This document shows, piece by piece, positions 1 to 64,000 of a stretch of 64,000 nucleotides of DNA. A program made the translations under genes and the position numbers. Source of the DNA: Gardnerella vaginalis ATCC 14018 = JCM 11026 (GTDB taxonomy: Bacteria > Actinomycetota > Actinomycetes > Actinomycetales > Bifidobacteriaceae). The notes below the pieces were generated by a model. The model saw only the letters and a list, made by a program, of their open reading frames with translations. It had not been told where the DNA came from and did no database searches. Where the stretch lies: assembly GCF_001042655.1 (NCBI RefSeq), contig NZ_AP012332.1:1426001-1490000 (forward strand), given 5' to 3'. Position 1 is the stretch's first letter. Each line of letters opens with the position of its first letter.

Positions 1-8
1 TGAGTACA

Positions 9-464
9 TTACTCTTCGCTAACAGAGCCACCAGCAGCTTCAATCTTGGCCTTAGCAGATGCAGAAGCTTTAACTCCCTTAAGAGTCAAAGCAACCTTAA
101 GATCGCCATCACCCAAAACCTTAACTGGGTAACCATCACGCACAGCGCCCTTAACTACCAAATCAGCAACAGTAACTTCGCCACCATTTGGGAAGAGCTC
201 TTCGAGGGCTGCAACATTAACAACCTGGAACTCTTTCTTGAATGGGCTCTTAAAGCCACGAAGCTTAGGCAAACGCATGTAAAGTGGAAGCTGGCCGCCT
301 TCAAAGCCTGGACGAACTTGGTAACGCTTCTTCGTACCCTTATCGCCACGACCCGAAGTCTTACCCTTAGAGCCTTCACCACGACCCACGCGAATGCGAT
401 CCTTCTTAGCTCCTGGAGCTGGACGCAACGTGTGCATGTGCAACATTGGTTCTTCATTAGCCAT
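9..464 (-). CDS. rplO: 50S ribosomal protein L15
   Basis: 151 residues, usual length for L15, a late-assembling protein of the large subunit. The N-terminal third is the typical Gly/Arg/Lys-rich tail ([17 protein letters not shown]) that threads into 23S rRNA, followed by the globular domain. It starts 2 bases after the L30 stop and is the last gene of the spc cluster visible here; the genes that usually follow (secY, adk) would lie beyond the left edge of the window. Confidence 0.97.
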
Positions 465-466
465 AA

Positions 467-652
467 TCAGTCAACCTCCTCAACGCTCAGCAAGTGGCGA
501 ACGGCCATAACCAAGCCACGATTGACTGGATTGTCCTCGCGAACAACGCTCTGGCCAATCTTGTGAAGACCGAGAGTTTGAACGTTCGCGCGCTGACGCT
601 CGGTGGAATGAACCAAACCGTGCACCAGAGTGATCTTCAAGTTAGCCATCAC
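467..652 (-). CDS. rpmD: 50S ribosomal protein L30
   Basis: 61 residues, matching bacterial L30 in length and in its core ([21 protein letters not shown] then VMAVRHLL). L30 is a small peripheral protein of the large subunit. Its start overlaps the 3' end of rpsE by 4 bases, so translation is probably coupled. It sits in the normal S5-L30-L15 order. Confidence 0.96.
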
Positions 653-1377
653 TCACCATCCTTTGCTTGGGCAGCCTTAGCAGCCTGAGCTTCTTCACGA
701 GCCTTGCGAGCTTCGGCAATGCCTGCAGCGCGCTCACGAAGCAATGCGTCTGGTGCAACTTCCTCGAGAGAAAGTCCACGACGAGCGCAAATCTCCTCTG
801 GCTCTTCAAGCTTCTTCAAAGCATCCACAGTAGCGCGAACCACGTTAACAGCGGTTGCAGAGCCCATGGACTTGGTGAGGATATCGGTAATGCCAGCGCA
901 CTCCATAACAGCACGCACAGCGCCACCAGCAATTACACCAGTACCTGGAGCAGCTGGACGAAGCAAAACTGTGCCAGCAGCATCGTGACCCAACACAGGG
1001 TGGGTTACGGTACCACGAATACGTGGAACAGTGAACATATGCTTCTTAGCATCAAGCTGACCCTTAGCGATAGCTGCTGGAACTTCGCGAGACTTACCGT
1101 AGCCAACACCAACAGTGCCCTTACCGTCGCCAACAACAACAAGTGCTGCAAAGCTAAAGGTACGACCACCCTTGTGAGTCTTGGAAACACGGTTAATAGT
1201 AACTACGCGATCCAGAAGCTCTTCGCCGCGGTTTTCTTCACGACGGTTACGACGCTCTCCGCGCTTACCTTCGCCCTTAGAGCGACGGGAACGGCGATCG
1301 TCAGTACGCTCCTCGGCGGATGCCTGAGTGTTCTGAGTTTCTTCAGCCACTTGGGTTTCCTTTTCGTTATCGCTCAC
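649..1377 (-). CDS. rpsE: 30S ribosomal protein S5
   Basis: 242 residues, about 75 longer than the E. coli protein. The conserved S5 core (dsRBD-like domain from [19 protein letters not shown] near residue 53, then the [19 protein letters not shown] segment) is flanked by an Arg/Glu-rich N-terminal extension of about 50 residues and an Ala/Glu-rich C-terminal tail, both common in actinobacteria. S5 contributes to decoding fidelity in the small subunit. Its start overlaps the rplR stop as ATGA. Confidence 0.96.
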
Positions 1378-1745
1378 AGTGCTAGACCTCCCTGACGGGC
1401 GCCTTCAGCTACTGCTGCGACGCGACCATGATACTTATTACCGCCACGATCGAAGATTACAGCGGTAATACCCGCTTCCTTCGCCTTGGCAGCGATTAAC
1501 TCGCCAACCTTGGTAGCAGCTTCAGTCTTCGTACCAGTAAAACCAGCGAAGTCAGAAGTCAAGGTGGAAGCGCTTACAAGGGTAAGACCCTTAGTGTCAT
1601 CCACAATCTGAGCAACCATGTGACGGTTAGAACGAGAAACTACCAAACGTGGGCGCTCTGGAGTGCCAGAAATGCGCTTACGAAGACGGGCGTGACGACG
1701 CAAACGCGCGACTTTGGTACCCTTACCGAAAATCTTAACGCTCAT
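1374..1745 (-). CDS. rplR: 50S ribosomal protein L18
   Basis: 123 residues from MSVKIFGKG. The open frame extends further upstream, but that part is the shadow of rplF, so the start is set at 1745, directly after the rplF stop. L18 binds 5S rRNA; the basic N-terminus ([20 protein letters not shown]) and the C-terminal [20 protein letters not shown] block are the family signatures. Its 3' end overlaps the rpsE start. Confidence 0.96.
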
Positions 1746-1746
1746 A

Positions 1747-2286
1747 TCACTTACCAGCCTTTCCAGCCTTGCGCAAAATACGCTCATCGCTGTACTTAAT
1801 GCCCTTACCCTTATAAGGTTCTGGAGCACGCAGCTTGCGAATGTTAGCGGCAGCCTGACCAACGGCCTGCTTGTCAGTACCCTTGACGATTACCTGATTT
1901 GCGTTTGGCAATTCAAACTCAATACCCTCAGGTGGCTGAACGGTAATAGTGTGAGAATATCCGAGTGAGAACTCAATGCCCTTACCCTTCATCACAGCAC
2001 GATAACCAGTTCCAACAATGTCCAAAGTCTTGGTGTAGCCTTCATGCACACCCTTAACCATGGACGCTACGATTGCACGAGCCAAACCGTGCTTTGCACG
2101 AGTTGGACGCAAATCATCAGCTGGGGTTAAAACGATCTTGCCATCAGCAACTTCAGCGGTAATACCTTCTGGAATTACATAGGAATCAGAACCCTTAGCG
2201 CCCTTAGCACTAAAGGACTGACCTTCAATCTTTACTTCCACGCCTGCAGGAATGTCGACGGGGAGCTTACCAATATGCGATGCCAT
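1747..2286 (-). CDS. rplF: 50S ribosomal protein L6
   Basis: 179 residues from [18 protein letters not shown], the canonical L6 N-terminus; a longer in-frame start upstream has no family support and would run into rpsH. A Shine-Dalgarno AAAGGAGAG lies just upstream. L6 has two related alpha/beta domains and sits near the factor-binding site of the large subunit. The C-terminal signature [14 protein letters not shown] is intact. Confidence 0.96.
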
Positions 2287-2302
2287 TTTCAGCTCTCCTT
2301 TC

Positions 2303-2701
2303 TCACCATACGTAGGCGACGATTTCGCCGCCAATGCCTCTGTCGAGGCATTCCTTCTGAGTCAACAATCCCGAGCTGGTCGAGATAATAGCGATACCGA
2401 GACCACCAAGAGGCATAGGCAAAGAATCAGACTTTGCGTAACGACGCAAGCCTGGCTTAGAAATGCGCTTGATGCCCTGGATGGAACGCTGACCATTGGA
2501 GCCATACTTTAATGTGACTTCCAAAGTCTGTCCAACCTTGGCTTCCTTAGCAGCAAAGTCTTTAATATAGCCTTCACGCTTCAGAATCTCGGCGATATTC
2601 GCCTTGAACTTGGAGTACGGCATTTCCACGGTATCGTGCTTTGCCGCGCTCGCATTACGCAGACGTGTCAACATGTCTGCGATAGGATCTGTCATTGTCA
2701 T
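2303..2701 (-). CDS. rpsH: 30S ribosomal protein S8
   Basis: 132 residues, standard S8 length, with [17 protein letters not shown] at the N-terminus and the family signature near the C-terminus ([12 protein letters not shown]). S8 binds the central domain of 16S rRNA, and in E. coli it also represses the spc operon; whether this happens here cannot be read from the sequence. An 82-base gap separates it from rpsN upstream. Confidence 0.97.
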
Positions 2702-2783
2702 GTTGGGCTAACGCCCTTTCTCGCCGTGGTTTCCACCGCCTGTTTTAGTTATTCTTAAAGCAGTGGACCTTCAGCGTCGATAT

Positions 2784-2969
2784 TTACCAACTGGACTTCG
2801 TAACACCCGGCAACTCACCGCGATGTGCCTTTTCACGAAGGCATACACGGCACAGACCGAACTTGCGATACACGGAGTGAGGACGACCACAAACCTGGCA
2901 ACGCGTATAAGCGCGCACCTTGAACTTCGGCTTAGCGGCCGCCTTGTTTTTCAGAGCGGTTTTTGCCAT
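2784..2969 (-). CDS. rpsN: 30S ribosomal protein S14, zinc-binding type
   Basis: 61 residues from MAKTALKNK; the in-frame extension upstream is rplE shadow. Two CxxC pairs (RCQVCGRP and GLCRVCLRE) form the zinc knuckle of type Z S14. High-G+C actinobacteria often keep a second, zinc-free copy for zinc starvation, but none is visible here. It starts 2 bases after the L5 stop. Confidence 0.96.
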
Positions 2970-2970
2970 A

Positions 2971-3543
2971 TCAGTTCTCCTTGAATGGGAAACCGAGGTG
3001 CTTAAGTAGCGACTTCGCTTCCACATCGTCCTTGGTGGTGGTCACCACGGTGATGTCCATACCACGCTGATGATCAATCGAATCAGGATCAATCTCGTGG
3101 AACATTGACTGCTCCGTAAGACCAAAGTTATAGTTACCCTGACCGTCGAACTGGTTGCCATTAATACCACGGAAATCGCGGATACGTGGCAAAGCCAGAG
3201 TGAGCAAACGATCCAAGAATTCCCACATACGATCACCACGAAGAGTTACGTAAGCGCCAATAGCCTGACCTTCGCGCAAATGGAACTGCGCAACAGACTT
3301 CTTAGCCTTAGTAACCTTTGGCTTCTGACCAGTGATCAAAGTGAGATCCTTAATCGCACCTTCGATAAGCTTGGAATCGCGAGCTGCAGCGCCAACGCCC
3401 ATAGAGACGACGACCTTCTGCAAACGAGCCACCTGCATAGGATTAGTGTGGCCAAATTCCTTTTCCAAAGCTGGAACGATTTGATCATTGTATTGCTGCT
3501 TTAAGCGCGGAGTTGCCGGCGCCTCAACTGTAGTATCGGTCAT
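2971..3543 (-). CDS. rplE: 50S ribosomal protein L5
   Basis: 190 residues, with the L5 signatures ([20 protein letters not shown], and the [23 protein letters not shown] segment read in two parts) and the expected C-terminal [17 protein letters not shown]5 binds 5S rRNA with L18 and contacts the P-site tRNA. The start codon overlaps the rplX stop as ATGA, which suggests translational coupling. Confidence 0.97.
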
Positions 3544-3875
3544 GCCAGCTCCTTTCCGGACTTCTTAGCTACACGCACGCGCACGGTCTTTACTTTGCCG
3601 TCGCGAGCTTCTTGCTTAACAATCACGCCCACGCGGGTTGGTTGCTTGGTCTCTGGGTCAATCACCATAACGTTAGAACGGTGAATTGGAGCCTCAACAG
3701 AGACGATGCCTGCCTGCTGACCCTGCTGGGTAGCACGCACATGCTTCTTAACAACCTGAACACCCTCGACGATCAAACGGTCTTCGGCGAGTACACGAAG
3801 TACTTTGCCTTCCTTACCGCGATCCTTGCCGCGGATAACCTTTACCTGGTCGCCGGACTTAATCTTGGCTACCAT
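3540..3875 (-). CDS. rplX: 50S ribosomal protein L24
   Basis: 111 residues. The KOW motif lies at the N-terminus ([20 protein letters not shown]). L24 initiates assembly of the large subunit by binding the 5' part of 23S rRNA. A strong Shine-Dalgarno GGAGGTGATC precedes the ATG and overlaps the end of rplN one base upstream. Confidence 0.97.
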
Positions 3876-3876
3876 C

Positions 3877-4245
3877 TCAGATCACCTCCGGGGCGAGGGA
3901 CACAATCTTCATGAAGCGCTTATCACGCAATTCACGACCGACTGGTCCAAAGATACGAGTGCCCTTTGGTTCACGGCCAGAGCCGAGAATAACAGCGGCG
4001 TTCTCGTCGAACTTAATATAGGAACCATCAACACGACGATGTTCCTTGACAGTACGGACGACGACAGCCTTAACTACGTCGCCTTTCTTGACCGACCCGC
4101 CAGGAATAGCATCCTTAACGGAGGCGACGATGATGTCGCCGATGCCGGCATAGCGTCGCTTCGATCCACCGAGCACGCGGATGGCAAGCAATTCCTTAGC
4201 ACCCGTGTTGTCGGCGACATGAAGCCGCGTTTCCTGCTGAATCAT
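3877..4245 (-). CDS. rplN: 50S ribosomal protein L14
   Basis: 122 residues, exact family length, starting [18 protein letters not shown] and ending with [10 protein letters not shown]14 forms part of an intersubunit bridge. In E. coli this gene opens the spc operon; here it is preceded by a 90-base gap holding a hairpin, so a transcription or processing boundary may survive at the same place. Confidence 0.97.
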
Positions 4246-4273
4246 TGATTCTCCTTAGTCGAGCTGGTTCTCC

Positions 4274-4318
4274 CCGCTCACCCGTACCTACTAAACAACA
4301 GGCACAGGTGAAGCGCGG
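4274..4318 (-). other. Hairpin in the rplN-rpsQ gap
   Basis: In the only sizeable gap between the S10 half and the spc half, an imperfect inverted repeat pairs CCGCTCACCCGTACCT (4274-4289) with AGG..AGGTGAAGCGCGG (4300-4318), with a single bulge and a loop of about 10. No T-run follows on the minus strand, so a processing, attenuation or regulatory hairpin is more likely than a simple terminator. Confidence 0.5.
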
Positions 4319-4335
4319 AGCCTTGCTGAACTTGT

Positions 4336-4602
4336 TTACTTGGCGCGCTCGATAATCGAGTCGAGACGCCAACGCTTGGTCTTGCTCAAAGGCCGAGTTT
4401 CCATGATACTCACGAGATCGCCAATATGCGCCTCATTGTGTTCATCATGTGCCTTGACCTTGCGTGTGGAGCGGACGACTTTACCGTAAAGTGGGTGTGT
4501 CGAACGCTGCTCCAGCTCCACGGCAATTGTCTTGTCCATGGCCTCGGACACGACGTAGCCGCGACGAACCTTGCGGAAGTTGCGCTCTTGGTTCTCAGCC
4601 AT
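4336..4602 (-). CDS. rpsQ: 30S ribosomal protein S17
   Basis: 88 residues with the OB-fold core of S17 ([20 protein letters not shown], later MKTKRW-like segment [13 protein letters not shown]). S17 is an early 16S rRNA-binding protein. It follows rpmC with a 2-base gap and is the last gene of the S10 half of the cluster in the E. coli arrangement. Confidence 0.97.
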
Positions 4603-4604
4603 GC

Positions 4605-4856
4605 TTACTTCTCCTTGACCTCAGTGGCGCCAGGCTCTTGGCTGATGCCGAGTTCACGCTCACGCAGGATAGTATACATCCTGGCTATGTCGTGCTTGAC
4701 CGCCTTGAGGCGAGCGCTGTTTTCGAGTTGACCAGTTGCTGCCTGGAAGCGCAAGTTAAAAAGCTCTTCCTTAGACTTCTTTAAGAAGCCTTCGATTTCA
4801 GCATTAGTCTTCTCGTTTAAATTCTTGATGGTGTAGTCTGCAGTTCCGACTGGCAT
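4605..4856 (-). CDS. rpmC: 50S ribosomal protein L29
   Basis: 83 residues; L29 is a two-helix protein near the exit tunnel. The core [20 protein letters not shown] and [15 protein letters not shown] are diagnostic. A short acidic C-terminal tail (GATEVKEK) follows, as in other actinobacteria. Its start overlaps the rplP stop as ATGA. Confidence 0.96.
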
Positions 4857-5275
4857 CAGATGTCACCGCCTTCACGCGCAATAACACGGCATTTCATTGG
4901 GAGCTTGTCGATAGCGCGGCGCAAAGCCTCGCGAGCGACGTCCTCAGAAACACCACCGATCTCGAACATTACACGACCTGGATGGATGTTAGCAATCCAG
5001 AATTCTGGAGCGCCTTTACCGGAACCCATTCGTGCACCAAGCGGGTGCTTGGTTAATGGACGATCAGGGAAAACCGTAATCCACACGCGACCACCACGCT
5101 TAATATAGCGGGTCATTGCGATACGGGCTGCCTCGATCTGACGGTTAGTGATGTACGCCGGAGCCAGCGCCTGAATACCGAAATCGCCGAAAGCGATAGC
5201 GGTTCCACCCTTAGACATGCCGCTACGGGTAGGACGGTGCTGCTTGCGATATTTAGTCCTTTTTGGGATAAGCAT
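4856..5275 (-). CDS. rplP: 50S ribosomal protein L16
   Basis: 139 residues from [15 protein letters not shown], the invariant L16 N-terminus. The frame is open upstream through the end of rpsC, but that extension is shadow. L16 lines the A-site cleft and is needed for peptidyl transfer. [19 protein letters not shown], the basic loop, is intact. It starts 4 bases after the rpsC stop. Confidence 0.97.
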
Positions 5276-5279
5276 CTGC

Positions 5280-6095
5280 TCACTCCTTCGTTTCCGTTGC
5301 GGCAGGAGCTTCAGCAGCTGCAGCTGCAGCTGGCTTCTCAGCCTGTGCTTCGGCAGCCTTCTGCTGGTTGGCAGAGCGTGCGCCACGACGTGGACGACGA
5401 TCGCCACGGCGACCTTCACGCTTACCCTGCTGGGCCTGCTGCTCTTCGAACTCACGCTCGGTCATATCACCCTTATAAATCCATACCTTTACGCCGATAC
5501 GGCCGTAGGTAGTCTTAGCTTCAAAGAAGCCGTAATCAATAAGGGCACGCAGGGTCTGCAGTGGAACGCGACCCTCACGATAGAACTCAGAACGGCTCAT
5601 TTCGGCGCCACCAAGACGACCAGAGAGCTTAATACGGATACCCTTTGCACCTGCGCGCATTGCATCCTGCTGTGCTTTACGCATAGCGCGACGGAATGTA
5701 ACGCGATTGGTTAACTGTTCCGCAATTCCCTGAGCAACCAATTGAGCGTCAAGTGCAGCATTCTTCACTTCGAAAATGTTGAGCTGTACTTGCTTACCAG
5801 TGAGCTTCTCAAGCTTTGCACGAACACGCTCGGCTTCTGCGCCACGACGACCGATAATAATACCTGGACGAGCGGTGTGAATATCAACACGAACGCGGTC
5901 ACGAGTACGCTCGATAACGATGCGGGACACGCCTGCACGTTCGAGGTCATGGCTCATTTCCTTGCGAATCTTGTCATCCTCAAGGACGAAGTCACGGTAA
6001 CGCTCGCCGGCTTTAGTAGAATCAGAGAACCACCTAGAGCGATGATTCTCGGTAATGCCCAGGCGATAGCCGAAAGGATTGATCTTCTGACCCAT
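5280..6095 (-). CDS. rpsC: 30S ribosomal protein S3
   Basis: 271 residues. It begins [15 protein letters not shown], has the KH motif [15 protein letters not shown] around residues 78-92, and the C-terminal S3 signature [13 protein letters not shown]. After about residue 215 there is an Arg-rich then Ala/Glu-rich tail that lengthens the protein relative to E. coli (233), as in bifidobacteria. S3 lies at the mRNA entry channel. Confidence 0.97.
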
Positions 6096-6097
6096 CT

Positions 6098-6457
6098 TTA
6101 GCGATCCCCTTCCTTAAGCGAGACGATAACAGTGATATGGCTTGTGCGCTTGTTAATGCGCGCAGCGCGACCTTGTGCACGAGCGCGGAAACGCTTAAGC
6201 GTTACACCCTCATCCACATAGGTTTCCTTGATGACCAAGTCTTGCTCACGGAATGGTTCTCCAGCCTTTTCAGCCTTAACGCGAGCGTTAGCGATCGCGC
6301 TTTCAAGAACCTTACGCACTGGTAAAGATGCGTCCTGAGGAGCAAACTTCAAAATGGTAATAGCTTCGCTTGCACGCTTGCCTCGGATGAGGTCGACCAT
6401 GCGGCGAGCCTTGCGCGGCGTCACACGTACGTGACGAGCGATTGCTTTAGCTTCCAT
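6098..6457 (-). CDS. rplV: 50S ribosomal protein L22
   Basis: 119 residues. [20 protein letters not shown] at the N-terminus and the beta-hairpin region near the C-terminus ([19 protein letters not shown]) identify L22. The hairpin lines the exit tunnel and is the known site of macrolide-resistance changes; nothing abnormal is visible in it. Confidence 0.97.
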
Positions 6458-6473
6458 GTGTCCTAACTCTCCT

Positions 6474-6752
6474 TTAGCGGCGTGCTTTCTTGTCGTCCTT
6501 CACATGACCCTTGAAGGTCTTGGTTGGGGCGAATTCACCGAGCTTATGACCAACCATTGCTTCGGTAACGAATACCGGCACATGCTTGCGGCCATCGTGT
6601 ACGGCAAAGGTGTGTCCAATGAAATCAGGAGTGATCATCGAACGACGCGACCACGTCTTGATGACGTTATGCGTGCCCTTGTCGTTTTGTTCGTCGACTT
6701 TCTTCTGTAAGTGGGCGTCGACGAAAGGGCCCTTCTTGATGCTACGAGTCAT
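6474..6752 (-). CDS. rpsS: 30S ribosomal protein S19
   Basis: 92 residues. [15 protein letters not shown] and the signature [19 protein letters not shown] followed by MVGHKLGEF are the invariant S19 blocks. S19 forms the head of the small subunit with S13. A 15-base gap separates it from rplB. Confidence 0.98.
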
Positions 6753-6767
6753 CTGTTCGACACTCCC

Positions 6768-7598
6768 TTACTTGCGGTTCTTACCATTCGGACGACGACG
6801 AACAATCATCTTGTTCGAAGCCTTCTTCGGACGGCGGGTACGAACCTCGCCCTTGCCCCATGGAGAAACAGGTGGTTTACCACCACGGGTACGACCACCA
6901 TGAGGGTGATCAACAGGGTTCATAGATTCGCCTCGGGTGATTGGCCTGCGACCAAGCCAACGAGCACGACCTGCCTTACCAAGCTCGATATTAGCGTGGT
7001 CAGAGTTGCCAACCTCGCCGATTGTAGCGCGGCAACGAGCGTCCACGTTACGAATTTCGCCAGATGGCATACGCAACTGAGCGTAAGCGCCATCCTTAGC
7101 TACGAGCTGAACGGCAGCACCTGCGGAGCGTGCAATCTTTGCGCCACCAAGTGGACGAAGCTCAATTGCGTGCACCACGGTACCAGTTGGGATGTTCTTA
7201 AGAGGCAAGTTGTTGCCTGGCTTAATATCAGCCTGAGCGCCAGTCTCAATAACATCTCCCTGGGAAATGCCTTCAGGAGCGATAATGTAGCGCTTCTCAC
7301 CATCTGCATAATGCAACAATGCGATGCGAGCGGAACGATTAGGGTCATACTCAATATGAGCAACCTTTGCTGGCACGCCATCCTTGTCCCAACGCTTAAA
7401 ATCGATGAGACGATACTGACGCTTGTGTCCGCCGCCGCGATGGCGGGAAGTCATGCGACCGTAAGAGTTACGACCGCCAGTTTTGCTGAGTTTGCGTACC
7501 AACGACTTTTCAGGAGTGGAACGCGTAATCTCGGAGAAGTCCGAAACGGATGCGTTACGACGTCCTGCAGTCGTAGGCTTATAAACGCGGATAGCCAT
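6768..7598 (-). CDS. rplB: 50S ribosomal protein L2
   Basis: 276 residues, typical L2 length, with [28 protein letters not shown] [16 protein letters not shown] and the C-terminal [20 protein letters not shown] block, which carries the histidine required for peptidyl transferase assembly. It is one of the largest 23S rRNA-binding proteins. It is preceded by a 34-base gap after rplW. Confidence 0.98.
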
Positions 7599-7632
7599 AA
7601 TGTAGTATTCCTTTACTTTTCTCGGCTAGCCT

Positions 7633-7929
7633 TCAGTTACCAAAGATATCGATTGTCTGGCCCTGTGCCACGGTGACAATAGCACGCTTCTGATTCACAC
7701 GACGACCGAAGCCGGTGCGAGAGCGCTTAAGCTTGCCAGCGCGATTCAAGGTGTTAACATTCGTTACCTTGACTTTGAAGATTTCTTCGATAGCCTGCTT
7801 GATCTGAACCTTGTTAGCATTTGGAGCTACCACGAAGGTGTACTGACCACGATCGGAAGCTGCATAGCTTTTTTCAGAAACAACTGGCTTTAAAATGATG
7901 TCATGTGCTGGGTTATGGACTGCGACCAT
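7633..7929 (-). CDS. rplW: 50S ribosomal protein L23
   Basis: 98 residues with the L23 core ([13 protein letters not shown], then [21 protein letters not shown] helix [20 protein letters not shown]). L23 sits at the exit of the tunnel and docks trigger factor and SRP. It starts 5 bases after the rplD stop. Confidence 0.97.
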
Positions 7930-7934
7930 TTAAA

Positions 7935-8600
7935 TCAGGCCTCCTTAACTTCAGGCTCGGTCTTAGCTGCAACGAAGGCTTCGAAACCTTCCTTGGAGAA
8001 GACTACGTACTGAGCGGTGATGACATCGTAGGTGTTGAGCTGATCAGCGAAGATCACATGCACCGTTGGAATGTTACGAACAGACATCCACTCATTGATG
8101 TTTTCACGAGAGAGAACAACAGTGGTGAACTGATCCTTAGTTACTGGTGTAAGTGCTGCAACTGCTGCTTTGGTGGATGGAACATCCTTAATACCAAAGT
8201 CCACAACTGCAATGCGACCAGCATTTGCACGATCCGAAAGAGCATAACGAAGAGCAGCTGCCTTCATCTTCTTTGGAGTACGCTGATCATACTTGCGAGG
8301 AACTGGACCATGTACAACACCACCATGCACCCACTGTGGAGCACGAATGGAGCCTTGACGAGCACGTCCGGTGCCCTTCTGCTTCCATGGCTTCTTACCG
8401 CCGCCAGATACATTAGCGCGATTCTTAACCGCGTGAGTACCCTGTCGAGCAGCAGCAAGCTGAGCAATAACGACCTGATGAACCAATGGACCGTGAGCCA
8501 AAACGTCTTCGTTGGAGATGCCGAAAATCTCAGCAGGAGCTTCAACAGTTCCGTTTGCATTGCCCTTGGTGTCAGTTACGTTCAGAGTTACGTTTGCCAT
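7935..8600 (-). CDS. rplD: 50S ribosomal protein L4
   Basis: 221 residues. The conserved loop GGGKKPWKQKGTGRARQGS (about residues 69-87) reaches the tunnel wall. In E. coli L4 also represses its own operon through the S10 leader. Here a leader of about 150 bases lies upstream of rpsJ, so regulation is possible but not shown. It starts 5 bases after rplC. Confidence 0.97.
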   Translation of the reverse strand: MANVTLNVTDTKGNANGTVEAPAEIFGISNEDVLAHGPLVHQVVIAQLAAARQGTHAVKNRANVSGGGKKPWKQKGTGRARQGSIRAPQWVHGGVVHGPVPRKYDQRTPKKMKAAALRYALSDRANAGRIAVVDFGIKDVPSTKAAVAALTPVTKDQFTTVVLSRENINEWMSVRNIPTVHVIFADQLNTYDVITAQYVVFSKEGFEAFVAAKTEPEVKEA

Positions 8601-8605
8601 TTAAA

Positions 8606-9256
8606 TCAGGCTCCCTTCACTGCCGAACGGACGAGAACGATAGCACCTTTAGGTCCTGGAATAGCACCCTTAATAGCTAAAATACCGTTCTCAACATCCG
8701 AAGAAACGATTGTGAGGTTGAGCGCAGTAGAAGTCACATGACCCATGCGACCAGCCATACGCTTGCCCTTCAAAATGCGGCTTGGAGTTGCACATGCGCC
8801 CACAGAACCTGGACGACGTTCATTCTTGTGCGAGCCGTGAGTACGACGGTAAGACTTGAAGCCCCAACGCTTGATTGTGCCAGCAAAGCCTTTACCCTTT
8901 GTAGTACCCGTTACGTCGACTTCGGCACCTTCAGCAAATACTTCAGCGGTCAATTCTTGACCTGGCTTGTAATCTGCTGCATTTTCAGTGCGCACCTCAG
9001 CGAGGTGACGACGAGGAGTCACGCCAGCCTTTGCAAAGTGACCAGCCAATGGCTTGGTGACCTTGGTAGGATCAATCTGGCCATAACCGAGCTGTACGGC
9101 GCAATAACCGTCAGTTTCTTCGGTCTTAACAGCGGTAACTACGTTAGTAGCGACCTCAACCAGAGTTACGGGGACAAAAAGGCCGTTTTCATCCCAAACC
9201 TGGCTCATGCCCAGCTTACGGCCGAGCAAAGCAGTGCGATTCTTATTTTGCGACAT
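8606..9256 (-). CDS. rplC: 50S ribosomal protein L3
   Basis: 216 residues. [17 protein letters not shown] at the N-terminus and the L3 signature [20 protein letters not shown] with the histidine-rich [13 protein letters not shown] loop are all present. L3 reaches toward the peptidyl transferase centre and starts 50S assembly. A 15-base gap separates it from rpsJ. Confidence 0.98.
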
Positions 9257-9271
9257 TATTTACCCCCCTTC

Positions 9272-9580
9272 CTACAGCTTAATCTCGATATTTACATCCG
9301 CAGGCAGGTCAATGTGCATCAAAGAATCCACAGCCTTTGGCGTTGGATCAACGATGTCAATGAGGCGCTTATGAGTGCGCATCTCGAAATGCTCGCGAGA
9401 ATCCTTATATTTGTGAGGAGAACGGATAACAACAAACACGTTCTTCTCGGTCGGCAGAGGAACCGGACCCACTACTGTGGCGCCCGCGTTCGTCACCGTC
9501 TCGACGATTTTCTTCGCCGATTGGTCGATGACCTCATGGTCATAGGACTTAAGCCTGATGCGGATTTTCTGTCCCGCCAT
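9272..9580 (-). CDS. rpsJ: 30S ribosomal protein S10
   Basis: 102 residues with the family signature [21 protein letters not shown]10 forms part of the small-subunit head and, as NusE, takes part in antitermination. As the first gene of the cluster it defines the transcript start region; a possible promoter lies about 155 bases upstream. Everything from here to the left edge runs in one direction with short gaps or overlaps. Confidence 0.98.
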
Positions 9581-9736
9581 TGCCGTCCGCCCTTTCTAGC
9601 GATTCGTTTACTGTTTACCAACCTGTATTAAAGGGCACCGGGAGAATAGACACTAAAGGTCATTCCACATCAGTGCGCAGCCTACAAAAATCAACAAAAA
9701 TTGCGATTTCTGTTTCTGCGCTCGCTTTTTTGAATT

Positions 9737-9764
9737 ACAATATGCGAGCCTTAAAAACAGGCAA
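9737..9764 (-). promoter_or_regulatory. Possible S10 operon promoter
   Basis: Read on the minus strand, TTGCCT (9759-9764) and TATTGT (9737-9742) are separated by 16 bases. This would give a leader of roughly 150 bases ahead of rpsJ. Match quality is modest, and the placement is mainly supported by being in the only suitable gap upstream of the cluster. Confidence 0.35.
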
Positions 9765-9823
9765 CTAAGTAATTAAACCATCAACCTTGGATTAACAAAA
9801 ATCGGGCGTGTCGGCTATTTTCC

Positions 9824-9869
9824 AACGAAAAATGGCAGAAAACTACAGCTAGTGCAGCCTCTGCCATTT
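9824..9869 (-). terminator. adhE transcription terminator
   Basis: On the minus strand AAATGGCAGA (from 9860-9869) pairs with TCTGCCATTT (9830-9839) around a 20-base loop and is followed by TTTT then CGTT. It lies about 80 bases after the adhE stop, beyond the 23-base repeats. Confidence 0.65.
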
Positions 9870-9883
9870 GCAACTAAATATAC

Positions 9884-9952
9884 AATAATTATTCAATAAT
9901 CATCTAAATAATCATTCGAAAATCACTTAAATAATTATTCAATAATCACTTA
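9884..9952. repeat. Three tandem 23-bp repeats at the adhE 3' end
   Basis: Units start at 9884, 9907 and 9930 and read AATAATTATTCAATAATCA plus a variable TCTA or CTTA end. Unit 2 differs at three or four positions; units 1 and 3 are nearly the same. The third unit overlaps the last codons and stop of adhE, so the array lies between the stop and the terminator and would be in the 3' UTR. Confidence 0.8.
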
Positions 9953-12651
9953 GATTCGCGCTCCAAACGCATACGATGTCCTTCTTCTTGGGAAACACCA
10001 TAATACGCTGCAATCGCAATATCTTTCATATCTTCGATTTGAGGAATACGAGGATTTGCAGGAGCGCACTGATCTTCGTAAGCACGCATGCCAATCTGAT
10101 CCAACAAAGACCAATAGTATTCTTCATCCACACCGCATGCCTTAAACGAAGCATCCATACTAAGAAGATTATCTCGATAATTTTCAACAGCGCGCGCCAA
10201 ATTCTCAACGCCCTCTTGAGGAGTTTTACCAGGATCTATGCCAAGATTCTTTGCAATCTGCTGGTATCGCTCCGGAGCGATGTAGCGATTGTACTTTGGC
10301 CAGCTTGTAGGCTCTTGTGGAATTTGACCATTGTAGCGAATCACATAAGGCAGCAAAATTGCATTCGTGTGGCCGTGAGCAACATGGCACAAAGCTCCGA
10401 TTGTATGTGCCATTGCGTGGCACATACCAAGGAACGCCGAACCAAACGCCATTCCAGCCATAGTAGCCGCATTATGCATTTTTTCTTGAGCTTGAATCTT
10501 GCGTTCGGAATTATTGGAATTCACAGAATCGTTAAGATTATCCCAAATCAACTTTGCTGCATGCAATGCCATTGCGTCCGTAAAGTCGTTAGCATAAACA
10601 GAAGCAAAAGCTTCCATAGAGTGCGTCAAAGCGTCAAAACCAGAATCGCAAGCCAAGCGACGAGGCTGTGTGCGTGCCAAAACTGGATCCACGATTGCCA
10701 CCGAAGGCGTAATTGCGTAGTCAGTAATTGGGTACTTGTAGCCAGTCTTATGATCTGTAATAACTGCAAACGGAGTAACTTCCGATCCTGTTCCAGAAGA
10801 CGTTGGTACACAAATCAAGCAAGCCTTTTTACCAAGAGGCGGAATCTTAAATGCGCGCTTTCTAATATCGAAGAACTTTTCGCGCAAATCAGCGAAGGAA
10901 ATTTCTGGATGCTCGTAAAGAAGCCACATAATTTTTGCAGCATCCATAGGAGATCCGCCGCCAACAGCAATAATCGTATCTGGCTGGAACTCTTCGCGCA
11001 TCATTTCGGCGCCGCGTTCAACAGTTTCAACGCTTGGCTCTGGCTCAACGTAGTCAATAATCCTAAACGTTACGCGATTGTCTCTAGCGCGAAGCTGATC
11101 AATTACCTTGTCTATAATGCCAAGCTGCTCCATAACTTTATCGCACACAATAACTGCGCGCTCAATGCCATACATGTCTCGCAAATAGCGAACAGCATTC
11201 GGCTCAAAATACGTTTTGGCCGGAATCTTGAACCACTGCATATTATTATTCCTTCGCGCTATGCGCTTTATATTAATAAGATTTACTGCTTGAACATTTC
11301 CAGAAACAGAGTTTCCACCATAAGAACCACAGCCTAAAGTGAGAGAAGGTGCGATTGCGTTGTAGATGTCACCAACACCACCCAAAGATCCTGGGGAGTT
11401 CCAAATGATTCGGCAAGCGTGCATGCGGCTGCCATATTCGCGAGCAAGCTGCTGATTATTAGTGTGAATCACAGCAGTGTGACCAGCTCCGTGAACAAGC
11501 ATCTTCTCGCACATTTCAAAGCCTTGTTCCTTGTTATCTGCGCGAAGCAAAGCGTGAACAGGAGCCAACTTTTCCATTGTTAGAGGCTCCATCTCGCCAA
11601 CTTCCTTGCACTCGGCAATAAGGATCACAGCATCTTCTGGAATATCAAACCCAGCTTCATGCGCAATATATTGAGGAGATTTTCCTGGAACAACTGAATT
11701 AAGCTTAGGAGTTTGACCTGAATACGAAGTGCAACCAAACATATACTGTTCAAGTTTCGCTTTTTCATCAGCGTTAACGAAATATGCTTTTCTGCGCTTC
11801 AATTCCTTTAACAATGGCTCATACACGTCTTTATGCGCAATAATCGCCTGCTCTGTTGCGCAAATCATACCGTAATCAAAATGCTTTGAAAGCACCAAAT
11901 CGTTTGCAGCGCGCACAACATCTACGTCCGCATCAACATATGCTGGAGCGTTTCCTGCACCAACGCCAAGTGCTGGCTTACCCGAAGAATAAGCAGCCTT
12001 AACCATTCCAGGACCGCCTGTTGCAAGAATTGTTGCAACATCTGGGTGCTTCATTAAAGCTCCCGTAGCTTCGATTGATGGATGTTCAATCCACTGAATG
12101 CAATTTTCTGGCGCGCCTGCTTCTATCGCTGCATCGCGCACAACTCTTGCCGCTTCTGCGGAGCATTTTTGAGCGAATGGATGGAAGCCAAAAATAATTG
12201 GGCAACGAGTTTTAAGAGCAATTAGCGATTTAAAAATGGCTGTAGATGTTGGGTTTGTGACTGGAGTCACGCCTGCTACTATGCCAACTGGCTCAGCGAT
12301 TTCATCGATTCCAAGAACATCATCTTCGCGAATAATGCCTACTGTGCGCTGGCCTGCAAGATAATGGGTAATGTGTTCGCATGCAAAAATGTTTTTTGTG
12401 GCTTTATCTTCAACTAATCCTCTGCCTGTTTCTTCAACAGCCATTTTTGCTAAGACTAAATGCTTGTTTAACGCTGCAATAGACGCTTTTGCTACTATTC
12501 TGTCTACTTGCTCCTGATTTAATTTTTCAAACTCTTCTAAAGCAACCTTTGCTTTTTTAGCTAATTCATCTACTTCTCGTTTGGCTGCTAATGCGGATTG
12601 CTCTTTTTCATCAAGCACTGTTTCTTGCGCCTTTTCTTGCGCCTGCGCCAT
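9946..12651 (-). CDS. adhE: Bifunctional acetaldehyde-CoA/alcohol dehydrogenase
   Basis: 901 residues starting at MAQAQEKAQ, where GGAGGA sits 7 bases upstream; an in-frame ATG six codons earlier lacks this. The N-terminal half is a CoA-acylating aldehyde dehydrogenase with the catalytic cysteine in GMICATEQAI; the C-terminal half is an iron-dependent alcohol dehydrogenase with GGGSPMDAAK for NAD binding and metal-ligand histidines in THSMEAF and HAMAHTIGALCHVAHGH. It turns acetyl-CoA into ethanol, reoxidising two NADH, and so balances redox in the bifid shunt. Monocistronic: own promoter (12724-12752) and terminator (9824-9869). Such proteins usually assemble into spirosomes. Confidence 0.96.
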   Translation of the reverse strand: MAQAQEKAQETVLDEKEQSALAAKREVDELAKKAKVALEEFEKLNQEQVDRIVAKASIAALNKHLVLAKMAVEETGRGLVEDKATKNIFACEHITHYLAGQRTVGIIREDDVLGIDEIAEPVGIVAGVTPVTNPTSTAIFKSLIALKTRCPIIFGFHPFAQKCSAEAARVVRDAAIEAGAPENCIQWIEHPSIEATGALMKHPDVATILATGGPGMVKAAYSSGKPALGVGAGNAPAYVDADVDVVRAANDLVLSKHFDYGMICATEQAIIAHKDVYEPLLKELKRRKAYFVNADEKAKLEQYMFGCTSYSGQTPKLNSVVPGKSPQYIAHEAGFDIPEDAVILIAECKEVGEMEPLTMEKLAPVHALLRADNKEQGFEMCEKMLVHGAGHTAVIHTNNQQLAREYGSRMHACRIIWNSPGSLGGVGDIYNAIAPSLTLGCGSYGGNSVSGNVQAVNLINIKRIARRNNNMQWFKIPAKTYFEPNAVRYLRDMYGIERAVIVCDKVMEQLGIIDKVIDQLRARDNRVTFRIIDYVEPEPSVETVERGAEMMREEFQPDTIIAVGGGSPMDAAKIMWLLYEHPEISFADLREKFFDIRKRAFKIPPLGKKACLICVPTSSGTGSEVTPFAVITDHKTGYKYPITDYAITPSVAIVDPVLARTQPRRLACDSGFDALTHSMEAFASVYANDFTDAMALHAAKLIWDNLNDSVNSNNSERKIQAQEKMHNAATMAGMAFGSAFLGMCHAMAHTIGALCHVAHGHTNAILLPYVIRYNGQIPQEPTSWPKYNRYIAPERYQQIAKNLGIDPGKTPQEGVENLARAVENYRDNLLSMDASFKACGVDEEYYWSLLDQIGMRAYEDQCAPANPRIPQIEDMKDIAIAAYYGVSQEEGHRMRLERESK

Positions 12652-12723
12652 TTGGTCCTCCTCGATCATTCATATATTTTTATATTTACATTTCATATGC
12701 AGACATTTACATGAAGAATCTTC

Positions 12724-12752
12724 TTTATAAACACATCTTAAATGTCTAACAA
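12724..12752 (-). promoter_or_regulatory. adhE promoter
   Basis: On the minus strand TTGTTA (12747-12752) is followed after exactly 17 bases by TATAAA (12724-12729). The predicted transcript start is near 12717, giving a leader of about 65 bases to the adhE ATG at 12651. Confidence 0.6.
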
Positions 12753-12768
12753 TGTGATACAGTTCACA
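12753..12768 (-). promoter_or_regulatory. Rex- or CRP/FNR-type operator upstream of adhE
   Basis: Coding strand reads TGTGAACTGTATCACA, a perfect TGTGA-N6-TCACA dyad, and it abuts the -35 box of the adhE promoter. The half-site TGTGAAC is the known core of Rex operators; Rex represses adhE at high NAD+/NADH in many Gram-positives. The same dyad also fits CRP-family sites, and its centre at about -43 would suit class II activation. Neither regulator gene is in the window. Confidence 0.55.
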
Positions 12769-12967
12769 ATCTACTTGATTTACTGTACTATTTTGGATTT
12801 GCAGCGAGTTGCGCTATTTATGAGCGAGGTTTATCCTCTAATGTTCGTTATTTGTTATTATTTGTGACTATTTATGTGCGATTATCCTCTAAATTTTCTA
12901 GAATGTTAGATTTAATGATTACTTATAAACGATTAATAACATTTAGAACATTCAACCGCATTAGATA

Positions 12968-13002
12968 CAAAAAATGGCTTCCAGCAAAAGCCAGAAGCCA
13001 TT
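12968..13002 (-). terminator. rplM-rpsI terminator
   Basis: Minus-strand stem AATGGCTTC (12994-13002) with GAAGCCATT (12973-12981), loop of 12, then a run of T residues (12969-12974). It starts about 22 bases after the rpsI stop. Confidence 0.75.
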
Positions 13003-13024
13003 GAAAATATAAATTCTTCGCAGC

Positions 13025-13513
13025 TTAACGCTTTGAGAACTGAGGTGCACGACGTGCCTTGTGCAAACCAGCCTTCTTGCGCTCCACAACGCGAGCGTCG
13101 CGAGTCAAGAAGCCAGCCTTCTTCAAGGAAGCACGGTTTGCATCACGGTCAATAGCATTCAAAGCACGAGCAACACCCAAACGGATTGCACCTGCCTGAC
13201 CAGTGGTGCCGCCACCGTCTACAAGCACGACAACGTCGAACTTACCTTCAAGCTTCAAAAGCACAAATGGGGAATTAACTTCACGCTGCAATAAGCGAGA
13301 TGGGAAGTATTCCTCAAGAGCGCGACCATTAATAGTCCACTTGCCAGTGCCTGGAATCAAACGAACGCGAGCAACGGCTTCCTTACGACGACCAGTGCCA
13401 TAGCCTGGAGCAACGGCAGAAGTACCAGTGCCTGCGCCAGCGTTTGTCTCAGTTGTATAGCTAGTCAGTTCTTCTTCATTCTCAAGAACCGCGGAGTTGT
13501 TGTTATCTACCAT
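13025..13513 (-). CDS. rpsI: 30S ribosomal protein S9
   Basis: 162 residues from [11 protein letters not shown], chosen because AAGGAG lies 9 bases upstream; two nearer in-frame ATGs upstream are too close to it. The acidic N-terminal extension of about 37 residues precedes the S9 core ([19 protein letters not shown]) and the C-terminus ends [11 protein letters not shown], whose last Arg contacts P-site tRNA. It follows rplM by about 20 bases as the second gene of the L13-S9 operon. Confidence 0.97.
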
Positions 13514-13533
13514 AATCATATTCTCCTTACGAT

Positions 13534-13983
13534 TCACTTAGCCTGCTGAGAGACCTGAGAGATCTCGAAGACCTGTGGTTTTTGCGAAATATGAGGATGC
13601 TCAGCACCAGTGAACACACGAAGGCGATCAAGCTGAACCTTAGCAAGACGATTCTTTGGAAGCATTCCCCTCACAGCGGAAACGATGATGCGCTTTGGAT
13701 TCTTCTCCAAAAGCTCAGCATAGCTATCGCGACGAAGTCCACCTGGACGACCAGAGTGAGAATACAATTCCTTGCTCAACTTATTGCCAGTTAAAGCAAT
13801 CTTATCTGCATTAATGATAATGACGTGATTGCCAGAATCAGCATGAGGAGCAAATGTTGGCTTATTCTTACCACGCAGCAAAATGGCTACCTGGGAAGCC
13901 AAACGACCAAGCACCACATCAGTGGCGTCGATAATATACCAGTCATGAGTTAAATCTGCTGGTTTCGGTGTGAAAGTCTTCAC
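13534..13983 (-). CDS. rplM: 50S ribosomal protein L13
   Basis: 149 residues; L13 is an early assembly protein. [19 protein letters not shown] and the signature [21 protein letters not shown] are both present. It is the first gene of the rplM-rpsI operon and has its own promoter at 14136-14165, leaving a leader of roughly 145 bases. Confidence 0.97.
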
Positions 13984-14135
13984 AATCGTACCTTTTCTCT
14001 ATTGTGTTTCGAGCTTTATATCTTCTTGGTTTATAGGAGATATGCTGCTCATAATCCGTGGGCTCCCTGAAAGTCCTCGATGGCGAGTGGGAAAAGCGCT
14101 TTGAAGGACCCCTTAGGGAAACACAACAATCTGCA

Positions 14136-14165
14136 AGTATATCGCCATATGACGACTATTTGCAA
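14136..14165 (-). promoter_or_regulatory. rplM-rpsI promoter
   Basis: Minus strand TTGCAA (14160-14165) and TATACT (14136-14141), spacing 18. The predicted start near 14129 implies a 5' leader of about 145 bases before the rplM ATG at 13983, with possible pairing between the TCCCTAAGGGG region and downstream TTTCAGGGAG. This may be an autoregulatory leader, but no known motif could be confirmed by eye. Confidence 0.5.
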
Positions 14166-14249
14166 GTTTCTATTTTACATACAATGCGGACTGCAACGCT
14201 CGCGAATATCAACAAACGCTACAGCCCGCAATTAATCACGCATCTAGAA

Positions 14250-16427
14250 CTACTTATTCATGATTTGCGCTAAAGACTTAACTCTAGGCAAGTCAAATAA
14301 GTTGTCTAAAAGAACAGGATTACAATTAGCATCAGCCAAAGGAATACGCCAATTTGGATATTCATCATTGGTACCAGGCTGATTCTGAGCACGATGCTCG
14401 CCCGTTGCATCAACAATGGATGCAGCAAGCAGCTTGGAAGGAGCAGCTTTAAGTGCTCGATATAATGCTTCTACAATCTCTTGCTCATGCTCAGATTCAT
14501 TTTCTAGAGCCTTCTTGTCTAAGAAACCTCCAGAAACAAGCATTTTCAGCATCGCATTATGCTCTTTAACAGCACCAGCGCGGAATTCTTCTACGGATCC
14601 CGAAAGAAGATTCAAACGCTCGCGAATATTAACGTGCTCGTAGTTTAAGTAGCCTGCAGCCGGTGGCAAATCGTGAGTATTTACAGAAGCAAGCGTCATT
14701 TCGCGCCACTTCTTAGGCTCGCGGAATGCACCATCCCTCTGTTCAAACCACTCAACCGTGCATCCAAGAACCTTATTCTTAGCCAAAACTTCCAAAGTTT
14801 CAGCTGGCACAACACCAAGGTCTTCTCCAACTACAACACCATTTGCGCGCGTAGCTTCAATCGCAAGAATGCCAAGCATAACGTCTGCATCATAGTAAAC
14901 GTAAGCTCCGTCACCTGGAGTAGATCCTTCTGGAATCCACCATAAGCGGAAAAGCCCAAGAATATGGTCAATTCGCACAGCGCCAGCAGACGCAAACATT
15001 CCGTGAACCATATCTTTGTACACTTTAAATCCAGTGCGTTCAAGCTCGAATGGATTAAGCGGAGGCTGAGACCAGTTTTGACCCTGCTGATTGAAGTAAT
15101 CAGGAGGCGCACCTACGCAAGCACCATTGGCAAATCGCTCTGGATTCCACCAAACCTCGGAGCCTGCAGGATGCACGCCAACAGCCATATCCGACATAAT
15201 GCCAATGCGCATACCCGCATTTTTAGCTGCAACTTGAGCATCATGCAATTGCGTAAACGCAATCCACTCAAGCCAACGATAAAACTCTAGAGTATCTGGG
15301 AATTGTTTACATAAAGCACTAATCTCATCGGAATCTTTAGTAAGATGCTTCTCCCAGCAGTCTTCTCCCTTAGGAGCACCCCACTTATCGTAGCAAAGGC
15401 ACCAAGTTGCATAAGATTCAAGACGCTCACCCATGTCCTGCTTAAATGCTTCAAATTCTTCGGAGCGTTCAGCAGAAAGCCCAGACTTAAAAATAATCCA
15501 CAAAGCATGCATTTTTACTCGCCACATGGAGTCTCGATCAACAATTTGAGCATCATTATTAAGAGGCTCTACTTCGTTATGAAGATCGTCAACAGTCTTA
15601 CGATCCTTATCATTAAGCGAATCATATTCTGGAATTATTTCTGGGCGAATATAGGTTACATTAACCATTCCTCTTGCGACTGGCAAATAAGGAGACGGCG
15701 TTAATGGTGCAACTGGTTCACCTGCATGCAATGGGTTTACAAGCACAAAATCTGCACCTGTTTTTTTCTTTGATTGCACAAGAAGATCAGCTAAATCTGC
15801 GTAATCGCCAACACCCCAAGACTTAGAAGAACGAATGGAATAAAGCTGAGCCATCCATCCCCAAATCTGCTTTCCATCTTTTTCAAGCTTTTCTAGAGTA
15901 TCAATGCTTTCTGGAGCACTAATAAGTGACGCCTCTTCTACTCGATCCGCAACGCTTATTCGTAGAGTGTGATACCCCATAGGCACGTCTGCTGGAATTG
16001 TCAACAAAGAGCTTGCCACAAAAGTGCCATTAACAGGGAACGCAACATCATCTTTACATGGAGAAATCTGCAAGTCACCTTGGTACTGTTCTCCATCTTC
16101 CAATATCAAAGTTGCTGTAGGATACTCCAAAATACCTGTGTTGATTATAACAGTGTCTTCTTTACCAACTGTATGCAACACCGTTGGAGCAACTAAACGT
16201 GTATGACGTTCCAAAAGAATCTTCTGCATTGATTCTTCAATCGCTTTATCAGTACTTGCATCTACGCACAGAGAGCGCAATACTTTTACAAGCACGTTAT
16301 CAGCAATCTGATGTTCTATTCCATCCGATCCAACGAATTTGGAGCGTACTCCCATTAACTCAGCCAAACGCCTTAATGGGCTTGTCTGCTGAGTACTTTC
16401 TTCATTTTTATTGTTCATAGTTTCCAT
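14250..16427 (-). CDS. malQ: 4-alpha-glucanotransferase (amylomaltase)
   Basis: 725 residues, GH77. It transfers alpha-1,4-glucan segments between maltodextrins and so supports maltodextrin and glycogen use. Catalytic blocks are visible: RIDHILGLFRLWWIP (nucleophile Asp), VVGEDLGVVP (acid/base Glu) and ASVNTHDLPP (third Asp). The N-terminal 200 residues form the extra beta-sandwich domains found in long bacterial MalQ. A second ATG three codons in (16418) is equally possible. A LacI-type operator-like dyad lies 24 bases upstream. Confidence 0.94.
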   Translation of the reverse strand: METMNNKNEESTQQTSPLRRLAELMGVRSKFVGSDGIEHQIADNVLVKVLRSLCVDASTDKAIEESMQKILLERHTRLVAPTVLHTVGKEDTVIINTGILEYPTATLILEDGEQYQGDLQISPCKDDVAFPVNGTFVASSLLTIPADVPMGYHTLRISVADRVEEASLISAPESIDTLEKLEKDGKQIWGWMAQLYSIRSSKSWGVGDYADLADLLVQSKKKTGADFVLVNPLHAGEPVAPLTPSPYLPVARGMVNVTYIRPEIIPEYDSLNDKDRKTVDDLHNEVEPLNNDAQIVDRDSMWRVKMHALWIIFKSGLSAERSEEFEAFKQDMGERLESYATWCLCYDKWGAPKGEDCWEKHLTKDSDEISALCKQFPDTLEFYRWLEWIAFTQLHDAQVAAKNAGMRIGIMSDMAVGVHPAGSEVWWNPERFANGACVGAPPDYFNQQGQNWSQPPLNPFELERTGFKVYKDMVHGMFASAGAVRIDHILGLFRLWWIPEGSTPGDGAYVYYDADVMLGILAIEATRANGVVVGEDLGVVPAETLEVLAKNKVLGCTVEWFEQRDGAFREPKKWREMTLASVNTHDLPPAAGYLNYEHVNIRERLNLLSGSVEEFRAGAVKEHNAMLKMLVSGGFLDKKALENESEHEQEIVEALYRALKAAPSKLLAASIVDATGEHRAQNQPGTNDEYPNWRIPLADANCNPVLLDNLFDLPRVKSLAQIMNK

Positions 16428-16450
16428 CGTAGTATATATGTGAGTTTTTT

Positions 16451-16466
16451 ATGCAAACGTATGCAA
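16451..16466 (-). promoter_or_regulatory. LacI/MalR-type operator-like dyad upstream of malQ
   Basis: Minus strand reads TTGCATACGTTTGCAT, an imperfect palindrome around a central CG, resembling the TTGCAAACGTTTGCAA class used by LacI-family sugar regulators. It lies 24 bases before the malQ start, close to a TATACT hexamer (16431-16436). The functional link to maltodextrin control is an inference. Confidence 0.4.
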
Positions 16467-16527
16467 TTATTGTTTAATTTAATTTTACACTCAAGACTTA
16501 TCTAAATTTTTTTATTTATTTAAAACT

Positions 16528-17196
16528 TTATTTATTTAAAACTTCTAATGCGGCAGAGGAAACATCTGGGTCTTTGTCTTTTGACAAAGCTATCAATGTT
16601 GACTGCGACACACCAGGATTAAGCGCCACTGCTCTTCTTACCATTGCGGAAAGTACTGGCGAATCCTTACTTTCTTCACCTACACCAAGTGAGGCTAAGT
16701 AATCTAATGTTTGTGCCCCAACGCCTTCGGTTTGAGCACCCTCGAGACGCATTTTCCATGATGTCTGCGGATTGCACAATGCAGCATCTCTAACTTCTCC
16801 GCAAGAATCTTTAGTAAGTCTTCCTACTAGCCAATTTTTAGCATTACGATTTTTAGCAACAGCTAAACGAACGTTATCAGATTTATCCTGTGAAAGTTTA
16901 ACCAAAATATTAGGGAATGGCATCACTGTTGCTAGATGAATACGATCTTCTTCTGGAGTATTTATGTTGCCTGCTACAGCTTCTAGTAATGCCGTAGCCC
17001 TAGAAAATTCTGCTTGATCTGCTCTATCTGGGAGTTCTTTTACAGCAAATTCGTGAAGCTCTTTAGAATTACTGGAGTGGCGTAAACGCTCATAAATAGA
17101 TGTCAAAGGCTCATAAATTTCATGAGAATCGTCATGAGAATTACTACGCGAATCATCATTGTGTTCAAGATTATTTTGATCTTGCATATCACTCAT
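16528..17196 (-). CDS. HEAT/LRV-repeat-like protein of unknown function
   Basis: 222 residues, no named family recognised with certainty. The middle and C-terminal parts contain repeated short helical units of the pattern D-NVRLAVAKN, CGEVRDAALCNPQTS, DPDVSSAALEVL, typical of HEAT or leucine-rich-variant repeat solenoids used for protein contacts. The first 40 residues are polar (NSHDDSHE) and likely disordered. No signal peptide or membrane segment. It stands alone between malQ and the YigZ-family gene, all minus strand. Confidence 0.75.
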   Translation of the reverse strand: MSDMQDQNNLEHNDDSRSNSHDDSHEIYEPLTSIYERLRHSSNSKELHEFAVKELPDRADQAEFSRATALLEAVAGNINTPEEDRIHLATVMPFPNILVKLSQDKSDNVRLAVAKNRNAKNWLVGRLTKDSCGEVRDAALCNPQTSWKMRLEGAQTEGVGAQTLDYLASLGVGEESKDSPVLSAMVRRAVALNPGVSQSTLIALSKDKDPDVSSAALEVLNK

Positions 17197-17289
17197 AATC
17201 TACTCACCAACCTTTTAGCTACCAATATCCAATATAATGTATCAGTTTTACGCCACAAATTCTAAAACAGACCAGGTGAGAAAACTTTA

Positions 17290-17931
17290 TCAGGAAATCC
17301 TACTGTAAACACCACATGATTTAGGAATTATTATAGCTGAAAATGTATTTTTCACTGATTCTAAAAATCTATCTGATTCTTCAAAAGGAACACAAACCTT
17401 TAAATCTACAGAAATTCCGTATTCTTCATCCATAATTTCTGCGTTATGTTTTAGCAATAAGCGTTTAAACATTCTTAGCTGAGTATATTCGACTTTGCAA
17501 GAAAAACAATTACATTCTATGATATCTGCCATTTTGCTCGACTGTATAGCGCCAGCTGCTGCATGTGAATAAGCGCGCATCAATCCACCAGAGCCAAGCA
17601 AAATCCCACCAAAATAACGCGTAACTGTTACAACTGTATCTGTAAGATTAGAAGCCCTTACAACATCTAGAATAGGTTTCCCAGCAGTACCTGAAGGCTC
17701 TCCGTCGTCACTCATGCGCTCACACAGTCTGCCATTATTGTCTCCGCACACAGCAGCATAAGCCACGTGCCGCGCCTTAGGATGTTTTAGCCTAATAGAC
17801 TCTACAAAATCTATTGCTTCTTCAAGAGTTGTTATATGGCAAGCATCTGAAATAAATTCAGACTTCTTTTCCACGAAGGCAAAGTGCGCAGGATTTTCGC
17901 ATAAATCAGTTACGGTTCGCATATTATTCAT
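17290..17931 (-). CDS. YigZ/IMPACT family protein (UPF0029)
   Basis: 213 residues. The N-terminal IMPACT domain (about residues 8-120) carries FVEKKSEFISDA, KHPKARHVAYA, ERMSDDGEPSGTAGKPIL and VTRYFGGILLGSGGLMRAYS, all diagnostic; a ferredoxin-like DUF1949 domain follows. Bacterial members are conserved but of poorly defined role, possibly in translation control or peptide handling. A second ATG three codons in lacks better support. Confidence 0.9.
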   Translation of the reverse strand: MNNMRTVTDLCENPAHFAFVEKKSEFISDACHITTLEEAIDFVESIRLKHPKARHVAYAAVCGDNNGRLCERMSDDGEPSGTAGKPILDVVRASNLTDTVVTVTRYFGGILLGSGGLMRAYSHAAAGAIQSSKMADIIECNCFSCKVEYTQLRMFKRLLLKHNAEIMDEEYGISVDLKVCVPFEESDRFLESVKNTFSAIIIPKSCGVYSRIS

Positions 17932-18009
17932 ACTTAATATTCAAATCGTTTTCAATTCAAACAGTTTAAACGCTATCGATAAATCATACGAAACCGTTAG
18001 AATCACAAA

Positions 18010-18303
18010 TCACGATTTATCGTATCTCATTAAATGATCTACAACATCAACAAGTTCAGCAACTTTCTTGTCGGTAACTTTTTGATCTGAAGCATTTTGC
18101 GCCGCCTCTAAAGCTTTTGAGATTTCCTGATGAGCAACTATAAGAGCAACAGCTCTAAGAGCTGCAGTAGAAGCAGAAAGCTGCATAAGAATATTTGTAT
18201 AATCTTCTCCCTTTTCGATCATATTCTCAACAGCATGAACCTGTCCACATACCCTATGTAGACGAACCAACATTTTTTCTTTATCTATGTTGTAGTCGCT
18301 CAT
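18010..18303 (-). CDS. CsoR/RcnR/FrmR-family regulator lacking canonical metal ligands
   Basis: 97 residues, all-helical DUF156 family. RVCGQVHAVENMIEKGEDY aligns with the RxxGQVxGIxxM helix, and NILMQLSASTAALRAVAL with helix 2. In copper-sensing CsoR the ligands are Cys, His and Cys; at the aligned positions this protein has Tyr35, Glu60 and Ala64. Cys19 and His23, in the first helix, are unusual. It may therefore sense something else or act without metal. The upstream region carries a long inverted repeat that could be its operator. No transporter gene adjoins it. Confidence 0.8.
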   Translation of the reverse strand: MSDYNIDKEKMLVRLHRVCGQVHAVENMIEKGEDYTNILMQLSASTAALRAVALIVAHQEISKALEAAQNASDQKVTDKKVAELVDVVDHLMRYDKS

Positions 18304-18350
18304 ATAAAACCTCGTAGTATAAACAGTACTTCTTACATATTGTCTATATC

Positions 18351-18464
18351 AAAATTGTGCGTTGTATAGTATGCATGCATAAACTACGCCACATCAATAA
18401 ACTATATCTATAGAAAACGATATCTATAGAATAAATTATGCATATTATACAACGCAACAATTTT
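18351..18464. repeat. Long inverted repeat upstream of the CsoR-family gene
   Basis: Left arm 18351-18382 and right arm 18436-18464 are reverse complements over about 29 bases with a few mismatches or small gaps; core GCGTTGTATARTATGCAT. The 53-base spacer holds a direct repeat ATATCTATAGAA/ATATCTATAGAAT (18404-18431). A third TATACAACGC copy occurs at 18488-18497 inside the end of the next gene. It may be an operator, a structured RNA or a small miniature element. Confidence 0.7.
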
Positions 18465-18483
18465 ATTTGTATTTAATATTTTG

Positions 18484-21400
18484 TTAATATACAACGCGAT
18501 ATATATTTTTTCCCAAAACTATAGCACCAGCAATAAGTAATACTGCCATAGAAAGCATCAAGACACTCTCAATTTTTATACCAGCATTAAATAAAGATGT
18601 GGCACTTACAACACCTGCACGAGCATGCCTGCGCTTATTCCTTTTTGTATTTGTATATTCTGATTGGCTTTCTGCAAGAGACTCAGATCCTAAATCAGAT
18701 GCTTCTTTTTTAGATTTATTATCATTCTGTTCATCAGTATTTAGGCTGGAAACCGCTGCAGAAGCTGTTCTCTTTGTTGTGCGACCATCTTTTTTATCAC
18801 TATTCGTATTGCCTTTATGCACAGTTACGCTACTACCAGAATCTTTCTTAGATGACTTATCTGCTTTATCACTGTGAACATTTTTGCTACTCAAATTCTC
18901 ATTATCGGCATTTTCCGTATTCTCTGCATTCACAGATTTATCTGATTTACCAGCACTACCAGCGTTTCTTGCATTATCTGATTTACCAGCATTATCTGTG
19001 TTACCAGCATTCCCAGCATTATCTGATTTACCTGATTTACCTGCGTTTGTTTTATCTACTACGCCAGCATTATTTTCTTTATCACTTTTATCGACTTTGT
19101 TACTTTCATTATTCTTTTGCGAAGAACCGTTTACATTTGTATTATCACTATTAACAGCAGAATGAGAATCAGAACCACTCTGAGAACTATCTGCATTAAT
19201 ATTGCTATTTTGTTTACCTTCAACATCACCAGTTTGCTTATGTTGTTTTTGCGAACCAGCATTTTGACCACCTTGATTCTGCGCAGTTTGGGTACTATTG
19301 CCTTGACTTTGTGTATTTTGATTAGTATTTGGCTGCGTATTTGACTGAGTATCTTGTTTATTATTTTGTTGCGCACCTTGATCATGAGAGTTTTGCTTGT
19401 TGACGATATTGTCTACAACAGCGCCTCCAGCAGACGTTTTTGGATCTATCTCATTCTTAGTGACTTCACCAGATTCTTCTACTTTATTATCATTGTTGTT
19501 TACTTTATTATCATTGTTATTCGTAGATACGTTATCACTTTTATTACCACCATTCGGCTTCGCATCACCACTTGGCTTTACATCACCACTCGGCTTATCA
19601 CCACCATTCGGCTTAACGTCACCGTTCGGCTTCTCATCACCATTTGGCTTATTACCATTTGGTTTCACGTCATCATTTGGTTTTACATCTCCGACACTCG
19701 GCTTAGACCCACCATTCGGCTTATCACTATTCGGCTTTGCGCCACCACTCGGCTTTACATCACCAGCATTACCTGCAGAATTATTATTTACTGTTTTATG
19801 CTCTTCTTTTTCTTGAGTAAATATGCTTCTACTGTCTTCATCGTTAAACGCTGTTTTAAACGCTTCTGCTCTAGAAGAACCAGGGAAATCATATACAAAC
19901 ACATACATTCCACTTTCGCCCGAATTGCCAGACTTCAAATTAACAATATCGGCAACTTTCTTTCCAAGCTCTGACTCTTCTTTTTCATTACCCTTTTCAC
20001 TATTGCCAACAGCACCACTATTACCAGCGCCATCCGCAGAATCTTCCTTTAGCATCACTTTTCCGTTAGCAATCGTATAAACGCCATTTCTAAGCGGAAC
20101 TGACCATTCGCCAATTTTCTTGTGATTATCGTCTTCCTCAGGCTCTTTATCTGATTTTGGATTTAACTTACTCATAGACTCTTTATCAACAGTGCCATTT
20201 TCATACCCAATCCACCACAAGCGAACTTTCATATTTTCATCGCCATCAAATCCATACTCTTTATTGCCTTTAAACATTCCGTAATCTTTTGGCGCGCCAC
20301 TAACAACAATCGTATCTGATACTTCATTTGAATCTTTATTTTTAGCATTTTTAACATGTTTTATGTTTACTTTTGTCATATGAGTTAAAGTAGATTGTGC
20401 TTTACCAAAACCTTCAATAAAATCACTAGAAACAAAATCTTTAACGTCATTATCTTGCTCATTTTTAGCAATAGTCCAAACCCATGTACCAAATAGTCCA
20501 GCATCTTGTTCACCAACTTTATATTCTGTTGCTTTTTCAAGATTTTCTGGTTTCATATCTCCATTTGTTACATGAACAACTGTTTTAGCTTCTTCACCTG
20601 ATTTAGTAAAGTAAACGTCACTTGCACCTACTTGTCTAATGCTAGAATCAGCGCGCAACTCTTTTATGTAGTCATCTACGCTACTACCCACTGCACGTTC
20701 TTTTAGAATATTTTCATACGATCCTACAAAGTAGTATCCGCGCGCACGAATCTTCTTATTTTCAATCCAAGGCTTATTCTCTTCGTTATTAACGCTACTT
20801 TTTACATTACCTTCTACAGAATCGCCTAGTTTTAACTTTTTAACTTCAGATTTTGATGTAACAGCTGGGTAAAAATCTCTATGCGCATCAATAGAAATTG
20901 AACTATCAATATTATATTTCACAGGAGATTGCGACAACCTAAGCAAGTAGCAACCGCTTTTTGTATCTCTTCTCTCCAAGTTTGGAAGATAATATTCGCC
21001 ATTAATATCAACTTTGCCTTCTCCAGACGCAACCCAAACAAATTCATCTGAATAATCTTTGTCTGTACGTATAAAACCTTTGCGTTCTGCTTTTAATTCA
21101 TTATTGTTGTAATAATAGTTATCTTTGAACATAATATTTCTATTCGATGCAGTTATTTTAAAATCAACACCGTCATCACCGTTATATGCTGTTCTTAGAA
21201 CTCCTTCTGCTTTTACTTTTATTTCACCAGAATTGCCTGAAGTCCCATACAAATTTTCAAATGAAACTTTTGTAGGAATTTTGCTAGCAGCTTCATTCCA
21301 AAGTTCATCAGCTTTAGCAGCTATTTCACTAAAATCTTTAGTACTGGTGAACGAATGCTGTTTCGCATTATTCCATTTGTCTTTATCTTCAAAATGTTCA

Positions 21401-21795
21401 TGAATAGCATAAGCAATTGCGACTCTGTCTCTATAGTCACCGCGCCAATACTTTCCATTAGCGCTCAGTTTTATCATCATTGCAGCAATCGCAACATCAC
21501 GATTATTTACTACAGGACCCCAAGAAGTATCTGCAAACGCGTTTCCAGACTCATAAAGATCAACGCAATATGTAATGTCGTCATTAACTGAATACAATCT
21601 ATGGTCACCTTCAGCTCCGCAACCATAGTAATTGCTTATATACGTAGGAATATCGTCAAACGCATATGCTCCGCTAATTACACCATTTCCAACAACAATT
21701 GCAATAGTCGCCAGCAACGCTGTCAGTAAAGAGAACATTCGCGTGCGCTTATTGCGTAAAAAGATTGGAATCTTTTTACATACATGTTTTCCCAT
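18484..21795 (-). CDS. Large secreted repeat-rich surface protein, membrane-anchored
   Basis: 1,103 residues. A long signal peptide (basic N-terminus, hydrophobic core about 20-40, cleavage near GAYA|F) is preceded by AAGGAG. Residues 45-160 contain YYGCGAEGD, ITYCVDLYESG and RVAIAYAIHEHF, loosely like the Cys region of thioester-type adhesin domains, though the paired Gln is not evident. The middle is a folded ectodomain. Residues about 675-750 are KPNGG/KPSGD-type repeats; 750-1,030 are Asn/Ser/Lys/Asp-rich low complexity. The C-terminus has a basic stretch (KRNKRRHARAG) and one membrane helix, but no LPXTG motif. Likely an adhesin or stalk protein; function not assigned. Confidence 0.85.
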   Translation of the reverse strand: MGKHVCKKIPIFLRNKRTRMFSLLTALLATIAIVVGNGVISGAYAFDDIPTYISNYYGCGAEGDHRLYSVNDDITYCVDLYESGNAFADTSWGPVVNNRDVAIAAMMIKLSANGKYWRGDYRDRVAIAYAIHEHFEDKDKWNNAKQHSFTSTKDFSEIAAKADELWNEAASKIPTKVSFENLYGTSGNSGEIKVKAEGVLRTAYNGDDGVDFKITASNRNIMFKDNYYYNNNELKAERKGFIRTDKDYSDEFVWVASGEGKVDINGEYYLPNLERRDTKSGCYLLRLSQSPVKYNIDSSISIDAHRDFYPAVTSKSEVKKLKLGDSVEGNVKSSVNNEENKPWIENKKIRARGYYFVGSYENILKERAVGSSVDDYIKELRADSSIRQVGASDVYFTKSGEEAKTVVHVTNGDMKPENLEKATEYKVGEQDAGLFGTWVWTIAKNEQDNDVKDFVSSDFIEGFGKAQSTLTHMTKVNIKHVKNAKNKDSNEVSDTIVVSGAPKDYGMFKGNKEYGFDGDENMKVRLWWIGYENGTVDKESMSKLNPKSDKEPEEDDNHKKIGEWSVPLRNGVYTIANGKVMLKEDSADGAGNSGAVGNSEKGNEKEESELGKKVADIVNLKSGNSGESGMYVFVYDFPGSSRAEAFKTAFNDEDSRSIFTQEKEEHKTVNNNSAGNAGDVKPSGGAKPNSDKPNGGSKPSVGDVKPNDDVKPNGNKPNGDEKPNGDVKPNGGDKPSGDVKPSGDAKPNGGNKSDNVSTNNNDNKVNNNDNKVEESGEVTKNEIDPKTSAGGAVVDNIVNKQNSHDQGAQQNNKQDTQSNTQPNTNQNTQSQGNSTQTAQNQGGQNAGSQKQHKQTGDVEGKQNSNINADSSQSGSDSHSAVNSDNTNVNGSSQKNNESNKVDKSDKENNAGVVDKTNAGKSGKSDNAGNAGNTDNAGKSDNARNAGSAGKSDKSVNAENTENADNENLSSKNVHSDKADKSSKKDSGSSVTVHKGNTNSDKKDGRTTKRTASAAVSSLNTDEQNDNKSKKEASDLGSESLAESQSEYTNTKRNKRRHARAGVVSATSLFNAGIKIESVLMLSMAVLLIAGAIVLGKNIYRVVY
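19552..19770. repeat. In-frame short repeats coding KPNG/KPSG units
   Basis: The strand opposite the gene repeats variants of CCACCATTCGGCTT and CATCACCACTCGGCTT about a dozen times at steps of roughly 12-21 bases, all multiples of 3. They encode Lys-Pro-Asn/Ser-Gly-Asp/Gly units. Such arrays commonly change in length by slippage, so the stalk length may vary between strains. Confidence 0.85.
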
Positions 21796-21946
21796 ATCAA
21801 CTCCTTAAACGTTGTTTTCTCTTACGTGACAAACGTTTTGCTAGCCACGATGAACGAAAAATCGCTCATGCTCTAACTATGATTTAGGGATTTAATTATG
21901 TAAATAAAAATTTATCAATGTGGTTAAAGCCTATTTTAAAGGCGAC

Positions 21947-21967
21947 TTATCCACAGAGTTATCCACA
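21947..21967 (+). promoter_or_regulatory. Two perfect DnaA boxes
   Basis: TTATCCACA occurs at 21947-21955 and again at 21959-21967, three bases apart and in the same orientation. Such a close perfect pair is rare by chance. dnaA, dnaN, rpmH and gyrB are absent here, so this is unlikely to be the main origin; it could titrate DnaA or regulate the adjacent gene. Confidence 0.55.
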
Positions 21968-22063
21968 ATTCTTGCGGTTGCTGGCGACTATCCAATGAGG
22001 AACAGGGGTTATAGCCCAAAATATCCCAAGGAAAAAAATTGTAATTACGGGAATCTACCCAAA

Positions 22064-22107
22064 ACGCAAAAAGCTCTAAATCACTGAAAAATCAACGATT
22101 TAGAGCT
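22064..22107 (-). terminator. tRNA-Ser terminator
   Basis: Minus-strand stem AGCTCTAAATC (22097-22107) with GATTTAGAGCT (22072-22082), 14-base loop, followed by TTTTTGCGTTTT. It directly follows the tRNA-Ser 3' end. Confidence 0.8.
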
Positions 22108-22114
22108 AAAACCG

Positions 22115-22201
22115 CGGAGTCAGAGAGATTCGAACTCTCGAGCCGCTTACACGACTAACACCTTAGCAGGGTGCCCCTATCGGCCACTCAGGCATGACTC
22201 C
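22115..22201 (-). tRNA. tRNA-Ser (GCT)
   Basis: 87 nt. Acceptor stem GGAGTCA/TGACTCC with discriminator G, long class II variable arm, anticodon loop CTGCTAA (anticodon GCT, AGC/AGT codons) and T-arm GAGAGTTCGAATCTCTC. CCA is not encoded. It has its own terminator and no adjoining tRNA. Confidence 0.95.
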
Positions 22202-22320
22202 ACTTTGTAGCTATTCAAGATAGCAACAGATTCAGACTATATCACCTCTTGAGGACGTGCACAATGCTTCAGCGACACACCAAACACACAAAAGTGGATT
22301 GAATAGCCAAACAGCAAAAT

Positions 22321-23259
22321 TTATGCAGGATTATGGTCTCCCGAAAATGTAATCGCAACAGCCAACATAACTAGAGCCATTCCACAAACATCAATCCAAG
22401 TTGGCACTTCTCCAAATCCCATTCCAACAACTGCAGCAATAGCAGGATATAAAGCCTGCATAACAGAATATCTTGCCGAAGACACGCGCTTTAAAAGAAC
22501 TTGATCCAACAGCGTAGGAATAAAAGATGCGCATATCGCAATAACAACCATCAAAGCTAAAAGCTTTATAGAACCGCCAGACTGTGCAGCCCAAGTAGCT
22601 CCTGGCTTAGGGTATATAACATGAGAAATCGCAGGAACTGCAAGTACGCTAGACTGCAACAACCATCCAATTAAAATAGCTACACTAACTCTGTCTATAG
22701 CATTAGAACCTCTAGCCAACATTCGCCCAGAGACAATATACATTCCCCACATGGATCCGCCAATAAGAATTGCAACTAATCCAACAAGAAAATGCGGACT
22801 TTCATTAGAACCCATAGAAGCGCTTGCAAGAAGCACGATTCCACACGCGGCAATAACTATACCAATGCGCTCACGCCACGTTTTACCTGTTATAACAGCA
22901 ACCATAAGCGGTCCTACAAACTCGATAGTAACTGCGACCCCCACAGCCATACAGCTAATAGCTAAATAGAACATGGTGTTCATAAGAACAACGGAAATTC
23001 CTACTGCAACAACAATTAACCATTCTTTTAACGTTTTAGGCAAAGAATTGTGCGCGCGTTTTTTGTGCGAAAAAGGTCTTCTCCAAGCAAGTAAAAACAA
23101 AGTCATAAATCCAACGCGATACCACACAGAATACAACGGATCGAGCTGACTAAACGCGACTTTCGCTATTGATGTTGCTAAATAAACCATCGCCGCTTCT
23201 ACAACAACAATCAGCAAAACAGGCATGCGATTTAGCGCGTTCACTATGATTTGTTTCAT
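22321..23259 (-). CDS. EamA/DMT-family transporter (RhtA-like exporter)
   Basis: 312 residues with about ten hydrophobic segments arranged as two EamA repeats. MPVLLIVVVEAAMVYLATS, WYRVGFMTLFLLAWRRPF, TIEFVGPLMVAVITGKTW and SARYSVMQALYPAIAAVVGM match the RhtA/YddG-like subgroup, which exports amino acids such as threonine or homoserine. The substrate cannot be read from sequence. It stands alone, divergent from dinB. Confidence 0.85.
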   Translation of the reverse strand: MKQIIVNALNRMPVLLIVVVEAAMVYLATSIAKVAFSQLDPLYSVWYRVGFMTLFLLAWRRPFSHKKRAHNSLPKTLKEWLIVVAVGISVVLMNTMFYLAISCMAVGVAVTIEFVGPLMVAVITGKTWRERIGIVIAACGIVLLASASMGSNESPHFLVGLVAILIGGSMWGMYIVSGRMLARGSNAIDRVSVAILIGWLLQSSVLAVPAISHVIYPKPGATWAAQSGGSIKLLALMVVIAICASFIPTLLDQVLLKRVSSARYSVMQALYPAIAAVVGMGFGEVPTWIDVCGMALVMLAVAITFSGDHNPA

Positions 23260-23347
23260 ACAGCATACCCTACACGGCAGTAGTTATATTTGCATATTTT
23301 GACTATATTTTTCGTAAAATTTATTGCGACACACTATAGATAAAATC

Positions 23348-23359
23348 GAACGTTTGTTC
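23348..23359 (+). promoter_or_regulatory. LexA (SOS) box upstream of dinB
   Basis: GAACGTTTGTTC, an exact GAAC-N4-GTTC dyad extended to TCGAACGTTTGTTCT, 12 bases before the dinB ATG. This is the Gram-positive and actinobacterial LexA operator. Its position just upstream of a Y-family polymerase strongly supports SOS control. Confidence 0.8.
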
Positions 23360-23371
23360 TACCATAAATCC

Positions 23372-24706
23372 ATGAGCACAGCACCTCGAGTTACAGCAGC
23401 TAAACGCGACTGGGGGCATGACACGTCTGGTTGCACAATACTTCATATCGATATGGATGCGTTTTACGCATCACTCGAGGTGGCGCGTAATCCTAGGTTA
23501 CTTGGTAAACCTGTGATTATTGGTACAGGCTCGCGCTCCGTAGTTTCGGCAGCCAGCTACGAGGCACGTAAGTATGGCGTGAATTCAGCTATGCCTACAG
23601 CGCGAGCACGAAGCTTGTGCCCTAATGGCATTTTCTTGCCGGTAGATATGCCATACTACGTTTCCATTTCATCTAGGATTTTTAAGGAGGTTTTTTCAAA
23701 AATCACAGATAGGGTTGAACGAGTCTCTGTAGACGAATGTTATATGGATGTTAACTCCGCACTTTTACGCTGGCATTCGCCTATTGTTATAGGCGAATGG
23801 ATACGAAGCGAAGTCGCGCGTAAGTTTCATATCACCTGCTCAGTGGGAATAGCATCCAATAAATTAATAGCAAAAATGGCATCAACAAATGCAAAGCCAA
23901 ATGGAATGCTGGTTGTCCCCCAGAACCGCAACGCTGACTTTGTGTCAATAATGCCATTACGAGCAATACCAGGAATTGGACCAGCTCTGGCAAAAAAGCT
24001 AGCAGCATGGGGAATAAATAGTATAGAAACACTAAGAAATATAGATGAAAAGACTCTGGAACGAATTGCTGGCTCTAAGATTGTTGCACAAATGCTTTAT
24101 AACACTTCGCGCGGAATCGATAATCGGCAGGTCATGACCCATGTTCCAGAAAAATCCATTGGTACAGAACAAACTCTCAATTCTGACACCACAGATATTG
24201 CAGCAGTGAAAAACCTGATCAGGCACTGCTGCAATGACGTGGCGCAAGAACTACGCAAACGCAATATGGCAACCAAAACTGTCACGTTAAAGCTACGATT
24301 CAGCGATTTGCACTATGTTACTAGATCTAAAACGTTAAGAAACGCAACGGATTCTTCCCATGAATTATATAAGCACGTTGACTCATTGTTAATGGATGCA
24401 GACCCTATAGTACACAATCATAAATTAGGCGGAAATAATATTTGCTTATTAAGCCCAGTTAGGCTGGCAGGAGTAAGCGCTAGTAATCTTGTGAAATGCA
24501 GCAAAACTTTCATTCAGCCAACTATTAATGACATTCTTGAAGAAAGCAAAAGAGAAACCGTAATAAACAACGATACATACAAAAATTCAACATCAATTAG
24601 AGAAAACGCAGTAAAAAATACTTATGCACGAATAAGTCACGCAGAACATGTTTTAGATGCTGTAAGAGAAAAATATGGAAACAATGCGGCGCAACTAGGT
24701 ATTTAA
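23372..24706 (+). CDS. dinB: DNA polymerase IV (Y-family)
   Basis: 444 residues from MSTAPRVT; the longer open frame begins upstream of the LexA box and is not credible. HIDMDAFYASLE and RVSVDECYMDV hold the catalytic acidic residues; PGIGPALAKKL is the helix-hairpin-helix; the little finger domain follows. It performs error-prone translesion synthesis. The C-terminal 70 residues are poorly conserved and no clear clamp-binding motif was identified. The stop codon overlaps that of convergent fdxA. Confidence 0.94.
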   Translation: MSTAPRVTAAKRDWGHDTSGCTILHIDMDAFYASLEVARNPRLLGKPVIIGTGSRSVVSAASYEARKYGVNSAMPTARARSLCPNGIFLPVDMPYYVSISSRIFKEVFSKITDRVERVSVDECYMDVNSALLRWHSPIVIGEWIRSEVARKFHITCSVGIASNKLIAKMASTNAKPNGMLVVPQNRNADFVSIMPLRAIPGIGPALAKKLAAWGINSIETLRNIDEKTLERIAGSKIVAQMLYNTSRGIDNRQVMTHVPEKSIGTEQTLNSDTTDIAAVKNLIRHCCNDVAQELRKRNMATKTVTLKLRFSDLHYVTRSKTLRNATDSSHELYKHVDSLLMDADPIVHNHKLGGNNICLLSPVRLAGVSASNLVKCSKTFIQPTINDILEESKRETVINNDTYKNSTSIRENAVKNTYARISHAEHVLDAVREKYGNNAAQLGI

Positions 24707-25023
24707 GCATCTCTTTTAGGAAGAGCAGCTACACGATCTTCATCCCAGCCAGATGGACCAGCTTCTTGCGCTCCACCTAAATCACCAAGTTTGTTAAAGT
24801 ACTCTATTGCAGCGTCTTTATACCATTCCCACTCTTCTGGAACATCGTCCTCGTAGAAAATGGCTTCTACAGGACAAGCTGGTTCACAAGCACCACAATC
24901 AACACATTCATTAGGGTTTATATAAAGCGTACGATCGCCTTCATAAATGCAATCAACAGGGCACTCGTCAACACAAGCTTTATCCTTAACGTCAACACAA
25001 GGTTCTGCAATAACATAAGGCAT
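24703..25023 (-). CDS. fdxA: 7Fe ferredoxin FdxA
   Basis: 106 residues. Cysteines at 9, 17, 21, 25, 40, 43, 46 and 50 follow the Azotobacter FdI/mycobacterial FdxA pattern: Cys9, 17 and 50 would hold a 3Fe-4S cluster, and Cys21, 40, 43 and 46 a 4Fe-4S cluster, with Cys25 as the usual extra residue. The C-terminal tail of about 50 residues resembles other actinobacterial FdxA. It is a low-potential electron carrier, here without a linked oxidoreductase gene. The 3' end overlaps dinB, with the two stops sharing TTAA. Confidence 0.95.
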   Translation of the reverse strand: MPYVIAEPCVDVKDKACVDECPVDCIYEGDRTLYINPNECVDCGACEPACPVEAIFYEDDVPEEWEWYKDAAIEYFNKLGDLGGAQEAGPSGWDEDRVAALPKRDA

Positions 25024-25109
25024 AACAAACGCCCCCCTTCTGCATTCTTTTGCTCTAATGAAACAATTTAACTTTTCTATTATAGTGCAAACACGGCGCG
25101 CAAAACTAA

Positions 25110-25145
25110 TTGAGTCGACACGCGTAAAACCGCATGCCGACTCAA
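25110..25145 (-). terminator. Terminator of the APC permease gene
   Basis: Minus strand TTGAGTCGGCATGCG pairs with CGCGTGTCGACTCAA over 15 positions (two wobbles) around a 6-base loop, then TTAGTTTTG. It lies about 60 bases beyond the permease stop. Confidence 0.6.
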
Positions 25146-25203
25146 CGTGATTAGAATCAATAAATCTAAAAATAAGATAATATCTTAATTCAAGATTTTA
25201 TAA

Positions 25204-26814
25204 TCAATTATTACCTGTCTCTTGAGCAGCTTCTGCACGAGCCTGGTCTTCAGATTCTCCCTGAGCCATCTTTTCAGCTGCAACAGCATCTTGAGCAAAC
25301 AATGACTCTACAGGAACACCAAGCTTCTTAGCCTTGCGTAACTGCCTTCCAAGCAAAGAATTGCGGTAGGAATAGCCGAAGTATACTGCAAAGCCAATCG
25401 CAAGCCAAATCGCAAAACGAATCCATGTAAGCACGGAAAGGTTTAGCATAAGCCAGAACGTAGAAAGCGCAGCAAAAATAGGCAAAACTGGATTCCATGG
25501 AACCATAAAGGATCGGTGCAAATCTGGTCTACGCATACGCATAATCGGAACACCAGCAGAAACGAGCAAGAATGCAGAAAGCGTACCGATATTCACCATA
25601 TCAGAAAGAATTCCAATATCTAATGTAGAAGCGATTATAGCAACTACAATGCCAGAAACAATCTGAATACGTGCAGGAATGCCGCGTTTGCTAACCTTAG
25701 AGAAGCTACGAGGAAGAAGACCATCGCGGCTCACAGCAAACACGATACGCGTAAGACCAAGAAGAAGAACCATAACAACAGTTGTTAAGCCGATTACAAT
25801 GCCAAGAGAAATAATCTTTGCTGCCCAAGTTGCGCCTACAAGCTCAAAGCTTGTAGAAAGAGAAGGAGCCTCTTGCTTAGCCAAATCCTTGTACGAAACC
25901 ATGCCAGTTGTAACAACAGCAACAAGAATGTAAAGAACAGTCACAATCAAAAGACCAAGACCAATGCCCTTAGGAATGTTCTTGTGTGGGTCCTTAGTTT
26001 CTTCTGCCGTAGTTGCAACAACGTCGAATCCAATAAATGCAAAGAACACAAGTGCTGCGCCAGAAAGAATACCAGTAACACCGTAAACAGCTGGCTGCAT
26101 GCCAGTAAGCCATTGCCAAAGCGGCTGGCTCATTGTGCCAGAAACGTGGATTCCCTTAACGCTAGCAACATCTGTTGCAGGTGGAACGAATGGAGTGAAG
26201 TTAGAAGCCTTAATGTAGAAGAATCCAACAACAACAACGAACAGAACAATACCAATCTTCAAGATTGTTAAAGCGCCATCAAAACGAGCAGAAAGCTTTG
26301 TTCCAACAACAAGCATAATCGTAAAGAATGCAACGATAACTACTGGAGCAAGATCGAAAGTAAAATTACCCAGCTTTACAGAAGTAGATACATTAAGACC
26401 AAACAAGTGCATTAAATCGTTAAGATAAACGCCCCAATATTTGGCTATAACGGATCCTGCCATAAGCATTTCCAGAATCATATCCCAACCAATAATCCAA
26501 GCAATAAGCTCGCCTACTGTAGTATACGTAAAGGTGTATGCAGAACCAGCAACAGGAATCATCGAAGCAAACTCCGCGTAGCACATTGCAGCCGTTCCGC
26601 AAACAATACCAGCGATGATAAAGCTAATAATAACTGCAGGACCTGCGTGGAACGCTGCAGCCTGAGCACCAACGGAGAAGATGCCAGCACCAACAGCCAC
26701 AGCTACTCCCATAACGGCAAGATCCCATGCATTTAACGTACGCTTAAGATGGCGATCACCATCCATTGTTTCTGCAATAGTCTGTTCAACAGACTTTTTT
26801 CTCCATATTTGCAT
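25204..26814 (-). CDS. APC-family amino acid permease (YfnA/CAT-like)
   Basis: 536 residues from MQIWRKKSVEQTI, with GAAGG 7 bases upstream; the longer in-frame start has no support. Twelve or so membrane segments begin with the APC motif WDLAVMGVAVAVGAGIFSVG, and GFDVVATTAEETKDPHKNIP is the cationic amino acid transporter signature. Members move cationic or branched amino acids with a proton. The tail after residue 500 is charged and cytoplasmic. It is a single gene with its own terminator. Confidence 0.92.
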   Translation of the reverse strand: MQIWRKKSVEQTIAETMDGDRHLKRTLNAWDLAVMGVAVAVGAGIFSVGAQAAAFHAGPAVIISFIIAGIVCGTAAMCYAEFASMIPVAGSAYTFTYTTVGELIAWIIGWDMILEMLMAGSVIAKYWGVYLNDLMHLFGLNVSTSVKLGNFTFDLAPVVIVAFFTIMLVVGTKLSARFDGALTILKIGIVLFVVVVGFFYIKASNFTPFVPPATDVASVKGIHVSGTMSQPLWQWLTGMQPAVYGVTGILSGAALVFFAFIGFDVVATTAEETKDPHKNIPKGIGLGLLIVTVLYILVAVVTTGMVSYKDLAKQEAPSLSTSFELVGATWAAKIISLGIVIGLTTVVMVLLLGLTRIVFAVSRDGLLPRSFSKVSKRGIPARIQIVSGIVVAIIASTLDIGILSDMVNIGTLSAFLLVSAGVPIMRMRRPDLHRSFMVPWNPVLPIFAALSTFWLMLNLSVLTWIRFAIWLAIGFAVYFGYSYRNSLLGRQLRKAKKLGVPVESLFAQDAVAAEKMAQGESEDQARAEAAQETGNN

Positions 26815-27027
26815 AATCCAACCTTCTCTAAAACTACGTCTAAAACATTCCATATAAGGGTATATATGTTATTAATCGCAAAAAATACAGTTCAACACAC
26901 ATTAAGTGCCATCAAACAATAATTTTTACGATATTAAAAGAGCATAGTACTGTGTTCAGCGGAAAATCACAACATAAATCGCGATTTATTATGTTAAATT
27001 ATGCTAAATTTGTGTTAACAACTTACA

Positions 27028-28311
27028 TTAACAATCTAAGTTAATGCCGATTAGAACAGGCTCTGGAACAAGTTTTACGCCAAAAGAATCATAAACACCA
27101 TCTATGATTTTGCGCGCTAAATCAACAATATCTTTGCATTTTGCGTTATTGCGATTGGTCAATGCCAAAGTATGCAAAGAAGACAACCCAGCCTCACTTT
27201 TTATACCATTGTTTTGCGTAAGCCTAAATCCTTTATGGAATCCTGCATGATCTATCAGCCATGCTGCAGAGGTCTTGACACCCTTAGATCCATCTGGCAA
27301 AGTGGCGTCAAATCGCGGAGCATCTTCTGGAAGCAAATCTGCCTGAGATTCTGTCAAAATCGGATTCATAAAGAAACTTCCACAACTATGACGATCGGCA
27401 TACTTAGAATCGCCGTCTAACAAATCTCCACAAACATAGTCTTCATTTTGAAGACTAATCGCAGACTCAACACCGCTCTCGCTTTTTGCGTAGCACATCC
27501 ACTTATTTGCGTAACGCATAGCATCTTCAAGCATGCCCTTAGACGCTCTAACGCGCAAAACTTCGCGACGAATCTTAGATGTTTCCATCCTATCGCCAAC
27601 TTGCACGCCAAGCGCGTGAGCAAGCTGAGAATGAGCCACAATACCCGTTTTTGAATGCTTTAAGCAAAAAGTAACAGATAAAACAACGTATCTAGGCGTT
27701 GGGAAGAAGCAATCGGCAGCAACACCAGGCGTCTTATACATGCTTTTTTTAAGAACAGACGTGCGGTATCCAAACTTAAGATCCGCAAGATTCATATAAA
27801 AAGTTGTTTTATCTTTACGATCCCAAACTTCTACACATTCAACGCTTTGCGCCACTTCCGCACCATATGCGCCAATGTTTTGCACAACAGATGCCCCAAC
27901 AGTTCCAGGAATACCAGATAGCGCTTCTACGCCTTCTAAGCCAAGCTGAATCGTATGCGATACAAAATCATCCCAATTGCATCCTGCTTCTGCACTAACG
28001 TGAACTAAACAATCTCCACTATACTTATCAACGCCATCTTCGCTAGGAGCCGCCTCATCTAAAACACAAATTTCACGCCGAGCATCGCGCACAACAACTC
28101 CGTTAAACAACTTGTCGCTAACGAGCATGTTAGATCCACCACCAATAACACACAATGGCAATCCCGCACAATCGGCATCTTCTACAGCTTCAATAACAGC
28201 CACCCTGCTATTAGGCTCTACAAAACGAGCAATACTACCCCCAACCCCAATTGTTGTAAGGTCTGCGAAAGTTGGATTATCAGATTTCGATAAGGATGAT
28301 TGCATACTCAT
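27028..28311 (-). CDS. murB: UDP-N-acetylmuramate dehydrogenase
   Basis: 427 residues from MSMQSSLSK (TAGGA 8 bases upstream); the longer frame starts inside the rpmG terminator. MurB reduces UDP-GlcNAc-enolpyruvate to UDP-MurNAc with FAD and NADPH. FAD contacts are in CVIGGGSNMLVSD; GIPGTVGASVVQNIGAYGAE and the catalytic-serine segment SCGSFFMNP are present. The C-terminus has SAAWLIDHAGFHKG. It is longer than E. coli MurB because of inserts around residues 165-190 and 255-300, as in bifidobacteria. Confidence 0.95.
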   Translation of the reverse strand: MSMQSSLSKSDNPTFADLTTIGVGGSIARFVEPNSRVAVIEAVEDADCAGLPLCVIGGGSNMLVSDKLFNGVVVRDARREICVLDEAAPSEDGVDKYSGDCLVHVSAEAGCNWDDFVSHTIQLGLEGVEALSGIPGTVGASVVQNIGAYGAEVAQSVECVEVWDRKDKTTFYMNLADLKFGYRTSVLKKSMYKTPGVAADCFFPTPRYVVLSVTFCLKHSKTGIVAHSQLAHALGVQVGDRMETSKIRREVLRVRASKGMLEDAMRYANKWMCYAKSESGVESAISLQNEDYVCGDLLDGDSKYADRHSCGSFFMNPILTESQADLLPEDAPRFDATLPDGSKGVKTSAAWLIDHAGFHKGFRLTQNNGIKSEAGLSSLHTLALTNRNNAKCKDIVDLARKIIDGVYDSFGVKLVPEPVLIGINLDC

Positions 28312-28339
28312 ATGCCTAATCCTAACAGCACTAAATAAC

Positions 28340-28362
28340 AAAAAACCCCGCAAAACGCGGGG
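28340..28362 (-). terminator. rpmG terminator
   Basis: Minus strand CCCCGC-GTTTT-GCGGGG (28346-28362) followed by six T residues (28340-28345). It ends the tRNA-Tyr-Thr-Met-rpmG unit before murB. Confidence 0.9.
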
Positions 28363-28399
28363 TAAATAAAGCTACAAAACTTCGCCGAAGCTCACTCGC

Positions 28400-28570
28400 T
28401 TAGCGAGTCTCGCGATGGAGAGTATGCTTGCCGCAACGTGGGCAGAACTTGCTCAACTCGAGACGATCAGGCGTATTACGACGATTCTTCGTCGTGATGT
28501 AATTACGCTCCTTGCACTCCGTGCATGCAAGCGTAATGCCTGGACGGATGTCTGCGCTCTTACTTGCCAT
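28400..28570 (-). CDS. rpmG: 50S ribosomal protein L33
   Basis: 56 residues from [12 protein letters not shown]; in-frame codons further upstream are shadow. Two CxxC pairs ([11 protein letters not shown] and KFCPRCGKH) make this the zinc-binding form. The core [20 protein letters not shown] is standard. It follows three tRNA genes on the same strand by 50 bases, the common tRNA-rpmG linkage of actinobacteria. Confidence 0.96.
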
Positions 28571-28620
28571 TTCGTTCACCTCTAGAATGTTGTGTGTTGA
28601 CCAACTCCTGCTGGCCATTG

Positions 28621-28694
28621 TAGCGAGGAAGAGACTCGAACTCTTGACCTTACGATTATGAGTCGTACGCTCTAGCCAGCTGAGCTACCCCGCC
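28621..28694 (-). tRNA. tRNA-Met (CAT)
   Basis: 74 nt with acceptor GGCGGGG/CCTCGCT (two wobbles), anticodon loop ACTCATAAT region giving CAT and T-arm AGAGTTCGAGTCTCT. The intact first acceptor pair and D-arm GCTCAGCTGGCTAGAGC suggest the elongator form. CCA is not encoded. It lies between tRNA-Thr and rpmG. Confidence 0.92.
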
Positions 28695-28698
28695 AGAG

Positions 28699-28770
<72 letters not shown>

Positions 28771-28771
28771 G

Positions 28772-28853
28772 TGGCGGGTAGTGGATTTGAACCACTGAAG
28801 CACGAAGCAACTGATTTACAGTCAGTCCCATTTGGCCGCTCTGGTAACCCGCC
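28772..28853 (-). tRNA. tRNA-Tyr (GTA)
   Basis: 82 nt class II tRNA: acceptor GGCGGGT/ACCCGCC, discriminator A, anticodon loop CTGTAAA (GTA), long variable arm and T-arm GTGGTTCAAATCCAC. It is the first gene of the tRNA-Tyr-Thr-Met-rpmG unit and is separated from tRNA-Thr by one base. Confidence 0.94.
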
Positions 28854-28981
28854 AATGTTTCCGAACGGAGAAGAATATCTCCAAACGGCAACTTTGTTAT
28901 TTTGCCACGAACGCGAGACTAATGCAAGATTAAGACACGCCGAAAGGCAAAAACCGCATCTAAATGCAGTCAAAAATATGA

Positions 28982-30076
28982 TTATTTAAGCGAAAAACCA
29001 TCTTTCTTTAAAGACTCGCATATTTTAAGAACACGGTCATTTGCTTCGGTTTCCGCAATTGTTATGCGAATACCTTCTCCAGCAAAAGCTCGCACAGAAA
29101 GACCTGCATCGACAAAACGCTGATTAGCTCGCTCTGTGTCTTCACCAAACGGCATCCAGAAGAAGTTTGCATACGGCTCGGCAATATTCCACCCTTGTTC
29201 ACGCAAACCGCTTACAACGCGATTACGCTCCTTAACAAGCGCATCTACGCGATTGCGCATCTCTACAAGCGCTTGAGGTTCCAAAGAGGCAATGGCAGCC
29301 ACTTGCGCAATTTGGCTTACTCCAAACGGAACAGCCACTTTTCTCATGCCGTCTACAACATCTGCAGCGCCAATAGCGTATCCAATGCGTAAGCCAGCTA
29401 AACCGTATGCCTTAGAGAATGTTTGAGCAACAACAACGTTTGGATATTCGCGGTAAAGTTGCATGCCATCTGCCGTGCCTTTTGCGTTGTTAAATTGCAC
29501 ATACGCTTCGTCAATAAGCACCAAAACGTCGCTTGGTACAGCATCCAAAACCTTTCTAGCATCCTCATCAGAAAGTTGCGCGGATGTAGGATTGTTTGGA
29601 TTGTTCAAAATAACAAGACGCGTGCGCTCATTAATTGCATCAATCATTGCGTCCACATCGTGCGACCCATCTGCGCGATTAGGAATTTTAACGCTTGTAG
29701 CACCAGCACCCGTAACAATAATTGGATATGCCTCAAAGCTTCTCCAAGGGTATATAACTTCGTCTCCAGGACCAGCGACTAAGTCTACGAGCTGCGTAAT
29801 AACCTCTGTGGAGCCGCAGCCAAGCACAACTTCATTGGGAGTAACGCTAAACTTTTTAGCTAACTCTTCTACAACTTCTGTTCCACGCATATTTGGGTAA
29901 CGATTAATAACACCAAGCGCGCGGTTAGAAATAGCGTCTTTTACGCTTTCTAACGGCTCAAATGGGTTTTCGTTGCTCGAAATCTTATATGCGCGAATGC
30001 CGTCTAATGCGGGCGCTGGTTTGCCTTGCTTGTAATTTGGCAAACTATCTAGAATACTGCGGTGTTTGTAATCCAT
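28982..30076 (-). CDS. hisC: Histidinol-phosphate aminotransferase (HisC family)
   Basis: 364 residues, PLP-dependent fold type I. KISSNENPFEPLESV at the N-terminus, NPNNPTSAQLS, and the PLP lysine in AQTFSKAYGLAGLRIGYAIG (near residue 219) with ANFFWMPFG near the C-terminus are family hallmarks. It converts imidazole-acetol phosphate to histidinol phosphate, and relatives also transaminate aromatic keto acids. No other his gene is nearby, so an aromatic or broad-specificity role is plausible. Confidence 0.9.
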   Translation of the reverse strand: MDYKHRSILDSLPNYKQGKPAPALDGIRAYKISSNENPFEPLESVKDAISNRALGVINRYPNMRGTEVVEELAKKFSVTPNEVVLGCGSTEVITQLVDLVAGPGDEVIYPWRSFEAYPIIVTGAGATSVKIPNRADGSHDVDAMIDAINERTRLVILNNPNNPTSAQLSDEDARKVLDAVPSDVLVLIDEAYVQFNNAKGTADGMQLYREYPNVVVAQTFSKAYGLAGLRIGYAIGAADVVDGMRKVAVPFGVSQIAQVAAIASLEPQALVEMRNRVDALVKERNRVVSGLREQGWNIAEPYANFFWMPFGEDTERANQRFVDAGLSVRAFAGEGIRITIAETEANDRVLKICESLKKDGFSLK

Positions 30077-30111
30077 GATTTTATAATAGTCGCGTCTTAA
30101 ACAAATTAAGC

Positions 30112-30152
30112 AAAAACGCTGAAAACAGCGGCGAACCGTTATTTTCAGCGTT
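30112..30152 (-). terminator. groES terminator
   Basis: Minus strand AACGCTGAAAA (30142-30152) pairs with TTTTCAGCGTT (30115-30125), loop 16, followed by TTT. It lies about 70 bases after the groES stop and before hisC. Confidence 0.75.
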
Positions 30153-30224
30153 AAATAGATTCAAATATTATTTGATTAATTACAAGCGATTAGCAAAGCA
30201 ATCAACCAAACAATTAATCAAAAA

Positions 30225-30518
30225 TCAGCCAAGGATTGCAAGAACGTCACGAGACGAAACAATTAAATAATCTTCGCCTTCGTAATGAACTTCTGTGCCG
30301 CCATACTTGGAGTAAAGAACCTTGTCTCCAACTTTAACGTCCATAGGAATGCGCTCACCCTTGTCGTCGCGACGACCTGGTCCAACAGCCAATACTTCGC
30401 CCTGTTGTGGCTTTTCCTTAGCGTTATCTGGAATATACAAGCCAGAAGCAGTTTGAGTTTCTGCCTGAGCTTGCTTAACAATAATCTTATCTTCCAACGG
30501 TGTGAGCTTAATCGACAC
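30225..30518 (-). CDS. groES: Co-chaperonin GroES
   Basis: 97 residues from a GTG codon at 30518 ([11 protein letters not shown]), with AGAGGTG just upstream; earlier in-frame codons are not conserved in the family. GroES caps GroEL; the mobile loop ([19 protein letters not shown]) and [22 protein letters not shown] are intact. groEL is not adjacent, as is common in actinobacteria. A perfect CIRCE element overlaps the promoter. Confidence 0.96.
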
Positions 30519-30613
30519 TGTCGCCACCTCTTTCTTAAGAGAAATGTAACTATTCGCACAAATAATATTGACGAGGCTGACGATCACGTCAAAACTATCG
30601 CGCACTGTGATTT

Positions 30614-30642
30614 ATAATAGCGCGTTTTTAGCACTCTACCAA
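30614..30642 (-). promoter_or_regulatory. groES promoter
   Basis: Minus strand TTGGTA (30637-30642) and TATTAT (30614-30619) with exactly 17 bases between. The -35 box falls inside the CIRCE spacer, so HrcA binding would block polymerase directly. Confidence 0.6.
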
Positions 30643-30654
30643 CTAGAGTGCTAA
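30628..30654 (-). promoter_or_regulatory. CIRCE element (HrcA operator)
   Basis: TTAGCACTC (30628-30636) and GAGTGCTAA (30646-30654) separated by 9 bases, an exact match to CIRCE. It lies 110 bases upstream of the groES start. HrcA-mediated heat-shock repression is therefore expected. No HspR (HAIR) repeat was seen here. Confidence 0.95.
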
Positions 30655-30710
30655 AATTTTGGAAAATTTTTTAAAAATATGTGTATTTTAATCTACTTTT
30701 AAACTTATTT

Positions 30711-31808
30711 TCATGCAGTGCGACGAGCTAAAACATCTCGCAAATCAGCTTTTCCTAATGAATCTTCAGTAATAACTGGTGGTTCCACATTATTATCGGA
30801 AGCTTCTTTAGTAGAAAGCGGTTTTTTAGCTGAAATTGCCTTAGCAACCTGCTTAGTGGACTTTATTTCCAAGCTTAACGGACCATTATTCTTGTCATTT
30901 GAAGAAGATTCTGTAGAATCAGACCCAAACGAGAAAGATATTAAATCTTGATGAGATTCAGACGAATCAGACGCGCCAGAAGAATCAGATACATCAGGCA
31001 AAGACGATGACTGATTACCAGCAGATACATAACCATTAGCATTCTGCGAATTGACGCGTTCTAAAGCCATACTAATTTCACGCTGCTGCATAACAGAAGT
31101 TTCTGTATTGTCTTGAGTATTCGACGAATATTGTGTAACAGAACCTGATGAATAATTTTGATACTCTTCTTCATGAGCTACAACAGAATTGACAATTGCG
31201 TCAAAAACTGGTTCCACAATAGATTCACTAGATTCGCCATAACCTTTTTTACCATAGTTTTGCGGCACTCCAGCAGATTTGTTATAAGCAGCAACGCGCG
31301 CTTCCCAATCTCGCGCATGCTTTGCCGCAATATAGCCAAAGTAAAGAACTGTTGACACCATAGCGAATGGTATAAGAGCGAACCAAGCAGAATATAATCC
31401 AGACAAACCAGCTACAAGAACCACAAGTGTCAAGAAAACAAGCGAAAAAACCAAAATACGGCGACGACGAACCGCAGCGCGACGAAGAGCACGAATACGA
31501 GCCACATGTTGCGGAGTAAAATTATCTCTTAACACCTTTGACTTATTGCTCTTATTTTTAGTGTTCTTATTTTTATTCGATCGCTTCTCTGACGGTTGCA
31601 TTCCAACCCCTTTCGCCATCGCACCACTACACTCATGGAACAGCGAGGCACTACGCTCATCCACAATATGCAGCGAAGGTGAATACCTATCTTCGCTGTG
31701 CTCCAACATTGACTTCATGCTGTTAACAGTGCGCTTAGGCAACCAACCAAACATTAAGGCTATGATGATAATTAATACAATTAACGCACTCACCGATTCA
31801 TAACCCAT
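30711..31808 (-). CDS. Uncharacterised membrane protein with long cytoplasmic tail
   Basis: 365 residues, no family recognised. A hydrophobic segment opens the protein (about 6-24: VSALIVLIIIIALMFGWLP). A Lys/Asn-rich linker (KRSNKNKNTKNKSNKSK) leads to an Arg-rich patch and two close hydrophobic segments at about 121-140 and 143-163. The remaining 200 residues are polar and Ser/Asn-rich, probably disordered. It is divergent from the fmdB-type gene and its start has no clear Shine-Dalgarno. The layout resembles conserved actinobacterial envelope-linked proteins of unknown role. Confidence 0.75.
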   Translation of the reverse strand: MGYESVSALIVLIIIIALMFGWLPKRTVNSMKSMLEHSEDRYSPSLHIVDERSASLFHECSGAMAKGVGMQPSEKRSNKNKNTKNKSNKSKVLRDNFTPQHVARIRALRRAAVRRRRILVFSLVFLTLVVLVAGLSGLYSAWFALIPFAMVSTVLYFGYIAAKHARDWEARVAAYNKSAGVPQNYGKKGYGESSESIVEPVFDAIVNSVVAHEEEYQNYSSGSVTQYSSNTQDNTETSVMQQREISMALERVNSQNANGYVSAGNQSSSLPDVSDSSGASDSSESHQDLISFSFGSDSTESSSNDKNNGPLSLEIKSTKQVAKAISAKKPLSTKEASDNNVEPPVITEDSLGKADLRDVLARRTA

Positions 31809-31994
31809 ACGTATAAATATAAAGTGCGTTACGGATGTGAAGAGCCAAAATCAATTCGGCGTGTCGCAATTATAGGAATTATTACATTAAATTTTTACAA
31901 ATTACTGCATCTTTTTGCATATATTTTAAGTCATCTTTCATGCGGTGCGGGAATGAGCTAGGATATGTGATGGAAATAAAGATCGGAGGAACCG

Positions 31995-32171
31995 TTGCCT
32001 ACTTATCATTACCGTTGCAAGCAATGTGGATATGATTTTTCGGAATATCAATCGTTTGAAGATGACCCAATTACAGTGTGTCCAAAATGCGGAAAACCAG
32101 AACTTCGTAAGGTGTTTTCTGCGCCACCAATCAATTTTAAAGGTAGCGGATTTTATCGCACTGATAAATAA
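31995..32171 (+). CDS. FmdB-type zinc ribbon protein (small, TTG start)
   Basis: 58 residues starting with TTG, preceded by GGAGG at 5 bases. The sequence begins MPTYHYRCKQCGYDFSEYQS and has CxxC pairs at residues 8/11 and 29/32 (CKQC, CPKC), then SAPPINFKGSGFYRTD: the signature of the FmdB/CxxC_CXXC_SSSS family. Members are small, widespread and of unclear role, possibly regulatory. In actinobacteria this gene often precedes a SAF-domain gene, as here. Confidence 0.9.
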   Translation: MPTYHYRCKQCGYDFSEYQSFEDDPITVCPKCGKPELRKVFSAPPINFKGSGFYRTDK

Positions 32172-32191
32172 TTTTTCAAGCAGGTACAAAC

Positions 32192-32253
32192 AATTTGTGG
32201 AAATGTGCATAAACAATTTCGCTTATTAGCAAATTTGTGGAAAAGTGCATAAA
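32192..32253 (+). repeat. Direct repeats with DnaA-box-like cores
   Basis: AATTTGTGGAAATGTGCATAA (32192-32212) recurs as AATTTGTGGAAAAGTGCATAA (32232-32252), 40 bases apart with one difference. The first contains TGTGCATAA, the reverse complement of TTATGCACA, an accepted DnaA-box variant. About 30 bases downstream lies the block CTTTAACCACATTGA, shared in inverted form with 21915-21929. Confidence 0.6.
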
Positions 32254-32310
32254 AATCGTCTGATTTACAATAGAAAATAACCTTTAACCACATTGACAAA
32301 AATATCTTGT

Positions 32311-32342
32311 AGAAGCATCACCTTTTATTAGATGATGCTTCT
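32311..32342 (+). other. Perfect hairpin abutting a start codon
   Basis: AGAAGCATCA (32311-32320) and TGATGCTTCT (32333-32342) form a 10-bp perfect stem with a 12-base loop, and the ATG of the next gene begins at 32343. The 3' arm occupies the place where a ribosome binding site would be, and no other Shine-Dalgarno is seen. Confidence 0.65.
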
Positions 32343-33014
32343 ATGAGCATGATATCAATATTAAAAAACACATCTAGCACGCATGATACGCACGAGAATC
32401 AAGTGCCAGCCATGCTTTTAAAACGCAGGCAGAAAGCACTTTTGTTAAATGCACTTACCATATTTTTTATTAGCGTTGCAACACTTATTGCAATAAATAT
32501 GATTACGAGCTGTCAAGAAACGCAAATCATACCTGTAGCAATTAGAGATATATCTAAAGGCACTCTTATTAAACAAGATGATTTGTCTTATGTTAACGTG
32601 CCCAAAAACAGTGTTTTTAATCATGTTATTAACAAAGATTTGATCAAAAATGCTATTATCGCAACCTGCAATATCAAATATGGTATGCCTATCTTTACTA
32701 GTCAGATTACGCAACAAGCAAAAATTCCACCAGGATTCACAACGATTTCAATAAAACTGGCAAGCAACAACCAAGATTTAAACATTGGAGAAAATATTTC
32801 GATAGCATTTAGCAAAGTTTCAAGAGGAGATCACAACGAGAATGACATTGTTCAAGAAAATAAAAACATTTCTTTTATCCACGATGTAATAGTAGTCAAA
32901 ACAGGCAATTCATCTCAAAACGCGTTACTAGCCATGCCTGCAGAGTCTGCGTTACAGATAATAAATACACAATCTATTATTCCAAACCTTGCGGTTATTG
33001 CAATACGAGGATAA
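32343..33014 (+). CDS. SAF-domain protein, CpaB/RcpC-like
   Basis: 223 residues. One membrane segment at about residues 35-52 follows a basic stretch (LLKRRQK), then a SAF domain: IIPVAIRDISKGTLIKQDDLSYVNVP, GMPIFTSQITQ. This resembles CpaB/RcpC-type proteins of Flp pilus assembly and free-standing SAF proteins of actinobacteria. No pilus genes adjoin it, so the role is open. The start sits directly after a hairpin; a later ATG at residue 24 (MLLKRRQK) is an alternative. Confidence 0.75.
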   Translation: MSMISILKNTSSTHDTHENQVPAMLLKRRQKALLLNALTIFFISVATLIAINMITSCQETQIIPVAIRDISKGTLIKQDDLSYVNVPKNSVFNHVINKDLIKNAIIATCNIKYGMPIFTSQITQQAKIPPGFTTISIKLASNNQDLNIGENISIAFSKVSRGDHNENDIVQENKNISFIHDVIVVKTGNSSQNALLAMPAESALQIINTQSIIPNLAVIAIRG

Positions 33015-33021
33015 AACAGTT

Positions 33022-33225
33022 TTACCTACCACGTTCACTAAAAACTGCCCAATGAGGCGGAAGCTCTCCAAGAATACGATTATCGTCATCTTTAGAGCGC
33101 TGGTCTAAAGTCTGAAAATCCGAAGGCTCCAGCTTAACGCCATCAGCATCAAAAAGCTCAGAGCCTTTACGAACTACTCGATTATGCGTTCTAGAACATC
33201 TGCGATTGGGATTATAGTCACTCAC
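33022..33225 (-). CDS. Small conserved-looking hypothetical protein
   Basis: 67 residues from a GTG codon. MSDYNPNRRCSRTHNRVVRKGSELFDADGVKLEPSDFQTLDQ is read in two parts; it is charged, without membrane segment or cysteine motif beyond one Cys. No named family was recognised, though similar small proteins occur in bifidobacteria by memory. It is the third gene of the FHA/pseudo-helicase run, 24 bases downstream. A 14-base duplication covers its start. Confidence 0.65.
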   Translation of the reverse strand: MSDYNPNRRCSRTHNRVVRKGSELFDADGVKLEPSDFQTLDQRSKDDDNRILGELPPHWAVFSERGR

Positions 33226-33249
33226 CTATAGTCACTCACCTATCACGGC

Positions 33250-36200
33250 TCACTGATCTTCACCATAAAGCTCGCCTATTCTAGAAACAACCCGCTCAAC
33301 CTCTTTTTCAGGATTTACGAATGCTCCAACGCTCCAAACATTCATAACAGACCAGCCAAGATACTCCAAATCTTGCGCAAACATGCGATGACGTTCACGC
33401 GTTGATTCTATATTCATGAATCTCATATCATCCGTTAAAACAGCAAGAGCAAAAGGCTTATCTGGCAAACCAACAACAAGAGGAATACTGTGTTCCTTAT
33501 CAAATCCGTAATTCACCGCTACGCACAATCCGCGAGCGCGAATACGATCCGCCAAATCAGTAAACAAAACATTATTAAAACTGTCTACTGAAGAATCAAA
33601 AGCCTCCGCACGCGCATCTGCAGCTTCTGCCTTATTTTCTGCCTTATCTTGATCATATTCAGGTTTTGCTTCATCAAAATCAGTTGGATTTACTGGACTA
33701 TCATCCAACTGCTCAGCCCAAATAAGCAATTCTTTAAGCAGCTTAGGACCATCCTGATGCAAACGTTCATCTTCCATATCACTAGATTTAAACGCGCAAA
33801 CAATATCTAAATTTCTACGAGCTAATGCTAACGAATCAAGAAGTATGCCCTTACCGCCTTCTTCTTCCAAAACACCAAATTGTTGCAAAAGCCTACCGTG
33901 AGAAGTTTTTGCATAGCATAAGGAAAGAATAACATCCGTAGCGGCAGCACCAACAGACTCACTAGCATCTACAAGACGAACATGGCGAAGGAATCTATTC
34001 ATATTTTCATCTTTAATAGCAAGAGCCTTAAGCTCCGCTCCTAAACGATTCCTAAACACACTCGTAAGAGTTACAACTGCAAGAACATAGCTGGAAGGAA
34101 CTACCGTGAAAGTCGTAGCACGCTGTTTTATCAAGGAAACAACTTCGTCAATTTCCCTCTGACTACTCTCAATCAAACCAGTAGACATAACAGGAACACC
34201 AGAAGCCTCAACTTGGTGAAGCTTAACTTTACCTTGCATTTTATCTACAGGAACATCGTGACGAAGCGAACCATACCCATGATTTTCAAGGAAATTGGCA
34301 AGACGAAGAGAACGCCTAGTAGCACGAGATTTAACATGTACAGAAGGCAAAACACTAATCAAATCGTTAACACTCTGCGAACTTACCGTATTCTTATGAG
34401 CAATGACCACAACTTGGCGAGCACGAGCGAGAATGCTAAGAAGCTCAATATTGCTCAAATGCTCAACAGAATCAAGGATCACAATGTCTACAATCGGCTT
34501 AAATTCAGTCATCATAGTCAAAGTAGAAGGCATAGCAACCATAATTGGCTTAGCAGCAAGAAGAAGATCTGCATGAGAATTCATCAATTTGGTAAAAGTC
34601 ACGCCAGAACTATTACTTGCCAGAGTTGTGTGAAGCTGATTAGCTTCCTGAGACCTAGAGAAAAGAAGTTCACACAAACGTTTTAAAGTCTCTTGTTGAA
34701 CCATAGGCCCCACAGAGCGCACATGCTCAGTATCTACCTGAACAAAACGGTCAGAAGCATCTTGCATAGCCGAACCATCTTGGTTAGAAATAATCGCGGA
34801 AGAATTAACGATATCTTCAAAAACCGTAGTCCACCAAGCCAAGTGAAGCTCACCATCTAACGCAGAACCAGTAACATTACGCCTACGCAAATCGCAAACA
34901 AGGTCTTCTAAACCAACACCGCGTAAATCGCGCTCAATCACACACCTACCAGGTAAAGTATCTAAGGAAGCACGATCGTCATGTAAAGCCTGCAAACGCT
35001 CATCAAGTTTAGTAAACTCAACATTTTCAAGATCAGCACCCAAACGCGTGGTGGAAAGAACAGCATCAAGAGCTACAAGATTACGATCCAAAAGCTCCTG
35101 AGTACTAACAATCTCATCTAACTTAGGCGGTAACACAGGCCACCCTCCATGAGGAACAAAAGTACGCCACTGAGCAGCTTGCTGAGCAACAATCTTCAAA
35201 GCCTCATGAAGATCATCTACTTTAGCTCCTACACGCAAAAGACTACGAGCTTCTTTAATATGACGTCTACGCTCCCAGAAGCCCATTACTGTACCTTCAC
35301 GCTTGCGAACAGCTTTAGGCTTACTTGCTTCAATCATCGCGCTAAGATCACGTTCAAAAATATCTGCTTGGAAAACATCTAAAACTCGGCGAAGATTCTT
35401 TAACACCGTAACCTGTCTACCCCATTCGCGTGCGGTAGCAGGAACAGGAAAACCGCAGTTTTGAACAGTTGATTTAACATGTTCGCGTGCTGCAGGAAGA
35501 AGCTTTAGTAGAACATCTACAACGCGCTGATATACAGCAACAGCCTCATTCTCATTGAACAAAGACGCGCCAAACCACGGGGTATCTTCAGGCTTTATCG
35601 TAAATTCTCCAAGCTCATCTGCTTGATGTAATTTTTGCGCCCATTCATCTAAATGACCAGAAAGCGATCTTGCAGCAGCAACATCTAGTCTTACATGAGT
35701 ACAAGGATGAGTAGGCAACATTGCAATAGCAGCAAGATTTTGCATTGTCTGATACGCTGACACACCCCAACGCTCATCTACTCCGTGCAAGTCTCCCAAA
35801 TAACGATTTAAGCGAGTTTTAACACCAACTAACTCGTCACAAACCTGCTCAAAACGGCTAGAAGCAACGCTTTGACGCGCCCCAACTGCAGCTATGAGCT
35901 GAGAATCCACATGTTTCGCAAGGTGAGAATCCGAAACGTCTAGCGCAAGCGAAGAAATCTCATTCGCACTAAGAGCATGACGGAATCGACGCTGTTGTTC
36001 CATAACATTTGGAACATATAAAATGGACTTTCCAGCAAGAACACAGCGTGAAGAAATCGCAGCCGCGATAGAAGCAGAATCAGATCCAGCATCCACGTCT
36101 AAAGCCAGAGAAACGCCATTAGCAGCTAAACCAGATGCATAACGTACAACATTATCTACATCACCGACTTCATATTCACAATGAGGGTCTACATCTAGAG

Positions 36201-37071
36201 GAGAATACTCTTGCCTATCATTTGCCGCCAACTCTTTAAGCGCACGCTCATCGCCAGCAACCGCATCAATCATAGTGTTTCCAACATTCCCAACTTTAAG
36301 CGCCTGCAAAATCTGAGCGCTTTCAGCCAAAAATCTGGATCCCGAATCAGTAAAACATCCAAGAACAATATCTCGTTCAATATCAAAATCTGGGAACACG
36401 CTGCGAGCAGATGCACAAATTGCATCAAAAACAGCTGACGTTTCTGGTGTTCCGCTTTCATAGTTTGCGCCGTCAAAAAGCGCATCTTCACTAAGATTCA
36501 CGCCTCTCTCTTGCAATCTAAGAACAAGAGCATGGTTTAAGCGCACATTGCCAGAAAAGTAGATTGTTGCGTATGTTTCATCCTTGCCAGAGTCTCGAAT
36601 AACTCGCACTGGGTATGTTAAAACTGGCACATGATTACCGCTCCACGATGCCACTCCAACAACAAGCGAAAGCTCCGAAACACCATTTTCGTGCGCCTTA
36701 TTATCTCTATCTTCAAAAACCCTGTCTAGTCTGCGCCCTGCCGCGCGCAACATTCCAGAATCGCGGAATAACGCCTGAAGAGTTACTTTTCCACTCGCAA
36801 AAAGTTGCGCTATCCCAGATGGGTGAGCATGCGTTAATTCTAATTGTGCGGAAAGTTTTGTTATGTCTTCAAGCGGCGAAGGCGCAAGCTGTGACTTGTA
36901 TTGTTCGCGCCAAGAGTTTATTCGCCTTAACTTTTCATCTCGCGAAGCTGTAGCCTGCGCACTTTCATGCTTTATTTGCGCATTCTGCTCGTAAGCTTCT
37001 TGATAATTTTGTTCACTCGCATTATGCGCTTGATTTACTTGGCTTATAAAATCATTCTGTTCGCCGCTCAT
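33250..37071 (-). CDS. Large DUF4011/SF1-helicase-like protein with degenerate ATPase motifs
   Basis: 1,273 residues, soluble. The N-terminal part resembles DUF4011 (LAPSPLEDITKLSAQLELTH, ARRLDRV-type AAGRRLDRVFEDRD, LSLVVGVASW). At the place of Walker A (about 318-335) it reads LALDVDAGSDSASIAAAI then GKSILYVPN, lacking GxxGxGK[ST]. The Walker B equivalent (about 858) is VDIVILDSVEHL in place of DEA. The C-terminal 75 residues (RERHRMFAQDLEYLGWSVMN region) resemble the REase-fold MTES_1575 domain, also without clear acidic active site. It likely works as a scaffold or binding protein. FHA gene upstream by 18 bases. Confidence 0.75.
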   Translation of the reverse strand: MSGEQNDFISQVNQAHNASEQNYQEAYEQNAQIKHESAQATASRDEKLRRINSWREQYKSQLAPSPLEDITKLSAQLELTHAHPSGIAQLFASGKVTLQALFRDSGMLRAAGRRLDRVFEDRDNKAHENGVSELSLVVGVASWSGNHVPVLTYPVRVIRDSGKDETYATIYFSGNVRLNHALVLRLQERGVNLSEDALFDGANYESGTPETSAVFDAICASARSVFPDFDIERDIVLGCFTDSGSRFLAESAQILQALKVGNVGNTMIDAVAGDERALKELAANDRQEYSPLDVDPHCEYEVGDVDNVVRYASGLAANGVSLALDVDAGSDSASIAAAISSRCVLAGKSILYVPNVMEQQRRFRHALSANEISSLALDVSDSHLAKHVDSQLIAAVGARQSVASSRFEQVCDELVGVKTRLNRYLGDLHGVDERWGVSAYQTMQNLAAIAMLPTHPCTHVRLDVAAARSLSGHLDEWAQKLHQADELGEFTIKPEDTPWFGASLFNENEAVAVYQRVVDVLLKLLPAAREHVKSTVQNCGFPVPATAREWGRQVTVLKNLRRVLDVFQADIFERDLSAMIEASKPKAVRKREGTVMGFWERRRHIKEARSLLRVGAKVDDLHEALKIVAQQAAQWRTFVPHGGWPVLPPKLDEIVSTQELLDRNLVALDAVLSTTRLGADLENVEFTKLDERLQALHDDRASLDTLPGRCVIERDLRGVGLEDLVCDLRRRNVTGSALDGELHLAWWTTVFEDIVNSSAIISNQDGSAMQDASDRFVQVDTEHVRSVGPMVQQETLKRLCELLFSRSQEANQLHTTLASNSSGVTFTKLMNSHADLLLAAKPIMVAMPSTLTMMTEFKPIVDIVILDSVEHLSNIELLSILARARQVVVIAHKNTVSSQSVNDLISVLPSVHVKSRATRRSLRLANFLENHGYGSLRHDVPVDKMQGKVKLHQVEASGVPVMSTGLIESSQREIDEVVSLIKQRATTFTVVPSSYVLAVVTLTSVFRNRLGAELKALAIKDENMNRFLRHVRLVDASESVGAAATDVILSLCYAKTSHGRLLQQFGVLEEEGGKGILLDSLALARRNLDIVCAFKSSDMEDERLHQDGPKLLKELLIWAEQLDDSPVNPTDFDEAKPEYDQDKAENKAEAADARAEAFDSSVDSFNNVLFTDLADRIRARGLCVAVNYGFDKEHSIPLVVGLPDKPFALAVLTDDMRFMNIESTRERHRMFAQDLEYLGWSVMNVWSVGAFVNPEKEVERVVSRIGELYGEDQ

Positions 37072-37089
37072 ACTACTAAACTCCCCTGT

Positions 37090-38526
37090 TTATAAACCTA
37101 CTGCGTTGCGGTAAGCGTTATACCCGCTATTTTGCGCTAAAGCTTCATCTACGTCTGCATTGCCTTGAGCTGAAAGCCAAGCGTATAAATCGTCATAAAG
37201 ACCTGTATTCATGGCTAAAAATGGAAGTAATTCTTGATATTTTGCTATCTCAAACTGTTTAGAGAAATCAGTGGTTTTCTGAGCTTCTTCCGAAGTGAAT
37301 CCACCTGCTTGTACAATTTCTTTATGCGCGTTGAATTCTCCATTTGACACTTTTTCGAACACAGACCCTGGTTCAAAAGCTGGAGTGTATTGCGAATCTT
37401 CTTGAATATTGACTGAATTGGATCGAATGAATTGTTCATGATTTAGTTGAATTTGAGGTTCATCTTGCAATGAATCGTCGGTTGCTGGCGACTCATCTTC
37501 TGTTCCATCTTGTAATTCATTCTCATCTTGATAATTGATTTGAATTTCTGCTATCTCCTCTTGTTCAGTATTCTGATCTTGCGTTGTGTGATCCTCGTTT
37601 TCAACATCTACATTTTGTGAGTACTGAATTTTAGAATCGTCTTGAACATCGTGAGAATCAAAAGAATCATTTGCAACAACACTGTTATCCACAATATTAT
37701 CTGGATTTACAGTTTCATCACTATTAGTTTTGTCACTACTAGCTTGTGCTGCATTAGCTTGTGCTGCATTAACTTGTGATGCATTAGCTTGTGCTGCATC
37801 ATCAAAAAGATTACGAGGTTCTGCAGCAGACTCAAAATCTTCACGCACAACAGGAAGAACAACCTGATTAGCAATCACGGGATCGCTTTGTTTTACAGGA
37901 TTTACTGAAATATCAGCCTTGCTTGCACTATAAACATCATCAGCTTTACCGGCAGCATTTAATTTGGACTGATTATCCCACACTAAATTAGGGTGTGAAA
38001 CAGATTGTGCACGGAAAACGCCTGTTGGCTCTCCAGCACGAATATCAAGAATATCATCGACCGACAAATCCGAAGCATCTGGCTCTTTAATGGAACCGTC
38101 AGCAGCATAAGAGAACAAGTCGCGTACAGGCTCCGCACTATTTTCAGCCAAAGGAACTGGCTCTTCTATACGCACAAAGTCAATTGGCACATCTCCAAAT
38201 TGCATGCGAACAATGCTATCTGGCATATGAAAATCAACATCTGGATCTAGTCGCAGCAAATCTCCGCTTTCGTTTACAAGATAAGTTCCGTTTGTAGAAT
38301 GCAAATCTCGAATAGTCGCCACGCCACTTGTGTCTACTATAAGAAGCGCATGCCTTTTAGACATTGAGCGCTTATTGTCTACAATGTCTACACGCATAAA
38401 ACCGTCTTCGCGCAAAGGTCGTATAGGCTTTCTGCCGATCTCCACAGACTGACCCGCTCCAACGCGCGCCTGCTCGACACCACCTACTGTAATCATCCAA
38501 CGCTGCAAGGTTTGTCGACTTCCCAC
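37090..38526 (-). CDS. FHA-domain protein
   Basis: 478 residues from a GTG codon (VGSRQTLQRWMITVGG) with GGAG 8 bases upstream; the frame extends only 9 codons further. The FHA domain is in the first 140 residues: SVEIGRKPIRPL, then SMSKRHALLIV and RDLHSTNGTYLV, which hold the phosphothreonine-binding Arg, Ser and Asn. The rest is acidic low complexity (Asn/Asp/Gln/Glu) with a short ordered C-terminus from about 420 (EIAKYQELLPFLAMNTGLYD). It should read a Ser/Thr kinase signal and probably partners with the large protein downstream. No kinase gene is nearby. Confidence 0.9.
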   Translation of the reverse strand: MGSRQTLQRWMITVGGVEQARVGAGQSVEIGRKPIRPLREDGFMRVDIVDNKRSMSKRHALLIVDTSGVATIRDLHSTNGTYLVNESGDLLRLDPDVDFHMPDSIVRMQFGDVPIDFVRIEEPVPLAENSAEPVRDLFSYAADGSIKEPDASDLSVDDILDIRAGEPTGVFRAQSVSHPNLVWDNQSKLNAAGKADDVYSASKADISVNPVKQSDPVIANQVVLPVVREDFESAAEPRNLFDDAAQANASQVNAAQANAAQASSDKTNSDETVNPDNIVDNSVVANDSFDSHDVQDDSKIQYSQNVDVENEDHTTQDQNTEQEEIAEIQINYQDENELQDGTEDESPATDDSLQDEPQIQLNHEQFIRSNSVNIQEDSQYTPAFEPGSVFEKVSNGEFNAHKEIVQAGGFTSEEAQKTTDFSKQFEIAKYQELLPFLAMNTGLYDDLYAWLSAQGNADVDEALAQNSGYNAYRNAVGL

Positions 38527-38693
38527 GGAACCTGCTCCCTTCAAAAAACACACTACATACTATTGTGTCATGCTTTGTGTATATTGCGCGAATCGACAAC
38601 TCCGAGCTGCATAATGCGCGAGATCACCTCGATTCGCTGAGTCTATTAGAGCAGAAGCAATAGCTTGCGTTATATTTGTAGCTCACATGATGC

Positions 38694-38800
38694 GTTTGTA
38701 ACGTTTTTACCGCAAAAAACGTTACAAACATCTCATCAATGATACAAATGTAACGAAAATCAGCCAAAAAACGTTACAAATGCCTCACACGCGATACAAA
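38694..38800. repeat. Cluster of CGTTACAAA/TTTGTAACG repeats
   Basis: GTTTGTAACGTTTTT (38694-38708) and AAAAACGTTACAAAC (38715-38729) are perfect inverted arms with a 6-base spacer. GATACAAATGTAACG follows at 38741-38755, AAAAAACGTTACAAATG at 38766-38782 and GATACAAATATAAG at 38792-38805. The shared half-site is TTTGTAACG. The arrangement looks like several binding sites for one dimeric protein. Confidence 0.75.
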
Positions 38801-38856
38801 TATAAGAAACAAGAAAAGTACGAGCAATGTAAGCTATATCTTTTATCTTTGAAATA

Positions 38857-38883
38857 CAAAAAAGCCCTCGTAAAATACGAGGG
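38857..38883 (-). terminator. Terminator after tRNA-Gln
   Basis: Minus strand CCCTCGTA-TTT-TACGAGGG (38865-38883) then a run of T residues. It ends transcription 8 bases after the tRNA-Gln 3' end. Confidence 0.9.
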
Positions 38884-38890
38884 TTATTCG

Positions 38891-38962
38891 CTGGGGTACC
38901 TGGACTCGAACCAAGAATGGATGAACCAGAATCACCTGTGTTGCCAATTACACCATACCCCA
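38891..38962 (-). tRNA. tRNA-Gln (CTG)
   Basis: 72 nt, acceptor TGGGGTA/TACCCCA with discriminator G, anticodon loop TTCTGGT (CTG) and T-arm CTTGGTTCGAGTCCAGG. The U1-A72 pair and anticodon identify tRNA-Gln. It lies beside tRNA-Glu and downstream of gltX. Confidence 0.93.
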
Positions 38963-39002
38963 ATTGGCAGGCTTCGCGGCTCTTGGAACCGTTCCGTCTT
39001 TG

Positions 39003-39075
39003 TACCCCCGACCGGATTTGAACCGGTGTTGGCGCCGTGAGAGGGCGTAGTCCTAGGCCGCTAGACGACGGGGGC
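39003..39075 (-). tRNA. tRNA-Glu (CTC)
   Basis: 73 nt, acceptor GCCCCCG/CGGGGGT with discriminator A, anticodon loop CCTCTCA (CTC), T-arm ACCGGTTCAAATCCGGT. It is 40 bases upstream of tRNA-Gln on the same strand and 185 bases downstream of gltX, with a terminator between. Confidence 0.94.
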
Positions 39076-39183
39076 TTCATTTATCTGCTACGCCTCTAGA
39101 CGCAACAAATGTCGACTTTACAACATAACAGCTCAATACGCAACCGCGGCGTGTCGAAAATACGCTAAAACTCCTAAAAACAC

Positions 39184-39222
39184 AAAAAGCGGAAATGCAG
39201 AATTACACTACATTCCCGCTTT
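39184..39222 (-). terminator. gltX terminator
   Basis: Minus strand AAAGCGGGAATG (39211-39222) pairs with CATTTCCGCTTT (39186-39197) with one wobble, loop 13, then TTTTG. Confidence 0.8.
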
Positions 39223-39260
39223 ATACAAAATCTACTTAAGATTTAAAAGCTATTTGCGAT

Positions 39261-40814
39261 TTACAAATGCTCACGCAATCCAGCCAAACGCGCCAAAGTC
39301 ACGTCTTTACCAACAATTTCCATGGACTCAAACAATGGCGGAGAAACGCGACGACCAGAAAGAGCCACTCGCACAGGGCCAAATGCCAATCGCGGCTTGT
39401 ATCCAGCTTCTTCAACAAGCTTCTTGTTCAAAAGCTCGTGCAAAGAATCCGTATGCCAATCAGAAGCATCAACACTTTGCAAAGCAGCGAGCGCAGCATC
39501 TAGCACATCACCAGCAGATTCCTTAAGCTGCTTACGCGCATCGTCATCTGGCTCAATATAGCCATCTTCGCTCAACAAACTGCCAACCATTCCAGCAACT
39601 TCACCAAGCAAACGCACTCGAGGCTGAACAAGAGGAGCAGCAGCGGTGAGCACTTCACGCTCACGGTCAGTTAAGGCATCCCAATTGTCCGCGCTAACTA
39701 CGCCATACTTATGCAAATAAGGCACAGAGCGATTTAAGAAGTCTTGCGAATCAAGCATGCGAATATGCTCAGCGTTAATGGAAATTGCTTTATCCAAGTC
39801 AAAGTGTGCAGGGTTTGCCTTAACGTCTCGCACATCAAACTTTTCAATCATCTCGTCCATAGTGAACACGTCGCGATCAGGCGCAATAGACCATCCAAGC
39901 AAAGCCAAGTAGTTCAGCAAGCCTTCTGGAATAAAGCCGTTATCTCTATGCAAGAACAAGTTGGACTCAGGGTCTCTCTTAGAAAGCTTCTTCTTGCCTT
40001 CGCCCATAACGTAAGGCATGTGGCCGTAAAGCGGAGTTTCCTTCGCAATACCCATTTCCATAAGATAACGGTAAAGCACAATCTGACGAGGTGTGGAGCT
40101 AAGAATATCCTCACCGCGCAAAACAACGTTCACATCCATTAACGCGTCATCAACAGGGTTCGTAAGCGTGTAAAGCGGATCACCATTCGGGCGCACAATC
40201 ACATAATCTGGAACAGACCCAGCTTTAAAGGTGATTTCGCCACGAATTAAATCGTTAAAAGTAATGTCTTCATTTGGCATCTTCAAGCGAAGTGCAGGCT
40301 TGCGACCTTCATCGCGGAAAGCTTGCTTCTGCTCCTCAGTAAGGTTGCGATCATAACCATCGTAACCAAACTCAGCTGGGCGCCCTGCAGCAATATTGCG
40401 CTCTTTAATCTCTTCTGGAGTAGAGAAGGACTCGTAAGCGTATCCTGCATCAAAAAGCTTTTTCGCTACATCCTTATAAATTTCCATACGCTGAGACTGG
40501 CGGTAAGGGCCATTTTCTCCGCCAACATCAATGCCTTCGTCCCAATCAATATTGAGCCAACGAAGAGCCTCAATAATCTGCTGGTAGCTTTCCTCGCTAT
40601 CTCGCTCATTATCTGTATCTTCAATGCGGAAAAGCAATTTACCATGCGTGTGGCGAGCTTCCGCCCAGTTAAACAGCGCTGTACGAACCATGCCAACGTG
40701 AGGCGTGCCGGTTGGCGAAGGGCAAAAACGCACACGAACATTCTTTGGAAGTTCAGGCTTTGTGGATTTTGTTGCATTATTAGCAACTTCTTGAGTTTCC
40801 TCTGTATCAGTCAT
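39261..40814 (-). CDS. gltX: Glutamyl-tRNA synthetase
   Basis: 517 residues from [12 protein letters not shown]; an ATG three codons earlier is possible. Class I enzyme: HIGH motif as [25 protein letters not shown] motif as [11 protein letters not shown]. It makes Glu-tRNA-Glu and, since actinobacteria lack GlnRS, very likely also Glu-tRNA-Gln, which GatCAB then amidates. It is the second gene of a pair with the hypothetical gene ending 36 bases upstream. Confidence 0.97.
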
Positions 40815-40850
40815 AGGTTCCATTGTGCCGCGCGTTACGGACGTGCCTAT

Positions 40851-41789
40851 CTAGTCAAGCGCTTGCGTTGATTCCTTATTACCTTCCACATGCGCAAACT
40901 TTGCAGCAAGAGCCTCGCGAGACTTTCTATCGTCTTCTTCTTTTGCAAGCTTCTTAGCCTCTTCTGGATCCCAAAGTACGTCTTCCTTATGCTTTAACCA
41001 TTCGCGCTCAAGCAATGGGGCTGCAATTTCAAGTAGCGTGCTCATACTATTTTCGCCAGTTTCGCCATCATCGCCACTTTTTACGCAATCAACAATCGCA
41101 CGCCACTGATTATCCTTAAACATCATTCGCGGAACTCCCGCGCACTCACACACTTCGTTAATATATAGGAATATAGGCAAAGTTTCGTAAATGTTGCTTG
41201 TTTTTTCAATAAGACTTTTAAGAATAGACAGTATTGCTGTAATTTTTTGCGATTCTACAGAATTAAGTCCGCAAAAATCACACTCTTGTTTTGCGCATCT
41301 AAACGCATCTTGCAAGCTATCAACACTCCAATTACCTGCAACGCTTAAAGAATCCGCAGCACCGTTGATTGCGTTAACATCATTAGAAAGATTTGATTCA
41401 AGCTTGTTAAAAATAGCGCTAACATCATTCGTGTTATTTTCTAGCTCTTCTTGCGCTTCGCTGTAGTCTGGTTCGTAGCATAAATCCATATCATCGTAAG
41501 CGTTTGCAGCAGCCAAAAGAGCGTCAACTATCTCTTGAGGGCGTCCTGGAATTTCGTCTGCACCTTCATACACAAACTCTGCATCTGGAACAGTAACGTC
41601 TAAATCTGTAATAATTCGAGCAATAGTGCGAATTGCCCTAACCTCAAGATTTTCAGCATATTTTGCGTCATTATCTAAATGGCGAGCTTCGCTTAAAGGC
41701 CACAATTTAGTTAAATCCGCGGCCGACTTTGCAGCAGACTCAAGCAGACTCAAAGCCTGTGAATCCAGCTTTTCTACAGAATCACCCAT
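40851..41789 (-). CDS. Hypothetical acidic protein upstream of gltX
   Basis: 312 residues from MGDSVEKLDSQAL, with AAGGAG 7 bases upstream. No family recognised and no membrane segment. Helical, acidic, with ETQ-free N-terminus LLESAAKSAADLTKLWPLSE and a charged C-terminal helix (EEDDRKSREALAAKFAHVEG). Two short Cys clusters occur (CAKQECDFCG, VCECAG) but no clear metal motif. It is likely co-transcribed with gltX, whose start lies 36 bases on. Confidence 0.75.
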   Translation of the reverse strand: MGDSVEKLDSQALSLLESAAKSAADLTKLWPLSEARHLDNDAKYAENLEVRAIRTIARIITDLDVTVPDAEFVYEGADEIPGRPQEIVDALLAAANAYDDMDLCYEPDYSEAQEELENNTNDVSAIFNKLESNLSNDVNAINGAADSLSVAGNWSVDSLQDAFRCAKQECDFCGLNSVESQKITAILSILKSLIEKTSNIYETLPIFLYINEVCECAGVPRMMFKDNQWRAIVDCVKSGDDGETGENSMSTLLEIAAPLLEREWLKHKEDVLWDPEEAKKLAKEEDDRKSREALAAKFAHVEGNKESTQALD

Positions 41790-41879
41790 AATAACGCTCC
41801 TTCGCATTAGCTGTAAAAAACAGTTTCTACGCATCTTTTATGCATATTTTAAAGTCTATTGCTTATTATTCCACACGTT

Positions 41880-42512
41880 CTATTGCACACGCGCCGCAGG
41901 ATCCACATATGTGATGGAAAGCACATTCATATTTGCGCAATCGTACGTAATCGAAGTAATCGATGCTAAGGCCGTTTTACGCAAAAGCATATTGTGCTCA
42001 GCGTGACCTGTTTCTAGCAAATGACGGTAAGACCATATTGGCGATTCGTGCGTTACAGCTACGATTTGCTCTCCTGGGTGATTTTTCACTTGTTCGCACG
42101 CAAAATCGCCAACGCGCGCAGCAATACTCTTGTAGGATTCTCCCCAACTTGGCTTCCACAAGTTAGATACAAGTTTCCAATTGTTGTTTTTCCACAAAGC
42201 GCCTTCGCCGTAGCCGATTCTTTTCCCTCGAAAATTGTTTTCTGCTTCGATTAGACGATTGTCTAAAATAATCGGGCCAATTTGCAAAGCGCTTGCGATT
42301 TGTTGCGCTGTTTCTTGCGTGCGCTCCAAAGGAGACGAGTAAATCGCACTAATTCCGCGCATTTGTGGAACAGTCGCAATGTATTTTGCTGTAGCGCAAG
42401 CCATTTTTAAGCCGCGATTAGATAAGTGAAATCCTGGGAGCCTCTCGTAAAGCACGTGATTTGGATTTTCCACTTCCCCGTGGCGCACAAAATGAATAGT
42501 CGTAGCTGGCAT
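41880..42512 (-). CDS. Histidine phosphatase family protein
   Basis: 210 residues from MPATTIHFVRHGEVEN. The RHG motif (catalytic His near residue 10), the Arg-containing SSPLERTQETAQ, and the second His in VAVTHESPIWS are the four-residue pocket of the phosphoglycerate mutase superfamily. It may act on phosphoesters or be a broad phosphatase; the substrate is unknown. A longer start at 42572 would overlap gtrA and contains the tandem VGLE repeat. Confidence 0.88.
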   Translation of the reverse strand: MPATTIHFVRHGEVENPNHVLYERLPGFHLSNRGLKMACATAKYIATVPQMRGISAIYSSPLERTQETAQQIASALQIGPIILDNRLIEAENNFRGKRIGYGEGALWKNNNWKLVSNLWKPSWGESYKSIAARVGDFACEQVKNHPGEQIVAVTHESPIWSYRHLLETGHAEHNMLLRKTALASITSITYDCANMNVLSITYVDPAARVQ

Positions 42513-42519
42513 ATTTTCT

Positions 42520-42543
42520 AAACCTACTTCCAAACCTACTTCC
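42520..42543. repeat. Tandem 12-bp duplication
   Basis: AAACCTACTTCC occurs twice in a row, at 42520-42531 and 42532-42543. It covers the gtrA stop codon and the region just upstream of the histidine phosphatase start, which complicates choice of its start. Confidence 0.9.
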
Positions 42544-43045
42544 ACCCTTTTGGAGTGTGACTTAACGACCATTCACCTAACTTGTGAGCAAAAGTATTGT
42601 CTTTAGCGGCATCATAATCAGGTTTTTGCGACTTTGTGTCGTCTAAAAGCCATTTTCTAATAACAAAATTCCACACAGCTACAACAACTGTTGCAATAAG
42701 CTTGCCAATGTTTGTGCGAAGCATGTAAATCGCAGTACCACGCAAAGTTTGTGCCATTCCAAGCGTGCTAAGCCAAATAATCGCATCGTTAATAAGCAAA
42801 CCAATAACTGCAGAAATAATAAAAATCAGCAATTCCATCCAACGAGCCATGTCTTCGCGGTGCTTAAACACGTACTTCATGCTGGCAATATAGTTAAAAA
42901 TAAGTGAGATTATAAAAGATATTGTTCCAGCAACAACGTTATTAAGATGCACAAGAAGAAGCAGGTTTAGCAATACTACGTCAATAATCAGCGCAATAAT
43001 GCCTACGATTCCAAACTTAACAACCTGTTCAATAAGTTTTTTCAT
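42536..43045 (-). CDS. GtrA-family membrane protein
   Basis: 169 residues from MKKLIEQVVKFGIVG. Four membrane helices with the GtrA pattern (KFGIVGIIALIIDVVLLNLL, SFIISLIFNYIASMKYVF, later NFVIRKWLL). The family helps flip or transfer undecaprenyl-linked sugars for cell-wall or surface glycan modification. The frame extends 25 codons upstream without better signals. The divergent MIF-like gene shares the upstream region. Confidence 0.88.
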   Translation of the reverse strand: MKKLIEQVVKFGIVGIIALIIDVVLLNLLLLVHLNNVVAGTISFIISLIFNYIASMKYVFKHREDMARWMELLIFIISAVIGLLINDAIIWLSTLGMAQTLRGTAIYMLRTNIGKLIATVVVAVWNFVIRKWLLDDTKSQKPDYDAAKDNTFAHKLGEWSLSHTPKGWK

Positions 43046-43086
43046 ACATTCAATTAAACACGCGGAGGCTAACAATTCACTATAAT

Positions 43087-43119
43087 TATTGCGTAACGCA
43101 GGTTTATTATTGCGTAACA
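43087..43119. repeat. Two TTATTGCGTAAC repeats in the gtrA/tautomerase intergenic region
   Basis: Exact 12-mers at 43087-43098 and 43108-43119, 21 bases apart, i.e. about two helical turns. They lie between the divergent starts at 43045 and 43182 and may be binding sites for a regulator of either gene. Confidence 0.7.
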
Positions 43120-43181
43120 TAAGTTGCGCAGCACAAGTTTATAAACTTAAAAAATTCATAAAACTTAGCAAAGGAGCGATT

Positions 43182-43529
43182 ATGCCAGTTATTCACACTC
43201 ATGTTTCTGTAAGCACTACACCTGCTCAGCGCGATGCCTTAAAAGCAGCATACGGCAAAGCGATTAGCGCAGTTCCAGGCAAAAGTGAGCATTGGCTTAT
43301 GTGCCCGTTTGAAGACAATATGCCAATTTATTTTGCAGGAGACAATTCTAAGCCTGCAGCTTACGTTGAAGTGAACGTTTTTGGCTCTAGCGTGCCAGGA
43401 TCTGCTTGGGAAAAGTTGACAGAGCAGATTATGGCAGCTTTGAATCGCGAGCTTGGCGTACCACAAGATCGCACTTACATTCGTTACACTGCAACAACTG
43501 ACTGGGGCTGGAACGGCGGCAACTTCTAG
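43182..43529 (+). CDS. MIF-like tautomerase
   Basis: 115 residues from MPVIHTHVSVS, AAGGAG upstream. Proline follows the start Met, the catalytic base of the tautomerase superfamily. SEHWLMCPFEDNMPIYFAG and YVEVNVFGS fit the macrophage migration inhibitory factor/phenylpyruvate tautomerase branch. Family members catalyse keto-enol tautomerisation; bacterial substrates are rarely known. It has its own terminator at 43565. Confidence 0.88.
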   Translation: MPVIHTHVSVSTTPAQRDALKAAYGKAISAVPGKSEHWLMCPFEDNMPIYFAGDNSKPAAYVEVNVFGSSVPGSAWEKLTEQIMAALNRELGVPQDRTYIRYTATTDWGWNGGNF

Positions 43530-43564
43530 TTTAAATCGCAAATAATCGCGTCAAAAACCTAACC

Positions 43565-43597
43565 AAAAAGCCTACCTGTTTATTTCGGTAGGCTTTT
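43565..43597 (+). terminator. Terminator of the tautomerase gene
   Basis: AAAAGCCTACC (43566-43576) pairs with GGTAGGCTTTT (43587-43597), loop 10. The plus strand ends in TTTT and the minus strand also has a T-run, so it can work in both directions. Confidence 0.85.
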
Positions 43598-43660
43598 GCT
43601 TTACAAACAAATATTACTTTGCAAAATCTGTGCTTGTGTTAATTAAAATTTTTGCGATAG

Positions 43661-43738
43661 CGGCACCCAGTTCTCATCAAAATTTGCGAGGCATTGGACT
43701 GCAAACTGGAAGATATCATGGAAAACGTAGAAGAATAA
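43661..43738 (+). pseudogene. C-terminal remnant of an Xre-type HTH protein (first copy)
   Basis: About 25 codons ending in TAA read VLIKICEALDCKLEDIMENVE, the typical last helix of Xre/Cro regulators (LxxICxALDCxxxDIME). There is a stop just upstream in frame and no start, so only the tail remains. It lies at the left edge of the R-M island. Confidence 0.6.
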
Positions 43739-43752
43739 GGAGATTTTAAATG

Positions 43753-43846
43753 ATTATTAGAACATATGGTTGGATTATTGAAAATCTGTATCGCTTTAAA
43801 CTGCAATATTAGTGACATTATGGAAATACAAAAAGAAATGAGGTAA
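43753..43846 (+). pseudogene. C-terminal remnant of an Xre-type HTH protein (second copy)
   Basis: A second tail, LLKICIALNCNISDIMEIQK, ends in TAA 8 bases before the endonuclease ATG. It matches the first copy in the same helix, so the two appear to be sibling genes or a duplication reduced to their 3' ends. An in-frame stop lies just upstream of the fragment. Confidence 0.6.
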
Positions 43847-43854
43847 AAAAAATT

Positions 43855-44751
43855 ATGGCAAAAACATTTGGTTCCGAAGAACATAAAATATTATCACTGT
43901 TTAGCGCTGACTCAACATTTTGTTATGAAGGAGAATTCTTTAAAGTAAATAATTCTGGAAAGCCAACCTGCAAAAAAGGTGAACCTAAAACTGATATATA
44001 TGTAGAAGCTGTTAATAGTAACAACTGTGTTAAAGAGTTTAAAATCTCTTTTAAGCAAGAAAATGCTGAATTTCTTGAAAATAAAACCAATGCTGAGCGA
44101 GCAGAACAGTTATTCGGATCTAACTGGCAAGAGATTATTATCAGCGCTGTGACTAAATTACAGAATGATTTTCAAAAAAGACCACTAATATACAAGAGTA
44201 AATTAGGTCGCACAGATAAAGGTGCTATCACACTTGGTTGGAAATTTGAATTATTAAATGTTAAAAGCGGTCAGTTAAGTGAAAAAATAGATCTTACTAG
44301 GCAGCAAGTCATTGATGTCTATGCGGGTACAAACCTATCTGAGGATAAACGAAATGCGTATGTTAAGGACGTTATTATAAAAGACAGTGGAGTTGCAAAC
44401 TTTATACTAGTTGAAAAAGATAATATAGACACAACTCAAGACGCTGTTAATTCGTTAATTGCCATTGATGATTACGTTGATCAGAATCCAAATGTGTATT
44501 TTGCTTGTAAAGCGTTAAATTATCGTTCACTTAAAAATAAATATGATGGTGACAGACCTTTGGCTGTTTATGTAAATTGGTTCGTAACTAATGGAAAATT
44601 GGATTATGAATTAGTATTTGATAAACCCCTTTTGGAAGGGGGAGATGCTGTATATGAACGATTAAAATCAGCTTTAGATTTATTAGGCATTTCCAATACT
44701 AATGATTTAAGTCTTGAATTAATAATGCATACTGAATCTGTGAACATATAG
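43855..44751 (+). CDS. Probable type II restriction endonuclease (HaeIII-type partner)
   Basis: 298 residues, soluble, AT-rich codons unlike the flanking core genes. Residues 44-63 contain PKTD then, 13 residues on, EFKISFK: a D-x13-ExK arrangement fitting a PD-(D/E)xK nuclease core (Asp47, Glu61, Lys63). It is convergent with a methyltransferase that closely resembles M.HaeIII, and its length is near that of R.HaeIII, so GGCC cleavage is predicted. The family assignment by sequence alone is not certain. Confidence 0.65.
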   Translation: MAKTFGSEEHKILSLFSADSTFCYEGEFFKVNNSGKPTCKKGEPKTDIYVEAVNSNNCVKEFKISFKQENAEFLENKTNAERAEQLFGSNWQEIIISAVTKLQNDFQKRPLIYKSKLGRTDKGAITLGWKFELLNVKSGQLSEKIDLTRQQVIDVYAGTNLSEDKRNAYVKDVIIKDSGVANFILVEKDNIDTTQDAVNSLIAIDDYVDQNPNVYFACKALNYRSLKNKYDGDRPLAVYVNWFVTNGKLDYELVFDKPLLEGGDAVYERLKSALDLLGISNTNDLSLELIMHTESVNI

Positions 44752-44760
44752 GCATAGATG

Positions 44761-44794
44761 AGTGGTGGAAGCTTTAAACTCAGCTCCCACCACT
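44761..44794. terminator. Shared terminator of the convergent R and M genes
   Basis: AGTGGTGG-A-AGCT (44761-44773) pairs with AGCT-C-CCACCACT (44782-44794), loop 8. It lies between the stop codons of the endonuclease and methyltransferase genes; T-runs are weak on both sides. Confidence 0.55.
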
Positions 44795-44802
44795 TATCTG
44801 AA

Positions 44803-45804
44803 TTATGATAGAACTTTTTTAATTGCAGTAGCTATTTCAAATGCTAGATTTACTGGTACTGCATTCCCAATCATTTTATAACCCGTATCTAAGCTATCGT
44901 ATATGAACTTAAAATTATCTGGAAATCCTTGTATTCTGGCTATTTCTCTTATAGTCATTCGACGATATAGAGATTCTTTCCCTTTTACAAATCTGCAGTC
45001 ATTCATCCCAAATTTAATCATCTTGGGAGCCTGAGGATGAAGCTGGCATTGTCTTCCAGAAGCTTGCACTGTAAATCCTTGTTCATTCCAAGAACGAACT
45101 CTATTCCTACTCATAAATATAGAGGAAAACGCTCCGATAAAATACTCATTGTTATTTATAGCAACTGGATTATGATGATTTCGCTCTCTCGCAGGAATGG
45201 CCGTATCTTGCAAATCCCAAATGACATCTTTTAAGGTAAGTTTCTTCTCATCGTCCTCTGTAGATCCTTTTGGAAAAGAAAATTTTATATTTAAATCTTT
45301 TCTAAAGCCTATATAGAACACACGTTTTCTATCTTGTGCAACTCCATAGTCTTTAGCATTTACGAGTGTAAGATTCACATCATAGCCAGCGTCATTAAAA
45401 AGATGCAGAATATTTTGAACCGCGCTGGAATGCCTATTGGCTAACATGCCGCTCACATTTTCTGCCAAAAAGAATTTAGGTTTAAAATCTTTTAATATAC
45501 GAATATAGTCAAAGAAAAGTTTCCCTCTGTCATCATCTATGCCTCTCAAAGAACCGGCTTCTGACCAAGATTGACATGGCGGTCCACCAATAATTCCATC
45601 CAAGTTTCCAGACAGATATTCAGAGATATCATTTTTTGATACTTTTCTAACATCACCCTCGATTAAATGTGTTTTCGGATGATTAATCTTGAAAGTATCC
45701 CATATAGTCTTGTCAAACTCATTAGCCACTGGTATTTCAAAACCAGCTTTTTCAAACCCTAAATCTAATCCACCACACCCACTAAATAAGCTTAATACCT
45801 TCAT
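44803..45804 (-). CDS. DNA (cytosine-5)-methyltransferase, M.HaeIII-like (predicted GGCC)
   Basis: 333 residues. Motif [20 protein letters not shown], motif [14 protein letters not shown] with catalytic Cys77, motif VI FFLAENV, motif [15 protein letters not shown] and motif [12 protein letters not shown] are in order. The target-recognition part ([31 protein letters not shown]) is strikingly like M.HaeIII, so GGCC methylation at the inner C is expected. Its start overlaps the stop of the HTH gene as ATGA. Confidence 0.93.
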
Positions 45805-46019
45805 TTACTTTCCTCCACATGAATGATATCTACATCGAAAGCAATTCCCCTTTTCTTGCAAAAATCTTTTATGTTAGATAGTGCTTTATAGTTTGGTATA
45901 GCTTTGCCATTTTCCCATCTATTAACTGTACAAAAGGAAACATTTATCTGCTTAGCAAAGTCTTGTTGACTTAGAAGACTTTGCAATCTAATTTGTTTTA
46001 TTTTATTTCTCACATCCAT
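45801..46019 (-). CDS. Xre-type HTH regulator (R-M controller-like)
   Basis: 72 residues: helix-turn-helix [29 protein letters not shown], read in parts, then a short C-terminal region. It overlaps the methyltransferase start by 4 bases, so the two are co-translated. Such small Xre proteins act as C proteins setting the timing of methylase and nuclease; unlike typical C proteins it is joined to the methylase rather than to the nuclease. Confidence 0.85.
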
Positions 46020-46098
46020 AAAAACCTCCTTAATTTATATACTTATTATAGCGTTAATATAGCTTTTAATCAAGTTTGCATTAATCAAATCCAAGGTT

Positions 46099-46531
46099 TT
46101 AACTAAGAGTTTTCCAGGTACCTGCAATATGCCCCTTAAACTTACTCCCATAAATTACTTCATCAATTCTCTCTTTACCAACTGTCGATAACCACATTTT
46201 GAATGGTTCAGATTTAGGAGATGGTATTGATTGAACAATGAGCAAAATCCCTTGCATATCAGCGGAGTCTGTCTCATATTTTTTCCCGTCAGACGATGCA
46301 AGTTTCAGTTGTCGACAAAATGTCGACAACTCACTTTTTTCTTCCTAACTCATGCGCTTTTTTAGACGATACCAATAGTCTCTAGGATTCTTACTATCTG
46401 TCAAAACTGCAACCACATCCACTACCGAAAAAATACCATTCTTCTTTTTCGTTATTCCAAGCGGAACGTACTTGCTTACCCTCAAATAATTTAATTTCAT
46501 TATTCACGTTATTTTCTCCATCTTCTACCAT
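46099..46531 (-). pseudogene. Decayed BRO-N/phage antirepressor-like gene
   Basis: Good Shine-Dalgarno (AAAGGAGG) and ATG at 46531 open EIKLFEGKQVRSAWNNEKEEWYF in two parts; then a six-base homopolymer (46428-46433) shifts the frame. One base fewer restores VVDVVAVLTDSKNPRDYWYRL, which then meets TAG at 46345-46347. Beyond it the frame continues STFCRQLKLASSDGKKY and SIPSPKSEPFKMWLSTVG before an abnormal end. This is the BRO/DinD-like antirepressor family. The gene has a frameshift, a stop and a lost C-terminus. A perfect 11-bp dyad AGTTGTCGACA spans 46307-46331. Confidence 0.8.
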
Positions 46532-46727
46532 AATTAATCAGCCTCCTTTAGCTCATACCCAGCAATAATTACGTACAACAAAATTTTTGTATTACAAATA
46601 TTGATTCTTGTTTTTTACAAAATAAAACATTACGTAAAACGTAAATCGCCCTAACATCTTCACTACACTGTGGTTCAATAATATCGTTTTATTGCTAAAA
46701 ATAACATGATTTTCTTAAAAGAAAGAC

Positions 46728-46777
46728 AAAAAGAAAATCGCCATATCGCAGCTCATATGAGCATTAATATGGCGATT
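46728..46777 (-). terminator. brnQ terminator
   Basis: AATCGCCATAT (46736-46746) pairs with ATATGGCGATT (46767-46777) and the loop holds its own palindrome GCTCATATGAGC. On the minus strand it runs into TTTTCTTTTTG. A second hairpin ACAACTAT/ATAGTTGT lies at 46788-46811, right after the brnQ stop. Confidence 0.75.
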
Positions 46778-46821
46778 ATTTATTATTACAACTATCTATA
46801 CAAATAGTTGTGAATTAGTCA

Positions 46822-48378
46822 CTAAGATTGATTGCCAAAATTAGGCTCGTCAACAGTAGACTTAGCAGATACAGCGAACGCATCCGACTCGTCAAAATCA
46901 GCATCGCTTGAAGAATAATCATCGCTATTAGCAACGCTGCCTTCAAGATCTGGGCCAGCAGCTACGCGAGCCACTTCTTCCATACCTTTGTTGTCACATA
47001 AAACCATACGAACATAGCCAACAACAAATCCAACAGCAGCAGGGCAAACCCAAGCCATTCCAAATTCCGAGAACGGCAACCAGTTTTGAGCAACCAACAA
47101 CATATCGTTCATATGCAATGCGTTGCGCAAAGCGGATGGCAAACTATTTAAAAAGTCAAATACAGCTGCAACACCAGTAAAACCAAGTGTCCAAGCGTAC
47201 ACAACTTTGGAATTTCCAAAAAGTCGACCACACAAAGCCAAAAGAATCAGCACGATTGACAGCGGATACAAGAACATTAATACTGGAACCGCATATTCGA
47301 TGATTGCGCTCAAACCAAAGTTTGCAAGGCCAAACGAAACAAGCGTAATCAATACAGACCAAACACGATAGCTAGGACCTTTAGGGAATAGCTTAGAGAA
47401 AGTTTCCGAACAGCTTACGATTAAGCCAACTGCCGTCTTTAAGCATGCAAGAGTTACAGTTGCAGCAAGCACGAATAAGCCAACGTTTCCAAGATGATAG
47501 CGTGCAACTTGCGCCAAAGTCACGCCACCATTTTCCGCAGGTGGGAACAGCGCGCGGCTACGCACACCAACAACAACAATCGCAACGTAAATCAACGCCA
47601 TAAGCAAGCAGCTAAAGAATCCAGAGCGGGCAGTATTAACTGCCACATCTTTAGGATCTTTTACACCAAACTGACGAATGGTGCTAACAACAACAATTCC
47701 AAATGCCAAGCTAGCTAAAGCATCCATTGTGTTGTAGCCATCTAAGAATCCTGTAAAGAATGACTTATTAACATAATTTCCTATAGGAGCAGCATCCGAA
47801 GAAGCACCGCTTATAGGAGAAAATAGTGCAGTAAATACCAAAACAGCTAGGAACACAAGGAAGATTGGCGTAAGAACTTTACCAACCCACGTAAGTATGC
47901 CGCTTGGTTTCATAGCAAAGAAGAATGCGAGCGCAAAGAACACTACAGAGAACAAGAACAAGTATAGTTGTCCGTTTCCGTCTTGCGGAATAATTCGCTC
48001 CAATCCAACAGTGTATGAAGTTGTTGCACAGCGCGGAATTGCGAAGAACGGGCCGATTGTTAAATAAAGAACGCATGTAAAGAACATGCCGTATTTTTTG
48101 CTAGCTTTGCTAGAAAGCTCAAAAAGACCGTTTGCGCGACTCATTGCAAGAGCCGTAACGCCCAACAATGGCAAACCAACGCCAGTAACAATAAAACCGA
48201 TTGCTGCAGGCGCAGAATTGTTTCCTGCGTTAGCACCAAGGAATACTGGGAAAATAAGGTTTCCAGCGCCAAAGAACATGCCGAACAACATGACCGCCAC
48301 GTATGCGGATTCAATAATTGTCAAGTTCCTTTTTTTCGGGGCACTGTCTGTGCTGACACTTTGTGTTGTGACGCTCAT
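46822..48378 (-). CDS. brnQ: Branched-chain amino acid:cation symporter BrnQ
   Basis: 518 residues, about 12 membrane segments. ESAYVAVMLFGMFFGAGNLIFPVFLG is read in parts as the LIVCS family start, and YLTIGPFFAIPRCATTSYTVG is the next signature. It imports Leu, Ile and Val with Na+ or H+. AGGAGGTG is present upstream. The last 60 residues are acidic and cytoplasmic (DDYSSSDADFDESDA). It is monocistronic and adjoins the R-M island. Confidence 0.95.
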   Translation of the reverse strand: MSVTTQSVSTDSAPKKRNLTIIESAYVAVMLFGMFFGAGNLIFPVFLGANAGNNSAPAAIGFIVTGVGLPLLGVTALAMSRANGLFELSSKASKKYGMFFTCVLYLTIGPFFAIPRCATTSYTVGLERIIPQDGNGQLYLFLFSVVFFALAFFFAMKPSGILTWVGKVLTPIFLVFLAVLVFTALFSPISGASSDAAPIGNYVNKSFFTGFLDGYNTMDALASLAFGIVVVSTIRQFGVKDPKDVAVNTARSGFFSCLLMALIYVAIVVVGVRSRALFPPAENGGVTLAQVARYHLGNVGLFVLAATVTLACLKTAVGLIVSCSETFSKLFPKGPSYRVWSVLITLVSFGLANFGLSAIIEYAVPVLMFLYPLSIVLILLALCGRLFGNSKVVYAWTLGFTGVAAVFDFLNSLPSALRNALHMNDMLLVAQNWLPFSEFGMAWVCPAAVGFVVGYVRMVLCDNKGMEEVARVAAGPDLEGSVANSDDYSSSDADFDESDAFAVSAKSTVDEPNFGNQS

Positions 48379-48540
48379 GCTACACCTCCTATATGGTGAA
48401 AAATTGTTTAAGCATATTATTTAACGCATTGAATAACAAAACTGAAACCGAAAAATAATATTAGGGGGTATACTAATCAATCGCATGTACTTAATCGACA
48501 AAAATTTGCAATTTCGCGCGTGTCTACTAGTCAAAAATAA

Positions 48541-48570
48541 AAGGACGCTAGCGTAAAAACTAACGTCCTA
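48541..48570 (-). terminator. argS terminator
   Basis: AGGACG (48542-48547) pairs with CGTCCT (48564-48569), extended inward by TAG/CTA; on the minus strand CCTTTTATTTTT follows. It lies 24 bases after the argS stop. Confidence 0.7.
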
Positions 48571-48593
48571 AATAAAAAAGCAAATGCACTAAA

Positions 48594-50390
48594 TCACATC
48601 TTGTCTGGAGCAGAAACTCCAAGCAAATCAAGTCCAGATGCAATAACTGTGCGAACAGCCTCGTTAAGCTTTAAGCGAGCTGCAGCGCGTGCTGGCTCTG
48701 GGCACTTTGCAATGCGCTGAGCTTCGCGCTCTGCTTCTGGCAAACGATTTTCTGGGTCGCTCAACTCCATTGGCACTACGCGCTCAAGGTTGTACCACTT
48801 GTGGTAGCTTGCTGCCAAATCTTCAAGATAATGCGCAACTCTGTGTGGAGCACGCAAATCGCCAGCTTGTGCAAGAGCTGCAGGCCATTGTGCCAAAGCA
48901 GCCAGCACTTCGCCGTCAGCCTCGGTATTAAGCAAGCTTAAATCGGCTCCATCTGCACTGATTCCAGCATCCGCAGCGTTACGAGCCACATTGCAGCTGC
49001 GTGCGTGAGCGTATTGCACGTAATACACAGGATTATCGTTGCTGTGGGAAGCAAGCAAATCCAAATCAATATCAACGCTTGTATTGTAATCTGTGCGAGC
49101 AAGCGAGTAGCGAGAAGCATCAACACCAATTGCATCAACTAAATCGTCAATCGTAATAACGTTTCCAGCACGCTTACTCATGCGCACAGGCTTACCATCT
49201 TTCATAACGTTTACCATCTGACCAATAAGAATCTGCATGTTTTCGCCTGGCTCATCCCCAAAAGCCGCGCACATTGCCATCATTCTGCCAATATAGCCGT
49301 GATGATCCGCGCCAAGCATGTAGATTGCTACGTCCGCAGGATTCTGTTCGCGATGACGCTTGTTGCGATAGTACGCAATATCTGCAGCAAAATAGGCGTA
49401 ATTGCCGTCAGACTTAATAATTACGCGATCCTTGTCGTCGCCATGCTTAGTAGATTCAAACCAAGTTGCGCCATCTTTTTCAAAAATGTCTCCACGCTCA
49501 CGCAAATCTGCAATAGCGCGCTCAACTTCGCCATCCTCGTACAAGCTGTTTTCGTGTAACCACACGTCGAAGCCAACGCGAAAATCGCGCATTGACTTAC
49601 GAATTTCAGCAAACATCATTGGCACTGCGCGCTTGCGGAACTCTTCACGCTGCTCAGAGTCGCCCTCGCCAAGCGGCAAACCTTCCTCGTCTTTACCAAG
49701 ATCAATTCGAGGTAAGGAAAGAACATCAACGCCGTCTGCTTGCGCTTCTTTTATAACAGCATCCGCGATTTCGTTAATATACGCGCCTTTGTATCCGTCT
49801 GCAGGCGTTTCTTCGCCGTGAGCTGCAGCAACTAAAGACTTAGCAAAACGGTTAATTTGCTCGCCGTGATCGTTGAAATAGTATTCGCGCACAACTTTTG
49901 CGCCGTTCGCTTCCAAAACTCGAGCCATAGAATCACCAACTGCCGCCCAGCGAGTGCCACCAATATGAATTGGGCCAGTTGGGTTTGCGGAAACAAACTC
50001 AAGGTTTAGGGTTTTTCCGCCCAAGTGCTCATTCTTACCAAAATCCGCGCCCTGCTTTAATACTTCGTCAACAACAGCCGCTGCAGACGCAGAATCAAGC
50101 GTTATATTAATAAAGCCAGGGCCTGCCACTTCTACGCGCGCAATACCTTGCGCTTCTTGCAAACGCTCGGCAAAAAGTTCGGCTAAATCATGAGGCTTCA
50201 TACCAGCTTTTTTAGCGAGTTGCATAGCAACATTCGTGGCCCAATCGCCGTGTGCGCGATCTTTTGGCCTCATAACTGCGAGTTTTTCGGCAGCTGGAAT
50301 CAAATCTTCTGTTAGATTGCCAGCTTTACCACTTGCTACTAAATCTTTCGCGATTTTTTCAATTAATTCACTTAAGCTTTCTGGATTCAT
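48594..50390 (-). CDS. argS: Arginyl-tRNA synthetase
   Basis: 598 residues, class I. EFVSANPTGPIHIGGTRWA is the HIGH region, PVRMSKRAGNVITIDDL the KMSKS region, and YVQYAHARSC precedes the DALR anticodon-binding domain at the C-terminus (VIASGLDLLGVSAPDKM). The N-terminal Arg-tRNA synthetase domain recognises the tRNA D-loop. It stands alone, with its own terminator. Confidence 0.97.
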   Translation of the reverse strand: MNPESLSELIEKIAKDLVASGKAGNLTEDLIPAAEKLAVMRPKDRAHGDWATNVAMQLAKKAGMKPHDLAELFAERLQEAQGIARVEVAGPGFINITLDSASAAAVVDEVLKQGADFGKNEHLGGKTLNLEFVSANPTGPIHIGGTRWAAVGDSMARVLEANGAKVVREYYFNDHGEQINRFAKSLVAAAHGEETPADGYKGAYINEIADAVIKEAQADGVDVLSLPRIDLGKDEEGLPLGEGDSEQREEFRKRAVPMMFAEIRKSMRDFRVGFDVWLHENSLYEDGEVERAIADLRERGDIFEKDGATWFESTKHGDDKDRVIIKSDGNYAYFAADIAYYRNKRHREQNPADVAIYMLGADHHGYIGRMMAMCAAFGDEPGENMQILIGQMVNVMKDGKPVRMSKRAGNVITIDDLVDAIGVDASRYSLARTDYNTSVDIDLDLLASHSNDNPVYYVQYAHARSCNVARNAADAGISADGADLSLLNTEADGEVLAALAQWPAALAQAGDLRAPHRVAHYLEDLAASYHKWYNLERVVPMELSDPENRLPEAEREAQRIAKCPEPARAAARLKLNEAVRTVIASGLDLLGVSAPDKM

Positions 50391-50435
50391 GGTTTACAGT
50401 CTAGCGTTACCGCGCGATGCTTAGTATTTACAATA

Positions 50436-50480
50436 CACAAAAAGCGCTGGAGTCAAAGATTAACTTACAGCGCTTTTGTT
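50436..50480 (-). terminator. valS terminator
   Basis: AAAAGCGCTG (50440-50449) pairs with CAGCGCTTTT (50468-50477), loop 18. The minus strand ends in TTTTTGTG and the plus strand in TTTTGTTTTG, so it may act both ways. A second, stronger dyad ATTAATCGCGAAG/CTTCGCGATTAAT lies at 50486-50528, between it and the valS stop. Confidence 0.75.
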
Positions 50481-50557
50481 TTGCAATTAATCGCGAAGCA
50501 GCTTACGATTAGTTACTTCGCGATTAATCATTTTCGCTTACTTGCGATTACTGGCGA

Positions 50558-53326
50558 TTACTTCTTTTTTGCAGGAGCTTCACCGAGTTCGCTTTGAGCA
50601 ACAGAAACGTTTACATTAGTTGCATCAGAATCTGCATCTGCAGACGAAGAATCCGCCGCCGAATCGCCAGCATCCGCAGCCTTAACAGCGTTAAGCTTTA
50701 CTTCTCCAGTAACGCGTCCCGCTTCCGCAACGTCTCCCAAAGTCTCCTCAACAGCCTTATAAGCATTTTCTGCTACGTTCAAAGTCACTTGCAAAATAGG
50801 AGTCTTCATAGAAACCTTTGCTTCAGACTTAATCTTTCGCAAAGTAGCCAAAGCCTCGCCCGCGTAAGCTAAAGTGTCTGCAGAAACACCGTTTGCAGCA
50901 GCCTCATATGCCTTAGCACATGGCCAGCTAGCGCGATGCACAGAGCCTTCGCCGTCATGCATCCAACTCCACACTTCTTCCGTAGCATAAGGCAAGTAAG
51001 GAGCAAGCAGGCGAGCCAAAGCGTCGAGCGCAAGACCAAGAGTTGTGCGAGCAGACTTTACAGCAGCTTCACTTGGAGTGCGTCCAGTGGACTCTGCAGT
51101 ACCATAAGCACGATTCTTTGCAAGCTCAATGTAATCGTCACAGAACTCCCAGAAGAATGTTTCGATTGCTTCCAAAGCCTTGGAATGCTCGTAAGATTCA
51201 AGCGCATCAGTTGCGGTACGAATAACGGATGCAAGCTTTGCCATAACAGAGCGATCCAAAACTTCCGTAACGTTCGCAAAATCCCAATCCGCACTAGCAG
51301 ACTCAAGAACTTGATGTTCATCGTTTTCTCGGCCAATCGCGAGCGCAAACTTAGTAGCGTTTAAAAGTTTAATCGCAAGGCGGCGGCCAATCTTCATCTG
51401 GCCTTCGTCGTAAGTTGCATCCAAGCCGAGTTTTGCTGAAGTTGCCCAGTAGCGCACAGCATCCGCACCAAACTCTTCGATCGGCTTATTTGGTACAACC
51501 ACGTTTCCCTTAGATTTAGACATCTTCTTGTGGTCTGGGTCCAAGATCCAGCCAGAAAGCGCAGCATGCTTCCAAGGCAAGCAGCCGTTTTCGAGATGCG
51601 CGCGATCAACCGTGCTAAACAACCATGTACGAATAATATCCTGGCCTTGTGGACGCAAATCCATTGGGAAAGTAGCCTTAAACAAAGCCTGATTTTCCTC
51701 GCCTGGCTCTTCCCAACGAGTCACAATTTGTGGAGTTAAGGAAGATGTAGCCCAAGTGTCCATAATGTCTTGCTCAGCAGTAAAGCCGTTTGGCTGATCT
51801 CGCTGAGATTCATCGAAGCCTTCTGGAACGTCAATAGTTGGGTCGATTGGCAAACGATCTTCGCTAGGCGTCAAAGGATGCTCGTAATCCACTTCACCAT
51901 TTTCATTTACTGGGTACCAAAGTGGGAATGGCACGCCGAAGAAGCGCTGGCGAGAAATAAGCCAGTCACCATTCAAGCCGTGAACCCAATTCTCGTAGCG
52001 CACGCGCATAAAGTCTGGGTGGAAGTTAAGTTCCTTACCGCGCTCAATAAGCTCAGCATTCAGCTTCTCATCTGTGCCGCCGTTCTTTAAGTACCATTGG
52101 CGAGAAGTGACGATTTCCAAAGGCTTATCGCCCTTTTCGTAGAAGTTCGTCATACGCTTTGTTGGCTTTGGTTCGCCTTCCATGTCTCCAGCTGCTTGCA
52201 AAGCTTCAACAACTTCCTTGCGAGCGGAGAACGTGGTTTTGCCGGCAATTTTCTCGAACATTTCGCGGCCAGACTCGTCCGTAATCCAATCAGGAGTCGT
52301 CATTACAATGCGGCCGTTACGCTGAATAATTGGTCGAGTTGGCAAACTCAAGTCGCGCCACCACTCAACGTCAGTTACGTCACCGAAAGTGCAGCACATT
52401 GCAATGCCAGCGCCCTTGTCCATTTGAGCTGCAGGATGCGCCAAAATCGGGACCTTCACCTTAAACAGCGGTGAGTAAACTTCCTGACCAAAGTACTTCT
52501 TGTAACGCTCGTCGTCTGGATGCGCGATCAAAGAAGTGCATGCAGCAAGCAATTCTGGGCGCGTAGTTTCAATATAAATTGGCGTACCATCTTCAAAGCG
52601 GAACGCAATCTTATGGTAGAAGCCAGGATATTCGCGCGCTTCAAGCTCAGCCTGCGCAACTGCAGTCTGGAATGTAACATCCCACAAGCCTGGAGCGTCT
52701 TTCTGATAAGCCTCTCCACGAGCAAGATTGCGCAAGAATGCTTTTTGTGCAACTCGGCGAGGCTGCTCGCCAATAGTGTGATAAGTTTGCGACCAATCAA
52801 CAGAAAGACCAAGCCTACGCCACAAAGCTTCAAAAAGCTTCTCATCTTGAGAAGTCAAGCGCTCACAAAGCTCAATAAAGTTCTGTCTGCTTACAGGAAC
52901 CTGATCCTTAGCTTCAATCTTCTTGCCTTCAGTGCCTTCAAAAGGCGGCTTAAAATCAGGGTCATACTTCAACGAAGTATCCACTCGCACACCGTAATAA
53001 TTCTGCACGCGGCGTTCTGTTGGCAAGCCGTTATCATCCCAACCCATTGGGTAGAACACGTCAAAACCTTGCATACGCTTATATCGCGCAATCACATCAG
53101 TATGCGTGTAAGAGAATACGTGACCAACGTGCAAGTGACCACTAACTGTTGGAGGTGGAGTATCGATAGAATATACTGCCTTACGGTCGCGAGAATTATG
53201 GAATGCGTAAGTCTTAGCTTCGTCCCAATTACTACGCCACTTGTCTTCAAGACCATCAACGCCAACTTTGTTAAGAAGAGGCGTTAAATGTGCGTGTTTT
53301 ACTGTGTTATTATCCTGTTCGCTCAT
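50558..53326 (-). CDS. valS: Valyl-tRNA synthetase
   Basis: 922 residues, class I. PPTVSGHLHVGHVFSYTHTD holds HIGH, DPDHKKMSKSKGNVV holds KMSKS, and the CP1 editing domain includes ETTRPELLAACTSLIAHPDD. After the anticodon-binding domain the usual C-terminal coiled coil appears replaced by a short Ala/Asp/Ser-rich tail (SADADSDATNVNV, ending EAPAKKK). No T-box leader was recognised upstream. Confidence 0.97.
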   Translation of the reverse strand: MSEQDNNTVKHAHLTPLLNKVGVDGLEDKWRSNWDEAKTYAFHNSRDRKAVYSIDTPPPTVSGHLHVGHVFSYTHTDVIARYKRMQGFDVFYPMGWDDNGLPTERRVQNYYGVRVDTSLKYDPDFKPPFEGTEGKKIEAKDQVPVSRQNFIELCERLTSQDEKLFEALWRRLGLSVDWSQTYHTIGEQPRRVAQKAFLRNLARGEAYQKDAPGLWDVTFQTAVAQAELEAREYPGFYHKIAFRFEDGTPIYIETTRPELLAACTSLIAHPDDERYKKYFGQEVYSPLFKVKVPILAHPAAQMDKGAGIAMCCTFGDVTDVEWWRDLSLPTRPIIQRNGRIVMTTPDWITDESGREMFEKIAGKTTFSARKEVVEALQAAGDMEGEPKPTKRMTNFYEKGDKPLEIVTSRQWYLKNGGTDEKLNAELIERGKELNFHPDFMRVRYENWVHGLNGDWLISRQRFFGVPFPLWYPVNENGEVDYEHPLTPSEDRLPIDPTIDVPEGFDESQRDQPNGFTAEQDIMDTWATSSLTPQIVTRWEEPGEENQALFKATFPMDLRPQGQDIIRTWLFSTVDRAHLENGCLPWKHAALSGWILDPDHKKMSKSKGNVVVPNKPIEEFGADAVRYWATSAKLGLDATYDEGQMKIGRRLAIKLLNATKFALAIGRENDEHQVLESASADWDFANVTEVLDRSVMAKLASVIRTATDALESYEHSKALEAIETFFWEFCDDYIELAKNRAYGTAESTGRTPSEAAVKSARTTLGLALDALARLLAPYLPYATEEVWSWMHDGEGSVHRASWPCAKAYEAAANGVSADTLAYAGEALATLRKIKSEAKVSMKTPILQVTLNVAENAYKAVEETLGDVAEAGRVTGEVKLNAVKAADAGDSAADSSSADADSDATNVNVSVAQSELGEAPAKKK

Positions 53327-53458
53327 GAACTGAATATTAGAAACTCAGCGCGACAACGTCAATATTTTTACAAATATTTGCAAAAATTATTCAAATCAAC
53401 GGTTGCTTGCGACTAATCCCAAACCACACGCACTTATATTCCTTAAATAATCCTGGAT

Positions 53459-55042
53459 TTATTTTACGTTTACATCGTGCAATGGTAAAAGTTGATCAGT
53501 CATGTTTGTAGGATATCCGCTAACATTAGATTTAGCTACCACAATGCTCTTTCGCGCATACATCCAGTCAGAAACAGCGTAATTATTCAACTCTCTAGCA
53601 TACTGTTTGATATTTGACTCATATCCTTCTGCATTTGTTGATTTCATTGCCTGTGCAAAATATTTCTGAGACTCATGATCTTGGAACAAATAAGTAGACT
53701 TTGTATCTGCATACGCTCCAGAATCCAAAGTGTGATTCATCCATGTGAGTGCTAAGTCATATTTACCATCATGAATTCGCTGTTTCATAGTGTTCTCATC
53801 TACTTCTTCGACATTCACACGGAAACCGCCAGTAGCGTTTAACTGGGAAGCAAGCGCATTACCAATATTGCTCATTCCAAGAGGTACGAGGAATGTAATT
53901 TTACCAAGGTAGGCAGCAGAGAAATATGAGAATAGAGATCGAGCTTTTTGAGGATCATGTGGATAAGTGCCACTTAAATCCTCGTATCCTGGCGACAATG
54001 GGGAAATTGGTCCGCGCACAATTTGACCACCAAATGGATCAGCCGATAAAACAGTGTTTATATCCATTGCGTAACTGCTTGCTCTACGAACGTGCTGATC
54101 GCAGAAAATAGACGATATTCCAGTGTTATAAGCAATCATTCGTATTCTAGTGCTCTGACCTTCAACAAGTTGAGTATTTGGCATTGACGCCATACGTTTG
54201 TTTTCATTGCCATCAAGAGGAACAGCCATTTGAATATCGCCATTCTGCATGGCATTTGCTAAAGATGTATCGTCATTAAAGTATTTAAGAGTTATGCTAG
54301 CGCAGCCAGATGCTGTACCCCAATATTTGTCGTTTCTCACAAGAACAAGGTCTGAACCTTTACTATAACCGTTAACTTTAAAAGGTCCTGTTCCCATAGC
54401 GTCTGAAGCGTAGTTTAATGAAGCGCGAGTGTCATATACAATTCCAGCTCTACCTGCTAATCTTCGCAGCAGTAATGGATCTGGCATTTTTAATGAAATG
54501 TTTAGAATATCAGGTCCTGAGTTAGATACGCTTGTAATATTCGTCAACTTTTCATAGCCTGGATAGCTTTTTGTAATACCTTGTTGAAGTGATTGCAGTA
54601 CGGAGCCAGAGTCCATTACGTCTCCATTTGCAAACTTCACGCCTGAACGAATCCTAAACCTATAATTCAAACCGTCGGAAGATACGCTCCAAGACTGAGC
54701 AAGACCTGGTTTTAAAGCATTATTGCCGTCTCGTTTAATAAGCGTTTCATAAACGTTTTCAATAAGAGCTTGTTGCAGTGAATCACTGTCGTCAGTCCTA
54801 ATATCTAAGGATGCTGGGGCTGTACGCAAGCCTATTTTTAAAACTGAGCCTGATGACGGAACAATACTTTCTGGAACTATTGATCTTCCATCTAAAAATC
54901 GCCATCCACCCCATGCAACAACAGACATAATGGCAATTAAGACTATAAAAATAACCCACGAGGACACGCCTTTTTTAGCTTTTTTTGCATAACGTGCTTT
55001 TCTCATATGTGATCCAGATGAGTATCTTTCAAATTCAGGCAT
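53459..55042 (-). CDS. Peptide/nickel ABC transporter substrate-binding protein, membrane-tethered
   Basis: 527 residues from MPEFERYSSGSHM. Family SBP_bac_5: LKIGLRTAPASLDIRTDD, ENVYETLIKRDGNNALKPGLAQSW, VKFANGDVMDSGSV and AMGTGPFKVNGYSKG. Unlike most Gram-positive OppA-type proteins there is no lipobox; instead a basic N-terminus (MRKARYAKKAKK) and a hydrophobic segment at about 29-46 suggest an uncleaved anchor. No permease or ATPase genes adjoin, so it probably works with a transporter encoded elsewhere. Confidence 0.88.
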   Translation of the reverse strand: MPEFERYSSGSHMRKARYAKKAKKGVSSWVIFIVLIAIMSVVAWGGWRFLDGRSIVPESIVPSSGSVLKIGLRTAPASLDIRTDDSDSLQQALIENVYETLIKRDGNNALKPGLAQSWSVSSDGLNYRFRIRSGVKFANGDVMDSGSVLQSLQQGITKSYPGYEKLTNITSVSNSGPDILNISLKMPDPLLLRRLAGRAGIVYDTRASLNYASDAMGTGPFKVNGYSKGSDLVLVRNDKYWGTASGCASITLKYFNDDTSLANAMQNGDIQMAVPLDGNENKRMASMPNTQLVEGQSTRIRMIAYNTGISSIFCDQHVRRASSYAMDINTVLSADPFGGQIVRGPISPLSPGYEDLSGTYPHDPQKARSLFSYFSAAYLGKITFLVPLGMSNIGNALASQLNATGGFRVNVEEVDENTMKQRIHDGKYDLALTWMNHTLDSGAYADTKSTYLFQDHESQKYFAQAMKSTNAEGYESNIKQYARELNNYAVSDWMYARKSIVVAKSNVSGYPTNMTDQLLPLHDVNVK

Positions 55043-55199
55043 AGCCAACAGTGTATATCATCGATTGAATCATACGTAGAATTTATGCAGAAAATAATCT
55101 AAAAATACCCTAAAAAGATTCTAAAAGTTAATTATATGAGATATTAGAAAAATCCGTTACGACAACCACAACGCGGCTACGACAAAACCTACAACATAG

Positions 55200-55901
55200 C
55201 TACAGCGAAACAGATGGGCACAGAAATCTTAGAGGGCAGTCAGCACAATGCGGATTCCTAGCTGTACATATTTTTCTACCATGAAGAATAAGGCGGTGAG
55301 ACAAATTAGTCCATTCTTCTGGCGGAAAATAAGATGTAATTTCACGCTCAACTTTTATAGGATCTGACTTAGCTATTTTCCAATCGCTTCTCCATCTAAG
55401 CCTTGACGTCACACGCATAACGTGGGTATCTACTGGAAACCCTGGGATACCAAAAGCATTGCCCAATACAACGTTTGCTGTTTTTCTTCCTACACCTGGA
55501 AGTTTTGTAAGATCATCCATATTATTTGGAACTACACCATTGAAATCGTCCATAAGTTTTTGCGAAAGCTCTATAATATGCTGCGATTTTACTCTATAAA
55601 ATCCAAGTTGATGGATGATCTCTTGTACCTTATATATTGGTGCGCGCGCTAAATCTTTTGGCGTAGGATAAGTTCTAAAAAGTTGTTCCGTTACAATATT
55701 TACACGTCTATCAGTGGCTTGTGCGCTAAGAACAGTGGCTATTAGTAGTTCAAATGGATTTGTAAAATTTAATGCACACTTTGGATTCGGTATTTCTTCG
55801 CATAAAATCCTATACTCTTCACTCATCCTAGCAATTTTTTTAGATTTTCTAGAATTGGAAGATGATTCTTGACTACTATTCACGCTTTGTAATTTAACCA
55901 A
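55200..55901 (-). CDS. nth: Endonuclease III (DNA glycosylase/AP lyase)
   Basis: 233 residues. Helix-hairpin-helix LPGVGRKTANVVLGNAFG with the catalytic Lys, the catalytic Asp in GFPVDTHVMRVTSRL, and the 4Fe-4S loop C-x6-C-x2-C-x5-C (ICTARNPHCADCPLRFLC) at the C-terminus are all intact. It removes oxidised pyrimidines. The first 25 residues are Ser/Lys-rich and variable. It is 31 bases downstream of glnR, possibly in one transcript. Confidence 0.95.
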   Translation of the reverse strand: MVKLQSVNSSQESSSNSRKSKKIARMSEEYRILCEEIPNPKCALNFTNPFELLIATVLSAQATDRRVNIVTEQLFRTYPTPKDLARAPIYKVQEIIHQLGFYRVKSQHIIELSQKLMDDFNGVVPNNMDDLTKLPGVGRKTANVVLGNAFGIPGFPVDTHVMRVTSRLRWRSDWKIAKSDPIKVEREITSYFPPEEWTNLSHRLILHGRKICTARNPHCADCPLRFLCPSVSL

Positions 55902-55932
55902 TATAATAAACCACTAATCCTCTACAGGAATT

Positions 55933-56706
55933 CTAGTCGGAAGCTGCCGACGAATCATTATTATCAGAATCTGTAGAATCTACAACTTCATCCTGAGACT
56001 CTAAAGGATCGAAACGATATCCAACATTCCTAACCGTTCCAATAACGTGCTCATATTCAACGCCTAATTTCGCGCGTAACCTACGAATGTGAACATCCAC
56101 TGTACGAGTTCCACCGTAATAATCGTAACCCCAAACCTCTTGAAGTAGGTGAGCACGAGTGAATACTCGCCGAGGATGCTGAACAAAGTATTTAAGAAGC
56201 TCAAATTCTTTATACGCTAAATCAATAGGCTTTCCGTGCAAGCTAACTGTGTAACTCTGCGTATCTACGACTAAATCCCCAGAGCACATTTGACCGCTAC
56301 TGTTAATTTCCACGCTACCAGAATCAGCTACATGTTCTTTAGAAGTAGATTCAGCCGACCCACCTCGTTGAGAAGCTAGTCTAAGTCTACCTTCTACTTC
56401 GGCTGGTGAAGCGGTTGTCAGCATAACATCGCTAACACCCCAAGATGCATTAACAACTGTGAATCCGCCTTCTGTAAGAATTAAGATAACAGACATTGTT
56501 AAATTAGAAGCACGAACAATAGAGCATAAAGATTTCGCCAAAGACAAATCTTCTCTAGCATCTACAAGAAGAATAGTGTTTTCTGGCATCTTAAGCATAC
56601 TAGACGGTTCCATTGGGAGCACTCGCACTCTATGCGAAAGTAGAGTCAAAGATGGCAAAACTTTTGCAGGCGCGGCACAAGAGGTCATCAATGTAATATC
56701 CGTCAT
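55933..56706 (-). CDS. glnR: GlnR-type OmpR-family regulator
   Basis: 257 residues from MTDITLMTSCAA, GGAGG 7 bases upstream; the longer frame upstream is unsupported. The N-terminal half is a receiver-like domain (LLVDAREDLSLAKSLC with Asp49), atypical as in actinobacterial GlnR, which needs no phosphorylation. The C-terminal winged helix YKEFELLKYFVQHPRRVFTR, LLQEVWGYDYYGGTRTVDVH and VIGTVRNVGYRF is almost identical to Streptomyces GlnR. It should control nitrogen assimilation. No histidine kinase lies next to it. The last 25 residues are acidic. Confidence 0.9.
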   Translation of the reverse strand: MTDITLMTSCAAPAKVLPSLTLLSHRVRVLPMEPSSMLKMPENTILLVDAREDLSLAKSLCSIVRASNLTMSVILILTEGGFTVVNASWGVSDVMLTTASPAEVEGRLRLASQRGGSAESTSKEHVADSGSVEINSSGQMCSGDLVVDTQSYTVSLHGKPIDLAYKEFELLKYFVQHPRRVFTRAHLLQEVWGYDYYGGTRTVDVHIRRLRAKLGVEYEHVIGTVRNVGYRFDPLESQDEVVDSTDSDNNDSSAASD

Positions 56707-56895
56707 ATTGATACCTCCAGAACGCATAGAATTGAATAACAAATTCAAAATCAAGCTGTTAAAAGAGAATTGTAATCCATACTTAAGATACTTAATAAGA
56801 ATCGAAGCATGCAAGTGTACGCTTACATATAAAATAAGTTAATACGGCTAAACAATTTATTAAAATTATCTTATAAAACGCGATAGGAGCGTAAT

Positions 56896-57621
56896 ATGAG
56901 CAACGATAACATCGCACATAATGCAATGCATAATCACATTACGATTGTTGTAACTCAATTCGTTGCTATAGCTCTTTTAGCAATTGCAGCCATTCTGCCA
57001 ATAGCCACAGCAAAAGCCGTTATAACCGTTTGCGTGATTATTCTTCTGGCTCTAGTTACTTTCTGGCCACTACAAGGTTCTACAGCAGATAAAGCTATTC
57101 CGCTTTTTGCCGGAATCGCATCCATGTGGTGCGCGGCATTAGCTTTAAAAGGTTGGCTTCCTAACAGCGTAATAGATAATACAGAAGTTAGTATGGATAA
57201 GTTCATTGCAGCTATTCACCCATATGAACGTTGGGCTGTTAGCTTTGCTCTAATTCTTGTTGCTGCAACTTTTGTTAGCTTTGGTCGTCAAATGCTTAGG
57301 GAAGAGAGATCTAATCTTGTAAGAAATATTTCACATTCTCTTACAGCAAGTATCGCTTGTGCAGCTCTTCCAGGATGGCTTTTTTTGCCTTCGATTATTC
57401 GTTTCACATTCTCCGTGCGTATTCTAGAACTTGGCGTACTGGTAGCAGTATTGGGTTTGCTTGCCGTGATTGTTCTAGCTGGGCTTTCTCATCTTTGGGT
57501 TAAAGATGCAAAATACAATACTGACATGCTTTTGCCACAAGTTGGTACTGCTTTGATTCCCGTAATGATGGGCGGAATGGTTGTTTACGCAACTGGTTTA
57601 GGAATGCTACTAATCGCTTAA
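56896..57621 (+). CDS. Uncharacterised polytopic membrane protein
   Basis: 241 residues, TAGGAG upstream of ATG. About seven hydrophobic segments: VAIALLAIAAILPIATAKAV, VCVIILLALVTFWP, LFAGIASMWCAALAL, WAVSFALILVAATFV, and three more toward the C-terminus. No motif or family was recognised. It is divergent from glnR and convergent with ppa, whose terminator lies between. Confidence 0.75.
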   Translation: MSNDNIAHNAMHNHITIVVTQFVAIALLAIAAILPIATAKAVITVCVIILLALVTFWPLQGSTADKAIPLFAGIASMWCAALALKGWLPNSVIDNTEVSMDKFIAAIHPYERWAVSFALILVAATFVSFGRQMLREERSNLVRNISHSLTASIACAALPGWLFLPSIIRFTFSVRILELGVLVAVLGLLAVIVLAGLSHLWVKDAKYNTDMLLPQVGTALIPVMMGGMVVYATGLGMLLIA

Positions 57622-57631
57622 ATTTTTTAGA

Positions 57632-57670
57632 ATAAAAAAGTGTCTAACACATAAAAATGTGTTAGACACT
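57632..57670 (-). terminator. ppa terminator
   Basis: AGTGTCTAACACAT (57639-57652) and ATGTGTTAGACACT (57657-57670) form a perfect 14-bp stem with an AAAA loop; on the minus strand TTTTTTATT follows. It lies about 50 bases after the ppa stop and also close to the end of the convergent membrane gene. Confidence 0.9.
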
Positions 57671-57720
57671 AGCAAACGCGTTTCTAAAACGCTCGGAAGA
57701 TTCGCGACTAATCTCGAAAA

Positions 57721-58215
57721 CTACTTTTCGCTTTCTTCAAGACGCTTGCGAGCTGCGACAATTTCCTTTTCAGCCTGCTCAACTCCAGCCCAGAAGTCAC
57801 CAGGAAGAACTTCCTTACCTGGCTCCAAAGCCTTGTACTGCTCGAAGAAGTGCTTGATTTCAGCCTTGTGATACTCATTCACGTCATCAATATCCTTGAT
57901 GTCGTCGAAACGAACATCTGCCGGAACGCACAAAACCTTATCGTCTCCGCCAGCTTCGTCAACCATGTGATACAAGCCAACAGCGCGGCACTCAACAACG
58001 CATCCTGGGAACACAGAGTTTGGAATCATAACAAGAGCATCGAGTGGATCGCCATCTTCGCCCAAAGTTCCATCAATGTAACCGTAATCATCTGGATAAC
58101 CCATAGCTGTGAAAAGGGTACGATCCAAGAAAACGCGACCAGTTTCGTGATCAACTTCATACTTATTCTTGGATCCGCGTGGGATTTCTACCACAACATT
58201 GAATGTTTCTGCCAT
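57721..58215 (-). CDS. ppa: Inorganic pyrophosphatase
   Basis: 164 residues, family I soluble enzyme. The metal-binding signature DGDPLDALV covers residues 54-62, and EIPRGSKNKYEVDHETG carries further active-site residues. It hydrolyses PPi to drive biosynthetic reactions. AAGGAG precedes the ATG. A TTAGACTG dyad lies about 75 bases upstream. Confidence 0.96.
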   Translation of the reverse strand: MAETFNVVVEIPRGSKNKYEVDHETGRVFLDRTLFTAMGYPDDYGYIDGTLGEDGDPLDALVMIPNSVFPGCVVECRAVGLYHMVDEAGGDDKVLCVPADVRFDDIKDIDDVNEYHKAEIKHFFEQYKALEPGKEVLPGDFWAGVEQAEKEIVAARKRLEESEK

Positions 58216-58655
58216 GTTTACTCCTTAATGCGTAAAATAATGCGTAAAACACACTGTTTATCAATCTAACGTTTATACACCTAAATTAGACTGTTCAGTC
58301 TAACTCTAGCGCGCAGCAAAGAGCACGTAAAACGCGTTGTATAACATTGGCATTTTAGCAAACAAAAGTCGAAAGCAACCGCACTAAAAAATAGCAGAGA
58401 AAAATCTTAATAAAAACGAATAATTACCTTGAAAAATATTTAAATCCATATTAAAAAATTTCATAAAACTTGCAAAAAACATAAGAAAAATCAAGGAAAA
58501 ACTAGGGAAAAACTAAGACACGCTATAACTAACTACAGTGTCTTAATACGTAGATAATATGACTACGTTTTGGGCGATGTTAGTCATAAAACAATTCATA
58601 CCCACATCATGTCCACAACCAAAATTAAACCACGTATTAGCAAGTTGCAGGCAAA
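58216..58655. other. Gene-free region between ppa and the acyltransferase gene
   Basis: 440 bases, the longest gene-free stretch in the window. It contains the ppa promoter region with a perfect dyad (58286-58303), an 8-bp inverted pair TAAGACAC/GTGTCTTA (58514-58521, 58538-58545) and A-rich stretches around 58380-58500. Divergent promoters are expected here. No coding frame seen. Confidence 0.7.
58286..58303. promoter_or_regulatory. Perfect 18-bp dyad upstream of ppa
   Basis: TTAGACTG-TT-CAGTCTAA. It sits just upstream of a TATAAA hexamer on the minus strand (58272-58277) and so would overlap the -35 region of a ppa promoter. The geometry is typical of TetR-family operators, but no such gene is in the window. 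Confidence 0.5.
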
Positions 58656-61088
58656 ATGACAGAGATAAACAACGCAGCTAACACTACAAGCAAACGCAAC
58701 GCTGCAATAGATGGCATGCGTGCTATTGCTGTTATTGCGATTGTAGCGTTCCACCTACGTCCAATAGTACTTCCAGGAGGATTCTTGGGAGTAACAATGT
58801 TTCTTGTTATGGCTGGATACTTCAGCACTGTATCTCTGCTAAAAATGTTTGAAACATCAAATGCGCAAAAGTCGCCAGCAACCAGCGAACAAACCAAAAC
58901 ACCGGTAAAGTCTAAAATATTCGCCTACTTAAAATACTTGTTTAAACGCGTAAAACGAATTTGGCCGTCTACTATAGGGATTATTGCTCTGAGCGCCCCA
59001 CTAATGTGGCTATTTTCACCAAGTCTTTTAACAAAACTACAATCTGACGCACTAACAGGCGCTAGCTTTACAAGCAATATGGCGTATATTTTGCGAAAAG
59101 TATCTTACTTTGAACAATCAGGACTACCATCCCCAATAAAACACCTTTGGTATTTGGGACTTATTATGCAAATCTTTGTATTTTGGCCGATTATACTATG
59201 GGTGATTCTTAAAATTGTGCACTCTAAATTTGTAAGAATGTGCGTTACGGCGATTCTTATGATTGCATGTTCGTTGGCAAACCTAGCAATTACGATTTTT
59301 TATGGAGATGGCCAAACCATTGCGCGCGTGTATTACTCTATTGACACTCGAGCTGGAGAATTCTTAATTGGTGCATTACTAGCAATGTATTGCACATGGT
59401 TTAGCGAACGTTCCATTATCAAAATTATTGCAGATGCTTGTAAATATATTGTTGGAAACAAAAGCAAAAAAACACAAATCGAAAAAATAGAGGATTCATC
59501 AGAGATAGAAGCGCAAAATACACAAAATACGCAAAATAAAAGCCAATCCTCAGAAGCCTCGATACCAGACGATTTACTAGCAGGATTGCAAGTAAACATG
59601 ATGGAATCTGATAAAGATGGCGAATATGACGAATCCGATGAATCTAATAATGAAATTGCTGGGGAAAAGTGGCAACAAACCAACGAATCAGAAAACACTG
59701 ATAAAGTAAAAACTGATCTAAAAAATAAATCAGAATCTGGTAAATTCGCAAAAATAGCAAAAACTCTTCAAAAACCTCTAAGCACACTACAAAAATCGAT
59801 TATAGGATTGGCTGCGTTAATTTTTATTCTATGGTGCTTAGTGAAAGAAGACGGTTCAAAAACCTGGATTGTTTACGGCGGATACACGATATTCGCAATA
59901 GTTTGCGCGATTTTAATGTGGTCCTGCCTACAGAAAAATAGTATTTGCACTAAAATACTTGAAATTGCTCCACTGAAATATATAGGTCTAAGATCTTTTG
60001 CGATTTACATAGTCCACTTCCCTATTCTAGAAATACTAAACCCTGCTACAAGAACCACACAGATAACTCTTTGGGAACAGGCAGGGCAATGCGTAATAGT
60101 TATTATTGCAGCAGAGGTTTTTTACAGAATGTTCGAGATGCCTCTTGCAAATAAGCATATAACCTTTAGTATTATCCAGAAAGACGATATTATCTCGTAT
60201 GATATAGACGCGAAAAACCCTGATTTATCTTCAGATACTTTAAACGTTAAAAGTAAGAATATAAGATTGCCGTTTGTTTTAAGAAGAACGGTAATAGTGA
60301 TTTGTGCAATAGTTGGGCTAGCAATAATTGCAGCGCCAGTTAACTGGAATAGTATTGCGCAAGCGCGAGCTATACAATTAAGACCAGAATTAAACGCGCA
60401 AGACGCGAATACTCAAAACAAAACTGCACAAGAAAAAACTGCACAAGAAAAAAATTCCGCTAATACGAAGAAAAAAACAGGCGGAAAGCGCGAGAATATA
60501 GAAAAACAAACGCTTCCAACAAAACCATCTGACCATAGGATTCTCAACCCGATTGCAGAAAAAGTGCCAGAAAACATAAATACAAAACCATGGAAAATAG
60601 ACTCAAAACGCAATGTTTGCACTGCAGACATAACAATGGTTGGAGATTCCGTAACAGAAGGCGCAAAACCATACCTTATGCAAGCATTACCAAACGCTTG
60701 GATTGACGGAAAAGTGAGCAGACAAATATTCCACGGAGCGGAAGATTATCAGCAAGATTTAGTTGGGAAACACCCTGGAAGCGTTGTAATCTATGAGCTT
60801 GGAACAAACGGACCTCCTAGAGACGAATCTGTTTTGCAAAATATGGTAAATGTTACAGGCGGCAAACCAGTGTATTTTGTAACAACCCGTGTTCCACAGC
60901 CTTGGCAAGACGAAACAAACGCAAGACTGCGCGCTTTTGCAGCGAAACGCAAAAACGTTGGAATAATAGACTGGTATGGTTTAAGCGCAGGACACTCCGA
61001 ATTCTTAACAGACGATGGAATACATTTGACTCCTATTGGAGGTCCACAATACGCGCAAATGATAAGACTAGCCGTGTGCGGAGGATAA
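58656..61088 (+). CDS. OatA-like acyltransferase with C-terminal SGNH domain
   Basis: 810 residues. The N-terminal acyltransferase-3 membrane domain has AIDGMRAIAVIAIVAFHLRP and GGFLGVTMFLVMAGYFS, with further helices to about 540. The C-terminal extracellular SGNH esterase-like domain has ITMVGDSVTEG (Ser about 664) and DDGIHLTPIG (Asp/His about 786-789). Such proteins O-acetylate peptidoglycan or other surface glycans, giving lysozyme resistance. Two low-complexity inserts are unusual: an acidic stretch of about 110 residues within the membrane domain (268-380) and a Lys/Thr-rich linker (570-620). Confidence 0.9.
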   Translation: MTEINNAANTTSKRNAAIDGMRAIAVIAIVAFHLRPIVLPGGFLGVTMFLVMAGYFSTVSLLKMFETSNAQKSPATSEQTKTPVKSKIFAYLKYLFKRVKRIWPSTIGIIALSAPLMWLFSPSLLTKLQSDALTGASFTSNMAYILRKVSYFEQSGLPSPIKHLWYLGLIMQIFVFWPIILWVILKIVHSKFVRMCVTAILMIACSLANLAITIFYGDGQTIARVYYSIDTRAGEFLIGALLAMYCTWFSERSIIKIIADACKYIVGNKSKKTQIEKIEDSSEIEAQNTQNTQNKSQSSEASIPDDLLAGLQVNMMESDKDGEYDESDESNNEIAGEKWQQTNESENTDKVKTDLKNKSESGKFAKIAKTLQKPLSTLQKSIIGLAALIFILWCLVKEDGSKTWIVYGGYTIFAIVCAILMWSCLQKNSICTKILEIAPLKYIGLRSFAIYIVHFPILEILNPATRTTQITLWEQAGQCVIVIIAAEVFYRMFEMPLANKHITFSIIQKDDIISYDIDAKNPDLSSDTLNVKSKNIRLPFVLRRTVIVICAIVGLAIIAAPVNWNSIAQARAIQLRPELNAQDANTQNKTAQEKTAQEKNSANTKKKTGGKRENIEKQTLPTKPSDHRILNPIAEKVPENINTKPWKIDSKRNVCTADITMVGDSVTEGAKPYLMQALPNAWIDGKVSRQIFHGAEDYQQDLVGKHPGSVVIYELGTNGPPRDESVLQNMVNVTGGKPVYFVTTRVPQPWQDETNARLRAFAAKRKNVGIIDWYGLSAGHSEFLTDDGIHLTPIGGPQYAQMIRLAVCGG

Positions 61089-61095
61089 TTTACTG

Positions 61096-61153
61096 GTAAA
61101 TCCTAGTAAGAATCATGGTAAGTCCTGCGCAAATTTTGGTAAGTCCTGCGCAG
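61096..61153 (+). repeat. Three GGTAAGTCCTGCGCA-type repeats upstream of zwf
   Basis: GGTAAATCCTA (61096), GGTAAGTCCTGCGCA (61118-61132) and GGTAAGTCCTGCGCA (61139-61153) are spaced 22 and 21 bases apart, close to two helical turns. The last ends about 30 bases before the zwf start. They resemble a phased operator set. Confidence 0.75.
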
Positions 61154-61184
61154 CAAATCAAGTCGAAACATTACGATGGTATAC

Positions 61185-62765
61185 ATGACTGAATTAAGAA
61201 CCACAATATGCTCGACTGCGCATAGCGAAGAAACAACAGCTTGGAAAAATCCGCTACGCGATCCACGAGACTTGCGTTTGGCTCGTATTGCAGGACCATG
61301 TAGTTTAGTAATATTCGGAATTACTGGCGATTTAGCGCGCAAAAAACTTATGCCAGCCGTATACGATTTGGCGAATCGAGGGCTTTTGCCACCTGGATTT
61401 GGTTTAACGGGCTTCGCAAGACGCGACTGGACAGATGAACATTTTGTAAACTTTGTGCGTGAAAATATTCAACAACACTGCCGCACACCATTTCGTGAAT
61501 CAACATGGATTAACCTTGCTAAAGGCATACGTTTTGTTCGCGGAACATTCGACGACGCAAGCGCATTTGAGCGCTTAAGCAAAACCGTAAGCGAATTAGA
61601 CAGAGATCTCGGAACTCGCGGAAATCACGCGTTTTACATGTCGGTTCCGCCTTCTAGCTTCCCTGTTGTGGCACAGCAGTTAGCAGCATCGGGGCTTTCA
61701 CATTCCTCCGAAAACGCGTGGAGACGAGTGATAATAGAAAAACCTTTTGGTCACGATTTAACAAGCGCACAAGAGTTGGATCGCGTAGTTTCCGAAGTTT
61801 TTGACCCTAATTCTGTATTCCGCATAGACCACTATTTAGGCAAAGAAACTGTGCAAAATTTGCTGGCTTTTCGTTTTGCAAATGCAATGTATGAGCCAAT
61901 TTGGAACGCTAATTATGTTGACCACGTGCAGATTACTATGGCAGAAGATATTGGCATAGGCGGCAGAGCTGGATATTATGATGGGATTGGAGCAGCCAGA
62001 GATGTTATTCAAAATCATCTGCTGCAACTAATGGCTCTTACTGCTATGGAAGAGCCAGTAAGTTTTAGTGCTAGTGACTTGACGGCTGAAAAAACTAAGG
62101 TCTTGTCTGCTATACGCTTGCCTAAAGATTTAGCAACAAATACTGCGAGAGGTCAATACGCAGAAGGTTGGCAAGGATCGTATAAAGCCGTTGGATATTT
62201 GCAAGAGCAAGGAATTAGCCCGGATAGCACTACGGAAACATACGCTGCCGTGCGTTTAGACGTAGACACTCGTCGCTGGGCTGGAGTTCCGTTCTATTTG
62301 CGAACCGGAAAGCGCTTAGGAAAGCGCGTTACAGAGATTGCCGTGATTTTTAAGCGCGCTCCACACTTGCCTTTTGAGTCCACTGCTGTGCGCGAACTTG
62401 GTAGTAATGCGATTGTGATTCGCGTTCAGCCAGATGAAGGCGTAACAATGCGATTTGGCGCAAAAGTGCCAGGCGGAACATCTATGGAAGTTCGCGATGT
62501 TTCTATGGACTTTAGTTATGGAAGATCTTTTACAGAAAACTCTCCAGAAGCCTACGAGCGCCTTATTCTAGACGTTTTACTTGGCGAGCCACCGCTTTTC
62601 CCAACTACACAAGAAGTTGATTTAAGTTGGAAAATCTTAGATCCTATTGAAGATTTTTGGAGTTCGCTTGGTACACAGCCTCAGCCATACCGTGCTGGAA
62701 CGTGGGGTCCAGCGGAAGCTGACGCTATGCTTGCTCGCGATAATCGCCATTGGAGGCTGCCATGA
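61185..62765 (+). CDS. zwf: Glucose-6-phosphate 1-dehydrogenase
   Basis: 526 residues from MTELRTTICST; an ATG three codons earlier is also possible. FGITGDLARKKLMPAVYDLA binds NADP; RIDHYLGKETVQNLLAFRF holds the catalytic His and Lys; YIGIGGRAGYYDG-like DIGIGGRAGYYDGIGAARDV follows. It performs the first step of the oxidative pentose phosphate branch, yielding NADPH and 6-phosphogluconolactone. It overlaps opcA as ATGA, forming zwf-opcA-pgl. Confidence 0.97.
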   Translation: MTELRTTICSTAHSEETTAWKNPLRDPRDLRLARIAGPCSLVIFGITGDLARKKLMPAVYDLANRGLLPPGFGLTGFARRDWTDEHFVNFVRENIQQHCRTPFRESTWINLAKGIRFVRGTFDDASAFERLSKTVSELDRDLGTRGNHAFYMSVPPSSFPVVAQQLAASGLSHSSENAWRRVIIEKPFGHDLTSAQELDRVVSEVFDPNSVFRIDHYLGKETVQNLLAFRFANAMYEPIWNANYVDHVQITMAEDIGIGGRAGYYDGIGAARDVIQNHLLQLMALTAMEEPVSFSASDLTAEKTKVLSAIRLPKDLATNTARGQYAEGWQGSYKAVGYLQEQGISPDSTTETYAAVRLDVDTRRWAGVPFYLRTGKRLGKRVTEIAVIFKRAPHLPFESTAVRELGSNAIVIRVQPDEGVTMRFGAKVPGGTSMEVRDVSMDFSYGRSFTENSPEAYERLILDVLLGEPPLFPTTQEVDLSWKILDPIEDFWSSLGTQPQPYRAGTWGPAEADAMLARDNRHWRLP

Positions 62766-63715
62766 TTATTAATCTTCCTAACACAAACACGTCTAAAATC
62801 TCTGCAAAAATCGACGAGCTTCACGAAGAGCGTGGAGAATCTGCAACTGGACGCGTGCTAACTCTTCTTATTGACACCACTCTTAAAGATCTTGAAAACG
62901 CACTGGGAGCAGCAAATGCAGCTAGTCGCGAACACCCTTGTAGAGTTATTGCCATTGTTCGCGAATCACAAGTCAATATAGCAGATTCACAAAGCGAAGA
63001 AACGCCAAACTTAGACGCGCAAGTACGCTTTGGCGCAGATGCTGGAGCTGGGGAAATCATTATTCTCTACCCTCATAATGGCTTAGTTCGACATCCAGAT
63101 ACGCTTGTTATTCCTCTGCTTGTTCCAGACGCGCCGATTGTTGCGTGGTGGCCTACAAATGCACCAGAAAATCCTGCTAAGGACTTGCTTGGAACTATGG
63201 CAAGTAGCAGAATCACTGATGCTCAAAATGCGGACAATACCCTTGAAACTGTGAAAAATTTGCGCAAAAACTGGTCTTCTAAAGATGTTGATCTTTCTTG
63301 GACTCGTCTTACTCCTTGGCGTGCAATGCTAGCTTCTATGCTTGATCAGCCTCCGCATTTACCTGTTATTAGCGCTAAGGTTAGCGGTCCAAAGCATTAT
63401 GTTCCGATGCATTTGCTCGCACAATGGCTAAAAATATCGCTTAATGTTCCTGTTGAAATTGTTGAGGATTCGAGTGCGCATGCAATTACGGAGGTAAGTC
63501 TTAAAAGACAAGATGGCGTGCTTTCTTTGACTCGTCCTTCTGGAGAAGAACAAGCAATGATAAGTCTTCCAGGACAAGCAACACAGCCAATTGCAATGCC
63601 AATTAGATCTTTAGAAGATTGCTTGAGTGAGGAGTTGCGTAGAATCGATCCAGATGAGATCTATGCTCAACTTGTTCACGCAGATTGTTGCACAATGCAA
63701 GATAACGAACTTTAA
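62762..63715 (+). CDS. opcA: Glucose-6-phosphate dehydrogenase assembly protein OpcA
   Basis: 317 residues from MIINLPNTNTSK, whose GGAGG lies in the last codons of zwf, 5 bases away. TGRVLTLLIDTTLKDLENAL, FGADAGAGEIIILYP and the WWPTNAPENP block are the OpcA signatures. It is required for active G6PDH in cyanobacteria and actinobacteria. The overlap with zwf suggests coupled translation. Confidence 0.93.
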   Translation: MIINLPNTNTSKISAKIDELHEERGESATGRVLTLLIDTTLKDLENALGAANAASREHPCRVIAIVRESQVNIADSQSEETPNLDAQVRFGADAGAGEIIILYPHNGLVRHPDTLVIPLLVPDAPIVAWWPTNAPENPAKDLLGTMASSRITDAQNADNTLETVKNLRKNWSSKDVDLSWTRLTPWRAMLASMLDQPPHLPVISAKVSGPKHYVPMHLLAQWLKISLNVPVEIVEDSSAHAITEVSLKRQDGVLSLTRPSGEEQAMISLPGQATQPIAMPIRSLEDCLSEELRRIDPDEIYAQLVHADCCTMQDNEL

Positions 63716-63748
63716 TACAACGGGTAAAAAATAATAAAAGGATTCATT

Positions 63749-64000
63749 ATGGCTGAAGATTTTAGATTTGCGCATAACGCAACAGTGTACGGCTACGATA
63801 ATCAAGATATTCTAGCTGCTGTTGCTGCGCAAAAACTTGTGACTTTGATTATGCAATGGCAAAACAATGTTGAAAATCTTAATAAGCCATTCCATCTTTT
63901 GCTAACAGGTGGAACAGATTCTATTCGCATGTTTCAAATGTTAGCTAGCAACCCATTGCTTCCAGCAATCAACTGGTCCAATGTTCATATTTGGTGGGCA
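63749..64000 (+). CDS. pgl: 6-phosphogluconolactonase (partial, runs off the window)
   Basis: First 84 codons only. MAEDFRFAHNATVYGYDNQD, then LTGGTDSIRMFQML (the DevB/Pgl sugar-phosphate binding loop) and WSNVHIWWA, the start of the WxxVHxxxxDE motif, identify the lactonase. AAGG lies upstream of ATG. It is 33 bases after opcA and completes the zwf-opcA-pgl unit. Confidence 0.9.
   Translation, partial: MAEDFRFAHNATVYGYDNQDILAAVAAQKLVTLIMQWQNNVENLNKPFHLLLTGGTDSIRMFQMLASNPLLPAINWSNVHIWWA

Follow-up and report, generated by a model that had tools for sequence, protein, structure and literature searches.

The locus analysed here raises the question of whether a very large protein with the layout of a helicase-nuclease is kept after losing its catalytic residues, and what an FHA gene lying beside it might contribute. 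Both genes are found in a 64,000-nucleotide stretch of a Gardnerella vaginalis genome (the window), and the features discussed below are listed in Table 1. The 1,273-residue protein (the giant) and the FHA protein are encoded on the same strand, and 18 bases separate the end of the FHA ORF from the giant ORF downstream of it, as the initial annotation of this DNA had described; the length of 478 residues that it gave for the FHA protein holds for a start codon further along that frame, but the longest ORF encodes 487 aa. The small gene that it placed third after the pair turned out to lie on the opposite strand, convergent with the giant (the SAF-domain gene in Table 1), and is therefore not part of the giant-FHA operon. 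We found no recognisable description of the giant-FHA pair, or of a role for it, in the open-licence literature.

Table 1. Positions (window coordinates) and strands of the giant, its FHA-LRV partner and neighbouring genes
Feature	Position	Strand	Basis
Giant: pseudo-helicase/pseudo-nuclease, 1,273 aa	33250..37071	-	ORF, MTES_1575 and SF1B fold
Eroded Walker A of the giant, residues 326-337, VDAGSDSASIAA	36061..36096	-	aligned with GPPGTGKS of intact relatives
All-helical insert of the giant, residues 401-850	34522..35871	-	entropy blocks and helical model
Eroded Walker B of the giant, residues 865-872, ILDSVEHL	34456..34479	-	aligned with FDEASQ of intact relatives
MTES_1575 REase-fold domain of the giant, residues 1172-1265, altered active site	33277..33558	-	Pfam
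FHA-LRV partner, 487 aa (478 aa from later start)	37090..38553	-	longest ORF and Pfam
FHA domain, conserved pThr-binding signature (GR, SMSKRH, STNG)	38272..38439	-	Pfam and alignment
Short conserved motif SVDDILDIRAGEPT in the variable linker, candidate docking motif	38023..38064	-	alignment
LRV_2 domain, C-terminal, of the FHA protein	37129..37296	-	Pfam
SepX/GlpR-like divisome membrane protein, divergent sequence	30711..31808	-	NF050099, below NCBI cut-off
SAF-domain (CpaB-like) protein, 223 aa, convergent with the giant	32343..33014	+	ORF, Pfam and NCBIfam

Fold and lost catalytic residues of the giant

The 1,667,406-base genome contains one match to the giant, whose nearest named relatives are found in Gardnerella species. 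According to Pfam, MTES_1575 (PF18741; 39.8 bits, cut-off 38.2) is the only domain of the giant above cut-off, and no DUF4011 (PF13195) match was seen in it at E values up to 1. Two relatives (L075 and L058) combine AAA_11, AAA_12 and MTES_1575 with DUF4011 (47.5 bits in L075; 21.7 bits in L058, marginally below the cut-off of 22.2). The AlphaFold2 model contains an SF1 RecA-like core, and structure comparison identified it as an SF1B helicase core of the Upf1/Dna2 type, with Upf1/Dna2/Ighmbp2 ranking above AddAB (4cei, 4ceh) and mycobacterial HelD (8qn8, 6yxu); since the VIA-align comparison reached residues 1-1068 in most rows, the REase part is hardly probed by structure. A sequence search of the PDB gave a single match (E 0.21). 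The helical insert sits between the two lost motifs (Walker A and Walker B) and contains the 25-residue blocks of lowest entropy (551-575, 601-625, 401-425 and 426-450). Folded alone the insert is helical, and its best Foldseek E value of 0.25 amounts to no match, a long helical model being a weak test.

We counted residues in 81 rows. One is the window; the others are named loci of Bifidobacteriaceae, the best 80 among 522 that a single peptide pattern picked out, so that the sample leans to close relatives. In the alignment, VDAGSDSASIAA of the window giant faces GPPGTGKSQTIA of the intact relatives. The column of the Walker A lysine contains S in 38 rows, T in 35, A in 5 and G in 3, and K in none of the 81. 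At Walker B, D867 is kept in 81/81 rows, the column of the glutamate (868) is A (65) or S (16) and never E (0/81), and H871 next to the former motif is invariant (81/81). The first arginine of motif VI (TRAR in intact relatives) is replaced by L in 79 rows and V in 2, and the second survives in 11 rows of the 81, including the window (R1085). Intact relatives have an acidic set in MTES_1575 (D, then ExD) which we take to be catalytic; the giant family does not have this set, with P in the column of the first aspartate (1197) in 81/81 rows and E at 1212 in 5/81, though D1214 is kept in 81/81. T1213 is also invariant (81/81), and R1225 and R1229 are found in 80 rows, with a gap in the remaining one; D1214, R1225 and R1229 are common to relatives outside the family.

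No intact Walker A ([AG]xxxxGK[ST]) is found elsewhere in the window giant, and matches to this pattern in other rows of the alignment were dismissed as chance occurrences outside the Walker A site. Among 45 columns that are invariant in 21 rows (the family plus six lysine-less relatives), none falls on a catalytic residue of Walker A or Walker B. We note that D867 and the new H871, both invariant, may form an unusual ligand or metal site. The initial annotation, which also saw no obvious acidic active site in the C-terminal domain, had read the right columns for Walker A and B; its DUF4011/SF1 helicase/REase-fold layout is borne out by alignment, structure and selection, and the motif loss, which it had proposed to compare across Bifidobacteriaceae, is common to the family.

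Constraint, distribution and descent

The giant gene has dN/dS values of 0.018-0.232 in 16 pairs (dS exceeds 1, near saturation, in the five pairs with the window and two others), and these values indicate a gene that is not decaying. For the window and L102, dN/dS is 0.057 in the former P-loop region and 0.037-0.044 in the inserts. The frame is open in 79 of the 80 named loci; in the remaining one (L156, 6001-11358) an assembly gap breaks the gene, the locus containing 4,047 N, and this gap also explains its odd length. Stops were flagged in 13 family matches (among the matches listed), in all 13 outside the gene, whose own frame is open over 1,200-1,215 aa. As the initial annotation held, the giant is almost certainly a maintained pseudo-ATPase and not a decaying gene, with frames open wherever they were checked. 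Neither of the outcomes that it had named as contrary, a Walker A/B intact at another site or relatives with stop codons, came up.

Matches to the giant were found in 143 of 151 sampled family genomes (128/130 of the more complete ones) and in 55 of 296 genomes of the class sample, the window's own counted. In some family genomes (L042-L044 and G003, G009) the giant is represented only by a very divergent copy or by a weak match, and the FHA partner was not found in them. Thirty plasmid records match the giant, in a single case over 80% or more of the query, and among the 15 plasmid matches listed most are DUF4011/DUF3320 proteins; the phage search gave no match. A mobile origin was rejected on these counts. 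On a plasmid, the gene for a DUF3320 protein of Thioclava (L193, 1596-7427) lies near serine/threonine kinase, PP2C phosphatase and type VI secretion genes.

Outside Bifidobacteriaceae we aligned 29 relatives, the loci of the best of 54 matching genomes. GPPGTGKS is kept in five of them (L053, L055, L058, L059, L075); the lysine is absent in the other 24, of which 21 keep PGTG (e.g. LPGTGGTQT, PPGTGQTQT and APGTGRTQT), and at three further loci (L097-L099) its position is taken by V, R and R. The relatives in other Actinomycetes form a series from intact GPPGTGKS/DEAS through a lysine-less P-loop to full erosion. In a tree rooted on three far DUF4011 proteins (Pseudoalteromonas, Halomontanus and Thioclava, all GPPGTGKS), the intact rows are basal, a single change accounts for the lysine state in 36 rows, and the most eroded loop is found on the branch of Actinomyces oris, L051 and Bifidobacteriaceae. 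This tree supersedes one without outgroup that nested the intact rows among the others; both are quick searches, and in the rooted tree L042 and L073 have long branches and unsure placement (the family locus L042 falls outside the other family rows).

Of 20 loci from outside the family, 16 have at least one of mscL, SAF, 5-formyl-THF cyclo-ligase, GNAT and glp with the giant; mscL is present in 13 of these 16, convergent with the giant each time (a weak match in L092; at 4.4 kb in L099). Four of the 16 have an intact Walker A (L082, L084, L087 and L088, the last called on mscL alone) and twelve are lysine-less, so that the dead giant and the intact enzymes look orthologous. This neighbourhood was not seen in L081, L083, L094 (the intact L075) and L098. 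In Actinomyces oris, the giant, mscL, SAF, cyclo-ligase, glp and GNAT genes follow one another on a 415-kb record labelled as a plasmid (L182, NZ_CP116225.1), with SAF placed much as in the window; the record may be a chromid, or a part of the chromosome under a wrong label. An SAF gene also lies beside several giant relatives in other families.

The FHA-LRV partner and the neighbouring genes

According to Pfam, the partner combines an N-terminal FHA (PF00498; 34.9 bits, cut-off 20.7) with LRV_2 (39.2 bits, cut-off 27); a second LRV_2 match above cut-off is found elsewhere in the genome, in a 109-aa frame (G000:C1:194550-194714). The FHA signature is conserved across family rows (IGRKP, SMSKRHA, STNG), and its GR, S-H and NG residues presumably bind phospho-threonine. 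Five Hanks-kinase matches in the window's genome make phospho-threonine ligands plausible. The linker is variable, with short conserved motifs (among them SVDDILDIRAGEPT and the FEPGSVF region), and measurement of six rows showed it to be mostly acidic. The accessible part of PMC4921777 mentions an insertion of the Scardovia clade in an FHA domain protein, which may or may not be the FHA-LRV partner.

The FHA-LRV gene lies directly upstream of the giant in 80/80 of the named family loci described above, with junctions of -4 to +33 nt (measured to the start codon closest to the FHA stop) and a 4-base overlap in 34 of the 80. Outside the family, an FHA gene adjacent to the giant was found in 0/20 genomes, the 114 FHA places being on other contigs or about 290 kb or more away. 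The upstream gene is not FHA in seven outside loci or in the divergent family locus L042, and it is FHA with LRV_2 in the family locus L033. The FHA protein was used to search 16 family genomes: the three with a normal giant have the partner, and neither the eight without the giant nor the five with only a divergent or fragmentary one gave more than one weak partial match each, i.e. no partner. Of those eight, only G007 (99%) and G056 (95%) are well complete, and because 11 of the 13 partner-negative genomes are 57-89% complete, gaps in the assemblies may account for some of the co-absence. The pairing thus seems to have arisen within Bifidobacteriaceae. The FHA coupling put forward by the initial annotation is upheld by the linkage (80/80), the co-occurrence and the conserved phospho-threonine-binding signature, and the giant and the FHA protein very probably form a functional pair, one that is not indispensable everywhere, since some family genomes have neither gene.

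Among the flanks of the 80 family loci we counted SepX-like genes in 72, groES in 68, GNAT in 60, cyclo-ligase in 55, SAF in 45, mscL in 19 and glp in none; these are lower bounds, as the fetched flanks span at most 6 kb. In the window, the SepX/GlpR-like gene scores 42.2 bits (E 8.9e-11) against NF050099, below the cut-off of 150, and the four families listed for it consist entirely of SepX/GlpR models. A Glp/MoeA-like gephyrin was not found in 9/9 Bifidobacteriaceae tested (G000 and eight others) and was found in 9/9 other genomes, in a search that does not tell true Glp from other MoeA forms; in the family, the SepX/GlpR-like gene nevertheless stays at the locus. As far as the accessible part of PMC10522489 goes, glp and glpr co-localise in Actinobacteria and co-occur when present.

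Possible roles and known systems

The fold, the loss of ATPase and nuclease residues, the strong selection and the tight, family-specific FHA pairing of the giant are well supported by these computations. As a whole, we give a probability of about 0.5 to the account that the giant descends vertically from a DUF4011-type SF1 helicase-nuclease, is catalytically dead and acts as an FHA-tethered scaffold. Its helical insert and helicase body would bind a partner or nucleic acid with no need to hydrolyse ATP, while the FHA-LRV protein, made together with it, would tether it through the conserved linker motifs to a phospho-threonine. A Hanks-type kinase would place this mark, most likely on a protein of cell division or of the cell envelope. 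That the giant is a phospho-dependent scaffold is the part towards which we lean. The initial annotation had thought of DNA protection or envelope control; the neighbourhood would point rather to the SepX/GlpR division cluster, and we tentatively propose a role of the pair in division from its SepX/GlpR-like neighbour; a neighbourhood is a weak guide to function, and this one includes mscL, cyclo-ligase and GNAT, none of which is a division gene. That no Glp/MoeA-like protein was found in the nine genomes makes a simple Glp-GlpR story less likely and prompts the bold idea of the FHA-giant pair as a stand-in: with the SepX/GlpR-like protein kept and Glp lost, the FHA-guided dead helicase-nuclease might have taken over part of the Glp job, linking chromosome or Z-ring to the envelope under Ser/Thr-kinase control. 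We regard this as a long shot; if true, it would be a phospho-regulated nucleoid-divisome coupler derived from an anti-phage-type enzyme.

Other explanations have to be weighed against the FHA-tethered scaffold. The giant could handle nucleic acid without ATP, like AddB, the pseudo-helicase subunit of a multi-enzyme complex, or by HelD-like binding of RNA polymerase, with FHA only adjusting it; AddAB and HelD are among the SF1 structure matches and the body is conserved, but both rank below Upf1/Dna2/Ighmbp2, a common fold shows no function, and no polymerase or recombination gene was recognised adjoining the giant, so we rate this as rather unlikely. A somewhat smaller chance goes to a giant still serving anti-phage defence or DNA surveillance, as a dead sensor derived from Hhe/ProA-type helicase-nucleases that signals via its FHA partner. 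Its best family matches are anti-phage models (NCBIfam ProA NF058533, 167.6 bits, and Hhe NF042953, 33.1 bits; PADLOC PDC-S37, 168 bits, and Hhe, 26.6 bits) and relatives occur in the plasmid records described above, but the cut-offs are 1500 for ProA and 2000 for Hhe, and a gene matched in 143/151 family genomes at a recurring position among housekeeping genes, with an empty phage search, fits defence poorly.

The invariant or nearly invariant D867, H871, T1213, D1214, R1225 and R1229 could instead make up a different active site in a repurposed enzyme, which we think improbable: no other enzyme family came up in the Pfam and NCBIfam scans, D1214, R1225 and R1229 are common to outside relatives, and the invariance may be structural. 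Least credible is a functionless leftover in slow decay, which would agree with the stepwise erosion of the catalytic motifs and the 8/151 family genomes without a match but not with the low dN/dS (0.018-0.232) or the frames open in 79/80 loci and in the 13 stop-flagged genomes. The giant is of wider interest as a near-universal, strongly constrained protein of a major gut and vaginal family whose ancestral catalytic residues are gone. Intact, intermediate and eroded copies in one neighbourhood offer a stepwise view of a defence-like motor enzyme turning structural, and the FHA partner, found inside the family only, gives a testable link of the giant to Ser/Thr-kinase signalling.

AddB and RecC are pseudo-helicases, with a helicase fold and no ATPase. 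Deinococcus PriA is likewise reported to be a pseudo-helicase (PMC4504706). The giant shares with all three a helicase fold kept without ATPase, but it belongs to a different family, no recombination or restart partner was seen, and it has an FHA partner. The Glp-GlpR/SepX division module (PMC10522489 and PMC8748795, in the parts accessible) has the same gene neighbourhood, with a SepX/GlpR-like protein as neighbour of the giant; the word helicase is absent from the main texts of both papers as far as accessible, and no Glp/MoeA-like protein was found in the Bifidobacteriaceae tested. The MTES_1575 REase domain (PF18741) is described in the accessible part of PMC3710099, and the C-terminal domain of the giant exceeds the Pfam cut-off for this family but has P in the first acidic column (81/81) and keeps E in 5/81, with no HEPN, transglutaminase or wHTH match listed. 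Closest in domain order, which is equal over the aligned length, are the DUF4011/SF1/REase-fold systems Hhe (NF042953), ProA (NF058533) and PDC-S37; the giant differs from them by its lost key catalytic residues, the absence of a DUF4011 match of its own and scores far below the model cut-offs, and by its recurring core locus and its FHA partner.
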